Below the pieces are notes generated by a model. The model ran no database searches. It saw only the letters and a list, made by a program, of their open reading frames with translations, and was not told the DNA's origin. DNA of 64,000 nt. Origin: Antedon mediterranea (taxonomy: Eukaryota; Echinodermata; Crinoidea; Comatulida; Antedonidae). How positions within the stretch are numbered: the first letter of the stretch is position 1; each line of letters starts with the position of its first letter. Shown one piece after another: positions 1 to 64,000 of the stretch. The stretch lies in contig NC_092676.1 of the NCBI RefSeq assembly GCF_964355755.1, forward strand, positions 5,376,288 to 5,440,287. The letters are read 5' to 3'. A program made the position numbers and the translations under genes.

Positions 1-136
1 AAATATCTTGAGAATTGATAAAAGCATGGCCAACCGAGAGAGGGTGCTACACAAATTTAACAAAAATACATAAATTATTATTATTACTTTTTTTTTGTCA
101 TGAACTAAAAATGTTCTGAAGTTTAAAAAAATTTAC

Positions 137-349
137 CTCCATAAAATGTGTAGCATTCACGATATTCTCTTTTTTCAAGGATGCAATGAGCGTGCTCAGC
201 ATGTCACGCTCTGTGTCTGTTTTCGGTAGGCCATGTTTCATGACGGCGCAAACAACGGCTGGAACAAACTTATTTTGAACCTTCTCCTTCAAGCTTTTTG
301 TTGCATCTTCTATGCAACCAGTCTGGTCAAGTTCCTGCAGAATTAGTTC
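137..349 (-). CDS. EIF4G2: EIF4G2 exon opening the MA3 domain
   Basis: Seventy-one codons between a TTATTCAG acceptor and a GAG|GTAAAT donor, in phase 0. It includes FVPAVVCAVMKHGL and TDTERDMLSTLIASLKKENI, which correspond to the first helices of the MA3 (eIF4A-binding) domain in DAP5. It is the last EIF4G2 exon inside the window; the following exons lie beyond base 1. Confidence 0.92.
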
Positions 350-3300
350 CTGAATAATAAACAAAAATGTAAATTATTATGCTTTATAATTGTTTTTAAA
401 TCGTATTTTTGAGTATCATATTTTTTGTAGGCATTTTCAACACAAGCTTAGCTTTTTGAAAACAGTGCCTCCTTCATTTTGTATATTGTAAGAAATAATA
501 ATATTAATAACTTGTTTTTATATAGCGCCGATAAACATACATTCTCACATCACTTTACATTATACTGGGTACATCAGAGACAGCAACATTCATTTTAATA
601 AAAAAAAGCTTCTTTAAATAAATAGATTTTTAGACGGGATTAAAAAATTATTTATGCGCTATACTACATAATCTGTACATAAATCTAAATAATCTGTACA
701 TAAATCTAAATAATCTCTACATATATCTAAATAATCTCTACATATATCTACACAATCTCTACATATATCTACATAATCACATAATTCTACATAATCTCTT
801 TGCAAATCTAAAATAATCTCTATAAATCTCTACATAATCTCTATAAATTTGCATCATCTCTATAAATCTACATAATCTCTATAAATCTACACAATCTCTA
901 TAAATCTACATAATCTCTATTAATCTACATAATCTCTATAAACCTACATAATCTCTACAAAAACATATATAATCTCTACATAAATCTACATATCTCTACA
1001 TAAATCTAAATTAAATCATAAAACAAGAAACGGTAATCTCTAAATAAATCTACATAATCTCTTATAAATCTACATAATCTCTACATATCTACATAATCTC
1101 TACATAAATCTAAATAATCATAGAAACGGTAGGTACCAATGCAGTAAGGACATCTTTCTTGTTGTTCGTACGTTTCTTAACAGGCTTCGGTTTCTCTTGT
1201 ATGGCTACCTGTTTGATAGGTACCATAGATGGGTTCATTTGCATCGGTACCTGTGGCTTCAGCAGGGATTGGGGTGCTTTTGCAAGGGGTGCATTAGTCT
1301 TCTTTGTGCTTGAGGGTAGCATGTTGAGGCTTTGAGGTTTCAGGATTATTGATTGGTTAGGACGAAGGCTTACCTGTGAAAAAAGAAATTTAATAGATTA
1401 GTATACAAATAATTAAGATTATGAGTGCAATGGTACAAATAATTTCATAGAGTTAAAGATCAAGATTTTACTACTCAGAAAAATTGTGTTTTTAGATGTT
1501 CATACAAGGATTTGAACATTGGTATTGGAACCACAATCAGAGTGAAAAAAGTCACCAAAACTTTTATAACATTTTAAAATAATTCAAAATACTTATTTAA
1601 AATTGGAATTCATTTATTTATTTATTATATTTTACTGGAATCTGTGGCATTTTTCTAATTCAGTACACATTTAAAAGCACAAAATACTAAACATAAAGTT
1701 TTTTTGCGATACAAGCTTTTGAAAGAATAGTGACGATATATGCACTTACTTCGTCTCCTCCTTTTGAAAAGCGTGGTGGCATATCTCTGCTTTGCGTATT
1801 TTGACGTGTTTGACCGAAACCAGAGTTTTCTTGCGACTGACGCTGCTGGTATGACTGCGACTGACTCTGGTATTGCTGTTGCCCCTGGTTACCATACGTA
1901 GGGCTCGGGTTCTGGTTCTGTTGCCGTTGACGACCCTGGTTACCATACTGTGAGTAGTTATTACTGTAGCCTATTTGAAAATAAATAAATATAATAATTT
2001 ATATAAATCGTGGTAAATTTAACGCAGATCATGAAAGCGAAAGTGCTCGATACAAAATGTAGAGCCAAATATAAATAAATGATAAATCTGAATCTTCAGA
2101 GCCAAGCACCTGAAGATTGAGTTCATACTCATGAAACAGCCTGTAGTGCAATAAAATGTTCAGTTGGTAATTTACTAGCGTCTTTATCATTTATTTATAA
2201 TAATTTATATATATTAATTAGAAAAGAAAATATTGTAAGTTATATTTTGTACATAAATTTATGAGAAAATTGTATGAGTTATGTTTTGGCCTATGTAGTA
2301 AATAAAGAAAAAATTGGTTAATGTGACGGAGGCAGGATTTGAACCAATCATTTTGGGGAGCAAGGATGTTAACCACCAAAGCTGTTTTTTTCCGGCCTAA
2401 TGGGTGTTCCTAATGCTCGTTATTTTTGTCTTTTGTCTGTTTGTTATTTTAATGTTGAGCATCAAATACATTCATTCAATCAATCAATCATCAAGAGGTT
2501 CCCACTATTGTGTTGGTCAATAGACTCATGGTTTTCATGTATTTACCAAATGTTTAATAAATATAGTATATATATATGTACATTGATGGTGAAGAAATTT
2601 GATTTAATTTAATAAATTAATATTCATACAAATTCAGCATTTTTGTTCAAAACCTACCACCAGATTTGTATTCCGAATCTCGATTAAAATTTCGCTGACG
2701 TGTTTTTGGACTGTAACTTCCGGCTCCGTAAGGGTCAAGGTCAATCACGCCTGGACCGGTTCCGACACTGCTCCCCATTGGTCCCTGTATAAATACGTCA
2801 TTGAGACCTCCTCTTGGTTGTCCTCGTCCAAGAAATCCGCGATCTCCATTTATGCCACTAAAAAAATCGGTTTGTTTGCTTGGAATATAGATGCCCAAAT
2901 CCTGAAATATAAAATTGATTGAAGGATTTTTTCTAACTTCCAATTGGATAATTGAACATACTATGAAAGCACGAGTGGTTTTAATCGTAGGTCTGCACCT
3001 CAAGCAAAAGTCCAAGTTCAAGTCAAGGATGGAACTATTTCATTAATATAATGTTAGACTTATATAGCGCCAACTACAAACATTTTTAAACGCTTTACAT
3101 CATATTTATACAGCAGTCAACAACTTCTGTAAAGCTCTGTCTACACTATCAAAATTTATGTGACAAAAAAAATGAGGTTTTCATATATATATGGACATGA
3201 TGATGCCATATCACCACTATATTTAAGCATATCACTACCATATTTAGGCACATTACACTTTTTTTGTTTGATAGTGCAAGGGTCCCTTTGTGTCGAGCTA

Positions 3301-3956
3301 CCACTAATTCGTCTGTACAAACAAACAAAAAAATAAATACAAATTCTTAAGTCTGTAAATATAAATATATAAACTTACCCGTGCTGCTTCTTGGCGCACT
3401 TGTTCAATTAATTTAGGACCCTGGTCACGCATCACTCGTCTCGGCATCCACTAGAAAATATAACAAATCAATTCCTCAAATCAAGTAAGATTAGTGTTAT
3501 TTAGCAACCAAAGACATGGAAAAAAAATAGTAATAGGAAAAAAAAATTGTATATATCAAGCAGGCGGTCCGAGTTCGAGGCTCGGTTGGGGCGACTTTTT
3601 CTCATTCTCACAGATTTAAATTAATTAATTAAATATCAGTATATCAACGGGCGGTTTAGAATTAATGTTCATTGCCTAATGTGTATATATATATATATAT
3701 AAATCATACTGTAAATTATAGAAACAGTACTCATATTCGGAACATGATCTAGTGGTATGATACTCGCCCTGTAAGCGAGAGGTTGCAGGTTCGAATCCCG
3801 CCAGAGACATTTTTTCATACAACTAAAAAGTACGGAACTTTCGCCAATGAGCTATGCTCGACGCGATTATGAGATCATGTTCCGAATATGAGCACTGTTT
3901 CTATAATTTACAGTATGATTTATATATAATTTACACAGTGCTACGCAACACCATTG

Positions 3957-3992
<36 letters not shown>

Positions 3993-6900
3993 CCAAAGGC
4001 AAATTACTGAAAAAAATGACAATGCTGTGGGTATCAGTGGCTGGATCTCAATGGAGATACAAAAATAAAAAGCGAAAAGCTAAATCAAAACGATAAAGTA
4101 AACAGCCAGAAAAGTTAGCAGAGCTTTCGGGCAACACTAGCCCTTCATCAGTGCAAGTGAAGGAATTTGGATAACGTCATAGTATAAAGCTGGCAAGTGC
4201 TGCCTGGGTGGACAGGAAGAAAAGAAATATAACAAAGGGAGCCAGGGTGGAGTCTGAATAAGAGTGGAAAACAAAGTATATATATAATCCAAAGGCACAT
4301 TACTGAAAAAATGACAATGCTGTGGGTATCAGTGGCTGGATCTCAATGGAGATACAAAATAAAATAAGCACTGAAAAAATGACAATGCTGCGGGTATCAG
4401 TGGCTGGATCTCAATGGAGATACAAAATAAAATAAGCACTGAAAAAATGACAATGCTGTGGGTATCAGTGGCTGGATCTCAATGGAGATACAAAATAAAA
4501 TAAGCACTGAAAAAATGACAATGCTGTGGGTATCAGTGGCTGGATCTCAATGGAGATACAAAATAAAATAAGCACTGAAAAAATGACAATGCTGTGGGTA
4601 TCAGTGGCTGGATCTCAATGGAGATACAAAATAAAATAAGCACTGAAAAAATGACAATGCTGTGGGTATCAGTGACTGGATCTCAATGGAGATACAAAAT
4701 AAAATAAGCACTGAAAAAATGACAATGCTGTGGGTATCAGTGGCTGGATCTCACTGGAGATGCAAAATAAAATAAGCACTGAAAAAAATGACAATGCTGT
4801 GGGTATCAGTGGCTGGATCTCAATGGAGATGCAAAATAAAATAAGCACTGAAAAAATGACAATGCTGTGGGTATCAGTGGCTGGATCTCAATGGAGATAC
4901 AAAATAAAATAAGCACTGAAAAAATGACAATGCTGTGGGTATCAGTGGCTGGATCTCAATGGAGATACAAAATAAAATAAGCACTGAAAAAATGACAATG
5001 CTGTGGGTATCAGTGGCTGGATCTCAATGGAGATACAAAATAAAATAAGCACTGAAAAAATGACAATGCTGTGGGTATCAGTGACTGGATCTCAATGGAG
5101 ATACAAAATAAAATAAGCACTGAAAAAATGACAATGCTGTGGGTATCAGTGGCTGGATCTCACTGGAGATGCAAAATAAAATAAGCACTGAAAAAAATGA
5201 CAATGCTGTGGGTATCAGTGGCTGGATCTCAATGGAGATACAAAATAAAATAAGCACTGAAAAAATGACAATGCTGTGGGTATCAGTGGCTGGATCTCAA
5301 TGGAGATACAAAATAAAATAAGCACTGAAAAAATGACAATGCTGTGGGTATCAGTGGCTGGATCTCACTGGAGATACAAATAAAATAAGCACTGAAAAAA
5401 TGACAATGCTGTGGGTATCAGTGACTGGATCTCAATGGAGATACAAATAAAATAAGCACTGAAAAAATGACAATGCTGTGGGTATCAGTGACTGGATCTC
5501 AATAGAGATACAAAAAAAAAAAAAAGGTAAATCAAAACGATAAACTAAAACAGCCAGGAAAATATATATCAGTATATCACCGGGCGGTTTAGAATTAATG
5601 TTCTTTGCCTGTTGTGTTTATATATATATATATATAAACAAATCAGGCAAAGAACATTAATTCTAAACCGCCCGGTGATATACTGAAATTTAATTAATTA
5701 ATTTGAAACGATAAAGATGAGGAAATCTGTGAGAATGAGAAAAAGTCGCCCCAACCGAGACTCGAACTCGGACCGCCTGCTTGATATGCAGATGTCCTAA
5801 CCATTAGACCACTGGGGCTTTCATGGTATTGTTCGAACTCGATTGGATAGCGACTCTTTAACATTCTCGGCATGGTACGGCGGAACAGCACTAGTCCTCA
5901 GTTGTACGCACGCGCACCAGAGATCAAATTGATACGCCCTCATCTTACAGTATTTTTATTCACGAGGCGGGATCTCCGAAGAGCTAAGTTGTTTGTTGTA
6001 TAAATGAAAATGTATTGCATGTTCTAGGAATAGGCAATTCTTGAGGTGGTGAGGATGCGTTTCCACTTTTATGTCTTTTAAATTTCCAAATCACACTGCT
6101 TATTAGGTTTAGATTTCACATACCACGATTCTAATATAGTCTCATGTTGAACTGGGAATTTTTAAAAAACTATATCGGCCCATCTCAGTAAGTTAAACTT
6201 AATCTCAGTCTGTGCCTTCAGAGCATCTGGCCTGGCCCCAGTAGGTTATTCTATCATAGAGACTTACCTCATTGTTACGTAGCTCCAGACAGTCCTGCAA
6301 CATGAACCTAATTCTTGCCGGCAGTTCATAGTTCACCGACAGCTTATTCATCCTCTCAAAATATTGATCCATCAAGGCCTACAAAAAACATTTTTGTAAG
6401 GAAAGGTTTTGATAAAATGATTTTATGTTTAAGATGAAAATCACACTAAATCTTCCACTAATGTAATGGGGCATAAACTACTGGACTGAATTGCGCACAG
6501 GTGTGGACGAAACATACTTTCTACTCCCCCAAGGGTACCTTCATGTCGAGTGCTGCCACCAAACAGCGCATGCACACTTGGGTAACCCCTAACTCTTTCG
6601 AAAGATGTACTGGGTTCTTTAAAAGTGTACACGAGCCAGATGTGTACACTGGACCTCCAGTTTTAAGTCCTTATTCGAAAAGACTTGTTCTACCACCAGA
6701 ACAATGGTCTAGCAGTTGCTTGAACCTGTGCCGATTATATAGCCATGGTTTGCAGCAGCGCCCCTGCCTTAAATTTTAAGGAACCATTTGTGGGTGTATA
6801 AAGTTGTTTCTTACCTTGGCTTTCTTTGTATCCAGCCTGCGGCCGATAGTCTTCATTATTTGACAGAGGCATTCCAAGTCTTCTGCCCTATCAGCAATTG

Positions 6901-9900
6901 ACTCATGCTTCTTCTTATCAAGCAACTGTTGGAAGAAATTAAAAACATTATCGATTATTTCACAAAACAAAATATAAACTTAAAACCAATTGGATGGCAG
7001 TCAATTTGACTATTTTTTTGCTTTAAATGACAGTTTTTGTAAAAAAAACTATTCTGTGACATTAAATTAAACTATTCAACAATTTTTTTTTTTTTTTTTT
7101 TTCTGGGGGACAATAGATCTTTAAAGGTTGCAGCTATGGATGTCTAAGGGGCAGTTGTTACCTTCATAATGTGGTTAGGCCCTCTACGGACCCACGTTTA
7201 TTTAATCTTTTTAATAATTACGATATATATGGCAATTACCTGCTTGATACACCTGTGAAGGATGGACTCATGAAGCATGTCCAACTTGCCAAGTTCGCCT
7301 GTACGAAAAAAAAATTACATGAAAAAAGTAATTGCACAATAATGTTAGTATGTTAATAGTCCTTTGACACATACACTGCTTTAAACACGAGCGATAACAT
7401 GCATTTTCAAATAATGTTTACCCCCTCTATAGTAAGTCAGAATACCATTTCGTTGGATTTCTAGGTCATTGAAGCATGGACCTTTTAGAAATTCCATGGA
7501 CATGGAGAAAAAATCGGTTGAACTGCGCATTACATGTAAGAGAACACCAACTGAGTTTGACCCAATCACTGTGAATGGATCTGAAGTCAAGTGTGTTGAG
7601 CATGCAAAGTTACTAGGTGTCAATCTTGACCGTAAATTGTCGTGGCAGACGCATGTTGACTGTTTAACCAAGCGCGTTGTACCAAGGTTGTTTTTTCTTA
7701 AGCAACTCAAGAGGTCTGGCCTAGATAGACTGGAACTGCTCCGATACTATCAAGCAGTGATACGACCAGTTCTCGAATATGCCTGTGCTGTTTGGTCCCC
7801 GAGTTTATCCAAAGCACAATCTGACCAAATCGAACATGTCCAAAGAAGAGCGTGTAACATAATATGCCCCGATGGTACCTCGTATGCTGATACCTTAACA
7901 TCATCACTCTATCTGAACGCCGCGAGAAGTTGTCAAGAAAATTCTTTGATAAAATGAAAAAAGAAGATCATATATTACACTCTCTCTTACCTAAACCTCC
8001 CACACACAACCATCAGCTCCGACGCGTTAGATCGTTCACCCTCCCCAAAGTCCGGACACAACGCACAAAAAACTTCATTACTTTCCACGGAGTTTTCAAT
8101 GATTGGTGAATGATCAGTAACTGAGTTATGATAAGCAAATTGTGAACCCCTATTGGTTTGTGTTACTGGATGTACTATGATGGCCATTGAAAGACTGATT
8201 TGTGGACTATGATTTATTTTAGTATTACTTGTTTGGACTGTGTTATACTATGTGTTTACATATTTACTATTATATTTATGTCAACTTCATCACTGCTTAC
8301 TTGATGCAATAAAGGAAATAAATAAAATAAAACACGATGATGTCATATCACTACCATATTTGGGCAATCACACTTTTTTTTTAAACAAGTTTGATATTGC
8401 AGACAGCGCAGGAGGAAAAAAGCATATTCCTACCAGTGACAGTAATGGAAGGGGGACAGGAGGCTTAAACTCTGTCTACACTTTATGTGACAACAAATAT
8501 GGAGATGATGATATCATATCACTACCATATTTGAGCACACCATACTTTTAGTTGTCAAACTAGTTTGATAGTGTAGACAGGGCTTTAGGCCTAGAGAAGA
8601 TCGTGACAATGAATATGGCTTTGTCTTGGATCCATCCAGCATCAGATACATAATATACTGTTATATCATTACGAATATAATAGTAACTTACATATGAACT
8701 TGATGTTGCCAAGCATTTTAAGCTTAGCAACATGCCTCTGCTCCTCTTCCTCCATGTCCATGTACCCATCTCTGTCGTACGCTGAAATATCAAAGTTGAT
8801 CCAAAATTTAAAAAAGTCATCATAAAATGCCATATTTATTTGAATAAACCTCCCACTTTGAATAAATGCAACACCACGTCACCCTCTCCCAACCCTATAT
8901 ATTATTTGATTATACATGTTACCATATTACACCCAAAAAAATAAATTCCTCTCCTGAATAAACGCCACTAAAAACCCTCCTGTTCAAATAAATATAGTAC
9001 ATATCACACAATACTCTCATATGGTATCAAGTCTAACTAAAAAATCCCACAGTATCCGAGCATAGCGCAGTTTCAACAATATCTATAAATCATTCGGTTT
9101 TTATAATTTCTAACATAATCGTAATTCAGCAAACCTTTGAACGCCTTTGACCGGTTTTCAAACTCATCTTGACACTTGGCAATAAGGAGACGCTGGAAAG
9201 TCTAAAAGAAAGAAAAATCAAATTGAATAATTTAAAAAAATAAGACTAGAAGGGCACTCACAGAGCATAACCCTCCTCCTAGGCATGCGAAAATTGAATC
9301 ACATGTTCCCATTCAGCTATTCAAGTTCAACGTAAACATTTATTTTTTTTCTTACATCTTTCATAAAAAAATTACAAAATATAAAATAATAAATAAGTTA
9401 CTACTTCAACAAGATGGGTAGGTAGTATTGAATTTGAAATATATATCAATCATATTTATTTATCATATCTTTTATATTAAATTGTATTTTCTTTTTTATT
9501 CTTTTTTTCTTTAAAAAATTAATCCTGCTAACTTTAACAAATATAGAAAGAAGCAAACATACCTGATGGACCTTATAACCTCTAGTTGAAGTTCTTTGTA
9601 ATTTCTTTTATTATTTTAAACATATTTGGATTCATCTTAAATAATTTATATAATCTGTTTTTCATTTTAAACTTGATAACATTATGTGTTAGAGAAAACA
9701 TACTAGTTAAGACAAAAATCTTCATTATTATATGAAGTCTGTTGTTTTTTGGAGTTCCTAATTTTGTTATTCTATATTATTTATATTTTATATTTTTGTT
9801 TTGAGGAGCCTATTTACTACAAGCTATGCTTTTATTTACGCTCCTCCACTTTATATGCGTTATTAGTAAACTAAAATAACATTTTGGCAGATGTAATACT

Positions 9901-11932
9901 AATAAGTCTCTATGAATCTACAAAACTTATTACTGTACTTACTTACTTATTTTTCCATAAAATAACAAATATGAGTTTGACTTACTGCAGGGCCTGAAGA
10001 CCCAGGAGGTTCAAAATTGGGGGCTAATTCACAGAGACGTTTACATAGCTGAGCATAGGTGAAACTATATTTGGCTTCTTCAAGCGCCTTGTCAAAAATC
10101 TGAAATTAAATTCATAAAAATATGTCAAGTTTATCTGATTCAACAACAAAATTTTAATAAAACATCGGGCAGGGAACTGGCACAAGACAGCAAACCATTT
10201 TTTTACTGGCCAAAAAACATTTGGATTTTAATTGATAATTTTAACACATATATGAAATTTTCTGTGAAAAAATAACCAGCCAAAATTGGCCCGTTACTAG
10301 GAGATTTGACATGCCCGGCATGGCATTTACTGGACCTGTAGTACATCGAATGATAACATGTAGATTCTACCACATATGGAAAATGGTCTCGAAATCCAAT
10401 ATGGAATATAACATTACAGTAGAATCCGTAATAAAGGGGAACCTTCGGGGCAAAATAAAATGTCCCTCAAAAGTGTCATCTAAATATTTTCTAAATTTGT
10501 TTTGGTAGATACCCACATCACTGAGAACACCTGTGAGTTAGGTACTGGCTGGTCTATGCACCTTAAATTGCTGGTAAACGGAAGCAGTGATGTGGGTTCG
10601 ATTGGTCTTGTTTTTATTTTGGTTTTTGTCAAAATTATCTGTTGTATTTAGGTTTAAGGTTAATTTGTTTCATGGTTTTCACAAGAGCCTTGAGCACTTG
10701 TGTGGATTTGTGCGCTGTATAAATCTTATTATTATTATTAAAAAGGGGTTTAATCATAGTGTTAAAACATATTGCTATGCTTTTGTTTTATGGAAATAAT
10801 AAGGGTGTCCCCTGAATAGAGGTGTCCCAAAGGGAAGGGGATCTACTGTAAACGTATTCTAACTCACCAAGAGGATAATTCCTTTAAGTATAGCTTTGGA
10901 GTCTATGCCGACATTAAGTAAATCATTGCAAAGTTTGTCAAATTTTTCAGGGGCGATTTTATTGAGGATTCTGAAAAAAAAAATATTATAATTATTATCT
11001 AGTTAATTAATTTTTATTAACTAGGTTAATTATTATATTCTTAACTAGGTTATAACTGGTTTTTAAACTAGGTTTTGATGACTGTATCTTAAAGCATGGT
11101 TCATAATTGGATGCAATGCTGTAGGTTCAAGCAAGTAAGGTGACCAATCACAAGGGACAGTTCAGAAGGTCCATTGCATCATGATTGGCCATGTTCATGA
11201 TGGTACTTGGCCAAATAACTTGTGACCCTGATTCTTATGCAACAAATAAAAATGATTATGGTCATTGGTCAACTGATGACCTTCTCCTTCTATTAGTTGC
11301 CGTCTTCAACAAGATGAAGCTAGCTCGAAATTGATGATAAATAACTAACCCTCGACAACGACGGAACACAATGTTATGTTTTTCATAGTCTGATATTATT
11401 GAATGACGTTGAGTGCTTGGAGGAACCCATCGTTGAAATTTTCGCGCTGACACATCTTCCCTGTAAATAAAAATCTTTATATTTAAGCAAGCAGGAGGCA
11501 AAATAAATTATATTTTAGCTGTGAAAGGGAGGAGAGTGAGCCCCTAGTATACCTGAATGCAATTTTTTTTTCGTACATAAGTTGGGGACTCCTTATATAA
11601 GTTAACCTAACCTTCTAAATAATCACTGTCACTATAGTACAAAGATTCGAACCCCATATATCGACATGCAAAGTCCATAGCCTAATCCATTCGAACAAGA
11701 AATACATACTAATAATTTTTTTTATGAACCAGGTATTCCCCGGGTATGTGTGTTGTATTGTGTTCTGGGGGTGAACGTGGGATTATACCAGAGGATATAC
11801 GGCGATAATAATGGAATCAAATCATAATTATTGTAGATAGTACCTATTGATAATCTGTGGTGTCTCTTGCAGCCGGTTGGATTCACCGTAATACGCACGA
11901 GAAGCACCACTTCCTTGACGTGGCCCTTCCAC
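137..11932 (-). CDS. EIF4G2: Eukaryotic translation initiation factor 4 gamma 2 (DAP5/NAT1/p97), 3' end outside window
   Basis: An eIF4G-like scaffold for cap-independent and alternative initiation that binds eIF4A and eIF3 but not eIF4E (family knowledge). CDS exons read on the minus strand: 11932-11844, 11460-11350, 10970-10868, 10099-9986, 9201-9135, 8781-8692, 7298-7240, 6925-6815, 6378-6268, 3450-3379, 2901-2658, 1970-1750, 1373-1137, 349-137. All phases agree and give 614 codons in the window. Residues ~57-285 form MIF4G (FRRCRGILNKI, PEKFDKLC, EDLECLCQIMKTIG, ELPARIRF). A Gly/Gln/Asn/Pro-rich linker follows (GTGPGVI, RDMPPRFSK, IQEKPKP), then the start of MA3 from ~543. The order and motifs match vertebrate DAP5 rather than eIF4G1/3, and no eIF4E-binding N-terminal region precedes MIF4G. 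The rest of MA3 and the W2 domain lie off the left edge. The start is GTG (see that entry). Confidence 0.95.
350..1136. repeat. EIF4G2 intron with ~18-24-bp AATCTCTACATAAATCTACAT minisatellite
   Basis: From about 661 to 1128 the intron is a degenerate tandem array built from TCTACATAATCTCTATAAA-like units, roughly twenty copies. The array runs to within about 10 bases of the donor of the exon at 1137-1373. The remaining ~300 bp is AT-rich and includes a fragment near 515-560 (TTATATAGCGCC) that recurs near 3060. Confidence 0.85.
2283..2480 (-). repeat. tRNA-derived SINE fragment in an EIF4G2 intron
   Basis: Read on the minus strand, about 2325-2385 contains TGGTGGTTAACATCC followed by GGTTCAAATCCTGCCTCC, which look like pol III A and B boxes. 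No clean cloverleaf was found, so this looks like a SINE head rather than a tRNA gene. A CAAT microsatellite lies nearby at ~2475-2490. Confidence 0.45.
3131..3283. repeat. MITE family 2 copy (CTCTGTCTACACTATCAAA ends)
   Basis: It starts AAAGCTCTGTCTACACTATC and ends in a decayed inverse (TTTGATAGTGCAAGG). The interior shows the family hallmark CATATCACTACCATATTTAGGCAC. It lies in the EIF4G2 intron 2902-3378. Other copies: 8465-8587, 21857-21990, ~34353-34472, 43947-44148, ~49768-49910. Confidence 0.8.
3552..3690 (+). repeat. 3' part of a tRNA-Glu-like SINE
   Basis: The copy begins in the anticodon arm (TATCAAGCAGGCGG), keeps a perfect T-arm region and GACTTTTTCTC, then continues through CAGTATATCAACGGGCGG to an AT microsatellite. 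It is inverted relative to the fuller copy at 5570-5945, so the two flank the 68-bp minisatellite. A related fragment is at ~14936-15003. Confidence 0.75.
3696..3925. repeat. Hairpin element with a tRNA-like core
   Basis: Arms of about 57 bp (3696-3752 and 3869-3925) are inverted copies with one mismatch seen (CAGTACTCATATTCGG versus CAGTGCTCATATTCGG). Between them, ~3751-3808 has a D-arm/A-box-like TCTAGTGGTATGATACTC, an anticodon-like hairpin CTCGC/GCGAG and a B-box-like GGTTCGAATCCCGCC. The acceptor stem does not close and position 33 is C, so it is not a functional tRNA gene. Confidence 0.7.
3990..5560 (+). repeat. 68-bp minisatellite element in an EIF4G2 intron
   Basis: One unexpanded element copy (~3990-4280) is followed by about 18 near-identical 68-bp units (4313-5515). 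Each runs GACAATGCTGTGGGTATCAG, TGGCTGGATCTCAATGGAGA, TACAAAATAAAATAAGC, ACTGAAAAAAT. Each unit contains a short hairpin (ATCTC CATT GAGAT). The same unit is expanded at 43150-43560 and present once, inverted, at ~29884-30070. Short ORFs reading [12 protein letters not shown] come from the repeat and are not genes. Confidence 0.93.
5570..5685. repeat. Perfect 42-bp inverted repeat around an AT loop
   Basis: The left arm 5570-5611 (CAGTATATCACCGGGCGGTT to CTTTGCCTG) is an exact inverse of 5644-5685. The 32-bp loop is mostly alternating TA. This is a strong cruciform/hairpin candidate. The right arm is the tail of the SINE that continues to 5945. Confidence 0.9.
5748..5818 (-). repeat. tRNA-Glu-like SINE head, anticodon-position ATC
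   Basis: On the minus strand it folds as a 71-nt cloverleaf: acceptor GCCCCAG/TTGGGGC (one G-U), D-arm GTCT/GGAC, anticodon arm TCTGC/GCAGG with loop ATATCAA, T-arm CCGAG/CTCGG. GAC and a T5 run follow, which could terminate pol III. The D-arm resembles tRNA-Glu, but positions 34-36 read ATC. Flanking sequence out to 5945 recurs at ~33690-33840, so this is most likely a SINE, though a transcribed tRNA cannot be excluded. Confidence 0.55.
6986..7124. repeat. Half copy of MITE family 4
   Basis: It carries the internal CAATTTGACYATTTTTTGCT motif and ends at GGGGGACAATAGATCTTTAAA, preceded by a T run. The left half is missing. Full copies are at 20188-20549, 22779-23084, 23498-23783, 24021-24355 and 36385-36646. 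Confidence 0.7.
7445..8333 (+). mobile_element. 5'-truncated, frameshifted non-LTR retrotransposon (LINE)
   Basis: An open frame (~7469-7957) encodes the C-terminal end of a non-LTR reverse transcriptase. Visible motifs are VEHAKLLGVNLDRKLSW, LRYYQAVIRPVLEYACAVWS and QIEHVQRRACNII, typical of Jockey/CR1-like elements. The frame then shifts, and the reading continues to a stop near 8109 (ending FNDW). A 3' region of ~220 bp ends in AATAAAGG and an ATAAATAAAATAAA tail. RT catalytic motifs, endonuclease and ORF1 are absent. It is dead and lies antisense in an EIF4G2 intron. Confidence 0.85.
8465..8587. repeat. MITE family 2 copy
   Basis: Ends are TTAAACTCTGTCTACACTTT and AGTTTGATAGTGTAGACAGGGC. 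Just to the left (8333-8400) is a second, decayed piece of the same family. It shares an EIF4G2 intron with the LINE. Confidence 0.8.
9250..9600. repeat. Fragments of a dispersed repeat shared with 62000-62200
   Basis: The stretches AGGCATGCGAAAATTGAATC and AATCCTGCTAACTTTAACAA, with a CATAACCTCT-like end, have close counterparts at ~62035 and ~62125. This marks two copies of one interspersed family. The other sequence in the intron 9202-9985 is AT-rich and unremarkable. Confidence 0.55.
10429..10850. repeat. MITE family 5 ends interrupted by a SINE
   Basis: The left end (CAGTAGAATCCGTAATAAAG, then GGGGAACCTTCGGGG) and right end (GGGTGTCCCCTGAATAGAGG, then CTACTGTA) belong to one family. Between them, ~10505-10742 ends GAGCACTTGTGTGGATTTGT, then GCGCTGTATAAATC and a TTA-repeat tail, and carries a B-box-like GTGGGTTCGATTGG. 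That is a SINE nested in the MITE. Confidence 0.6.
11090..11235. repeat. Decayed MITE family 3 copy
   Basis: AAAGCATGGTTCATAATTGG and GACCAATCACAAGGGAC match the family 3 head and its CCAAT-type internal motif, with many changes. It lies in the EIF4G2 intron 10971-11349. Confidence 0.5.
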
Positions 11933-11960
11933 TTTGTTAATTGGCGCCAGCTAAAGCACT
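11844..11960 (-). CDS. EIF4G2: EIF4G2 first coding exon with GTG initiator
   Basis: The exon follows a TTTTCAG acceptor and ends at an AATAG|GTACT donor. The frame that runs into the MIF4G exons has a TAG at 11954-11952. After it come only CTG and then GTG (11932-11930) before the conserved N-terminus, which reads (M)EGPRQGSGASR and resembles the EGGASR stretch of vertebrate DAP5. The GTG context is strong (AAA at -3 to -1, G at +4). No in-frame ATG occurs in this or the next four exons; the first is codon 169, inside MIF4G. Initiation at GUG is inferred from this and from the known GUG start of mammalian DAP5. Confidence 0.88.
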
Positions 11961-12648
11961 CTGAAAACACGAACTTTTTTTAATCAAGGCTGTGGACATA
12001 AAAATGTGTAAAAAATAAAATACTGTTCACTCTTCTTCTATTTACATTAAATAAAATCAAGATTTAGGCGTGTTGTCAAGTTCAAAAAGGTAGAGAGCGA
12101 TTCTTGACTCTGCTACTAGGCTTAGTACTAATACAGGTAGTGTAGCCTAGCTAGGGCCTACTAGCTAAAAAAATTACAAACACTATAAAAAACAGGCTGT
12201 AGAGTAGTAGCCTTCTTTTGGGAGTGTTTTAATTAACTTTATTTATCTTCACACACCCTGTGGCTGTAGTAGTAGTAGGCTAAATTTAAAATCTATCCAC
12301 AAACTACACTTATTAGGGACAAGGACTAAACACTAAATACTAAAACTGTAGCCCAGACAAGGCCTAGAGTTTCGTGCTAGGCCTAAACATATAAAGAGGA
12401 AGCATTCTGTTTAATTTGTAGACGGTAGGTACGGTACACCCGTGCAACACAAATGCCAAACGCCGATCGCCATATCGGGCAAATGCAATGGAATAAAACC
12501 GCTAAAATGCTGATTAATTACAATGTTAGAATTAATCAAATAATCCCAGTCTTTATCTAAAAAACATATATTACACAAACATCCCAAATTAAATAAATAA
12601 AGAATAAGATATGATTAATAATTTAAAAAATAAAAACGAAATTCTCAC
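11961..12648 (-). other. EIF4G2: EIF4G2 first intron, no further feature seen
   Basis: This intron separates the untranslated exon from the GTG exon. It is AT-rich with several CTAGGCCTA-like tracts. No exon, RNA gene or repeat family member was recognised. Confidence 0.6.
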
Positions 12649-12729
12649 CAGTATGTAATGTGTATAGTCAACTCTGTTCGTCTTTGTTTTACAACCGATT
12701 GCGACACAAAGAATTTTGGGAAAATTCAT
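12649..12729 (-). promoter_or_regulatory. EIF4G2: EIF4G2 5' untranslated exon and upstream ORF
   Basis: A good donor (ATACTG|GTGAGAA) at 12649/12648 marks a noncoding first exon, joined by a 688-bp intron to the exon at 11960. An ATG at 12729-12727 opens a 34-codon upstream ORF. After splicing it runs through the junction and ends at TAA 11939-11937, four bases before the GTG initiator. Whether it is transcribed depends on the unseen start site. No clear TATA box was recognised. Confidence 0.5.
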
Positions 12730-14240
12730 CCACTATGAAGTGAGCCACCACACATTATCCCCACCTTTAAAATCGCACATTCTTTTTTTGTCTACAAATT
12801 ATAATGTTTTATTTTCAATAAATTGTTAATTAAAAATAATAACACTATATAAGTAAATACAAATAAATTCCTATATTCAATGACATATCCTTTAAAATCT
12901 GATTAAAAACAATTTACCATCGAAAATTGATCAACTTACTTTATTGACACATTGATACATTGTTTTTAATTCTATATGTTAATAATACTAATATTATATA
13001 AGTGTTAAATTATTTTATACATATTTTTATATTTATACCGACTCTCCATTATAGTAAAATAATAATTATAAGAATGGGCAACCTCATGTTATAACTTGAT
13101 CGATTGTGTCTTACTTAAAGAACGGCATAACGGTACTATACATACAGTCTATTCATAGATCTCTATGGTCTATGTATAATAGTGACGTTTTTCCTTGAGA
13201 AACAAAAATAAGATATATAATCATATAATTTCAATAAAAATAATAATTTTCTAAGCCAGTCCAATACCTTCATGATCAGTAAGAATGGTTGCCATACAAA
13301 TATTTTCGGTCTTATTGATCATGACGGTAGATTATTAGACTCAGGAAATTAAAACATCACTATCGAAGGCAATATGAACGGTTCCTAGTTCTATACAATT
13401 TCTCAATAAAGCCAAAAACATTGAAATGAATTTGATTGAAAAAAAAACAAACCCAAAAATGTATCAATTTTTTAATAAAGTTAAAATAATTTAAAATGTG
13501 TCCAAAATCACATACAAATTAATTTCTGACTATGGTATACACTAGTCGAAGGGGTCCATAGCATAACTCGACAATAATTAATAACATCAGTGTAATCATG
13601 GATAAAATAGCACACGTGCTTTTTTACCCATTTAAACAATCATTCCGCGCCGGGTCTTTCCAAAGTATTGACCAATCATCACGGAGGATGGAACGTGGCC
13701 GGTAGGGAACTAACTTTTTAATTGTTGCCGGTAGATGAACTTTATCGCTTAGCAAAGGCACTTTGGTATTAGAAGCCTATATATTAAATTAATATATAGG
13801 CTTCTAAGTATAGTTTGTATTAGTAGTACGTAATATTTTTTGGCCTACTCAATTCCCTTTGATGATATTAGGCCTCATGTCGAAAATATGTGTATACCAG
13901 TCGGTGCCCATAACTAGGGTAAGAACCAAAGATCGATCTCGGGTAGGGACCTCGCCAGGGACCGGGGAGCTTTTGCACGAGCACGTAAAACGTTAACTTT
14001 AACTTTATTCGTATCCATACTATCGCAAAAAAAGAGTAAAGACTAAACCTAATGGATACATAAGCAACTGTGACACACAAGATTTTAGAGATGTAGAGAA
14101 CATTGGGATAAAAAAACAAAACTTTTTTTTGGAAACTGGAAGGTTACGTTTCTTTGATATCGCCGACTGTTGTTAGCGCCCCCTATAAGGCATAACGCTC
14201 ACATAGCAACTAATCCATTTTCCACACTGCTTTGAACATA
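12730..14240. promoter_or_regulatory. Divergent intergenic region between EIF4G2 and the adenylate-kinase-like gene
   Basis: The two genes are transcribed away from each other, so both promoters should lie here. No TATA box or start site could be assigned. It holds a perfect 39-bp palindrome (13769-13807), a GC-richer stretch near 13640-13760, and nothing that reads as coding. Confidence 0.55.
13769..13807. repeat. 39-bp perfect palindrome
   Basis: Arms TTAGAAGCCTATATATTAA and its exact inverse flank a single central A. It sits between the two divergent genes. Confidence 0.9.
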
Positions 14241-14273
14241 ATGAAAAGGAGGAACGCAGATTTGGATTACTAA
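14241..14273 (+). promoter_or_regulatory. Upstream ORF ending 2 nt before the main ATG
   Basis: ATG at 14241 opens ten sense codons and ends with TAA at 14271-14273. AC and then the ATG at 14276 follow. It matters only if the transcript starts upstream of 14241, which cannot be seen here. Confidence 0.45.
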
Positions 14274-14275
14274 AC

Positions 14276-17200
14276 ATGGGATGTGGAAATAGTAAGGAAG
14301 AAAGCAGTGAAGATGGGGGAATCACTAACAGAAGACCCCTTGTTGAAATTGAGGTTGGCAGCAATGTCAAGAAAACGGGAATTGTGTTCGTATTCGGTAA
14401 GAAAAATGACGTAATAAATCTGTGATTGAGTGGGACCGTGAGTGACTACCCGGACGGTTGGCGGTACGACGACAACGTACAAATGCACTTTCGTCGCCCT
14501 TGGATGGTTCTGTATGGTTATAACTTTTGTGGGTTGTTTTAGCCCTGTCACTGTCAGTTCATCATCTCTTCTTCTCATTTTTAGAGTTAATAAGACCAAA
14601 CTTGTTAGGACTATATAGTTGTACTCGACTACAAACAAGGATATTAATATTTATTTGGTGAAATTACTAATTAATTATATTTGCCATCATAAATAAAAAG
14701 ATTTCTTTCCTAATTATGATTATAAATTATATTATTATTACTAATTAGGGCCTAGGCCTAGGCCTAATAATAAATATTTGTTATTTAATAATGAAATTCA
14801 TACTGTATATATCTAGGCCTAGGCCTAGGCCCTAGGTCTATTGTATTGAATGAGATTAATTTCATTTATATTTATAAATAATTCAATTAACCAAGTAGAA
14901 GTTTAAAGTTTGAATCTTGATTGGAGTGCTTTTCTCAATCTCACACTCACAGATTTCATCATAAATGAATTAATTTTCAGTATATCACTAATTGGTGGTT
15001 TAGAATTTTTCTATGCTTATGAATTTAAATAAATTCCATGAAATAATACTGTTAACAGATAATTGTGAAGAAGCCATAAATGAATAATTCTTTATAACAT
15101 TAAATACATAGGCCTAGTATTTATTTATAGAAAATATGCAAAATTCTACTCTTATACAATACAACAGATTGCAGTTATTAGTAAATTCACAGATATGTCA
15201 GTTGCATATAAACGTACACAGATTGAACCTGCTACAGTATGAAGGCGAAAATATTGCTGAATAATTTTACATACTGATTGAAAAGATTGCCTGCCAACGT
15301 GAACTTGTGCTCAAACCATGAAGGAATAACAATAAATCTCTGACTAAAAAATCAATAAATAATCAGACAATTTAATAGCCTATTACAAATTTACCTTGCT
15401 TAAGAATCAATATTTATGCAATTGAAAATCAGTACATGACTATTGTGTATAGTGCTTTATACTACAGTAATCTAAAATTGTGTTAAAGTTATTTTACTAT
15501 GGTAGAAACTCTGTTCAGGAGACACCTTTGGGACTCAATAAATGTCACAATAATGCAGTATGTAGCCAGGGTTTCTACTGAATAGAGGTTGGTTGTCTTG
15601 TAGTGTATATTGTACACTGGCGAAAATAGTCCCTGATTAAATGGTGGACATAGCACTGACAACATAATTGTACACATGTTCTTATGTTTATTTTAATAAT
15701 ATTGAATCAGTTTGACATTTAGCCTTAATCATAATATTATAGCATCAGACACACTGGTATTTCTAATAAAGGAACTCAATATGGCTTTATCATTATATAG
15801 CCTTTAGACATTGTAGTGTGTATGTATGTTTTAAGCTGCAAATACATCGTGTGTACGTGTGACAACATCATCCATGCAATGCCTCAGGGAGCATTCATCT
15901 TGATCAAGCTAATTCATCATACCAATTTCAGTGACTGAGATGATAGCAATAATTATGATATAAATAAGCAGTATGGATAGTCAGAAATTATCATGATTTG
16001 AATGTTTCATGTGGAGAGGAAGATCATTGCAATTTAGAATTGATGTTATAAATTCTTATACAGACAACCCCTATTAAAGGGATACCTTTGGGACAGAACA
16101 AAGTGTTCTCTTTAGGGATGAACAGTACCCTGAATTGGCTATGTGTTTAAACATTACAGTTCCCCAGTGCTACTGTAGAGTGGAACTCCTATGGGGACAC
16201 CTTTGGGACTCAAGTGTCCTCTTAGAGCTTGGTTCCCACTAGGACGCAAGCCAAGCATGTAGACGCAATGCAAACCAGTTGACCAATGACAAGCGACCAT
16301 CAAATAAATCCATCGCTTGTGATTGGTCAAATCCTTTACGTTGCGTTACGTCGTTTTGTTGTGTCTCTAGTGGAAACCAAACATTATTATTATTATTATT
16401 ATTATTATAGTAGTAGTAGTCCCCTAGATGGGTGTTGGCTGTAGTGTTTTAATGGCCCTTGTTCATTTCATAGGACAGTATTGCCATAAGGGGGTGTTCC
16501 CCTAGATAGTAGTTTTACTGTACATTAGAAACCTCTATTAAAGGGACACCCTTGGACTTAAGTGTCCTCTTAATGGGGATGTACCCTGGATAGGGACACC
16601 TATGAGACCAACAAATTGTTCCATTAATTAGGGTATTTTTAGCAATAAAAACATCTATACCCAAAGACTTGTTAGGAAGAGATTGTTAATTTACAATGGA
16701 CAAAATTTGATATTGCCAATCCTATACCAGTATGTTAAACTAAATGTTAGATTCAATAAAAAAAAATTTTACTTTTCGAGTTTTATACTGTATCTCGTTC
16801 TTCGAGGAGAATAGATATAATATTGTCAGTTTATCCAGGTAAGCGGCACCAACACCACTGTTGGTTTTTACGTAAATAACTAAAAGTTAATTTCTTTGCT
16901 AATTGACTACTGTAGGTGGGCCTGGATCAAAGAAGGGTCGCATTGTGGATGACCTTGTGCACATGTATGGATTCAGGTCATTAATAGTCGAAGACATGAT
17001 TGCAAGAGAGCTTCCCAAGAAAATACAGAGTCCAATCGCTGTCGGCAACACAAGAGAAATGGCGAAATTACTGTCGGTAAGTATCGTCACACCATTCAAT
17101 TATCTCAATGATGGAACGCAATCGTCTTAATGAATAAATATTGCGTCTCTTTGAGTAGAGTTTATATTGACATGGGATTGTCTGAATCTCACATCCGGGT

Positions 17201-20200
17201 ATTGTTAAATCTCTGTATATTTTTTTTCCTAATATCTATTTGATAGTAAAAATGCTATACAGTAGTATAGTATCTTCTTTATAAAAATCAGGGGAGGGGA
17301 TAAATGGGTGTCTCGTATTCACATTTTCCCTAAACTTTCATTGACAAAGTTCCAATGAAAAAAATAAATTGTAATATTCAATAATTTATTTATCATTTAA
17401 AAACATGTTTTGTGGCCTTTAATTTAAGTATTTAAAAGATACAGTTTAAAATTTTTTTTTTATTAAAAATGTTTTTACAATAAAAATGCAAGATAACTTA
17501 ATATTTGCCATGAATGAAATATATTTATAAATAAAAATGGACTCTAGAAATATTTTTTGCCTCTTTTTTCATCTGCAATGTTCACAGGCTCAGAAATTAA
17601 ATATTTTCTTAAAAATTTCTTTCGAATGATTATGAAGGAAGATATGTGCAATTATTCATCCTGAAATATCATAATGTCAAATTCACCATCCTACGAGGAT
17701 CTTGTGAAATGTAAACCCATTTCTACTCTTCAGTAAATGCCAATGTTGGTCATAAATTTCTACATCTTCAAGCATTCTCTACCTTAATTGAAAATATCCT
17801 GGAATATTGCCAGAGTGTCAATTCTCTCTGAGTTGATTGTCTTGAAGAAAGTAATTGCAATCTATAGTAGTATCTTCTATGATTTACCTTTGAGTAAAGT
17901 AGGGCCTGTCATCTATGAGATGAGCAATGTGCAAGCACCGAAAAGACAAGCTCATCATCAAACATGGCCACCATAGTCATTTTATTGTAATGTGAAACCT
18001 CTATTGAAGAATGGTATTTTTTGGGCCTATTTCTGGCACTGACAAAAAATCAAGTATTTTTCAACTCTGACCTTTTAAGGTGAGAGGTCAAATTCCAACC
18101 ATGATTTACTTAAATAAATTGCATCATTTATAGCCAAACCATTATGTTATATTTAAACCCCACCGTTCAAATTTGTTTGACATTTGTTGTGTTGTAAAGG
18201 ATGGGCTTAAAATAATGCCACCCTCAAATTGTAAGTGGATGGGCTTATAACCGAGACGGTAATACCAGGGAAGAGTTAACTCTTCCCTGGTAATACCTAC
18301 TCTGTTTATTTCAGAGGCTCAGGAAATGAAAAAGATGATAAGCTGAACAGTTGAGTTCATTTACTTAGAAATATGATCCAGATATTTAGTTGGCATATGA
18401 TAATTTGTGTTCGTGTTTCTCAGTCAAACCAATATAAGCAGTAAAACATGAAACAGTAAACCTTTATTAGATGGAAATCGAGTGTTTTCATTACGCTAGT
18501 AGCACTTTGGTTTTAACGCGATATCCCAGTTGTAGCTTGCCTCAAAGTTATAATCAACATTTTATCAGCTTCACAATCCATATTCTGTACTATTAATGTT
18601 TATTGACTTTAACAGTACACATTGTTACAACCAAGTATGGCGTAGGTTTGAAATGCCTAAAATGCAAGGCGGTTTGAGGAGTGAACAGACAAATTTCATA
18701 ATAAATTTCAGAAATTGGTAACAAATTCAGTACGTTACAAGTACTGTACATACAACAATTAAATACAGCTTAATTTAAGCAAATAATAATACTTAATAAC
18801 AGATTTTTCTAAAGAATGTTTTCACTCGTATTTTAATATGAGATATACGTACGTTGCTGTGTTTGCATGGCTCGCCCTTTCATCTTGGTGAGAAGTTCAA
18901 AATCAACCAGACTGGAGTAGTCTATTTTTTAAAATATTGCCATTGTTTTTCTTTCTTCTGTTATCATCCTTTTATTATTATTAATTATTATATCTTGCTT
19001 TATTTTCTTTTCTTATGATGTTTGAAAATCATGTCAACACTAATATTCCAATAAATATAATATTTTTTTAATCAATGATATTCCGGCATTTTAACTTTTT
19101 AAGACCTAATTGCATGGATAATAATATCAAACACTAGTAGTAGTAGTAGTAGTAGTAGTACTGTAGTAGTAATAGTACTGTATTAATTTAAGATATTATT
19201 AATAGTATACTAATTTAATATTTTTGAAATTATTATTTATCATTTGTTTATTCAACCTCTTGTAATAAAGTCAAAATAACATCATGTCTCATAAATATTC
19301 AAATTACAACAAATATTTAATAAATATTTAATTTATTTCAGAATTTTAAAACAATATTATGCACAATTTTATCAGAAATTGTCAGATGTGGAATTCTAAT
19401 TATAATATGCAATAACACTGTACTTACTATTTAACATAAAGCTATCTTAATATTTATTTATTGTTATTGTTCGGTGATAAATTATAGGATACAAAAAGCT
19501 ATCATATTTCTGTGATATGATATAATAATCATAATTTATTGAATGCAATTGACTTGCCGCTGCCTTCAAAATAGAAATATATTGACAGAATATTAAAAAA
19601 AAAAATGTTATTTTCAATTCAATTGTACAGTCTACAGTACGCTAGCCATTTGCATTTTTAAATGGCGATTAGTCAGAGGACAAAAGATATCTTTTACAAA
19701 ACTGCCAAAAATAAATTTCCATTAAGAAAACATTTGTCAGCCAGGCTCTGGGTAAAGTTTTCCATAAACCACAAAAGAAAATTTGGCTAAAGAATTTACA
19801 ATTGCCGAAAAATGAATCACGACCGTTCACCAGTTCTAAAATAAAGCAAATTTCATCTTCGTTTTTAGTGTAGACAGTATTTTTATTTATCTCAGCAAAT
19901 AAAAATGTTATTCCACTGTAACAATAGTGAGAACATTCTAGCTAAATGCAGTTTTAATAGGAATTCTTATTATCCCTAGAACCCTTTAAAAAATTTAAAG
20001 GGGACACCCTCAGTTCCCTGAATGCTGTAGGACATAGAGTTAAAACATACTGTATATTTCCAACTATTTTGTTTCATGGGAACATGTCCCCTTAATAGAG
20101 GTACTGTATGCCCTATTATAATAGGGGTGTCATAAAGAAACAATTTAAAGAAACTTTCAAATTTTCAATGAAATAAAATTCTTTTTATTAAAGATGTATT

Positions 20201-23200
20201 GTCCCCCTAAAAAAATAATTCTTACACAATTTTTTGTTGAATATTCCATATTAATTTAACATAATAGTTATTTATCCACTTTGACCAAAAATTGAATCGA
20301 AAGAAAAATGTATTTACTTGAAAAAAAAACATGATTTAAAGCAAAAAATGGTCAAATTGGCTGCCAGCCAATGAATTTTGGTTGAATTTAACCATTTATT
20401 TTGTCATTTTATAAGTGAAAACATAATTTTTTTTTCATTTTTTTTTCTATGGAAGTGATTAACTTTATTCAAACTACAAAATAATATATTCAAAGTCTGA
20501 TTTAATTAATTTTCATTTTTCATATTTTTGGGGGACAATACATCTTTAATGAAATGAAAATTAATTTGTATTATCTTTCGACTGTGTATCAGAAACATTT
20601 CTTGTATTTTATTAAAAATAAATTTTAAACGTGCATTTTTTATTTAATTCTTTATAAATTTCAAGTTAAACAAGAGCCGACAGAAAGTCGTGTAACTGTA
20701 AAATGTCAGAGTATTAAACCGAAGAAATCATACAAGAAGAAACAAGCTTACAGTATTTAACGGTTACCGCTAAGTCTAATGTACTCTAAGTTTTAAGTAT
20801 TCCCGTGCTATACGTTTTCAATCGTTCTTTAATTGGATGTTTTATAGACAATAGTATTAATCTAAAAACCATTTCAATTGAAAATTGCGTTTGTCTTGGA
20901 TTTACTAATGGAATTTTAAATATCAAGTGCTCATTTCTGAGTTCAGGAATATCACACCGATTGGTCGGCTATTGTCTGTGGCGCCAAGTTGTTTTGTTAG
21001 TTTTTTTCCTTCAAGTTTTTTTCTTCACAAGCGTATTTATTTTGTGTAGATTTATATTCTCTTGATTTATTATTAAAATCTGATCATATTTTTCTTCAGA
21101 AAATAAATATTTTTTTCTTCCTAAAAATTTAATAAAAAGGTTTATGAATAAAAAATATAGGTTTGCAGTAATTGTTGCAGTAATTTTGACATGCTCCCTA
21201 AATTAGGATTACACATTTTTTTATTGTTTTGTGTACAGTTATATTCTCTTGATTAATAATTAAATCTAATCATATTTTTCTGACTTTTGATGTTTCTTCA
21301 GAAAATTAATATTTATTTAAAATTTATTTCTTGCTAAGTGATTGAATAAAAAGGTTTATGAATATGATTAAATAAAATATAGTCATGCCGTAACTGTTAC
21401 AATAATGTTGACATGTTCCTTAGTCTAAATTACATGTCTAGCTTACCTGGATAAACCGACATAGGCCTTATCCCCTTTGGGAGAACATAACCCGAAAAGT
21501 CCCCTTCAAGACAGTGGTATTGCCCTTAATTAGGATTACACAATTTTTCATTGCAGGAGAATTCAAATTGTTTAACATTGGAATGGGTTCTTGAATTACT
21601 AGAGAGAGAGTTTGAAAAAGATCCAGACGGTCTATTTATAATTGATTTTGTACCAAATCTACGTTATATGCTACGATGCGACAAGTTCATCCGTGAGGAC
21701 CCCTCTTACGAAATGGGTCAGTTTCTGAAAAAGGTAGGTTTTTTGAAGCGGGTTAATTTAATAATATTACCAATTGTAAATGTTGTTTCATTATTTAATT
21801 GCTTTTATATTAAACAATCTCTTGGTTGAAACCAGACTTTCCCAAAACTAGAATTTAAAGCTCTGTCTACACTTTTAAACATTATGTGACAAAAAAATGT
21901 GATATGGACATGATGATCTCATATCACTACCATATTTGGGCACATGACACTTTTCTTGTCAAGCTTGTTTGATAGTGTAGACAGAGCTTTAATTAAGCAC
22001 TAAAAGAAATTTGGGTCAGCCCATGTCCAGTATTTTGACAGTTAACTTCTTGTATTTAAATAACATTACAGCTATTCATGGGACACCCTATAAAGGGATT
22101 ATTTAAAATACTTTAAAACAAAAGAGAAAATATATGTTTCAACATTATAGCCAACCCCCATATTCAGGTTACATCCTATAGGGGACACCTTTTTTTGGTC
22201 CTAAGAATGTCCCCGTAATAGGGGTTTTACTATATTTGTCACTGTTGATATCATCATAAGTTCTGTAAGTGACATTGGCAAATAATTTTGTTGCCGGGAA
22301 AACATTTTCCGAGGAAATTAAAATCTGCTATTTATTTCTTAGCCAGTGGTAATGCACAGTGCATATAAATAGTTATTTTCTAAATAAGTAATTTATATGC
22401 TAATGAGAATACATGCACAGTACACACAGAGCAGTGACAGGCCTGATATTGAAATAGCTACTGTACAACAAAATATATCAAATTAGCCAGCGTGATTGTA
22501 ATACTTATGCTTAATCTTGACAGAGTGTAGCAGTATGTGACTGTATACTGAATATGCTATCTTTTCATTGTGTAAATAATTATTATCGTTTGATACTATC
22601 TATTAAACGATGATGATCGCTGGGGAATTAGATAATGTAATGTAACCAACGGTATGCACATTAGTAATTACCGTATAGTAGTGAGTGTAGATCGTCCCAA
22701 TAGGCAGGGTATGAAAAATGATGTTGGGGGGCGGGGGTGGGGGGGGGGGTGGGGTGGTACTTATAACTGGATTGCATTTGTATTGTCCCCCTGAAAACAT
22801 AATTCTTAAAAAAATTTTTTTTTTATATTCCATGTAACATATGAAACTGAAAAAATGTCATTTAATTTAAAGCAAAAAATGGTCACGTTGACTGCCAGCC
22901 AATGGATTTTTGGTTGAATTTTAACATTTATTTTGTCAGTTTATAAATGAAAACATGATTTTTTTCGTTTCGTTTTTTCTATTGAAGTGATTAACTTTAT
23001 TAAAACTACAAAATAACATATTCAAAATCTGATTTTATAATTAATCTTCATTTTTTCTGTTTTAGAGGGACAATACATCTTTAAGTAAAAGAGTTGACTA
23101 ATGTCTTTCCATAGCATTATAAATTAAGTAGGAGGGCTTATACTAATAGAGCATGGGATTATATTCGGTTACAATGGTGTTGTTTATAACAATACAGTTA

Positions 23201-26200
23201 GAGCCAAGCACCTGCCGAAGATTGAGGCATGTCTTTAAAAATTGAAAACATACGGCAAAACGTTTTGCAGTATGACACACAACATAGCTTTTGCTCAATG
23301 ATCACAAGCGCTTATACATTTTATCTAAAAGGATTTAACTCTGGACTAGAATAAAAAATGAAAAAGTGGCCCGGGTGTTTTCCACCAAATATACAAACAC
23401 ACAATCACAACTTAGCTCTTGTTCAATGATCAACATTTATACATTTTATTAGAAAGACCAATGAACTTAAATAAAACAAAAGTCAAAAAATTAATATTTA
23501 AAGATATATTGTCTCCCTGAAAAATATATATTTTTTTAATTTGTTGTTGAATATGTCATTTTATTGTCACATAGTTATTCACTTTGACCAAAACTTAAAT
23601 TTTAAAATTTTTTAAAAATTATTTACCTGACAAAAATGTAATGCAAAATTGTCTATCAGACAATGAGTTTTTGGTTAAAATTAACTGTTTCGTCTTTATA
23701 AATAAAATAATTTTTTTTTTTGTTTTTTTTTGCAAAATGGCCTATTACATTTTTTCATGTTTTTGGGGGACAATACACCTTTTACGGAAATTGATTTCAT
23801 ACTTGTTTACTCTTTTTAATACTATTTTTACTTTATTAAGCCACAAGCATGTCTTAGCTATCAAATATCTCTTTGGGATTTATTTTGTGCTGGCATTACC
23901 GTGAATTTGAAAGCGTTAATGATGTGCGATTAGATGATAATAGACAGATCCATGAGTAGATGAAGTCATAAAATACAACATACTGTACACCTATGAAAAA
24001 AACATGGATTGTTTAATAATTTAAAGACATATTGTCCCCCTAAACAATTTTTTTTTACAATTTTTTGTTGCCATTTTAATGTCACCTAATAAATAGTTAT
24101 CCACTTTGACGAAAAATTGGATTAAAAAAGAAAATTAATTTACCTGAAAAACTGTAATTTAAAGCAAAAAATGATCAAATTGTCTGGCGGCAGACAATGG
24201 TTTTTGGTTAAAATTAACTGTTTCTTTTGATTTTTTAATGAAATAATAATTTGGTTTTTTTTTCTTTGAAAGTGATTAACTTTCTTAAAACTACAAAATA
24301 ACCTATTTAAAGTCTGATTAATTTAATCTTCATTTTTCATTATACATCTTTTAAGTTTAAATAAATACTGTACTATGAAAACTAACTTCGAGATCTGTTA
24401 GGCATGGAATTCAAATAATAATAACACCCCGTGTGGTAGCGCGGGTAGATACGGCGCGTGCAGCAGGTAATCTGGAAAGTCTATTAATAAGATATCTGAG
24501 AATAATTATTACAAACAATTGGGCGATAAAATAACATCTCACTACCTACTTTACGTGATCTTGTAATCGGCAAAAGCTATTACTGCTAAGTTCAAATTAC
24601 ACGGAAACAATCCATTAAAAAGCGAATACGCAAGAAAAAGGCAAAAATATAGGATACTGATAATATGAATTCTCAATTGTCTAGAAATGTAAAAAGTATC
24701 AAATATTTTTTGAATTTAATTTGCGTCTGTCTGTAACGGTAAAAATAATGATCTAATTAGGGTTATTATAGACATCAAGAGTGTAGACACATTAATACTA
24801 TGTTGATAGCCTACCCACGCAGTAAAAAATATCCCACGAGTTTAAAATATTGCAATATAATGAATACAAGGGCTAGTTATTTTGTTCATTTATGGACACA
24901 GTGATGAAGGTTGTAGAAGGAGGTAGCCTATTGTAGCTCAATGTACCAATTAAAATGCCTTTTAATTATGCATCACCATGAACTATCCGGATTAATTAGG
25001 ACATTTTTTGTATCATTAATTTTTAATGAGTTGTAAAGTATTTATTCAATAGGATGACTTTATTAGGAAATATGACTTGCGTTTATTTTTAAGTGTTTTT
25101 TAACTGTTTATCCTTGTAGAGATTGTGAAAATTAACGAGCTTATTTATTAATTAGAATTAATAATAATAATTAATACACAATGTTCTATATTATGGTATA
25201 AACATGGTTTGAAACCAGTTAATAATAACTATTAATTAAAATTAACTACTATAACTTAATTAATTAGTTAATTAATTATAAAATTTTTGTTTGTTTGTTA
25301 AAATCATTCAAACTTTTCCCGGAACGCAAGAGGACACCGTCTTGTTAAGCAATGAAAAATCGGTATACAGAATTAAACGACGCCATCTTTCAAGCTGTAC
25401 CACGTTGTTGCTTAAAGATTTACCAATTATGAAACTTGGTGTGAACCGGAATGTTACGTAGAAAGTATAAATAAAATATGTATCTCAGTATGAACCAGGA
25501 ATATAGATAAGAATGTAAAGAATTTACTTATAAAGTTCAATGTGAACACAAGTATAAAGGATAGTACAGTTATAAAATTCAGTGTGAAATAGGCTAGATA
25601 TTGAACTTGTATACTGTACAAAGAAGTACAATAAAACATCTCTCAGTGTGAACCAAGAATATAGATATTAAGGACACAGAATAACTTATAATGTTCAATG
25701 TGAACAGAAGTATAAAAGATGTACAGTTATAAAATTCAGTGTGAACCTGGCTCTATTTATATTCTATAATAATTTATAAAAGCTAGTGTTAGTGAATATT
25801 AGTACTACAGTGTATTGAAAGCTTTAGTGTGAACAATACTGATAAAAATGTACATGTTTATAAATTTCAATGTGAACATCCCGGTTATATCAATTGTATT
25901 AAGAGAAAATCTTTGTGAACAATACTGATAAAAATGTTTAGGTTTATAAATTTCAAAGTGAACACCGGGTTATACTGTATCAATTGTTTTAAGAGGAAAG
26001 CTTAGTGTGAACCAGGACATGAAGAAAAAAATTTATAGTATTATATTATCGTCTTGCAAAACATGTTTATTCTTTATCTGTAGATTTATTTTCGTTGATA
26101 ACAAGATTTACCAAGTTCATTGAGGCCTAGTCACACCCGCAGGCAATCCGATTTTAATTATGTTTTAAATTCTCTGATTTTGTTTTCCTTATAGATACAT

Positions 26201-29200
26201 CTTATTTTTGTTTGGATCATTGTCCTTGAGGTCAACCAACATCAAGTACTATTGTACTTAGGTCATGATGATTTATAAAATTATTTTTCAAGAAATGCTG
26301 CATAATTATGCATGTACAGTACTTATTTCGTGGTTTACAATACATAAACCTAATGATTGCAATACTTTAAAACCAGTTCACATTAAGATAGTCCTGATTG
26401 TGTTATAAAAAATAATGGATGTTTATAAATGAGTGCAATGGTACAAATCATTTCATGAGGTGAAAATAGAACATTTCATATTTCATCAAGGCGTGTGGTG
26501 CAGTGTGTTGGACATTGGATTTATACTGATCGTGAGATCATCGAATCCAACTCTCGCCGCATTGCTTGTATCCGTAGGCAAGATACTACACTTACATTTG
26601 CCTCTCTCCACCCAGGTGTATTAAATGGGTACCTGGTTAGATCATGACACAACTTTACGCTGATTACTAGCTGCATTATGGGAGTATGTTTCCATACGTG
26701 TTTGCTACTATATGTAAAGCGCCTTTGATTTGAGCATAATTGTTCATGAAAAGGGCGCTTTAGAAATGCGGTGATTATTATTATTATAAGGCCTAAACCA
26801 TTTGTGTCCCAGGATGATAAAGTTTCAATGAATAATTTGACAAATGTGATGAATTTTGTATTTAATATCCATGGTAAAAAAAAAAAGAATTTGCAATGTT
26901 TCAATTACGCAAACCATTTTAATCATGGCCGCCTTGATTTTATTGATTTAATAGTACAGTATGTCATTAATGCTATCCACAGATTTCATTTAGGGATCGT
27001 GTCAAAATTATATTACTGTAGTAACTACTGTACATTTTTTACTGCAATAATGATTTAATTTTGTTTCGATGTAGAAGTTTCTGAGCTGGTCAGTATATCA
27101 ATAAACAATGTGTAGGCCTATGTTTCAACATACACATTGTACCAAAAAAAACGCTTGCTAAATATATTGCATAAACAAATTAAAGAGTAAACAAATTAAA
27201 GAGTAAACAAATTAAAGGGTAAACAAATTAAAGAGTAAACAAATTAAAGAGTAAACAAAGTACTTACTGCAGTAACTGTAGTAGAATCATTTTGACATGG
27301 TCCCATGCTGAAGCACAACATTAACATTTAAATTTGTTTTGTTTTTTTCGTTCATAGTATTCTAATATCTTTGCACTGAACTTGGCAATTCCAGAGAAAG
27401 CCGTTATGAAACAAGCGACTGCGCATTGTGCGAAACATCCGAGTCAAATGCAGGAAGGAGGTAAAAGTGATGAAGTTGACACCGGACGATTAGCAGTAAG
27501 TTTGTATAGTATTAGTAGTACTGATACTGAGATTCGTTTGTGACACATTTATTAAGGGGATGCTTTCCTATGAAAATAATAGGGACCTTACGAAACACGA
27601 TGGGTAGTGGAAGGCAAATAATACCCTGTGTTCGCTAGAGCGTAAAATCATATACAGTCAACATAGCCGTTTTATTAGTTACGCTAAGTTCCGCTCGAGA
27701 GAGTATGTTAATATTTATTTGTAATAATTATGATGAAACGAGTAAATATGGTAGATTACACCACAAAAGAAAAAAAAAAAATTCCGCCCGCTTTGTTAAA
27801 ACTCATGCAAATTATTCATTCAATTATTCCCGTCATGTTTCGTGAAGTCCCTAATGAGGGAGGCAGGTATGTTTAAAAACTGCATGGTCATAAGCCACCA
27901 GTATGGTAGGTAATGTTTCGACCTGACCACTTTTTCACATAAACCTTTGACATCCCTGAGACTGAGAGAGATATTCCCTTTTTTGCAATTACCATACCAC
28001 TTTATTTCTCATGGCTGCAGCACTGTACAACCAACCCATGTTCTGTAGAACTGTTTAGGGACACAATTTGTTAGGTCTAGTACAGTACATTAGGTGTTCA
28101 AAAACAGGACATTTATATGTGGTTGTAGTGTTCATATTTGATACAATGATTTTGCTAATGTCTCAAGTAAAGCGTGGTTCCCACTAGAACGCAATGCAGC
28201 AATGTGTTGACGCAAATGGTTGTATTGTGTAATCACAAGTGCGAACCGACGATGCAACAGTGTTGCAAACATCGCAGGTTTGATTTCATACAGGCGGTGG
28301 CAAACACAATTATTGGAAGGGCATTTTCTTACATTGCTTAGGTTAGGTTTGCGTTATGTTGCATCGCTAGTGGGAACCAAGATTAATGCTTTGAAGTTGT
28401 TAATCGTGGATGTATCCCTTCATTTTTGTTGGTTGACTGAAGTCTCATTTTATGAAATCTGAGATACATTATTCATGTATACACCAGCCTACAGTACAGT
28501 ATGAATAACAAACAATCTGAATACAGCTACAGTAAATAGAATCCTGTTAAGAGGACATTTTTGGCACCCAAAATGGTGTCCCGGTCCCCTGAGTGTCCTA
28601 TAAATAACGGTATCCAAAAGGAAGGGTTTTTTCTGCTGCAATTTTATTTGAAAAATATAGAAAAATCTTTCTGAAAATTATCGGAATGTTATACCGATAT
28701 CAAAATTGGAAATAAATTTAAATGATGGATAACGAGACGCAACTCATAAAACACTTAAAACCTCATCAAGACTAATTGTTTGTTTCATCTTGAGTATTCT
28801 CCGGCAAATATATCTTAGATTTAATCAACTGAAATCTAAATGTCTACTCGCAGCAAGTCCTACTTTGTTTGAACTTTGTGGGCAATTTAAAGAATATTGA
28901 ACATTTTCAATTTAACTGTGTATAGGTAGCTCACTGTAGTTAAGTAATCATGCGGCAGTACAGCATAACAATTCATCGTTTTATCATTCAAGGTATATAA
29001 TGATGAAAACATTTTATGGTTAAATATGAGCTAATCAAGAAGCTAATTGGGCTACTTTTAAAATGCAATGTATATTTTTATATAATACTGTACATTGTTA
29101 AATCTCCTTCAATATTGTATAATGATCAAAATATTTCATTTTAATTTAAATGGTTAAATATAGCTAATCGAGAAGCTAATTGGACTACACTACTTTTAAA

Positions 29201-32200
29201 ATGCAAATATATATATTTTTATATAAATACAACGTTAAATCTATCCTTCAATATAATGATCAAAATATTTCATTTTAAATTTAAATAGTTAAATATAAGT
29301 ATATTTTTATATAAATACAATGTTAAATCTATCCTTCAATATAATGATCAAAATATTTCATTTTAAGTTTTAAATATGCGCTATAATCAAGAAGCTACAA
29401 TTGGGCTACTTTTAAAATGCATATATTTTTATATAAATACATTGTTTTATCTTCAAGTATAATTATACTGTAAATATTTCATTTCAAATTTAAATGGTTA
29501 AATATTTTTTAAGCTAATTGGACTACTTTTTTTAAATGCAAAGTATATTTTTATATAAATACATCATTTTATCATTCAAGTATGTAATGATCAAAATATT
29601 TGATTTTAAATTTAAATGGTTAAATATGAGCTAATCGAGAAGCTAATTTGACTACTTTTAAAATGCAAAGTACTGTATATAACGTTACAGGTAAATCTAT
29701 CCTTCAATATAATGATCAAAATATTTAATTTTAAATTTAAATGGTTAAATGAGCTAATTGTGAAGCTAATTAAACTTCTTTTAAAATGCAAAGTATATTT
29801 TTATATAAATACATCATTCTATCCTTGAAGTATACTGTATTAATGATAAATACATTTCATTACATTTGACGTAATTATTAATTATTTATTTGCACTGAAG
29901 AAGCCTCAAGGACTAGTTGTTGTCTTGGAAGCTTTGCAATTTCTTTCTGGCTGTTTTACTTCATCGTTTTGATTTAGCTTTTTGCCTAATTCATTTCTAT
30001 CTCCATTGAGATCAAGTCACTGGCCCAAAGTATTGTCATTTTTTCAGTAATTTGTCTTTGGGTTTTAACTTTAATAATTATTGATGATACAGTAGTTATA
30101 TTTATGATGCAATTACAAGAATTTGTTAATTTTTAAGGCAATTGTTAAGTATAATCCCAACCCTTAATTTTCCACACATTTTATACCCAGGCCTCTTGGG
30201 ACTCTATCACAAATATAATAAATACATTGTAAATCATCATCTAATATTATTATATTATCTATTTAAATTAAAAGCACATTTTATTAAATTTGTCAATAAC
30301 TTTAAATATTAAACAAATAAATAAATATTATTATAATAAAATATTTAGTTTCTTTTTTAAAAATAAATTGATTTTTAAATTTTTTATCATCAGAATTCTT
30401 TGTGTATTGAATTGTGATTTCGCATAAACTACATTAATTCTATCGTAAGTTTTTTTTTTACGACTGATGACACATGCACTTGTACAAATGTACCTCTGGT
30501 TTATGATCTTTTTAATATTATGTGTGTGTGACATGTATCCAAGTTATCATACTTTATTATGCGGTATAGCTACAACACATTCTGCATATTGCTCATAAAA
30601 GATCGAGAAGTCGATATTTTCTGATCATTTCATTTACAAATAATTTAACTAGAATTATAGAATTATTTTGTGTAACATAATTAAAACTATAAGTTGAATA
30701 TTAATAAATACTAGTTATATTTGGTTGGGTTATAGATTTTTGGATCAATACAATTTTTTTTAACAATGCAAAATAAATATAGTCTGTGTGCACAATAAGA
30801 TTATGAATAAAATATTTATGCATTGACACGCCTTCTTGTCGTCTATTTAAATTCAAATTCAGGTCGGCAGTTTAAATACTATGTTTTAACTATAATTACT
30901 CAACAGAAAAACCACCAACCGTCAACAGAAAAATCTGCAATTGAATATACCAAATGCGATTCTGTTTTTACGGATCATGTCAAAATTATGCTACTGCAGT
31001 TACTGTTACATTTTATTTACTGCAATAATATATTTTAAATCTAAATAATTGCAAACAGAGGTTATAGAGTAAAAATTTCCACTAGAACGCATTGCAAAAG
31101 GGTAAACACAAGTAGTTTGACCAATCGCGATGCGATGGATCATTTCTTTTATCGCGTCATGATTACGGTAGTCAAATCACACGTGTTGCGCTTATGGCTT
31201 AAACTAAGCTTTAACCAACGGTAGATACTGCAGTAGAATAATTTTGACATGGTCCCTTTAAGCATCCGATGACAATTTAAAAAAAATCCATATTAAGTTA
31301 GATAAAACAAATCAAATTGATTTCTTCGGCTTTCAGAAACGACATGGAGTATACATGAAGAGTGTACAGGGGTTCCTGAACTATTTCCGTAACGAGGGTC
31401 GCTTGGCATCGGTGGACGTGTCCAGTGGCGTCTCGGACCTTATCTGGCACCAGGTCACTGACTTCTTCGGACACAAGTTGGAGTTTCTTCCTAAAAGGAC
31501 AATCAACACCGTGGTTGTATTTGGTTTCTGTAAGTGCTACCTTACAGCAAGGTAAATCTAACAACAGGACACTGAGCTCGCCTTGCCAAGATAGGAACTA
31601 ACAGTCCTTTGATCTTACGTCTGGCTGCGACAAATACCAACATTACTGTACTATGTACATATTCTCTGCGACGCATGGCGTCTGTTAAGGGGAATGGAAC
31701 TGATCGTGTCGCAGCCACAGGTACACTCTTTGATCTCTGAAGCTCATCATCTTGTTGTTAGATTGCCTTGCTTGACACTGAAAGACAATATTGTCAGTTT
31801 TAAAATGACTAGTTTTGCAATATCAGGATTTGGTAGAGTTGATCATTATTAGATTTAGGGTCCAAAGGTTGGAAGTTGTTTGGTGAAGAGATTTAGAGAC
31901 AGGCAAACTAACAATAAACAAATTTATCAATTAATTAAGTTGTATGTGGTTAAAATACTTGGCCAAGGTCCAGTCAGTGTGGTCCTAGGTTTAATTCAGG
32001 ATTTCACAACTATAATATGACTATGTTACCCAATACTTGGGACTGTATAGACAATTTATTTTGCAATCCCTGTTTAATACACCTCGATAAAAATCAGTAA
32101 TTTAATATTTATTTTATTGATTATCACTATTAATATTGATTATAATTTGTATTATTGATTAATATTTAGTAATTGATATTAATGATAGTTGTATTGATTA

Positions 32201-35000
32201 TTGGTAATTGTTGATTATTGATCTTATTGATTGGTTGTATTGATTATTTGTATTATTGGTAATTGCTGATTATTAATACCTGTATTATTGAAAGATGTAT
32301 TGATTAATGTTGATTATTGGTTATTGCTGATTATTGGTTATTGCTGATTACTGATATTGATTAGTTGTATTGACTATTATTGATTTTTTGTATTATTGAA
32401 TATTATTGACATTATTGATTATTATTGATTAATCTTGCAGCTCCTGATGCTCACAGTAATTTGGATTTAAATCGATACCACATGGAAAAGGTTGTACTAA
32501 AGGATTTAACCGACAAACCATTAGGACCAGTGGTGAGCAAACATTTAATGAAACAAAACACTAAAAATTAGTGCTTTATTTTCCTATGCATCCTGTAATG
32601 TAAATGAAGTACATAGACGTGGTTGTGCTTGGTGGGGAGGTATGGGGTTACTGTACACTATCTGTAAAACTATAGTTATCCTACCTAGCCTCAATTGGTA
32701 GCCTAACTCTTTTTTTACCCTAAAATATTTTAATACTATTTTATCAAAGTGTAACTACCCCTCCCCCTTTCCCCATCTCCCACAAAAAAAAAATAAATGG
32801 TTTAAATTGTCAATGTATGTACTGTAATTAATATTGCATAGAGTGGCATTGCTGTGCTGTATATGTGGGCATTGGTTCAAATCTGTTTGCTGGTCTCTTT
32901 ACATGGTCTCTGCTAATCTAAATTTCCTCAGTGTCCAGTTAAGCGTGGTTCCCACTAGCGACGCAACGCAAGGACGTAACGCAACACAAGTGAATTGACC
33001 AATCACAAGCGATGGCTTATTCGCTTGTGATTGCTAACTGTCTATAACTTCGCTTGTCATTGGTTAAAACGCTTGCGTTGCGTTTACGTCGTTGCGTTAC
33101 GTTCTAGTGGGAACCAAGCTTTAACCTCGAGGACCAAGAATAACACATTTAACATTTAACAGACCAATACACATGATAACAAAACAATATCTTTCCATGT
33201 CATTTAGTCAGTCACCATAAAATATCGCAATATCGCTTGAATTGGCTTTACTACCTACATTGCTTTCAAAAGGTTAAATGAAAATGAGAGATCCTTAGCA
33301 ACAATAAATCATAAGGTAGTGGATAAATTACTGGCTTAATCCTCGAGGCATTTAACAAGTTTACCTTACAAATGCAATTATATTGTTAATTATCTACGAT
33401 ACGTGGATTGTACAGCTAGATAATGGGCTTAGTTTCCACTGCAGTTCAAAATAATAATTCAGTACAAACAATATTAGCAAACATTGTTTAGTGACATAAT
33501 GGCTTGGTCATTTGCCGGCTTGCTTGTTTCTTTAGAATTCTAGGTTCAAGCATTCTTCTAGTACCATGATGATTGTGAATTAACAAGTAGATTAATAATA
33601 TAATAGGCACAAACTTCCCTGTGAGTGATGATGATACACTTAAAATTGATACATATTTTAACAAGGAAGGTGAGGGAATCTGAGAATGATAAGCCACCCT
33701 CAACTAAGATTCAAACCCAGAATATTATGCTCGACATCCGACCACTGGTTAATTCCAAAGGGATAGTGACTCTTTAGTAGAACAACACTAGTTTGCGATT
33801 GTACGCACACTCAACAGAGATCAAATTCACCCTCATAGTACATTAATTTACAAGGCTAGATCTCAGATATTATTATTTTTTGCAATCCATTTTATTTTAC
33901 TTGTTTAATGCAATGGTTGCCTCATTTTATTTACAAATATAATTTAATAAATGACATAAATTGCACAAAAAAAGCAAGCAAATTATTGTCTTGTTTTTAC
34001 GATGTCAATATATTTGTACTTGTGAGCCTATTACAGGTGACTGCTTGTATATATCCCCAAGCTGTATTTGATACCATAATGTAATTTTGTGATTAATTAC
34101 TTTGTTCGTAGGTGGATGTTTTAAAAGCGCTGTGCACTCATATTGATAACTCATCTGCTACGGCCGAATCGTTTCTTGTCGACGTCTCAGACACATCACT
34201 TACTAAAGACGAACTCAAGGTTAGTTACGATTGTTGATTTCTTTAAAAACTAAACCCATCCCATTCTGTGCCTAATTATATTCACTTAGGGAGGGGTCTG
34301 CTTTTGGTGCAAAATTTAACTGGTTTGATTTTTCGGTGACTGGGATTAAAAATAGTTTGACAAAAATATATGATGTGTCAAAATATGGTAGTGATATGAC
34401 GTCATTATGTCCATATATGGGCACATCACATTTTAATGTCGCAAAAAGTTTGATAGTGTAGACAGAGCTTTAAGAACCATGTCAAAATTATTTTACTGCA
34501 GTTACTGCAGCAGTTGCTAGTTACATTTTGTTTACTCATTAGTAAGTTTTTTTGGTAATCATACACACTGTGTATAGCAGTGACTGCCTCATAAAACTTC
34601 TATTCTACATTAATAACTAATCATACATGTTGTAGTGAAAAAATTCATTTATCGCAGTAGAACAATTTTGACATTGTTCCTAATAACTTACAAGTGCTTT
34701 TGTAGATTTACCGTATGTATTATGAAATATTATGCTATAAATTTCATTTATTTATTACAGTCTGATCATAAAGTGATCAACTTTATTCAAGACGAGAACA
34801 CGCTTCTAGATCGGTTCATCTTTGTCGGCACAAATTCCCAAAACAATAAGAAATCACGCAAGTGTAGCGCGTACATGGAGAACTTCAAAGCTGCGTGTTC
34901 AACCGAGAACGAAGTGTGTCTGTTTCCGATGGACATGGACACGAATATCTGCAAGGGAATAGCTTTCTGTATGGCGGAGTTGAGAGACTTAAAGGAGTAG
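14276..35000 (+). CDS. N-acylated adenylate-kinase-like protein with unknown C-terminal domain
   Basis: Exons 14276-14396, 16916-17076, 21557-21733, 27358-27495, 31337-31529, 32441-32532, 34112-34219, 34761-35000; all phases agree, 409 residues, TAG stop. It starts MGCGNSKEES, a myristoylation (Gly2) and palmitoylation (Cys3) signal like that of AK1-beta. Residues ~35-245 follow the adenylate kinase fold order: P-loop GGPGSKKG (41-48), VEDMIAREL, GLFIIDFVPN, a K/D-rich short LID (GGKSDEVD), and YMKSVQGFLNYF ending VDVSSGVSDLIW. Canonical GGPGSGKGT, DGYPR and the LID arginines are not kept, so catalysis is doubtful. Residues ~252-409 match no family I know. Likely membrane-tethered and cytosolic-facing; function unknown. 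Confidence 0.9.
14397..16915 (+). other. Intron 1 of the adenylate-kinase-like gene
   Basis: Contents: CTAGGCCTAGG tracts (~14745-14835), a SINE-tail fragment (~14936-15003), MITE family 5 pieces (~15496-15640, 16061-16222, 16428-16620), a MITE family 3 copy (16224-16382) and an ATT microsatellite (~16383-16408). No exon-like sequence was seen. Confidence 0.7.
16224..16382. repeat. MITE family 3 copy (GGTTCCCACTAG ends)
   Basis: AGAGCTTGGTTCCCACTAGG at the left and CTCTAGTGGAAACCAAAC at the right are inverted. The interior shows TTGACCAATGACAAGCGA and its inverse TCGCTTGTGATTGGTCAA, so most of the element can fold on itself. Other copies: 28169-28382, ~31070-31216, 32939-33124, 41072-41225. 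Confidence 0.85.
16916..17076 (+). CDS. Adenylate-kinase-like exon 2: degenerate P-loop and NMP-binding part
   Basis: Follows CTACTGTAG and ends at CTGTCG|GTAAGT. With one base from exon 1 it encodes residues 41-94. GGPGSKKGR replaces the family GGPGSGKGT: the second-to-last Gly of the loop is Lys, and the Mg-coordinating Thr is Arg. In place of the substrate-binding STGDLLR it reads IVEDMIAR. Confidence 0.92.
18263..18292. repeat. 30-bp perfect palindrome flanked by direct GGTAATACC
   Basis: TACCAGGGAAGAGTT is followed directly by its inverse. The GGTAATACC 9-mers at the edges are in direct orientation, so the palindrome sits between two short direct repeats. Confidence 0.85.
20188..20549. 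repeat. MITE family 4 full copy
   Basis: Ends TTAAAGATGTATTGTCCCCC and GGGGGACAATACATCTTTAA are exact inverses. The interior has GGTCAAATTGGCTGCCAGCC and ACTTTGACCAAAAATTG motifs with a long T run. About 360 bp, no coding capacity. Confidence 0.9.
21857..21990. repeat. MITE family 2 compact copy
   Basis: Best-preserved copy in the window (134 bp). AAAGCTCTGTCTACAC at the left and GTGTAGACAGAGCTTT at the right are inverse, with CATATCACTACCATATTTGG inside. Confidence 0.9.
22779..24355. repeat. Cluster of three MITE family 4 copies
   Basis: Copies at 22779-23084, 23498-23783 and 24021-24355 each begin with a TATTGTCYCCCTRAA-like end. The first two end in an inverse such as GGGGACAATACATCTTTAAG. 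The third has lost the inner part of its right end (only TATACATCTTTTAAG remains). All three have the same orientation. Confidence 0.85.
26480..26785 (+). repeat. tRNA-derived SINE with TTA tail
   Basis: The head has GGTGCAGTGTGTTGGACATT and a B-box-like ATCATCGAATCCAAC. The body reads GCCTCTCTCCACCCAGGTGT and AAATGGGTACCTGGTTAGAT, common in invertebrate deuterostome SINEs. It ends AAAGGGCGCTTTAGAAATGC with an ATT tail. Confidence 0.8.
26992..27304. repeat. MITE family 1 copy with internal 16-bp minisatellite
   Basis: The left end GGGATCGTGTCAAAATTATA and right end AATCATTTTGACATGGTCCC are inverted, each followed inward by CTGCAGTAACTG-like sequence. Inside, AAACAAATTAAAGAGT is repeated about five times (27175-27260). 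Further copies: 30971-31258, 34473-34682, 54274-54645, 62642-63014, partial ~35355-35570 and 61276-61420. Confidence 0.88.
27496..31336 (+). other. Intron 4 of the adenylate-kinase-like gene
   Basis: Contains MITE family 3 (28169-28382), a MITE family 5 end (~28538-28625), a degenerate ~130-bp tandem array (28975-29880), an inverted single copy of the 68-bp-repeat element (~29884-30070), and MITE family 1 with a family 3 fragment nested in it (30971-31258). The rest is AT-rich without coding signals. Confidence 0.7.
28975..29880. repeat. Degenerate ~130-bp tandem array
   Basis: About seven units share AATGATCAAAATATTTCATT, TTAAATGGTTAAATATGAGC, TAATCGAGAAGCTAATTGG and TTTTTATATAAATACA, with indels. 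It ends directly at the inverted element at 29884. Confidence 0.8.
31530..32440 (+). other. Intron 5 of the adenylate-kinase-like gene with ATTGATTATTG repeat
   Basis: From ~32095 to 32430 the intron is a degenerate TTGATTATTGGTAATTGTTG simple repeat that runs up to the acceptor AATCTTGCAG. The first 550 bp show nothing recognisable. Confidence 0.7.
32533..34111 (+). other. Intron 6 of the adenylate-kinase-like gene
   Basis: It holds a well-preserved MITE family 3 copy (32939-33124) and, at ~33690-33840, a decayed minus-strand copy of the tRNA-Glu-like SINE. That copy shares GACTCTTTAGTAGAACAACA-type flank with 5840-5945. No other feature was found. Confidence 0.7.
34353..34682. repeat. MITE family 2 abutting MITE family 1
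   Basis: A family 2 copy ending GTGTAGACAGAGCTTTA (to 34472) is followed at once by a family 1 copy (34473-34682; AGAACCATGTCAAAATTATT ... AACAATTTTGACATTGTTCC). Both lie in intron 7, which has no other feature. Confidence 0.8.
34761..35000 (+). CDS. Adenylate-kinase-like terminal exon
   Basis: Encodes residues 331-409 after TTTATTACAG. It includes LLDRFIFVGTNSQNNKK and a Cys-containing tail with MDMDTNICKG, ending LRDLKE and TAG. The alternating hydrophobic strands suggest a second alpha/beta domain. No known motif was recognised. Confidence 0.9.
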   Translation, partial: SDHKVINFIQDENTLLDRFIFVGTNSQNNKKSRKCSAYMENFKAACSTENEVCLFPMDMDTNICKGIAFCMAELRDLKE

Positions 35001-35107
35001 TACTTGAACCGGCAAATGTTATGGTTCGATCATTACTTATGCATTTCATGTTTATAAATTTTCGGCTTCTATATAAAGCCATCATTTTGTCTTGATATTT
35101 ATCTATA

Positions 35108-35113
35108 AATAAA
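35108..35113 (+). terminator. Poly(A) signal of the adenylate-kinase-like gene
   Basis: AATAAA lies 108 bases after the TAG stop, followed by a T-rich stretch. It is the first canonical hexamer in the 3' region and implies a short 3' UTR. Confidence 0.75.
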
Positions 35114-36384
35114 CTTGTTTTTATTCAAAATCTTCCAAATTTCTATAGTTTTAGCAACATTATCGTGTAATTAACTAGTGTGAATCGGCCTTATACACGT
35201 GGAACAGCATGCTACTTGTACAGTGATTGTTGTAAGTGTGAAACGGCCTTGATATACTGTACACTGAATTAATGACATGTTATATTTATACAATTATTTG
35301 TTGGTGATGTTTTCAATTTAAAGTTTGGAAAAAATACAGGTAGATTTAGTTAGAACAACTCAATAGTAGTCATTCTACTGCAGTAACTCCAGTAACTACA
35401 TTTTTTTGCAAAAAAAAGTTTATGCAATTATTTACAAGCGTTTTTGGAGATAATCATACACACTGTTTATTTCAATGACTGCCTATTAAAAAACGTCTAC
35501 ATTAAAACAAAGCAATTACTGTACATACGTTTAACTGCAGTAACAAATCTAGTTACTGCAGTAAATGTGTGTATTTTTTCAGTGGATGCACTTTGGTGAA
35601 TTGGAATCACTGGTTTTACATACAGTAAGCCAGCTTGTGTGTGCATGTGTGTGAACGGGTGTGTTGTTGATAAGTCTGAATATTTACATTTTTACCTCTA
35701 ATAATAAGCATCTGACATATTATATGTAGAAAAATTACTTAAAATATAGATTATTCAACTCATACAGGAAATATATAACTAAATATTTATGTTTTACAAG
35801 AAAAAAGTACTCTTTTTATTGTTAATATTAAATATAATACGTTTTTTTTAAATGTATTCTGTTTAAGCTTAAACAACCTTACAAACAATTCATTGTAATA
35901 ACATTTTAGTTTTTTTTTTTATTGTCTTTACAATTTTGTTGTTGCAAAGAATCTTAATTTAATAAGTGCAATATTTTTATGGACGTTACATATACAACCC
36001 ATTTTAGTTAACAAAAATATATTAAACAAACAAGACAATCCCACCGAAACTTTATGCATTTTAACAAAAACAAAGCTAATGTCTTAATCATATCATATTG
36101 TTAGCACTAGTTTATTAATTATTATATTTGGGTATGGTATATTGTGGATATTATATTTGATTTATTGTGATAAGCGATGATTTTTGTTGGCCTAAGGTTT
36201 TCATTTTAATGAAAATACAATAACACTAAGTACAGTAAATTATACAGTATTCACAGTATTGTGTTTAAGGTTGAGGGATTTTTTTTATTTTAGTGGGGTA
36301 AAACCCTGGCCACATTAGAGAGTTTTTTTTATATTACTTATTAGCAAGTATGTTAAAAACATACATGTATTCAGTATTATATAG

Positions 36385-36646
36385 TTTAAAGATGTATTGT
36401 CGCCCAAAAACATGAAAAATGAAGGTTAATTAAATCAGACTTTGAATATGTTATTTTGTAGTTTAAATAAATGGTTAAATCCAACCAAAAATCCATTGGC
36501 TGGCAGCCAATTTGACCATTTTTTGCTTTCAGGTAAATACATTTTTCTTCGAACCAATTTTTGGTCAAAGTGGATAACTATTATGTTACATTAAAATTGA
36601 ATATTCAACAAAAATTATTTTTTTCAGGGGGACAATACATCTTTAA
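36385..36646. repeat. MITE family 4 copy, opposite orientation
   Basis: Ends TTTAAAGATGTATTGTCGCC and GGGGGACAATACATCTTTAA. Its interior reads CCATTGGCTGGCAGCCAATT and TTTTTGGTCAAAGTGG, the inverse of the copies near 20-24 kb. Confidence 0.88.
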
Positions 36647-37445
36647 TTAATTAGCTAGTTTGTGTGTGTCCATAGTAGAGGCATATTTTGTTAAACTTTA
36701 TTAAAATCATTTAATGATAAATATATTTATACTTATCTAGTCATACTATATCTTTATTGTATATATCTCCTAAATAATTAGTTTAGACATTTTGTATTAA
36801 TTCAAATATAGCAAATGTACAGTATATTCAAAATATTATATGATATTGTTTTTATTCATTTGTACAGTCTATAGCTTTATGTATATTTAGGTTTAATTGT
36901 AGATTGTTCAGTGTATATTTATACTTATGTTATTATAGTATTTAATTTCTTTTTTTTTTACAATGGTACAGCCTTTATGTGGGTTATAGCATTGTTCTTA
37001 ATATATTTAACTCATAGTTAATTGTGCATGTGAAGATTTACATTTAGAAATGTATTAATTTAAAATGAAATTGAGCACTTGACACACGACAAATATTTGG
37101 CCGTCCATCCATAGAGTGTAAAGTTTTAGTTGGTATACAGTACCCACTGCAAAAGGTCAAATAGCCTCCTTTGTGACGATTTGGATCACTGCAGAGTAGT
37201 GAAAACAAAATTTGAAATGGCTTTGACCGGAGCCATATATACAAGGTCACGACATCCAGTAGTCATGTGATGTCTGTCGGGTATTTTGCGTCAAGCATAT
37301 GGTCTGATCGGACGATTATCATAGATTGTGCGCTTAACACGAAATGCCTAATTGGTTAACGTATAAAGGATTTATAGATTATACGTTGGAATCCCAGTTG
37401 TAACAAAATTATTTTCCACACATTTTGTCTGCCAGCATAGTACCA

Positions 37446-37935
37446 CCCCTCCCCCTGCCCCAGGTCTTGAACACATATGCAACTGATATTACATTTGATC
37501 TGCCTGTGTTCATGCTAGCAATATGCCATCTACATCTCTACTCTAATCTAAAACCCCTCCCCCTGCCCCAGGTCTTAAACACAACCATATGCAACTGATA
37601 TTACATTTGATCTGCCTGTGTTCATGCTAGCAATATGCCATCTACATCTCTACTCTAATCTAAAACCCCTCCCCCTGCCCCAGGTCTTAAACACAACCAT
37701 ATGCAACTGATATTACATTTGATCTGCCTGTGTTCATGCTAGCAATATGCCATCTACATCTCTACTCTAATCTAAAACCCCTCCCCCTGCCCCAGGTCTT
37801 AAACACAACCATATGCAACTGATATTACATTTGATCTGCCTGTGTTCATGCTAGCAATATGCCATCTACATCTCTACTCTAATCTAAAACCCCTCCCCCT
37901 GCCCCAGGTCTTAAACACAACCATATGCAACTGTT
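37446..37935. repeat. 112-bp tandem array
   Basis: The unit begins CCCCTCCCCCTGCCCCAGGT (37446, 37554, 37666, 37778, 37890). It continues CATATGCAACTGATATTACA, TTTGATCTGCCTGTGTTCAT and CTAGCAATATGCCATCTACA. The middle copies look almost identical, which implies recent expansion. Confidence 0.93.
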
Positions 37936-38689
37936 AATACAGTTAATCTGCCTGTGTACTATATAAACAGATGCTAGTGTATCATCAACTGATTTTAAAT
38001 AGTCTAAGTGCCTCTAAAGACAACAGTACAAGGGCATTATCATTTACTCCAAGTACATACAATTTACTACACTCGTGTTTCTTTGTATTAAAAACCTTCC
38101 TGTATTACGCATCACTGCACTATGTGATCAGGTATTTATTATTAGAATTGCAAACCACTTTATATATATTATATTTTTTTTTTTGCATACATACATTTAG
38201 TGTAACTTTAACAACACAGTAAAGCATTTTATTCTCCCAGCCATAGTTACACATTTTTTTTTACAAATTCCATTTTTTTGTGTTTAGGTACATTATCATT
38301 CCAATATGCTTAGTATAATGTAAAGGGGAACTTTTAAAATTGCAGGATTTTTGTAGTTAAAATGTCCACCGAGTATTTTTATACTACTTTCTATTCATTA
38401 CCATACATTTTTAAAATCTACAAATCATTTGAGCAACTTTGATTATATTGATAACATTTATTAATAACCTCTATAACCCAACAAGAAGTTCCCCCCCCCC
38501 CCCCCTCATTAATAAATATCTTTAATAAAGGTGTCCCAAAGTAGGGATTCTACTGACATATTACCTACAATAAAACCTCTATTAAGGGGACCAACCCAAC
38601 ATTCGGGACCAAACAAAGAGCTCTTTTAATAAGGGTCTCCCTTTACTCTAGGCATTGATATAGTTAAACATATATTTCCCCTTATTACT

Positions 38690-39345
38690 TTCACATAAGC
38701 ATGTCCCCTGAATAGAGGTTCCCCTTGAATAGAGGTTCCCCCTGAAAAGAGGTGTTCACTGAATAGAGATGTCCCCTGAATAAAGGTGTCCCCTGAATAG
38801 ATGTGTCCCTTGAATAGAGGGTCCCTTGAATAAAGGTTTCCCGCTGAATAAAGGTGTCCCCTGAATAGATGTGTCCCCTGAATAGATGTGTCCCTTGAAT
38901 AGAGGTTTCCTGCTGAATAAAGGTGTCCCCTGAATAGAAATGTCCCCTGAATAGAGGGTCCCTTGAATAGAGATGTCCACTGAATAGAGATGTCACCTGA
39001 ATAAAGGTGTCCCCTGAATAGATGTGTCCCTTGAATAGATGGTCCCTTGAATAGAGATGTCCCCTGAATAAAGGTGTCCCCTGAATAGATGTGTCCCTTG
39101 AATAGATGTGTCCCTTGAATAGAGGGTCCCTTGAATAGAGGTTCCCCCTGAAAAGAGGTGTTCACTGAATAGAGATGTCCCCTGAATAGATGTGTCCCTT
39201 GAATAGAGGGTCCCTTGAACAGAGATGTCCCCTGAATAAAGGTGTCACCTGAATAATTGTGTTCCTTGAATAGAGGGTCCCTTGAATAGAGGTTTCCCGC
39301 TGAATAAAGGTGTCCCCTGAATAGAGATGTCCCACTATAAATTTA
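38690..39345. repeat. ~17-bp array derived from MITE family 5 ends
   Basis: About 37 units of TGTCCCCTGAATAGAGG and variants (TTGAATAGAGGG, CTGAATAAAGG) in one orientation. The unit matches the ends of dispersed family 5 copies (for example ~38515-38600 and ~56935-56955). Minus-strand ORFs reading SIQGTPLFRGHLYSG are translations of the repeat, not proteins. Confidence 0.93.
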
Positions 39346-40351
39346 ATTTTTTCATGAATTGTGTACGAAAATAGAGGTTTATAAAAATAAGGTTGTTCAC
39401 CCAATATTGTAAACGTTAATGTTAGAATTCCAGCTATAGCACGAAAGAGAATGTAATATTACGTTGGCTTTTGATACAGCCCTGGGGATTTATAGTGTTG
39501 TAGAATACAATTAGAATGGATAATACTAATGACCACTACTTGGTGCTATGATGCGTGGTTTGTAATGTAATACTTGAGCAATACTCAACAAGATGCAAAC
39601 ATTATTTTATGACAACATCGTGAAGAAATGAATATATATTTCTTCATAATGCATTGAAATTTCATATTTGTTATTATAGTAATATATGGTTAAACTTGTA
39701 TTGGAAAATCTTTAAAAGAACCTCCGACCTTTTTGACCACTAATGGTCTTTATATAAAATTTTGTTTAAATTGGTAGTAAGAGCATATACAGAATATTTT
39801 CTTTTCTGTAAAATGGTGGTTGTTTAATTTTTTTACTGTATATTGTAATTAAGTTTTGGTACTATTATAATTATATCATCCCAGGTTTTCTTACCCATTA
39901 TAAGTCTACCCATGGCCACGCCCAAAACACGTCCTTCTTCCTACCCCTATTTTACATTTCTCTTGCCTAGTTCAGTTCAGTTATCAGGCAAAGTCTATAA
40001 TACAGTGTAACATGTTCATCACATACGTTGAGGGTTTTTAGGTGACGATTCCTATGATACAGGCATCACATGTGAAAGATATGAGATGCTGTATCATAGA
40101 ATATGCCCGATACTGTACAGATACAGTACCACCAAGAATCGGTACCATTTGCCAACCTATTGCCCAGCCCTTGTAGTCAACTTGATGCACATTGTCAGAA
40201 CTTTCTAGTTTTCAAATTTGTTTTGTGTTTAATTTGTTATTTGCCGTTTGAAAATACTTTTAAAAAGTAATAAATTATACTGAAATAAAACTGTATGTTG
40301 AAGTGTTTCTTTTCATCATTTGTGGTAGTTTTTGCATATTATGATCATTGT

Positions 40352-40545
40352 TACAGTTTGAGTTATATGGAGATCAAAGAGAATCAAACAACAGAAAAAG
40401 AGGTTACAGTTTGCTGGACACTGCAAAAGGTACAAGTGAAAAGTAGTGCCGTAGCTGGTAATCTTGAGACCAACACAGGGCATAAGATCAATGCGAATAT
40501 TGTGTGATTCCCTACAATTTGTGACGTTTTGTAAAATAAAGAGAC
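40352..40545 (+). other. Possible orphan terminal exon
   Basis: After an acceptor-like ATTGTTACAG, 29 codons (FELYGDQRESNNRKRG...) run to TAG, and an AATAAA lies near 40538. No upstream partner exon was found and the peptide is not recognised. It may be chance. Confidence 0.2.
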
Positions 40546-41071
40546 CAGGTCATTCCTTGTCTTAAATGTACGTTTTATGGTAAATTATGATAAAAGAGAG
40601 AAACAATGCACTACCTACAGTAAGTAGCTCGAGGCGAATGACCTCTCGTGGATGGTCTTTAGCCTAGCCTAGTTAGGCTTAGTTTTGTAGGCCTAAGCTG
40701 GTAAACATCGGAAACGTACGAACATTGTACGCTAGCTATAGGCCTGTATAGTTGCTGCATTAATTGTTTTTTCCAAATTCCAATGATACAAGTTGGGGAA
40801 AACCCGGTATTTTCGCTGACAATTTCAGGGGAGTCTTCCATTTGTTTTGGTCTCACAATCGATCGAAATGTGAGTGAATTACAGAATAAAAACAAAAATA
40901 TCAATCTGTGTACAATGCATGTTGAGATTTATGATTAGACTCAACTTATTTTTCACAGTTTTAACCGTTTAAAGACGAAAAATAGATAGGACCATAAAGT
41001 ATTGATTTTATTTTTACATTAAATGTAGTTTGTGACCATAAATTAGATCTAAAAAACGTAGCGAATGGGAC

Positions 41072-41225
41072 TTAAGCTTGGTTCCCACTAAAGACACAAC
41101 GCAACGTAAGTGATTTGACCAATCACAAGCGATGGGTTATTCGAACAGTGGCTTGTCATTGGTCAACTTGCTTGCGCTGCACGTACGTTCTAGCCGTTGT
41201 GTCTCTAGTGGGAACCACACTTTAA
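41072..41225. repeat. MITE family 3 copy
   Basis: Ends TTAAGCTTGGTTCCCACTAA and CTAGTGGGAACCACACTTTAA. Inner TTGACCAATCACAAGCGATG and GGCTTGTCATTGGTCAACTT are inverse. Confidence 0.88.
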
Positions 41226-41395
41226 CTGCAATAAAGATACAGACTGTTGGAAGAACAGACAGAGGATAGGAAGGAATGGAAAAGGGCCATCATTGAAGTT
41301 CGTCAACAGATGCTGAATAGTCATTGCTAAAAATGAGTTATTTTATGGACTGTCCATGAGTTATGATTAATATTGACCTTTAGAAAGGTCAGATT

Positions 41396-42697
41396 TTGAC
41401 AACATTCAAAACTTTCCTCTTTATTTTGCTCTATATATTTCGCAAAATATCCATTTCCATCCATTTCGTTCTGATAACAAAGTTGAGAAACAAAATCATC
41501 CAGGTTCTATTATCTATGTGTGTCTTGCATCGGTTGATGGTCCCTGAATACGTTCTCAATTGTATTGCGCAATATATCCATTTCGTCCTGATGACAAACA
41601 AGACCATCCAGCAGTTTTTATTATTTATGTATTTTGTCTTGCATCCCTGACTACAATTCTCAATTGTATTTCTCAATATATCCATTTTGTCTTGATAACA
41701 AAGTTGACAAACTAGACCATCCAGCAGTTTTTATTATTTATGTGTGTCTTGCATTGGATGATGGTCCCTGAATACGTTCTCAATTGTGTTGCGCAATATA
41801 TCCATTTCGTCCTGATGACAAACAAGACCATCCAGCAGTTTTTATTATTTATGTATTTTGTCTTGCATCCCTGACTACAATTCTCAATTGTATTTCTCAA
41901 TATATCCATTTTGTCTTGATAACAAAGTTGACAAACTAGACCATCCAGCAGTTTTTATTATTTATGTATTTTGTCTTGCATTGGTTGATGGTCCTTGACT
42001 ACAATTCTCAATTGTATTTCTCAATATATCCATTTTGTCTTGATAACAAAGTTGACAAACTAGACCATCCAGCAGTTTTTATTATTTATGTATTTTGTCT
42101 TGCATTGGTTGATGGTCCTTGACTACATTTCTCAATTGTATTTCGCAATATATCCATTTCGTCTTGATAACAAAGTTGACAAACTAGACCATCCAGCAGT
42201 TTTTATTATTTATGTATTTTGTCTTGCATTGGTTGATGGTCCTTGACTACATTTCTCAATTGTATTTCGCAATATATCCATTTCATCTTGATAACAAAGT
42301 TGACAAACTAGACCATCCAGCAGTTCTATTATTTACGTATTTTGTCTTGCATTGGATGGTGGTCCTTGACTACATTTCTCAATTGTATTGCGCAATATAT
42401 CCATTTCATCTTGATAACAAAGTTGACAAACTAGACCATCCAGCAGTTCTATTATTTACATATTTTGTCTTGCATTGGATGATGGTCCTTGACTACATTT
42501 CTCAATTGTATTGCGCAATATATCCATTTCATCCTGATAACAAAGTTGACAAACTAGACCATCGAGGAGTTCTATTATTTACGTATTTTGTCTTGCATCG
42601 GTTGATGGTCCTTGACTACATTTCTCAATTGTATTTCGCAATATATCCATTTCGTCTTGATAACAAAGTTGACAAACTAGACCATCGAGGAGTTCTA
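41396..42697 (-). repeat. Tandem array of copies of the MTRF1L coding-sequence end
   Basis: About eleven units (spacing mostly 120-124 bp, two of ~104) lie directly 3' of the MTRF1L stop. On the minus strand each resembles the last ~120 bp of the CDS, from CTCCTCGATGG to ATGCAAGACAAAATACGTAAA, with the stop region. Anchors (AATATATCCATT, plus strand) fall at ~41448, 41572, 41676, 41796, 41900, 42024, 42148, 42272, 42396, 42517 and 42640; the genuine exon copy is ~42761. Units near the gene keep gene-like bases; distal ones share derived changes. The 196-residue plus-strand ORF here is an artefact of a 123-bp period. Confidence 0.93.
42202..42207 (-). terminator. MTRF1L: First canonical poly(A) signal downstream of MTRF1L
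   Basis: TTTATT on the plus strand (AATAAA on the minus) is the first such hexamer after the stop at 42698. It lies inside a CDS-derived repeat unit. Use of this site would give a ~500-nt 3' UTR holding about four repeat units. Use is inferred. Confidence 0.45.
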
Positions 42698-43071
42698 TTA
42701 TTTACGTATTTTGTCTTGCATCGGATGGTGGTCCTTGAATACATTCTCAATTGTATTGCGCAATATATCCATTTCGTCTTGATAACACAGTTCAGAAACT
42801 AAACCATCGAGGAGTTCGCCGCCGTTAAGAAATCCCTCAACGTCGAATGTATTCATTGAAATTCTATGATCCGTTATGCGATCTTGATTAAAGTTGTACG
42901 TGCGTATCTTCTCAGACCGCCCGGATGTTCCAACTTGCTGGGTACGCATCTGTTTCTCTTTCGATTCTTGCTCTTCCAGTTGTTTTTTGTAGATGCGGGC
43001 ATGGAGCATCGTCATGGCGATATGTCGGTTCTTGTGTTGTGACCGTTCTTGCTGACTTTCAGCAGATATTC
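42698..43071 (-). CDS. MTRF1L: MTRF1L terminal coding exon
   Basis: Residues 388-511: [14 protein letters not shown], the basic linker, [20 protein letters not shown] and the C-terminal helix, ending at a TAA. The stretch from [12 protein letters not shown] to the stop is the source of the downstream tandem array. It seems intact itself. Confidence 0.93.
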
Positions 43072-46000
43072 CTATGAAGTATATAAACACATTTAGTAAT
43101 ATAATTGTATATTAAAATTATATACTACTATAAATCCAAAATTACTGACAAAATGACAATGCTGTGGGTATCAGTGGCTGGATCTCAATAGAGATACAAA
43201 ATAAAATAAGCACTGAAAAAAATGACAATGCTGTGGGTATCAGTGGCTGGATCTCAATGGAGATGCAAAATAAAATAAGCATTGAAAAAAATGACAATGC
43301 TGTGGGTATTAGTGACTGGATCTCAATAGAGATGCAAAATAAAATAAGCACTGAAAAAAATGACAATGCTGTGGGTATCAGTGGCTGGTTCTCAATGGAG
43401 ATGCAAAATGAAATAAGCAATGAAAAAATGACAATGCTGTGGGTATCAGTGGCTGGTTCTCAATGGAGATGCAAAATGAAATAAGCAATGAAAAATGACA
43501 ATGCTGTGGGTATCAGTGGCTGGATCTCAATGGAGATGCAAAATAAAATAAGAAAAAAGCTAAATCAAAATGGTAAAGTAAAACAGCAAGAAAAATAGCA
43601 GAGCTTTTGGGCAACAAAAGCTTTTCATCAGTGCAAGTGAGAGTAGGTGGACAAAATAAGAATAGAATAATAAAATACATATATAATTTTATCGTTCTGA
43701 AACTTGAGTTTGAGTCGCTATTTTGAATCGGACAAAACATTAATTCGCATTTTACTTCGAACAGAACGGTAACATTTGGATTGTCTCGGTAATAGTTGTA
43801 GCCATTAACTAAAGTAACCAAGATTTGTGAAATCATTTGTTGATCACACTATGCTACAGTAGAAGTACATACATTTAACAGTAATACTGGCCCACACTCT
43901 TTTCATTGGACTTTCAAACTCGGGTAAAACAGCTTGTTCATATTCCAGCTTTGTCTACACTATCAAACTAGTTTGACAAAAAAGTGTGATGTGCCCAAAT
44001 ATGGTAGTGATATGCTTAAATATGGTAGTGATATGCTTAAATATGGTAGTGATATGCTTAAATATGGTAGTGATATGACATCATCATGTCCATATATGGG
44101 CACATCACATTTTTTTTGTTACATAAAGTTTGATAGTATAGACAGAGCAAAGTTCACTGTATACCAATATATCCATGCTTCCTGAGTTTGAAGTTGGAAA
44201 AACACTTACAAAGATAAACAAAAATTTTCAAAACTATTTAAATACAATCAGAATATTATTATAATACATATTATCATCAGACGAACGGCAAAGTTGATTA
44301 GGCTACCTGTAGGTATGTGAACAATTCTAACGGCGCTATCCGTCGTATTAACATGCTGCCCTCCTGCCCCACTAGCTTTCTTCGTTTCGATGCGAAGATC
44401 TTTTGCATCCAATTGAAGATCAATCTAAAAGGGAAAAATAGAATGATAAGTATTATTTGGTTTTTTAGGATCTGTATAGTTATTAGTTATTTACCCGGGT
44501 AAGTTTTCTTCATGGACCAATTATGGATATTTTTGGTGGTATGGGTAGATCACCAACTTATCCGGGTTAATAATTAAGCCTGAACGCACTCATACTGTTG
44601 GCTCTCCATCCATTATGGTCAGAATTTACAATGTTGCCTCTAAAATGGACAGCTTAAAAAATATATCTTTATCATTTAAGTAGTTCCATCAAAAACTTAC
44701 TCCAGGAATTTTAGCACATTTATCCCAGTAAAATCCTAATTATTTGGATGTCATCCATTACTCCCACAATCCCTTCCTCCTTGGGGATGGTTCAACTTTA
44801 GTTTAAAGCATCATGTTGATAATGGACCCCCGACTCTTAATGGGAGTGACTGTTTCAACCCTTTCCAGTACAAATGCTGTCATTTTGACACTCTGTGTGT
44901 ATGTAATCGCGCAGTAACAAAAAGTTGTATAAAAAACAATCGTACAATATTATAAATTATATATATATTATATATTATATTATGATAAAAACAAACGTAA
45001 AGAACTGCAAGGACTGTATTGTTAACCTTTTTTTACAACTAAATTTAGTTCCTAGCAATTTAATCTAACATGATTCACAGTGGGCTTAAAAAGCAAGTAC
45101 ATTAACTTAACCGCAAGGAAAAAGGTGAATTAATGTAGGCCATTCATGTGTTTATCTGTCAGAAAATAATATGAAATGAGCTCAACATTTAATACTGGTT
45201 AATAGAGATAATGGATCATAGGCTTAGGGAACTGTCCGTTAGGTGATTAATCTTGATACATACATGTACCACAAAATGTAGTAACAACCTCACAGTAAAA
45301 AAATATCTTATGGTTGATACAGGTATCTGAGAGAAGATTAACTTGTAAAAGGAGTGAATTGAATTAGAGAAGACTGACATACTGTAGAGATTAACTTATA
45401 AAGGAGTGAAGTGAGTGGACTGAATTAGAAAAGACTGACACAGATATTAACTTATAAAAGAGTGAAAGGAGTGGACTGAATTAGAAAAGACTGACATAGA
45501 GATTAACTTATAAAGGAGCGGACTGAATTAGAAAGAACTGACAAGAGATTAACTTATAAAAGAGTGAATTGGAGTGGACTGAATTAGAAAAGACTGACAG
45601 AGATTAACTTATAAAGGAGTGGACTGAATTAGAAAAGACTGACATAGAGATTAACTTATAAAGGAGTGGACTGAATTAGAAAGAACTGACAAGAGAATAA
45701 CTTATAAAAGAGTGAATTGGAGTGGACTGAATTAGAAAAGACTGACAGAGATTAACTTATAAAGGAGTGAATTGGAGTGAACTGAATTAGAAAAGACTGA
45801 CAGAGATTAACTTATAAAGGAGTGAATTGGAGTGAACTGAATTAGAAAAGACTGACAGAGATTAACTTATAAAGGAGTGAATTGGAGTGAACTGAATTAG
45901 AAAAGACTGACAGAGATTAACTTATAAAGGAGTGAATTGGAGTGAACTGAATTAGAAAAGACTGACAGAGATTAACTTATAAAGGAGTGAATTGAATTGA

Positions 46001-49000
46001 ATTGAAAAAGACTGACATAGAGATTAACTTATAAAGGAGTGAATTGGAGTGAACTGAATTAGAAAAGACTGACAGAGATTAACTTATATAGGAGTGAATT
46101 GGAGTGAACTGAATTAGAAAAGACTGACAGAGATTAACTTATAAAGGAGTGAATTGGAGTGAACTGAATTAGAAAAGACTGACATAGAGATTAACTTATA
46201 AAGGAGTGAATTGGAGTGAACTGAATTAGAAAAGACTGACATAGAGATTAACTTATAAAGGAGTGAATTGGAGTGAACTGAATTAGAAAAGACTGACAGA
46301 GATTAACTTATAAAAGAGTGAATTGGAGTGGACTGAATTAGAAAAGACTGACAGAGATTAACTTATAAAGGAGTGAATTGGAGTGAACTGAATTAGAAAA
46401 GACTGACATAGAGATTAACTTATAAAGGAGTGAATTGGAGTGAACTGAATTAGAAAAGACTGACATAGAGATTAACTTATAAAGGAGTGAATTGGAGTGG
46501 ACTGAATTAGAAAAGACTGACAGAGATTAACTTATAAAGGAGTGAATTGGAGTGAACTGAATTAGAAAAGACTGACATAGAGATTAACTTATAAAGGAGT
46601 GAATTGGAGTGAACTGAATTAGAAAAGACTGACATAGAGATTAACTTATAAAGGAGTGAATTGGAGTGAACTGAATTAGAAAAGACTGACAGAGATTAAC
46701 TTATAAAGGAGTGAATTGAAATCATCTGCAATGAGCCTAGCTACACAATTAAGTATTGATGATATTTATGTTTACCAAGAAAGTGAAGGAAAGTTATTAT
46801 TTTACGAGAAACCATGGAATAATATAAACTAGACATTAGTGAGGTTATTTGCTCAAGTTGACAAAATAAATTAAAGTTGTACGTGGATTGTTCCAATTAT
46901 GGAAATGTTTATGTTGTTATCTTTTGCCCATTTTATAGTGCCAGAAAAAAAATCAGAGAAAAATTGGTCTAATTAGTCTAATCCAGGTGGAGGTAAATGA
47001 TCAGGGGAATTTTTGTGTTTAAAGCTGCTGCCAGCTTGGAGTAACTGTACCAAAAACATACAGTAAATTTGTGGTTAACGGTACATCACCCTCTATGCCA
47101 TAATTGGTGCTCAATGATACAATAAAATCAAGTCCTCAAAAACTGAGCAAATTACAAAATACACAGAGCAACAAAGGGCACTTTGTTCAATATTTCAGCA
47201 AATATTGAAGAAACAGATACTATTGATGACCTCACAAAAGCTTATCAAAATTTTGAGTTATGAATATTCATAACTGGTCTGATGATATACTGTACCTATT
47301 TGTGGACAAAGGTAAATTGAGGAAGATAATTTGAATATTGTGGACGTTATCGTGCAAACTAACAAACAAATGTTCCAAGCAAGTGAAAGATACTGGGCAT
47401 TCTGCCAAGTAATAATCTGTACTTAAGTTTGGTCCTTGAATGATGTTATTTCCTAAAAATAATCATGTATATATTTAACTCATGTACAAATCTCTCTAAG
47501 CTGTTTTTGTTTTAGAGTGATTCTTTAATGATTTAGGGAATTCCCCTTTTAGTTACCAGTCTCTTGAAATAATAATAGTTGTTTGCTTAATATTAGCAGT
47601 CACAATGAATGATTTTAATTTTAACAGAAAGAAAAACCTGAAAATAATTTAACCTGTTTCGGCTGCGGTAGTACAGCCACTGTCATCGTGCTTGTATGAA
47701 CTCGGCCAGATTTTTCTGTTTTCGGAATTCGTTGAACGCGATGAACACCGCCCTCGTATTTCATCAGTTTGTATACATCTGGACCTTGCATGCTTACACT
47801 GGCATGTCGCACACCACCTGGAAATAGAAATATATACATCTTATAAAGAAGACTTGTTCACAAGCATGATAATTGTTCCAATTGTTTAAAATTAAAGCCT
47901 ACTCGAAGGAGTCTTAAAACAGTCTTAAACCTCACTTTTTGTTGCTTTTACGTATTATTTATCGTCAAAGACAACCAATTGAACGAGTTTTAAGTGTTAA
48001 ATCAAATAATAACGGTGATTTTATTCTTATATAGGCCTAGAATAGATTTTCTTGTGTAGAAATGTACGTACTGTTATGATTGTGAATTGAACAAGCGTGA
48101 CGAACATTACCTTATTTGGTATTCTACGCGCAAAGTACGCCCTAAATTTGTTACTTTACGCGGTCTTATCTAAGACTGTTTTATATTAATGGTCTAACAG
48201 GGGTGGCTTTAGTAACACCGTCTATCTGATAAAGCCGGCTTTAATCGGGTAGTTAAGACCATCAGTTAAGATTGTTTTATAGCAATCCGCCCCGGGTATA
48301 ATCTCATTGGGGTATTGGAGACTGCTTCTTTTTTTATATTTCCTGTGTTTTCAATCTCAGTGGTGCAGGATTTCAAAGATGTCCTACCCTTTTTGAATAG
48401 TGTACCAAGTTCTCAAATGTGCACTATATACACAGGCTTTACGTCTCATCCGAAGGATAGAGGCAATAAATAAATGTGTATTGCCCTTTAACACTAACAG
48501 TGTTCCACTTTTAAGTATCTCTATGATGATATCAATGGCATTTTCAATGAAATGGAGATATGTGTTTATGTGATTACCATGGCGCAGGGATGAAAACAAT
48601 AAGATGAACTATGGAATGTATTAATTATTTAAAATGAGACACACCACGACGGGTTCAGATGTCTTTTAGTTGTACCAGGACAACAACATGGATTATTTAT
48701 TTATTTATTCAACTTTATTTTACAAGGGTAGTTCTAACAGTACTACAGCAGTACAGCTGACTTGAAGAGGCCGTCTTAAAAACAATACAACAAAATATAC
48801 AGACGACATTCAAAGATAAAGATACATGAGGATCATAGTTAGAATTCTCAGACAGATTAAAAATGTTAAAATTCGTTAAAAAATAAAGGAAATTGGTACC
48901 AAATATTGCTTTTATTATTGCTTATCTTTGAGATGTATTATTATTATTATAAAAGTTGGTTTTAAAATCAGAATATTGCATTTAAAAGGGAGAGAATTAA

Positions 49001-51000
49001 GAAAGGAAGTGGCTCTGTAATAAAAAGTAATTTTGAAGAACTGAAGATTAGTTATGTTTAGTGTCCCAGACATCAGACAAGTGGAATCGCTCATGCCTGC
49101 TTTAATGTTTGAACGCTTATTCTATGGGACACGTTGCATTTGGACATTTAATATCTTTTTACTACAAATATATGAATTCTTGATTCTGTTAGTATATTTT
49201 TAAAATATCGTCAAAACTTACCCAAGTCACTTACAGTGTATGCCAAAGTATTAAACCTCCACCTTTTGAACTGAGCATAATTCTGGTACATGTTAAATAC
49301 ATCGGATGTAAACAGCATGGCTTCTTGACCTCCGACCCCTGCTGTTAGCTCAACAACGATGTCATTGTCATCAATTTCACTGGTTGGTTTTAATTCAGAT
49401 ACAAGCTAAATAAAATAAAAATATTGTAAATATTATCAATCAATTCTTACATATATATAGTTTAATGATTTTTTTTCAAACGGTGTAATTGAAGCGGTGC
49501 AATCAAAGTGGTACAGTTGAATAAGCAGTGCAGTTGAATATGTAATTTAATTTTAATTATCACTGTATAATACTTGGATAAATCTTTGACTATAGAATAA
49601 AATAAGCATTAAATATACATCATTATCATATCAAACCTCATCTTCCAATTCTTCTATAGCATTTAAGCAATTCTTCTTTTCAACTTGCGCTAACCGTTGC
49701 ATTTCTGGATCATCATCTGAAAAAACAAAAGTACACATTCTTTGATATTATTATATAGAAACTAATGTAATGTGCCCATATATGAACATGATGATGTCAT
49801 ATCACTACCATAGTTGGGCATATCACTACCATATTTAGGCATGTCACTACCATCGAGGTACTTCACACTTTTTTTTGTCGAACTAGTTTGATAGTGTACA
49901 CAGAGCTTTAGAAGCTAATGATGTTTGGCAACTACATTTTAAACTACTATACTACGGAACATGCATCCAGTGCATTTAGGATAATGGTACCGGTTCAGAG
50001 AAATACACACTGTACTGGAGCGTTTAACAAAATATTTGAGATGAGGTCTACAGTATGTAACCAATAGTAATACTAAATTAATTAATTAATTAATTATTAA
50101 TATTAAAAGATAATTAATTATTGGTTGGGTGAAAGGCTTTAATATATACTTCACCAACAACTGGAATAAATTGAAGGCCCCTATGTGTTTCTACTGTACT
50201 ACTCTGCCTAACACAAAGCACGATTTTTGTTTTCTTAAAGGGATACAATCCAATATTATTAATCTACAAATTATCGGAAGATTTGACTAGGCCAGGGAAG
50301 AGTGAAATTACAATTACAATCCCTGACTAGACCAAACGACTTAGTTTGACTAATTTTTGTGAATAAGGTTTTACACTTCTTCACCTTCTAGTAACGACTT
50401 GACATCTTCCAATTCTAACTTTTTCGCATTTAATTCTTGAATCTTTTCAACAACTGGTTCTAGTTTTTGTCTCCTCTTTACGATCTTCTGCTGTTCTATC
50501 TCATCACCAACCCCAGAGCTTAGTTTTTGTGAGATGTCAGCAAACTCTTTTAATAATTCTTCTAAATAAAACAGGAATTGAGGACTGTCTGGTGCAAGTA
50601 CATCTGTTTCTGTTGTACTACCATTTGAACAAATATATCTATAATTAACTTCGCAGTTTAACAAATTAGTTCTGGCAAAATTTGGATGCAAAGTTTGTTT
50701 TCTAGGAATGGATATCATCGGGAAAGACTTAAATGTCTTCCATACACATTTCCTTCTGGTTAAAGGTAAAATTATGGGAAACCTGCTTGAAAATTCTGGT
50801 TTTACAAAATTGCATTTATTTGTTAGTGGGTTCTGACAGTAGTATCGAAATTGTTGGGAAAACCAGCAATGGTTGTAATTGTTTTTACTGCAAGATTTTA
50901 AAGCAGGCAATAGCTTTGACGACACGGATGTCATAACATTTCTTGCATTGTATTGTAGGATACACCGCAATGTCTTCCATGTATAGCGAGTCACACACAT
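42698..51000 (-). CDS. MTRF1L: Mitochondrial peptide chain release factor 1-like (mtRF1a)
   Basis: Class I release factor that reads UAA/UAG on mitochondrial ribosomes and hydrolyses peptidyl-tRNA (family role). CDS exons, minus strand: 51000-50385, 49716-49637, 49405-49222, 47817-47654, 44424-44307, 43071-42698; phases agree, 511 residues, TAA. Motifs: [23 protein letters not shown], codon-recognition tripeptide PKT (325-327), [14 protein letters not shown], catalytic [17 protein letters not shown] (GGQ 369-371), [10 protein letters not shown] and DHRI. The PKT region has no insertion, unlike MTRF1, so MTRF1L fits best. The N-terminus is ~100 residues longer than usual; the first ~140 are Arg/Lys/Asn/Ser-rich and could carry a mitochondrial presequence. 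The ATG at 51000 is 19 bases after an acceptor (CATTTCAG), so an upstream noncoding exon is likely. Confidence 0.95.
43150..43650 (+). repeat. Second expansion of the 68-bp minisatellite, in an MTRF1L intron
   Basis: Six units (GACAATG at 43155, 43224, 43293, 43362, 43429, 43497) are preceded by AAATCCAAAATTACTGA. They are followed by the same flank as at 4080-4160 (GCTAAATCAAAATGGTAAAG, CAGAGCTTTTGGGCAAC, CATCAGTGCAAGTGA). The units differ more from each other than those at 4.3-5.5 kb. Confidence 0.92.
43947..44148. repeat. MITE family 2 copy with fourfold internal repeat
   Basis: Ends AGCTTTGTCTACACTATCAA and TTTGATAGTATAGACAGAGC. Inside, AAATATGGTAGTGATATG is repeated about four times in tandem. 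It lies between MTRF1L exons 5 and 6. Confidence 0.88.
44307..44424 (-). CDS. MTRF1L: MTRF1L exon with catalytic GGQ
   Basis: Encodes residues 349-387: [18 protein letters not shown], the peptidyl-tRNA hydrolysis loop, then [12 protein letters not shown]. It follows CCCTTTTAG and ends ACAG|GTAGCC. All GGQ-loop residues expected in an active factor are present. Confidence 0.95.
44425..47653 (-). other. MTRF1L: MTRF1L intron 4 with 55-57-bp minisatellite
   Basis: From ~45330 to ~46720 the intron is a tandem array: AGAGATTAACTTATAAAGGA, GTGAATTGGAGTGAACTGAA, TTAGAAAAGACTGAC, with or without AT. There are about 24 units; early ones (45330-45700) are shorter and more varied. The rest of the intron is AT-rich with no recognised feature. 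Confidence 0.9.
47818..49221 (-). other. MTRF1L: MTRF1L intron 3
   Basis: No exon or MITE was recognised. It holds a short piece near 48440-48470 (GCTTTACGTCTCATCCGAAG), and around 48690-48780 a TTATTTATTTATTCAACTTT stretch that looks like a SINE/LINE tail. Otherwise AT-rich. Confidence 0.5.
49768..49910. repeat. MITE family 2 fragment in MTRF1L intron 1
   Basis: ATGTGCCCATATATGAACAT, three CACTACCATA motifs and the end TAGTTTGATAGTGTACACAG identify the family. The left end is lost. The rest of the intron (49717-50384) shows nothing else apart from TTAA repeats. Confidence 0.75.
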
Positions 51001-51214
51001 ATTAATTAGTTGACTGTCTCTGAAATGCAAATTGAAAAGTCATTTATAATAATTATTTATAAAAGTATTCGGTAGTAAAATGATGCCACACATTGTCAGA
51101 ATATTTTCCTTATTAATTATTTTATTTTATAGATATTTGGCCATATTATATATAAATGCATCGATATTTAATAATATAATATTTATTGCAAATGATGGTG
51201 TAGGCCTAGAGGCT

Positions 51215-51586
51215 AGGCCTATGCCTATGGACGGTGGTATGCTTTTTTATTTATGACTACTCACAGATTATTTTATTTTTACACCATGCTGGTAGGCCTA
51301 GCCTACACACTTCTTGGCTAGGTCTAGCTAGCTGGTGGGAGCCTAGCCTCTATATCTAGGCTATATACTATAGCCCGTAGGCTTGCTGACTTGCTGAGGC
51401 CAAGCCAACTAAACTATCTATGTCTACCTATAGTATATAGCCTAGATATAGAGGCTAGGCTCCCACCAGCTAGCTAGACCTAGCCAAGAAGTGTGTAGGC
51501 TAGGCCTACCAGCATGGTGTAAAAATAAAATAATCTGTGAGTAGTCATAAATAAAAAAGCATACCACCGTCCATAGGCATAGGCCT
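51215..51586. repeat. 159-bp perfect inverted repeat with 54-bp spacer
   Basis: The left arm 51215-51373 and right arm 51428-51586 are exact inverses as read (AGGCCTATGCCTATGGACGG at the left start, its inverse at the right end). The spacer is 51374-51427. It lies about 200 bp upstream of the MTRF1L acceptor, in the likely 5' flank or first intron. On the minus strand the left arm holds a donor-like CTGTGAGTAG. No coding content. Confidence 0.92.
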
Positions 51587-53006
51587 GCCTAGCCTAGCTA
51601 GGCTAGTCTGTAATGAATATTGGCTCCGCAAGAAGCCGTGATTGTGAATGAAGCTCGTGTATAGAAAGACCCATACTTTATATACAAACCGTAGGGAAAT
51701 TCGAAGCTCTAATATATAAGTAATGCACTTAAAAACATACGGAATACATTTTATTTTTCTTCTGTTCCGTCAAAATAATCTAGGCCTAGGCCTGCCACCT
51801 GTCCGGATTTCTAACGACCACGAGACGACGCACGGCCCTCCATCCTCTCTCTCTCCTCCTCCGGTCGTCGTATCGTGTGTAAAGTGTGAAGTGCTTTTAA
51901 CTCCGAACTGGCACGACAATGCCCATTCTTCTGATCCATCCAGGGCAGTCATATTATAATTATAATAATGTTAGGTCTACCACTTTTTTGTTTGTATTTA
52001 ATTAAAACATAATTATATTATAATATAATATCTATAGTCATGAAGATAGTTCCATGCTATAATTAAAATCAGCATCAACATAGCAACCAGAAATTAAAAC
52101 ACTAAAAAAAACCACCCCAAAAAATGAATTTGCTTATGAAAAGACTAAATTAAAGTTAAATTAAAACAATTTTTAGACTTTAAATTACAGTTTTTCAGGT
52201 ATATATTTTGTTTTCGATACGATTTTTGGTCAAAGTGATATGAACTTGAAAAATTGAACTATTATGTGACAATAAAACAATTGTAAAAAATGTACAGTGC
52301 CCACACCGCCCTCTCTCCTCTTATATACATTTGCACGTTTTTTGACATTTTGACCATTGTACAGAGAGCCAAAAACACATAATATTGATTCAAAACATAT
52401 TCCTCTTTATTTATAATCAAATCAAAATGGCGGTGAAAACATGGGTTAACAAAATGAATGCAATGCACATGATAAAGTATATGTTTTTTATTAATTGAAT
52501 TAAAATACATTGGAAAATTAACTACAGTCCACCAACCTTATCCATCAGACATTCAAATAATAATACAGACTTTTCTGTAACTTTGTGAGGATATTCGGTA
52601 ACTTGGGGAGTTTGTGAGAGGATATTGGTAACTTGGGGAGTTCGTGAGAGGACATTCAATTCAGTATCTCTGTACACAATATTACAACTAGGAACTATTA
52701 CACTTTGTAAAGCAAACTAAATTTATGGAATGCTATTAACTTTCATTTTAAAATTAGATCGACAAAACTTTGTTTTAAAAAAACAATGAAAAGATTGATA
52801 ACAAAAAAATGTACCGTAATTTTAAATGGTATAATAAAACTGAACAAAGCTTCTGATCAAATCAACATTTTGAAGAATTTGTTGGCTATATTAAGGTAAA
52901 CTTCTTTCAAATTGTGTTATCATTTTTGTTGACCAAATAAATTTTTCCTGAAACATACCGTATACAGACATATACTTTGGTCATTTTGGTCATCGATACC
53001 TGTTTT

Positions 53007-53505
53007 AATAGGGAGGTTTCACAACCTTACGAATACGATAATGAAAACAGATACATCATACATTTGTGAAACTTTTGAGCTGATCCCCATTTCATATTCG
53101 TAAAGCGTATTCGTGTTGACCAGTCGTATTCGTAACTACAAAACGAGTATAGTTTTTGATCTATTTTGCACATTTTGCATTTGAATCAGGAATGATTCAT
53201 GATTATAATATAATTATAGATTTATTGAAAGTAATTTACTAAAGTAATTTACTAAAATGCCAAGTCAATTTTGATAAATAGCAGTTTTTAAAGTCCTCAC
53301 TCGCTTTGATGTTACGCTAGGCCTAGGCAGCCAAGCACCAAGTACCTGCGCTTCGCTCAAATTTACCGCAGTCATATTTTGGACGCGCCTCAATATTTCG
53401 TTGCCATGCGAAACAGATTTTTTTATGGCTTACGAAAACGAATACGTGTGCGTGACGTATCCGTTTTCGTTATCGTATTCGTAAGATTGCGAAACCTCTC
53501 TATTA
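53007..53505. repeat. MITE family 6 (long terminal inverted repeats)
   Basis: Left AATAGGGAGGTTTCACAACC then TTACGAATACGATAATGAAA; right end TTTCGTTATCGTATTCGTAA then GATTGCGAAACCTCTCTATT. The inverted ends extend ~50 bp with a few mismatches. It is the only copy in the window, ~500 bp and non-coding. Confidence 0.88.
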
Positions 53506-54273
53506 CCTTTGTAAATCAATCAAATAGTCTTAATAAAAAATACTATGAATTTAAATCTAACCTGTCATATAATAAAGTTTAACAATCTTACAAAACACAA
53601 TTTTGCATATGTTCTTTTCCCATCAAAAGTTCAGTGCGAATACAGCTTTAGTTTTCATCGAATATTGGTAATATTATTAAGTTTATAACTCGTTCCCATG
53701 CCCCTAATATAACTTGGGGTTAATTATCTACTGTTAGATATAGCACTAAAACTTATCTAAAAACCAAAAAAATTAAAATAAAAAGCAATACACATCATCA
53801 TAATATGCTTTTATACATTTACATACATATTTGGCATAATCTATAATTCATGTTTTTATCACCTCACTTTTTTAGTCAGATTATTTTATTTGCTTGCATT
53901 AATACAATCAAAAAACAACAAATAAACAAATGTAATTCACAACACATATACAATCCACCTATAGCTGATAATATAAACAAAATTAATACAGTATAATATA
54001 TTTATCATTATAAATTGATTTTGTAGTACGATTCATGTCAAACTAGCTTTAATGCTAAGCATATTACACTACACTATTTCAATGCTATCTCTTAAAGTAA
54101 TTGAACACTAGTTTATTTATAGGCCCTATTAAAGTAAAACACAACTTAATGCATTTGTATATTGGTACAACAAGTGTGTGTGTATGTTTATACATATTTT
54201 AACAGTTCTATGTGTTTTCCATATTTAAGTAGAAATAACAAATGCTTCAATCTAGTTCTTAAGCAAAATCATT

Positions 54274-54645
54274 TAGGGACCATGTTAAAATATTCCACTG
54301 CAGTTACTGCAGTAACTCCATGTTCAATACAACAATGTATAATTTTAGTTTGTTTCAGGCAGTCACTGAAATAAAAAGCGTGTATGATACACCCCCCCAA
54401 TAAAAGATAAATAAACAGGTTAAAGAATAAACAGGTTAAAGAATGAACAGGTTAAAGAATAAACAGGTTAAAGAATAAACAGGTTAAAGAATAAACAGGT
54501 TAAAGAATAAACAGGTTAAAGAATAAACAGGTTAAAGAATAAACAGGTTAAAGAATAAACAGGTTAAAGAATAAACAGGTTAAAGAATAAACAAAATGCA
54601 GTTACTGCAGTAAACTGCAGTAGAATAATTTTAACACGGTCCCTT
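54274..54645. repeat. MITE family 1 copy with twelvefold 16-bp minisatellite
   Basis: Ends AGGGACCATGTTAAAATATT and ATTTTAACACGGTCCCT are inverse. At ~54415-54595 the unit AAACAGGTTAAAGAAT is repeated about twelve times, nearly without change. The same interior position is expanded with AAACAAATTAAAGAGT in the 27-kb copy. Confidence 0.92.
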
Positions 54646-56662
54646 ATGAAATAAAAACTTTCAATGCTGTCCTTGGCTTCATTTATAAAATATTTAATTG
54701 TTTTTCTTTTATAATACAATTGTGTAAAACCTACAGAGAGGTTATAAAACCTTAAACAAAATGTTGAACATCTAAAATCTAAACTTATCTTATAATTAGA
54801 ACAATTTTAAACTGAAATTTGCAGTTTAATTAAGACTATTGTTACTTCCAAAAATTTATCTTTAAATTATCATAAAATCAGTTTACTGATTATATGAAAG
54901 GCTATAGACAACATATTCTGTATAATAAAAGTATACTATTTAACAAAATATAAAAATCTTTGGCCATGTTATAAGTGACGGTAATAAGAAGTTTGCGAAA
55001 AAAATTAGGATTTTTCAAAATGCGACAATTATAATTGTTACATAACAATGGACAAAAATAGCAGTATATTAATTACATTTAATGAAACCAAAAAACATAC
55101 TGTAATGGTCCAATAGGTGTATTGAAAATGATAACCAAAATATTGCTTATAAAATTTAAGTTTCACTGCGGAGTCGGTGTCACTGTCATGTGACCTGCTT
55201 AATTTAGAGTATTTGGGCAAGTGACACTTGCCTCAAAGTAATTTGTCAAGTGATACTTGACGCACTATGTATTTACTTCATTTACAATAAGGATATTATA
55301 CCGTCGTGATGTGGTTTCCCGAATGATCGTAAAATCAAAACGGTACTGGGTATGACCAACTAGTGTTATTGTCACCAACTAGTCATCCATTCATAGAAGT
55401 ACTGATGTAGTAGCCTATCTGTACGGTGACCATAGAATGTGACCCGAGACATGACTAACTACGACTTTTAGTTAATAGAAGATTGAAAAAATTGTTAAGA
55501 AGAGTTGTACTGTATGTGGATGTTTAATGAAATTATGTCAATAATGTTTACACACAAATAGTAATGTTTGTTAGTAAAAATAATTTTGAGTTAATAAGAA
55601 TAAGATATAAGGAAGAAAAGCAAAGAGACTATGGAGCGGCTATTCCTGAATATACAATACTAAGTATCGTAGTTTTAAATTATAAATTTTAGGCGATCTT
55701 GATTATTTAAAAAAGATTCTTATTCTAAAAGAAAAATTGATTTTAAGAAAGTTATGTAATGTAAAAATAACACAGCAATAGGAATACAACACTATTAATT
55801 CATTGAAAAAAAAAAATAATAATTATTAAAAAAATTATATATAAGATATTCACAAAGCAAAATTTTTGAGATTTACAAAAATAGATAAATACACATAGTC
55901 AGCAACATATTTTGATTTTAAGACATCACAATTTAATAGAAAAATAAAATGAACCAGCAAAAAGAACTACTAAATGATAAAATATAATGTTAAGCATCAG
56001 AATAGCATAGCATAATCAGTTTAATAGTAAATTGTTATTGTAAACATCCACATTACACTAGTTTTTGAATACCAAACCCCCTGAGCGGGAAGCAGGGACG
56101 CGTGCTGTGAAATCGCTTATCTTTACATAATGGAGTATTGAGCTCAAAACATTTTCATCTTTTTATGGATCAAAAGGAAAATGAAAGTTAATTAGTTTTT
56201 CTCAGAAATTATACCCAAAATATTGAGCAGGTAAAGTAGTTGGGGCAAACACATTTATACATTGGTTGCCCGAATGAAACCCAATTTTTACATATTCTGC
56301 AATAATATAGCTCTTTATTTGGAGTAAACATGGTTTTATATTTTTTAAAATGCAATGTCTAAAGTTTCAACTTTCTAAATAATATCGGAATAACATTAAA
56401 ACTAAAATAATAAATGTAAGTTATATGAATTTGAATATTAACATTAAAGATTATCCTTCAGAAATAATGCAAAATCTAAATTAAAATAAATTCTTATAAG
56501 TAGATATTTCTAAATTAGTCATATAAATTATTTGTGATACCTTTTTACAATTACGTAAAACCTATACTACATTTTTTTCTTGTTTTCTTCCATTTTTTTT
56601 TATAGAAATTTGTTAAGTTCAACATTAATATTTTGATGAAATTCAATCTTTTTTATTGTAAA

Positions 56663-56970
56663 CAGTAGAACCATTAAGAGAACACCTTTTGGACCCCACA
56701 AAGTGCCCCCTTAACAGGTGCTTATTGTAGTGTTATAACATATTACACCTAATTCGATTTACGAAAAGTTATCCTTAATAGGGGTGTCCCATGATTAGAG
56801 GCTGGTCGTAGTTTTATAAGTATGTTATCGATATTAATTTGATTTGAAAATGACTCATAATAGGGGTGTCCCACGAAGAGAGGCTAGTCGTAGTATAGGA
56901 AAATGACCCATAATATGAATGTCCCCTTAATAGAGGTGTCCCTTGAATAGAAGAGTTCCACTGTATTCTT
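56663..56970. repeat. MITE family 5 cluster in the NHERF 3' region
   Basis: Pieces such as CATTAAGAGAACACCTTTTG, AATAGGGGTGTCCCATGATT and TTAATAGAGGTGTCCCTTGA show the family ends several times. If the NHERF transcript uses the AATAAA at 56652-56657 (minus strand), this cluster lies in its 3' UTR. Confidence 0.65.
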
Positions 56971-57168
56971 ATTCATAAAATAGATAATTCCATTAACATT
57001 ACCATATATGAACATATATCATATTCAAATCATACAAATTTATATGAATATAGATTGTAAAATTATATTTAGAAAATAAGCAATGTTTCATATTATGTAT
57101 AAAGCTCATTTTTACTCTCAACTGGACCGGATATTTAATTCTTTCCTCTAATTCTGGCTAATTATTGC

Positions 57169-57294
57169 CTACAGCTGATTAAATGCTTGGTTCTTTGATT
57201 TCCAATCGCTAGCGTGCGCATTTTTCTTCTTAGATTGGCCCATTGCCAGGTTTCGTGCCTTCGACATGTCCGATAGGTCAAGTCCGCTGGTTTT
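57169..57294 (-). CDS. NHERF1: NHERF ezrin-binding C-terminal exon
   Basis: Forty-one codons and TAG after [22 protein letters not shown] corresponds to the amphipathic LDFNISLAM region, and [12 protein letters not shown] is the FERM-binding helix with Trp, Phe and terminal Leu kept. Ending in hydrophobic Leu also allows the known intramolecular PDZ contact. Confidence 0.93.
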   Translation of the reverse strand, partial: KTSGLDLSDMSKARNLAMGQSKKKNAHASDWKSKNQAFNQL

Positions 57295-60200
57295 CTGGAA
57301 TAAACAAAAAGCATAGACGATTAGATTTGTACACTTGAAGTTGAATAAAAGGTAGTTAAAGTTAAATAAAAAATGAGAGAGGGTGGCTTGTATTTGCAAG
57401 TGTTCCGGCATGAAGGCATGGTTGTGGACTAGTCCATTATGGTTCAGGATTATCATAGGAACATTAACTTTTTCAACCCTCCCTCTGGAGAGCATGGGCT
57501 ATTGTCGGTTTATCCAGGTAAGCTAGGCACGAAATAGATGTGTATGTTACACACTAAAGTAATATCCATGAAATGAATAAGGAAAAAATATATGTTTTAA
57601 AAGACTATGGCCATATGAAACCTATATATTCAGGGTACACATTGTTTGGTAACTAAGCCAGTGTTAATGTACAGTAAAACAAATTAATCATATCAGACTA
57701 TAGAATACTCCATGAATATGATATTATTTATTATTTTATTTGATTAATTTATGGCAAATACAAACATTAACTTGGCACAAATAGCTTTATTGTGCCAAGA
57801 AGTGGGAAAAGAGGCCAATAGCTTCTGTAGGCCCTTCCAGCATGACACGATAATAATTTATAGAGAATGATGTCACAGTACTGAACTTGGCAAAGCATAA
57901 AGGAAATGCACAACCAATACGTCTATTAAGTAACAATGAAATTAAACTCCCGAGGAATATCATCATATCCCTATGGAAAGTTTATGGGATTGTGCCTTAT
58001 CCCAACGGAAAATGTATGGGGTTGTGTCCTTTTGAAACAAGTCTTCCTATACATGGTGATACACTAACACAAACTGTACTATGTATGCATGTAATGTTAC
58101 AGTAAATAATCCTCTATATGTTTTTCCAATATATTAATAATACATGCACGACATGACTAAATTTATAACTATGAATTGAATTTAGATCAGAGGCATAAAG
58201 TTTCTAGGAAAAAACAATCAAACGTAGTCCTACATCCTTTTTTGAATAATAAACATACAATGTTTAAACTCTTTTTGTGAATAATTTTAAAGAGAAAACA
58301 GATGAAATATAGCAACACAAATAAGATTCCTATTGCGGATTGCAAGCCAGTTTAAATTATACATCGTTTGTGATGTCAATTTTTATTATTGTATTTTTCA
58401 GGGATAGATCCATTTTTGTGTTCATGATGCATGACAAAAATATGCAAACAAGAGGTTTATAAACAAGACATTTTGGGGGTGGGGTGGGGGTGCGGGGGAG
58501 GGATATGTTTATATAAATGGAAAGGATGTTTCCATTGAAGCAATCAAATGAAATAATATTATGTTACATGCTGTTTGTTAATATATATACCTATGTTTTT
58601 AGAGGGAAGAATACAGTAGGGAAAGGGTTAGGTTCAGGCAAAAAAGAAATCTTTACTCTCTGAGGTAGAAATTTGAATCAATCTATGTGTATCAATATTT
58701 TAAAAAAATAAATACAACATTTTAATTTTGTTATTGGAAATGATGTTGACACTGAGATAATTATCAAATGGAACTACTGTACAAACATTAATATTAATAT
58801 AATATATGTTAATATATACATTCTAATGATATTTACATACTGTAGACCTATGTTCTTTTAAACCATAGAGAAAGGTTGAGAACTTTTGTAAGTCTTTGAT
58901 TGACACTGAAGTGTTTAGGGTGATGTCATGAATAATGTTGCCAAACTTCCGACAACATCAAGCACTTACGAAAGTTAAGAAAAGAAAAGCTATCGGAAAA
59001 AATTCATACAAAAGCAGCAGCTGATATAAATAAAAAAATTGCAAAATGTTTGGCATGTTTCCGAAATAATTTGATCCCTTTAATGGTCTATATAGAGAAA
59101 TTATGAAAATCATAATTTCATTATTTTAGCAGCCAATGTAAATGACCTTGTAGTTAATAATAATCATTCAATTCATAATGGTTGAGTGACCAGTAACAAG
59201 GAATGAATTCACTGATATATACATCCTGGTAATCCAAATTAAATTCTACAGCACTTGAAATTAGACCTACCACAATGATATTGACACTGATTTTCCGGTA
59301 ATAAATTACCAACATGGATCTCGTTGTTCTGGCATGATGGAAATTGTTACATGTTCACACTCACAAATATTATTTATTATGTACCAACACAGAAGCTCTA
59401 TTCACACAGAATTGTAGTAAGCTCAGTGATGTAACCACAAGAAATAATAGCGGGGGGGGGGGGGGGGGGGGGGGTGTGAATCAAGGGATGGTGGGGGGGG
59501 GGGGGTCCCTTTAGCTCAGTGCCCCCACATAAATTTCGTAAATTGTTATGCAAAGGCTCAGCCCTTCATTTCACTATTTTTAGGCCCTGCGATCCACCCC
59601 CACATTTTTCAAAATCCTGGATCAACCACTAAATAAAATTGTCGGTTTTCGTAAGAAAAGGCAACAATCTCTGTTCAAGTCACTGGGTTGTCAAAGGCCT
59701 CTGTGAAAAAGTGGACAGGTTGAAACCTTACCAACCGTACTGGTGCCTACAGCTCTGAAGTTGAAACCCAGAATTATTGCTGATTAAAAACGCAAGGAAA
59801 AAGTAATATTGCAGCGACTTATTCGTGAAAATTAAATGTGAAAATGGTCCCACTAAAAGGTGTAGATTTTTCATTTATGTATGTATGGAAAAGAGGTTCG
59901 AAAATAATTGCGGAATTGAGCTGTTCAAAATTTTAAAATTTGTTCATAATTTCCTTAACTGCCAGCAAGTAGGTGTGCCGACATAAGGATGTGATGATTT
60001 TTTTTACCATACTGTTGGTGCTGAGATTATAATTAACAGTGTGTGGTATCTGAAATTTAGTTTATACTGTAAGTACATGAAGGTACGGGATTTTATTGAG
60101 CATGGCGCTACTAGGTCAAATGGTATCCTGTATAAATATACTATAAGTAAAATACTTTAATTATCTGTGTTGCAATTGCCTAGTAGCCCCACTTCGATCT

Positions 60201-61857
60201 TATTTAAATAAATGTCATGCATACAAGGTGTTATAAGTTGACTATGGTCAGCTCAAAGTCTACAGACAACGATCTCTTTTATCAGTAATGTTGTTTGCTT
60301 GCTAGGGTTGGTACCAATTTAAACGATGATACAATTGCCTATACGTGCGGTATGGCGATAGCAGGCCATGAGAATTATCTACTAAGGTAGCCATTAAGTA
60401 TGCATGAATATATGACTTGGCTTTTCTAACATGCAGGCCAACCATGATGGGTTAATAATTCATAATTCTCAAACATTTGATGACTAATATTAATAATTCT
60501 TTCTCCATTTGCGACCTTATTTTCAGTGATAACATATTCTTAGGAATGGGTAATAATACTAACTTTCGCCTAGCAAAACTACGAGTTTACAAATACCATA
60601 CAAAACGCTCTTGTTTATGTCCATATGTACAGTATATAAACTCCCAAGTTTTGCTGTGGAAGAGGTATTATTCTGTCTTACGCAAGCTTGTGTTCAGCAA
60701 TAGCAGTTTGTTTCATAACCTATTTTCCCCTTCTTTCAACACATAGATATCAAATTTAAAATTAGGTGAACCAGTCCCAATCAAAGTCAAGGTATTAACC
60801 AATGTAATAGTGTAATCTGTTCAGCCTATGGCCCATGTCATCATAAAGAAATAGGTTAAATTTGATGTACATGTGCAATTGTCTTACCTGTGGTTTTGCT
60901 GGTTCTACTGGGGCTGGTACTACTGGAGCTTGGACTACTTGGGCTGGTATAGGTACTTCCTCTTCTTCATGCTCTTCTTCTACAACTACTACTGGTGATG
61001 GCACCTCTTCCTCTTGATGGACTGGTTCTGGTTCTGGTACTGGTTCTTCAGGTGGAGGAGGAGGAGGAAAGTCGTCGCCAGAATCTGATGGCTGTTCTTC
61101 TACTTGTGATTCTAATTGTGTTTCTACTGGTGCTGGGTATTCTTCTGTTTTCTCTTCTTGGTTGTCAACTGGATCTTCTGTGATGGCGATTGCTGCCGCA
61201 GCAGCTACTGGAACTTCAATTTCTTCACTAGACTGACTTACACCATTTACCTGTACATATAAATAAAAAAACATTCAGGATCATGTCAAAACTTCTACTG
61301 CAGTTACTGCAGTAACTTCATTTGTTACTCCAACACATGATTCAGTTTGTTTCTATGTGGAGGTCTATATGGCATTTACTATAATCAACAGTGGATGACT
61401 GTAAAGAATAAATTCAATGAACACTGGTTAGTGACAAAGGTGTATCACGATACAGTACTTCAGTTAGTGTTTGGGGTGTTTCACAACATTATTTAGAAAC
61501 TTTATAACATTGATGGTACTTTACTGGGTTCTTTATTTCTTACGTCTCCTAAGCTGGTGTATCCAGGATATTATTATTATTTTTAAATTACCTCAGGCTT
61601 TTCTTCTGCTTTTCCATTCTGTTGTGGTTTTTCTTTTTCCTCTTCTTTGTATCCCGTTATCATTTCTTTTTTTACGGTAACCCCTCGTTTCTTAAACCAA
61701 GCGTCTAGGTCTTTGTCAACGACCAATAAAATGGTCACGCCTGGTTTCGCTTTTATCCTCGCTACGACTTGTGAATGTGTTTCTCGTTCAATATTTACAT
61801 GATTTACTTCAATAACTCTGTCACCAGCTAACAGTCCTGCTCGTTCTGCAGGAGAAT
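57169..61857 (-). CDS. NHERF1: NHERF/EBP50-type PDZ scaffold, 5' end outside window
   Basis: PDZ adaptor that links membrane transporters and receptors to ezrin-radixin-moesin and cortical actin (family role). CDS exons, minus strand: 61857-61592, 61250-60888, 57294-57169; phases agree, TAG stop. The first encodes the second half of a PDZ domain ([40 protein letters not shown]) and a Lys/Glu tail. The second is an acidic, Pro/Val-rich linker of 121 residues with six consecutive prolines. The last ends [12 protein letters not shown], matching the ezrin-binding DWSKKNELFSNL of EBP50. The PDZ resembles NHERF PDZ1 in [13 protein letters not shown] and PDZ2 in the following FKK. Earlier exons are beyond 64000. 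Vertebrate NHERF1 and NHERF2 may both be orthologues. Confidence 0.9.
57295..60887 (-). other. NHERF1: NHERF intron before the last exon
   Basis: A 3.6-kb AT-rich intron. Three G-rich tracts stand out: 58474-58502, a 23-G run at ~59452-59474 and a second run at ~59492-59505. GTCGGTTTATCCAGGTAAGC near 57500 recurs near 16830 and, inverted, near 21440. No exon was recognised. Confidence 0.6.
61276..61420. repeat. Truncated MITE family 1 copy
   Basis: The left end AGGATCATGTCAAAACTTCT and CTGCAGTTACTGCAGTAACT are kept; the right end is missing. It is in the NHERF intron 61251-61591. Confidence 0.7.
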
Positions 61858-64000
61858 CTAAAGAGAGAAATTGATAAATATTTCATTTCATTTATATAAA
61901 AAATGGCTGGGGCTTCTAAAGACACAGTGAAGCTCTATAGCCAGTCTCAGCTATTCATAAAAGACAATGTTAAAATAAACTAATTATTCATATTCTATAG
62001 AAATATACATGAACTCCAAGAGCACACACCCCCGTCTAGGCATATGAAAATCACATATTCCCATACAGCTATAAAACCATCCTTTAAAATCTTATGAAAA
62101 TCGAGCACTCATTTTTTGAGTAATCCTGCTAACTAACAAACACAGAAAGGAACACACCCGATTGACCTCATAACCTCTCGCCATTTTGTTGCAGGTAAAT
62201 ATGTTGTAGAAATACCAAATCCTAATATTCATAATTAACAGGCATAGAACAAATTCTAAAATGAACATTATTAAAAGAAACAAACAATAATAATTAATAT
62301 TTAAATTTCTAAATAAATGATGTATGTTGAAATGAGATACCAATAATAATTAATTTTCACAAAGGAAGACACAGACAATAAACTAATTAATATTCATATT
62401 ATTCTTGAAGAAACAAACATTATCTTGTTGAAATATAAACCATAGTGAATATAAATTTAATATGTTCTCGGTACTATTCTTCAAATACAAATTATCATCT
62501 CCTTAAACAATAAATTTTTATTTGGTTGATGGCTTTGCAGTAGTAAAGAATTAAAGATTAGCTGGTATATAAGAGTGAAATAACAACTCCATAAATGTGT
62601 TTTAATAACAACCAAATTATCGACAATTTGTTATGTCAATTTAGGAATCATTTCAAAATTATTCTGCTGTAGTTACTGCAGTAACCGTATTTTTTTACTG
62701 CAATAATGTATGATATCATTTTGTTTCTATTATTACAACCAAATTATCAACAATTTGTTATGTGTTGTCAATTTAGGAATCATTTCAAAATTATTCTGCT
62801 GTAGTTACTGCAGTAACCATATTTTTTTATTGCAATAATGTATGATATTATTTTTTATCTATGTACTGTAGGTTTACAGGTATGAGTCACTGCCATCAAC
62901 TTGTATATATTTTTTTTACCAAAAAGAGCTTGACCAAATAATTGCATAAACAGGTTTAAATAGTAAACAAATGTAATTACTGCAGTAACTGCAGTAGAAT
63001 AATTACACGGTCCTGGCGGAACTAATCTATCCCCTCTCCCACTCATCAACCTACACCCATGTTTGTTTATTTATTATTTACTAAAGAACACTCAACACCT
63101 ATCACTATTGTAGTTATGATCCTATTCAATTCAATTCACTACAATGAAGGATATTCATTTTAGTGGTCACAAATTAATCATGAACTCTCCCCTGAAATTG
63201 ATTTCTTTCAAACACATGTTTGCTTATAAACAAAAGAACATATTTTATAAGTTATTTCTAAAAAACCATGTCAAATAAATGTTTTCTTCATCTGTTCACT
63301 TTCTTATTTGTTTAAGCATGGAGGTATAAAAATCAAATAAAGCTAGCCTACCACAAGTGTCAGTGTTTTAAGTGTCGGTACTACACCTAAGTTTTTTTTA
63401 TTGCGATTTGATTTTACAACTGTTACTGTTATACATCTTGCATTGTTAACTTTATTTCAATTAAACTGTAACAAATCATAACACAATTCAACACCTCAAT
63501 TTAAAAGTAAAACTATAAAAAAATCATTGAAAAATCAATGGAACACTCCACGATTTATTTAAACCTTGTTCACATGTCTGACCATAAAACCAATCGCGAG
63601 CGGTCAACTGTTCTCTAGTCGATTGGTGGTTGGAGCGAGAATGTGATCATTTTGTTTTGCAAAAAATAACTTTAAAACTCTTGGATTTGAATTCAACCAT
63701 GTGTAAAGAATAAAAGAAAAACTCCCACGATAACAACTGCCATTCAGAATTCAATAAGATTTCAAAGGCAAAGAATACTTTTGGGTTGACATGAATGGTT
63801 ATATATATAGGTGACTCATTTAACGGATCAGTAGTTATACTTTGTGACCGAGACTGGCCTTCATATTGATAGAATTGTATGTATAGTAATAGTAGACGGA
63901 CTTTTATATGGGTGTACAGTACCATGACTGTACAGTAACTGGAGGTTCACTGATCCACCTAGCGACACAGCTTATCACTGGGTGGATCCCAGGCATTTTT
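61858..64000 (-). other. NHERF1: NHERF intron running off the right edge
   Basis: It holds a dispersed repeat shared with ~9250-9600 (62010-62200) and a MITE family 1 copy (62642-63014), whose left ~130 bp is tandemly duplicated. The remaining kilobase shows no exon that could supply the first half of the PDZ domain. Confidence 0.6.

Follow-up and report, generated by a model that had tools for sequence, protein, structure and literature searches.

How does the end of a conserved coding exon come to be followed by a row of near-copies of itself, and what would such a row mean for the protein whose end it repeats? The question is raised by a window of the Antedon mediterranea genome (the whole stretch of 64,000 nucleotides analysed here), in which a gene of the MTRF1L type, running on the minus strand to its TAA stop (42700-42698), is followed by a tandem array. 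The features of both are collected in Table 1.

Table 1. Coordinates, in the window, of the release-factor gene and of the array beyond its stop codon.
Feature	Position	Strand	Remarks
Last coding exon, MTRF1L-type gene	42698..43071	-	RF-1 domain end and C-terminal tail; Pfam RF-1 E 2.7e-18
GGQ exon (GAGGQHVN), same gene, upstream	44307..44424	-	Pfam RF-1 E 5.3e-17; ends by eye
Upstream exon, PCRF domain end	47654..47818 (ends approximate)	-	PCRF E 1.9e-19
Upstream exon, PCRF domain	49223..49405 (ends approximate)	-	PCRF E 3.8e-16
Probable 5' exon	50371..51039	-	Open frame with an N-terminal extension; PCRF start weak (E 0.0032)
u00, unit copy within the exon	42696..42817	-	122 bp; final 39 codons, the stop codon and two further bases
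u01-u10, ten tandem units 3' of the stop	41508..42695	-	Gene orientation; 110-124 bp
u11, decayed outermost copy	41434..41507 (start about)	-	First ~74 bp recognisable
Second-order repeat, two 224-bp blocks	41501..41948	-	u07+u08 and u09+u10; 97% identical
Six AATAAA at unit junctions	41617..42207	-	Putative poly(A) signals

Searched exon by exon, the gene shows PCRF and RF-1 domains and the GGQ motif, all of which it shares with MTRF1L (mtRF1a), a mitochondrial class I release factor; the PCRF match of the probable 5' exon reaches 17.7 bits, below the cut-off of 24 bits. The last exon joins the donor after 44307 (splice ends set by eye), and its best solved match is the MTRF1L chain 7nqh_BL (96 bits, E 2e-26), against 86.1 bits for MTRF1, a comparison made with the last exon alone. 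Relative to 7nqh_BL (362 residues), the gene has 27 residues past the last aligned one, where 15 of 7nqh_BL remain. The MTRF1 alignment reaches 7 residues further along the C-terminus, and the bacterial RF1 chains 5j4d_JA and 6boh_JA align to 8 residues or fewer from the gene's end. A second locus of the RF-1 family is present in the genome (contig C3:5154457-5155408), in two pieces, one of them below the cut-off and containing a TAA.

A 123-bp period array was detected by TRF at 41868-42817 (96% matches, score 1593), together with a 246-bp period row at 41459-42816, and a separate repeat search gave the same unit register. Cut by hand, u01-u10 measure 123, 123, 123, 124, 124, 124, 113, 111, 113, and 110 bp, the border between u10 and u11 shifting by up to 3 bp between analyses. 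They are head-to-tail copies of one unit, as in a minisatellite (unit about 10-100+ bp), and the alignment of all units gives 86-93% identity to the exon for u01-u10, so that units unrelated to the exon, the outcome that would have undone the sequence-only reading, can be set aside. The outermost stretch, u11, is a real eleventh copy. Its local score against the exon is 75.5, the maximum of 500 shuffles being 42.5, and a DNA search of the genome retrieves it with a 45-bp match (E 9.2e-7); it carries a 2-bp deletion and a 10-bp insertion, and past ~74 bp the likeness is weak. The initial estimate of about eleven ~123-bp units matching the exon end is right if u11 is counted, although the distal units are shorter. 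On the opposite strand, an antisense open frame of 204 aa (42188-42802, +) crosses part of the array; such frames can arise in arrays whose period is divisible by three, provided that one of the frames has no stops.

Alignment with solved release factors does not stop at the RF-1 domain but extends into the exon's own unit, up to its 12th residue in the alignment with MTRF1L and its 19th with MTRF1. Among the 41 matches listed, bacterial RF1 (5j4d_JA and 6boh_JA) aligns to the 31st residue of the unit, and the RF2 alignments end before it or just inside it. It is the exon, and not the array, that continues into known release factors, which means that the array was copied from the gene. The unit itself lies at one locus in the genome searched: a single-unit DNA query gave 12 matches, all of them here (the exon copy, u01-u10, and u11), the 14 matches to a protein query with the C-terminus (E up to 10) also fell at this locus, and the full array as query found one genomic place. 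A genome such as the one searched can have gaps, and the single locus holds for the sequence searched. A dispersed repeat captured by the gene was also considered and rejected, because the unit matched one locus in that sequence. Derivation of the array from the end of the MTRF1L-type exon is thus supported by comparison of the sequences, and the best explanation as a whole, to which we give a probability of about 0.85, is a local duplication of the exon end followed by amplification into a minisatellite.

How the units came to their present order is seen in their differences. The further out the units lie, the more they differ from the exon, from 6.6% in u01 to 13.8% in u10 (Spearman 0.91, p 2e-4, over u01-u10), which bears out the expected outward increase in divergence, and distances among units follow their positions with the gene included (Mantel r 0.66, p 1e-4) or left out (0.57, p 5e-4). 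The maximum likelihood (ML) tree has the shape of a ladder that mostly follows the order of the units along the DNA. Gradient and ladder would fit a stepwise growth free of gene conversion, in which new units are copied on the gene side and older ones pushed outward, but we consider this unlikely as the whole account. Ultrafast support for the ladder nodes is 51-69% when u11 is left out and 25-48% when it is included, and u08 and u10 are devoid of a +1 insertion common to u01-u07 and u09, that is, to units closer to the gene (the exon lacks it too). Besides, u01 and u02 bear differences from the exon that are shared through the array, so neither is a fresh copy of the whole exon unit: at positions 16 and 23 the exon groups with u11 (T16, C23) as opposed to u01-u10, and at positions 25 and 30 it differs from all other copies with a base there (position 30 is deleted in u08 and u10). 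The earlier proposal of either stepwise growth or conversion with the exon keeps its outward gradient; a plain ladder is weak, and exchange is suggested but unproven.

The variants named in the sequence-only reading are distributed in part as it stated. The motif CGAGGAG is found in the exon, u01, and u02, and CCAGCAG in u03-u10, in agreement with the proximal and distal variants that had been named. The other named pair divides the array less cleanly, with TTTACGTAT in the exon, u01, and u03, TTTATGTAT in u04-u07 and u09, but TTTACATAT in u02 and, in u08 and u10, a form altered by a 3-bp deletion in place of the TTTACGTAT and TTTATGTAT types. That the distal variants are the derived ones is doubtful. 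Position 9 is C in the exon, u01, and u02 and G in u03-u11 (a synonymous difference in the gene), so that the decayed outermost copy has the "distal" base, and position 6 of u11 is ambiguous owing to its 2-bp gap. CGAGGAG may equally be a newer state of the gene, found in u01 and u02. Evidence against u11 as an outgroup comes from T18 and G39, common to u11 and u08/u10 (G39 is in u02 too), and from the ML tree including u11, which places it beside u08/u10 (32% support) and not outside all units.

Conflict among sites suggests, as far as the alignment can tell, that the units exchange sequence. The four-gamete test finds conflict in 52 of the 153 informative pairs of sites, a number reached by 2 of 1000 simulations free of exchange on the ML tree (mean 7.7). 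When branches were lengthened 1.5-fold (500 simulations) the mean rose to 19.8 and the maximum to 103, so homoplasy may be a cause of the conflicts, and compatible sites did not cluster in a PHI-like test (p 0.67). The clearest recent event is the pair of 224-bp blocks (97%), in which u07 and u09 are identical.

On the preferred reading, the array would have begun with a local tandem duplication of the ~122 bp at the end of the last MTRF1L coding exon, the stop codon among them. An outer copy, u11, perhaps the oldest, would have lost constraint and decayed, and an inner copy would have acquired the changes specific to the array and been amplified via replication slippage or unequal exchange, the latest amplification probably being the two-unit step of 224 bp (u07+u08, u09+u10). 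Units probably swap sequence with their neighbours, and the gene-adjacent ones perhaps with the exon too; we propose that proximal units remain more gene-like as a result of this exchange. The array would then sit in the 3'-UTR or just downstream, leaving the gene's open frame intact, and it is most likely without function and presumably neutral.

Is the end of the protein at risk? Because the gene's open frame stops within u00, none of the extra units belongs to it and the array is not a coding tandem repeat. In most units the frame is lost, through the +1 insertion in eight of the ten and an 11-bp deletion in u07 and u09. Read in the gene's frame, eight of the ten have a stop near the same place: u01-u06 keep, or nearly keep, a stretch of 24 residues followed by a frameshifted tail of similar length, and u08 and u10 retain the tail in frame. 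The remaining two, u07 and u09, lack a stop and continue into the next unit, in frames that stay open for 80 and 99 residues. One TAA appears in the protein match of u08, and by its coordinates it is the stop just before that unit. Judging from these frames, a swap between the exon and any of these eight units would change chiefly the final ~15 residues, and one with u07 or u09 would give a longer protein. The earlier concern about the C-terminus was consequently overstated in part, given the stop inside u00 and those in eight of ten units. The array is probably tolerated because the last residues fall outside the aligned MTRF1L and MTRF1 homology.

Between units and gene, synonymous substitutions are in excess (7 of 11 units reach p below 0.05, one-sided; in u08 they are 9 of 15, with an expected share of 0.19-0.22). 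This could hint at constraint on the units, though the gene's own synonymous changes would leave the same mark. Constraint pinned on u08 and u10 was rejected, as the excess appears in 7 of 11 units, some of them frameshifted, and is not theirs alone. An idea that arose post hoc is that the array is a reservoir of alternative release-factor ends, the u08/u10 type having once been, or potentially becoming by exchange, a working C-terminus. These two units have 9 and 3 bp as their sole indels before the stop and the same stop codon, and their tails are 83-85% identical to the gene as protein, with many synonymous differences; we consider the idea very improbable. Nearly as little credit goes to a role in 3'-end formation, with the AATAAA of the distal units serving as a ladder of alternative MTRF1L poly(A) sites. 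Six of them begin at 42207, 42083, 41959, 41846, 41735, and 41622 (one more is at 41425), the first starts 491 nt beyond the stop, and neither AATAAA nor ATTAAA occurs in the 490 nt between. However, a single G-to-A change (AATAGA to AATAAA) suffices at the A-rich junction, the window is AT-rich (GC 32.5%), and the weaker variants AATAGA and AATACA sit closer to the stop. As for the assembly, blocks of 224 bp that are 97% alike, with u07 equal to u09, are what an artefact might leave, and the two-unit step could be miscounted. Most other pairs of units differ by several per cent and have private indels, though, and the contig carrying the array spans at least 29 Mb, judging from match positions, so that we hold an artefactual array to be highly unlikely.

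The surroundings are rich in arrays. TRF arrays with a period of 40 or more make up 10.6% of the window (9 blocks, this one included) and 11.7% of 100 kb elsewhere (15 blocks), the latter being ten 10-kb stretches from ten other contigs, all taken at one fixed coordinate and not at random, of which two hold about five sixths of the array DNA and four none. With mid-length arrays at ~11-12% of the sequence, it is unsurprising that one should somewhere include an exon end. A ~69-bp unit (AAAATGACAATGCTGTGGGTATCAGTGGC...) forms arrays at 4302-5520 and 43150-43552, the second in an MTRF1L intron. Unlike the exon unit with its one locus, it has arrays on many contigs (at least 233 matches when 40 of the 1295 candidates were scored), and may be a minisatellite that is mobile or carried by a transposon. 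Another array, of 55-bp units (22-25 copies), lies at 45348-46718 within an MTRF1L intron. By eye, we also recognised two similar short elements (about 43950-44147 and 49765-49905) with 21-bp repeats (GTGATATGCTTAAATATGGTA) flanked by terminal inverted stretches like CTACACTATCAAACT, probably a MITE family; a 21-bp repeat of related sequence occurs at 3207-3250. Also by eye, an inverted-repeat element with GGTTCCCACTARAGACACAACG at its ends (41080-41216), probably a MITE too, was seen a short way downstream of the array.

Similar arrangements have been described. Human segmental-duplication genes have internal tandem repeats in last coding exons (Genome Biol 2009 10:R137, PMC2812944), with units of minisatellite length made from gene sequence (63-228 bp in one class), and seven of the seven frame-shifting cases given there fall in the last coding exon and extend the protein end. 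The human repeats, as that article presents them, lie within the coding sequence of recent paralogs, whereas here all extra units are past the stop and one MTRF1L-type locus was found. A review (PMC5615363) treats satellites and minisatellites seeded from rDNA spacers or transposons through local amplification, unequal crossing-over, and homogenisation. Our array resembles those it describes in that borrowed sequence is amplified locally, with unequal crossing-over and homogenisation, and differs from them in its source, the end of a coding exon still attached to its gene, and in being small and in one place. Among the open-access matches listed, no title or abstract opening mentions an MTRF1L-derived array or such an arrangement. 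The locus adds a case to a kind already known, that of minisatellites arising from a local tandem duplication; the mechanism is ordinary, and the array is a real but ordinary local repeat. It is nevertheless a clear case of a minisatellite born from a gene with an open frame, and the seed, being still attached, is a reference for reading the decay of the units and the exchange among them. If arrays in related species prove to be shorter or longer, this locus would reveal how such arrays begin and whether they return changes to a conserved gene.
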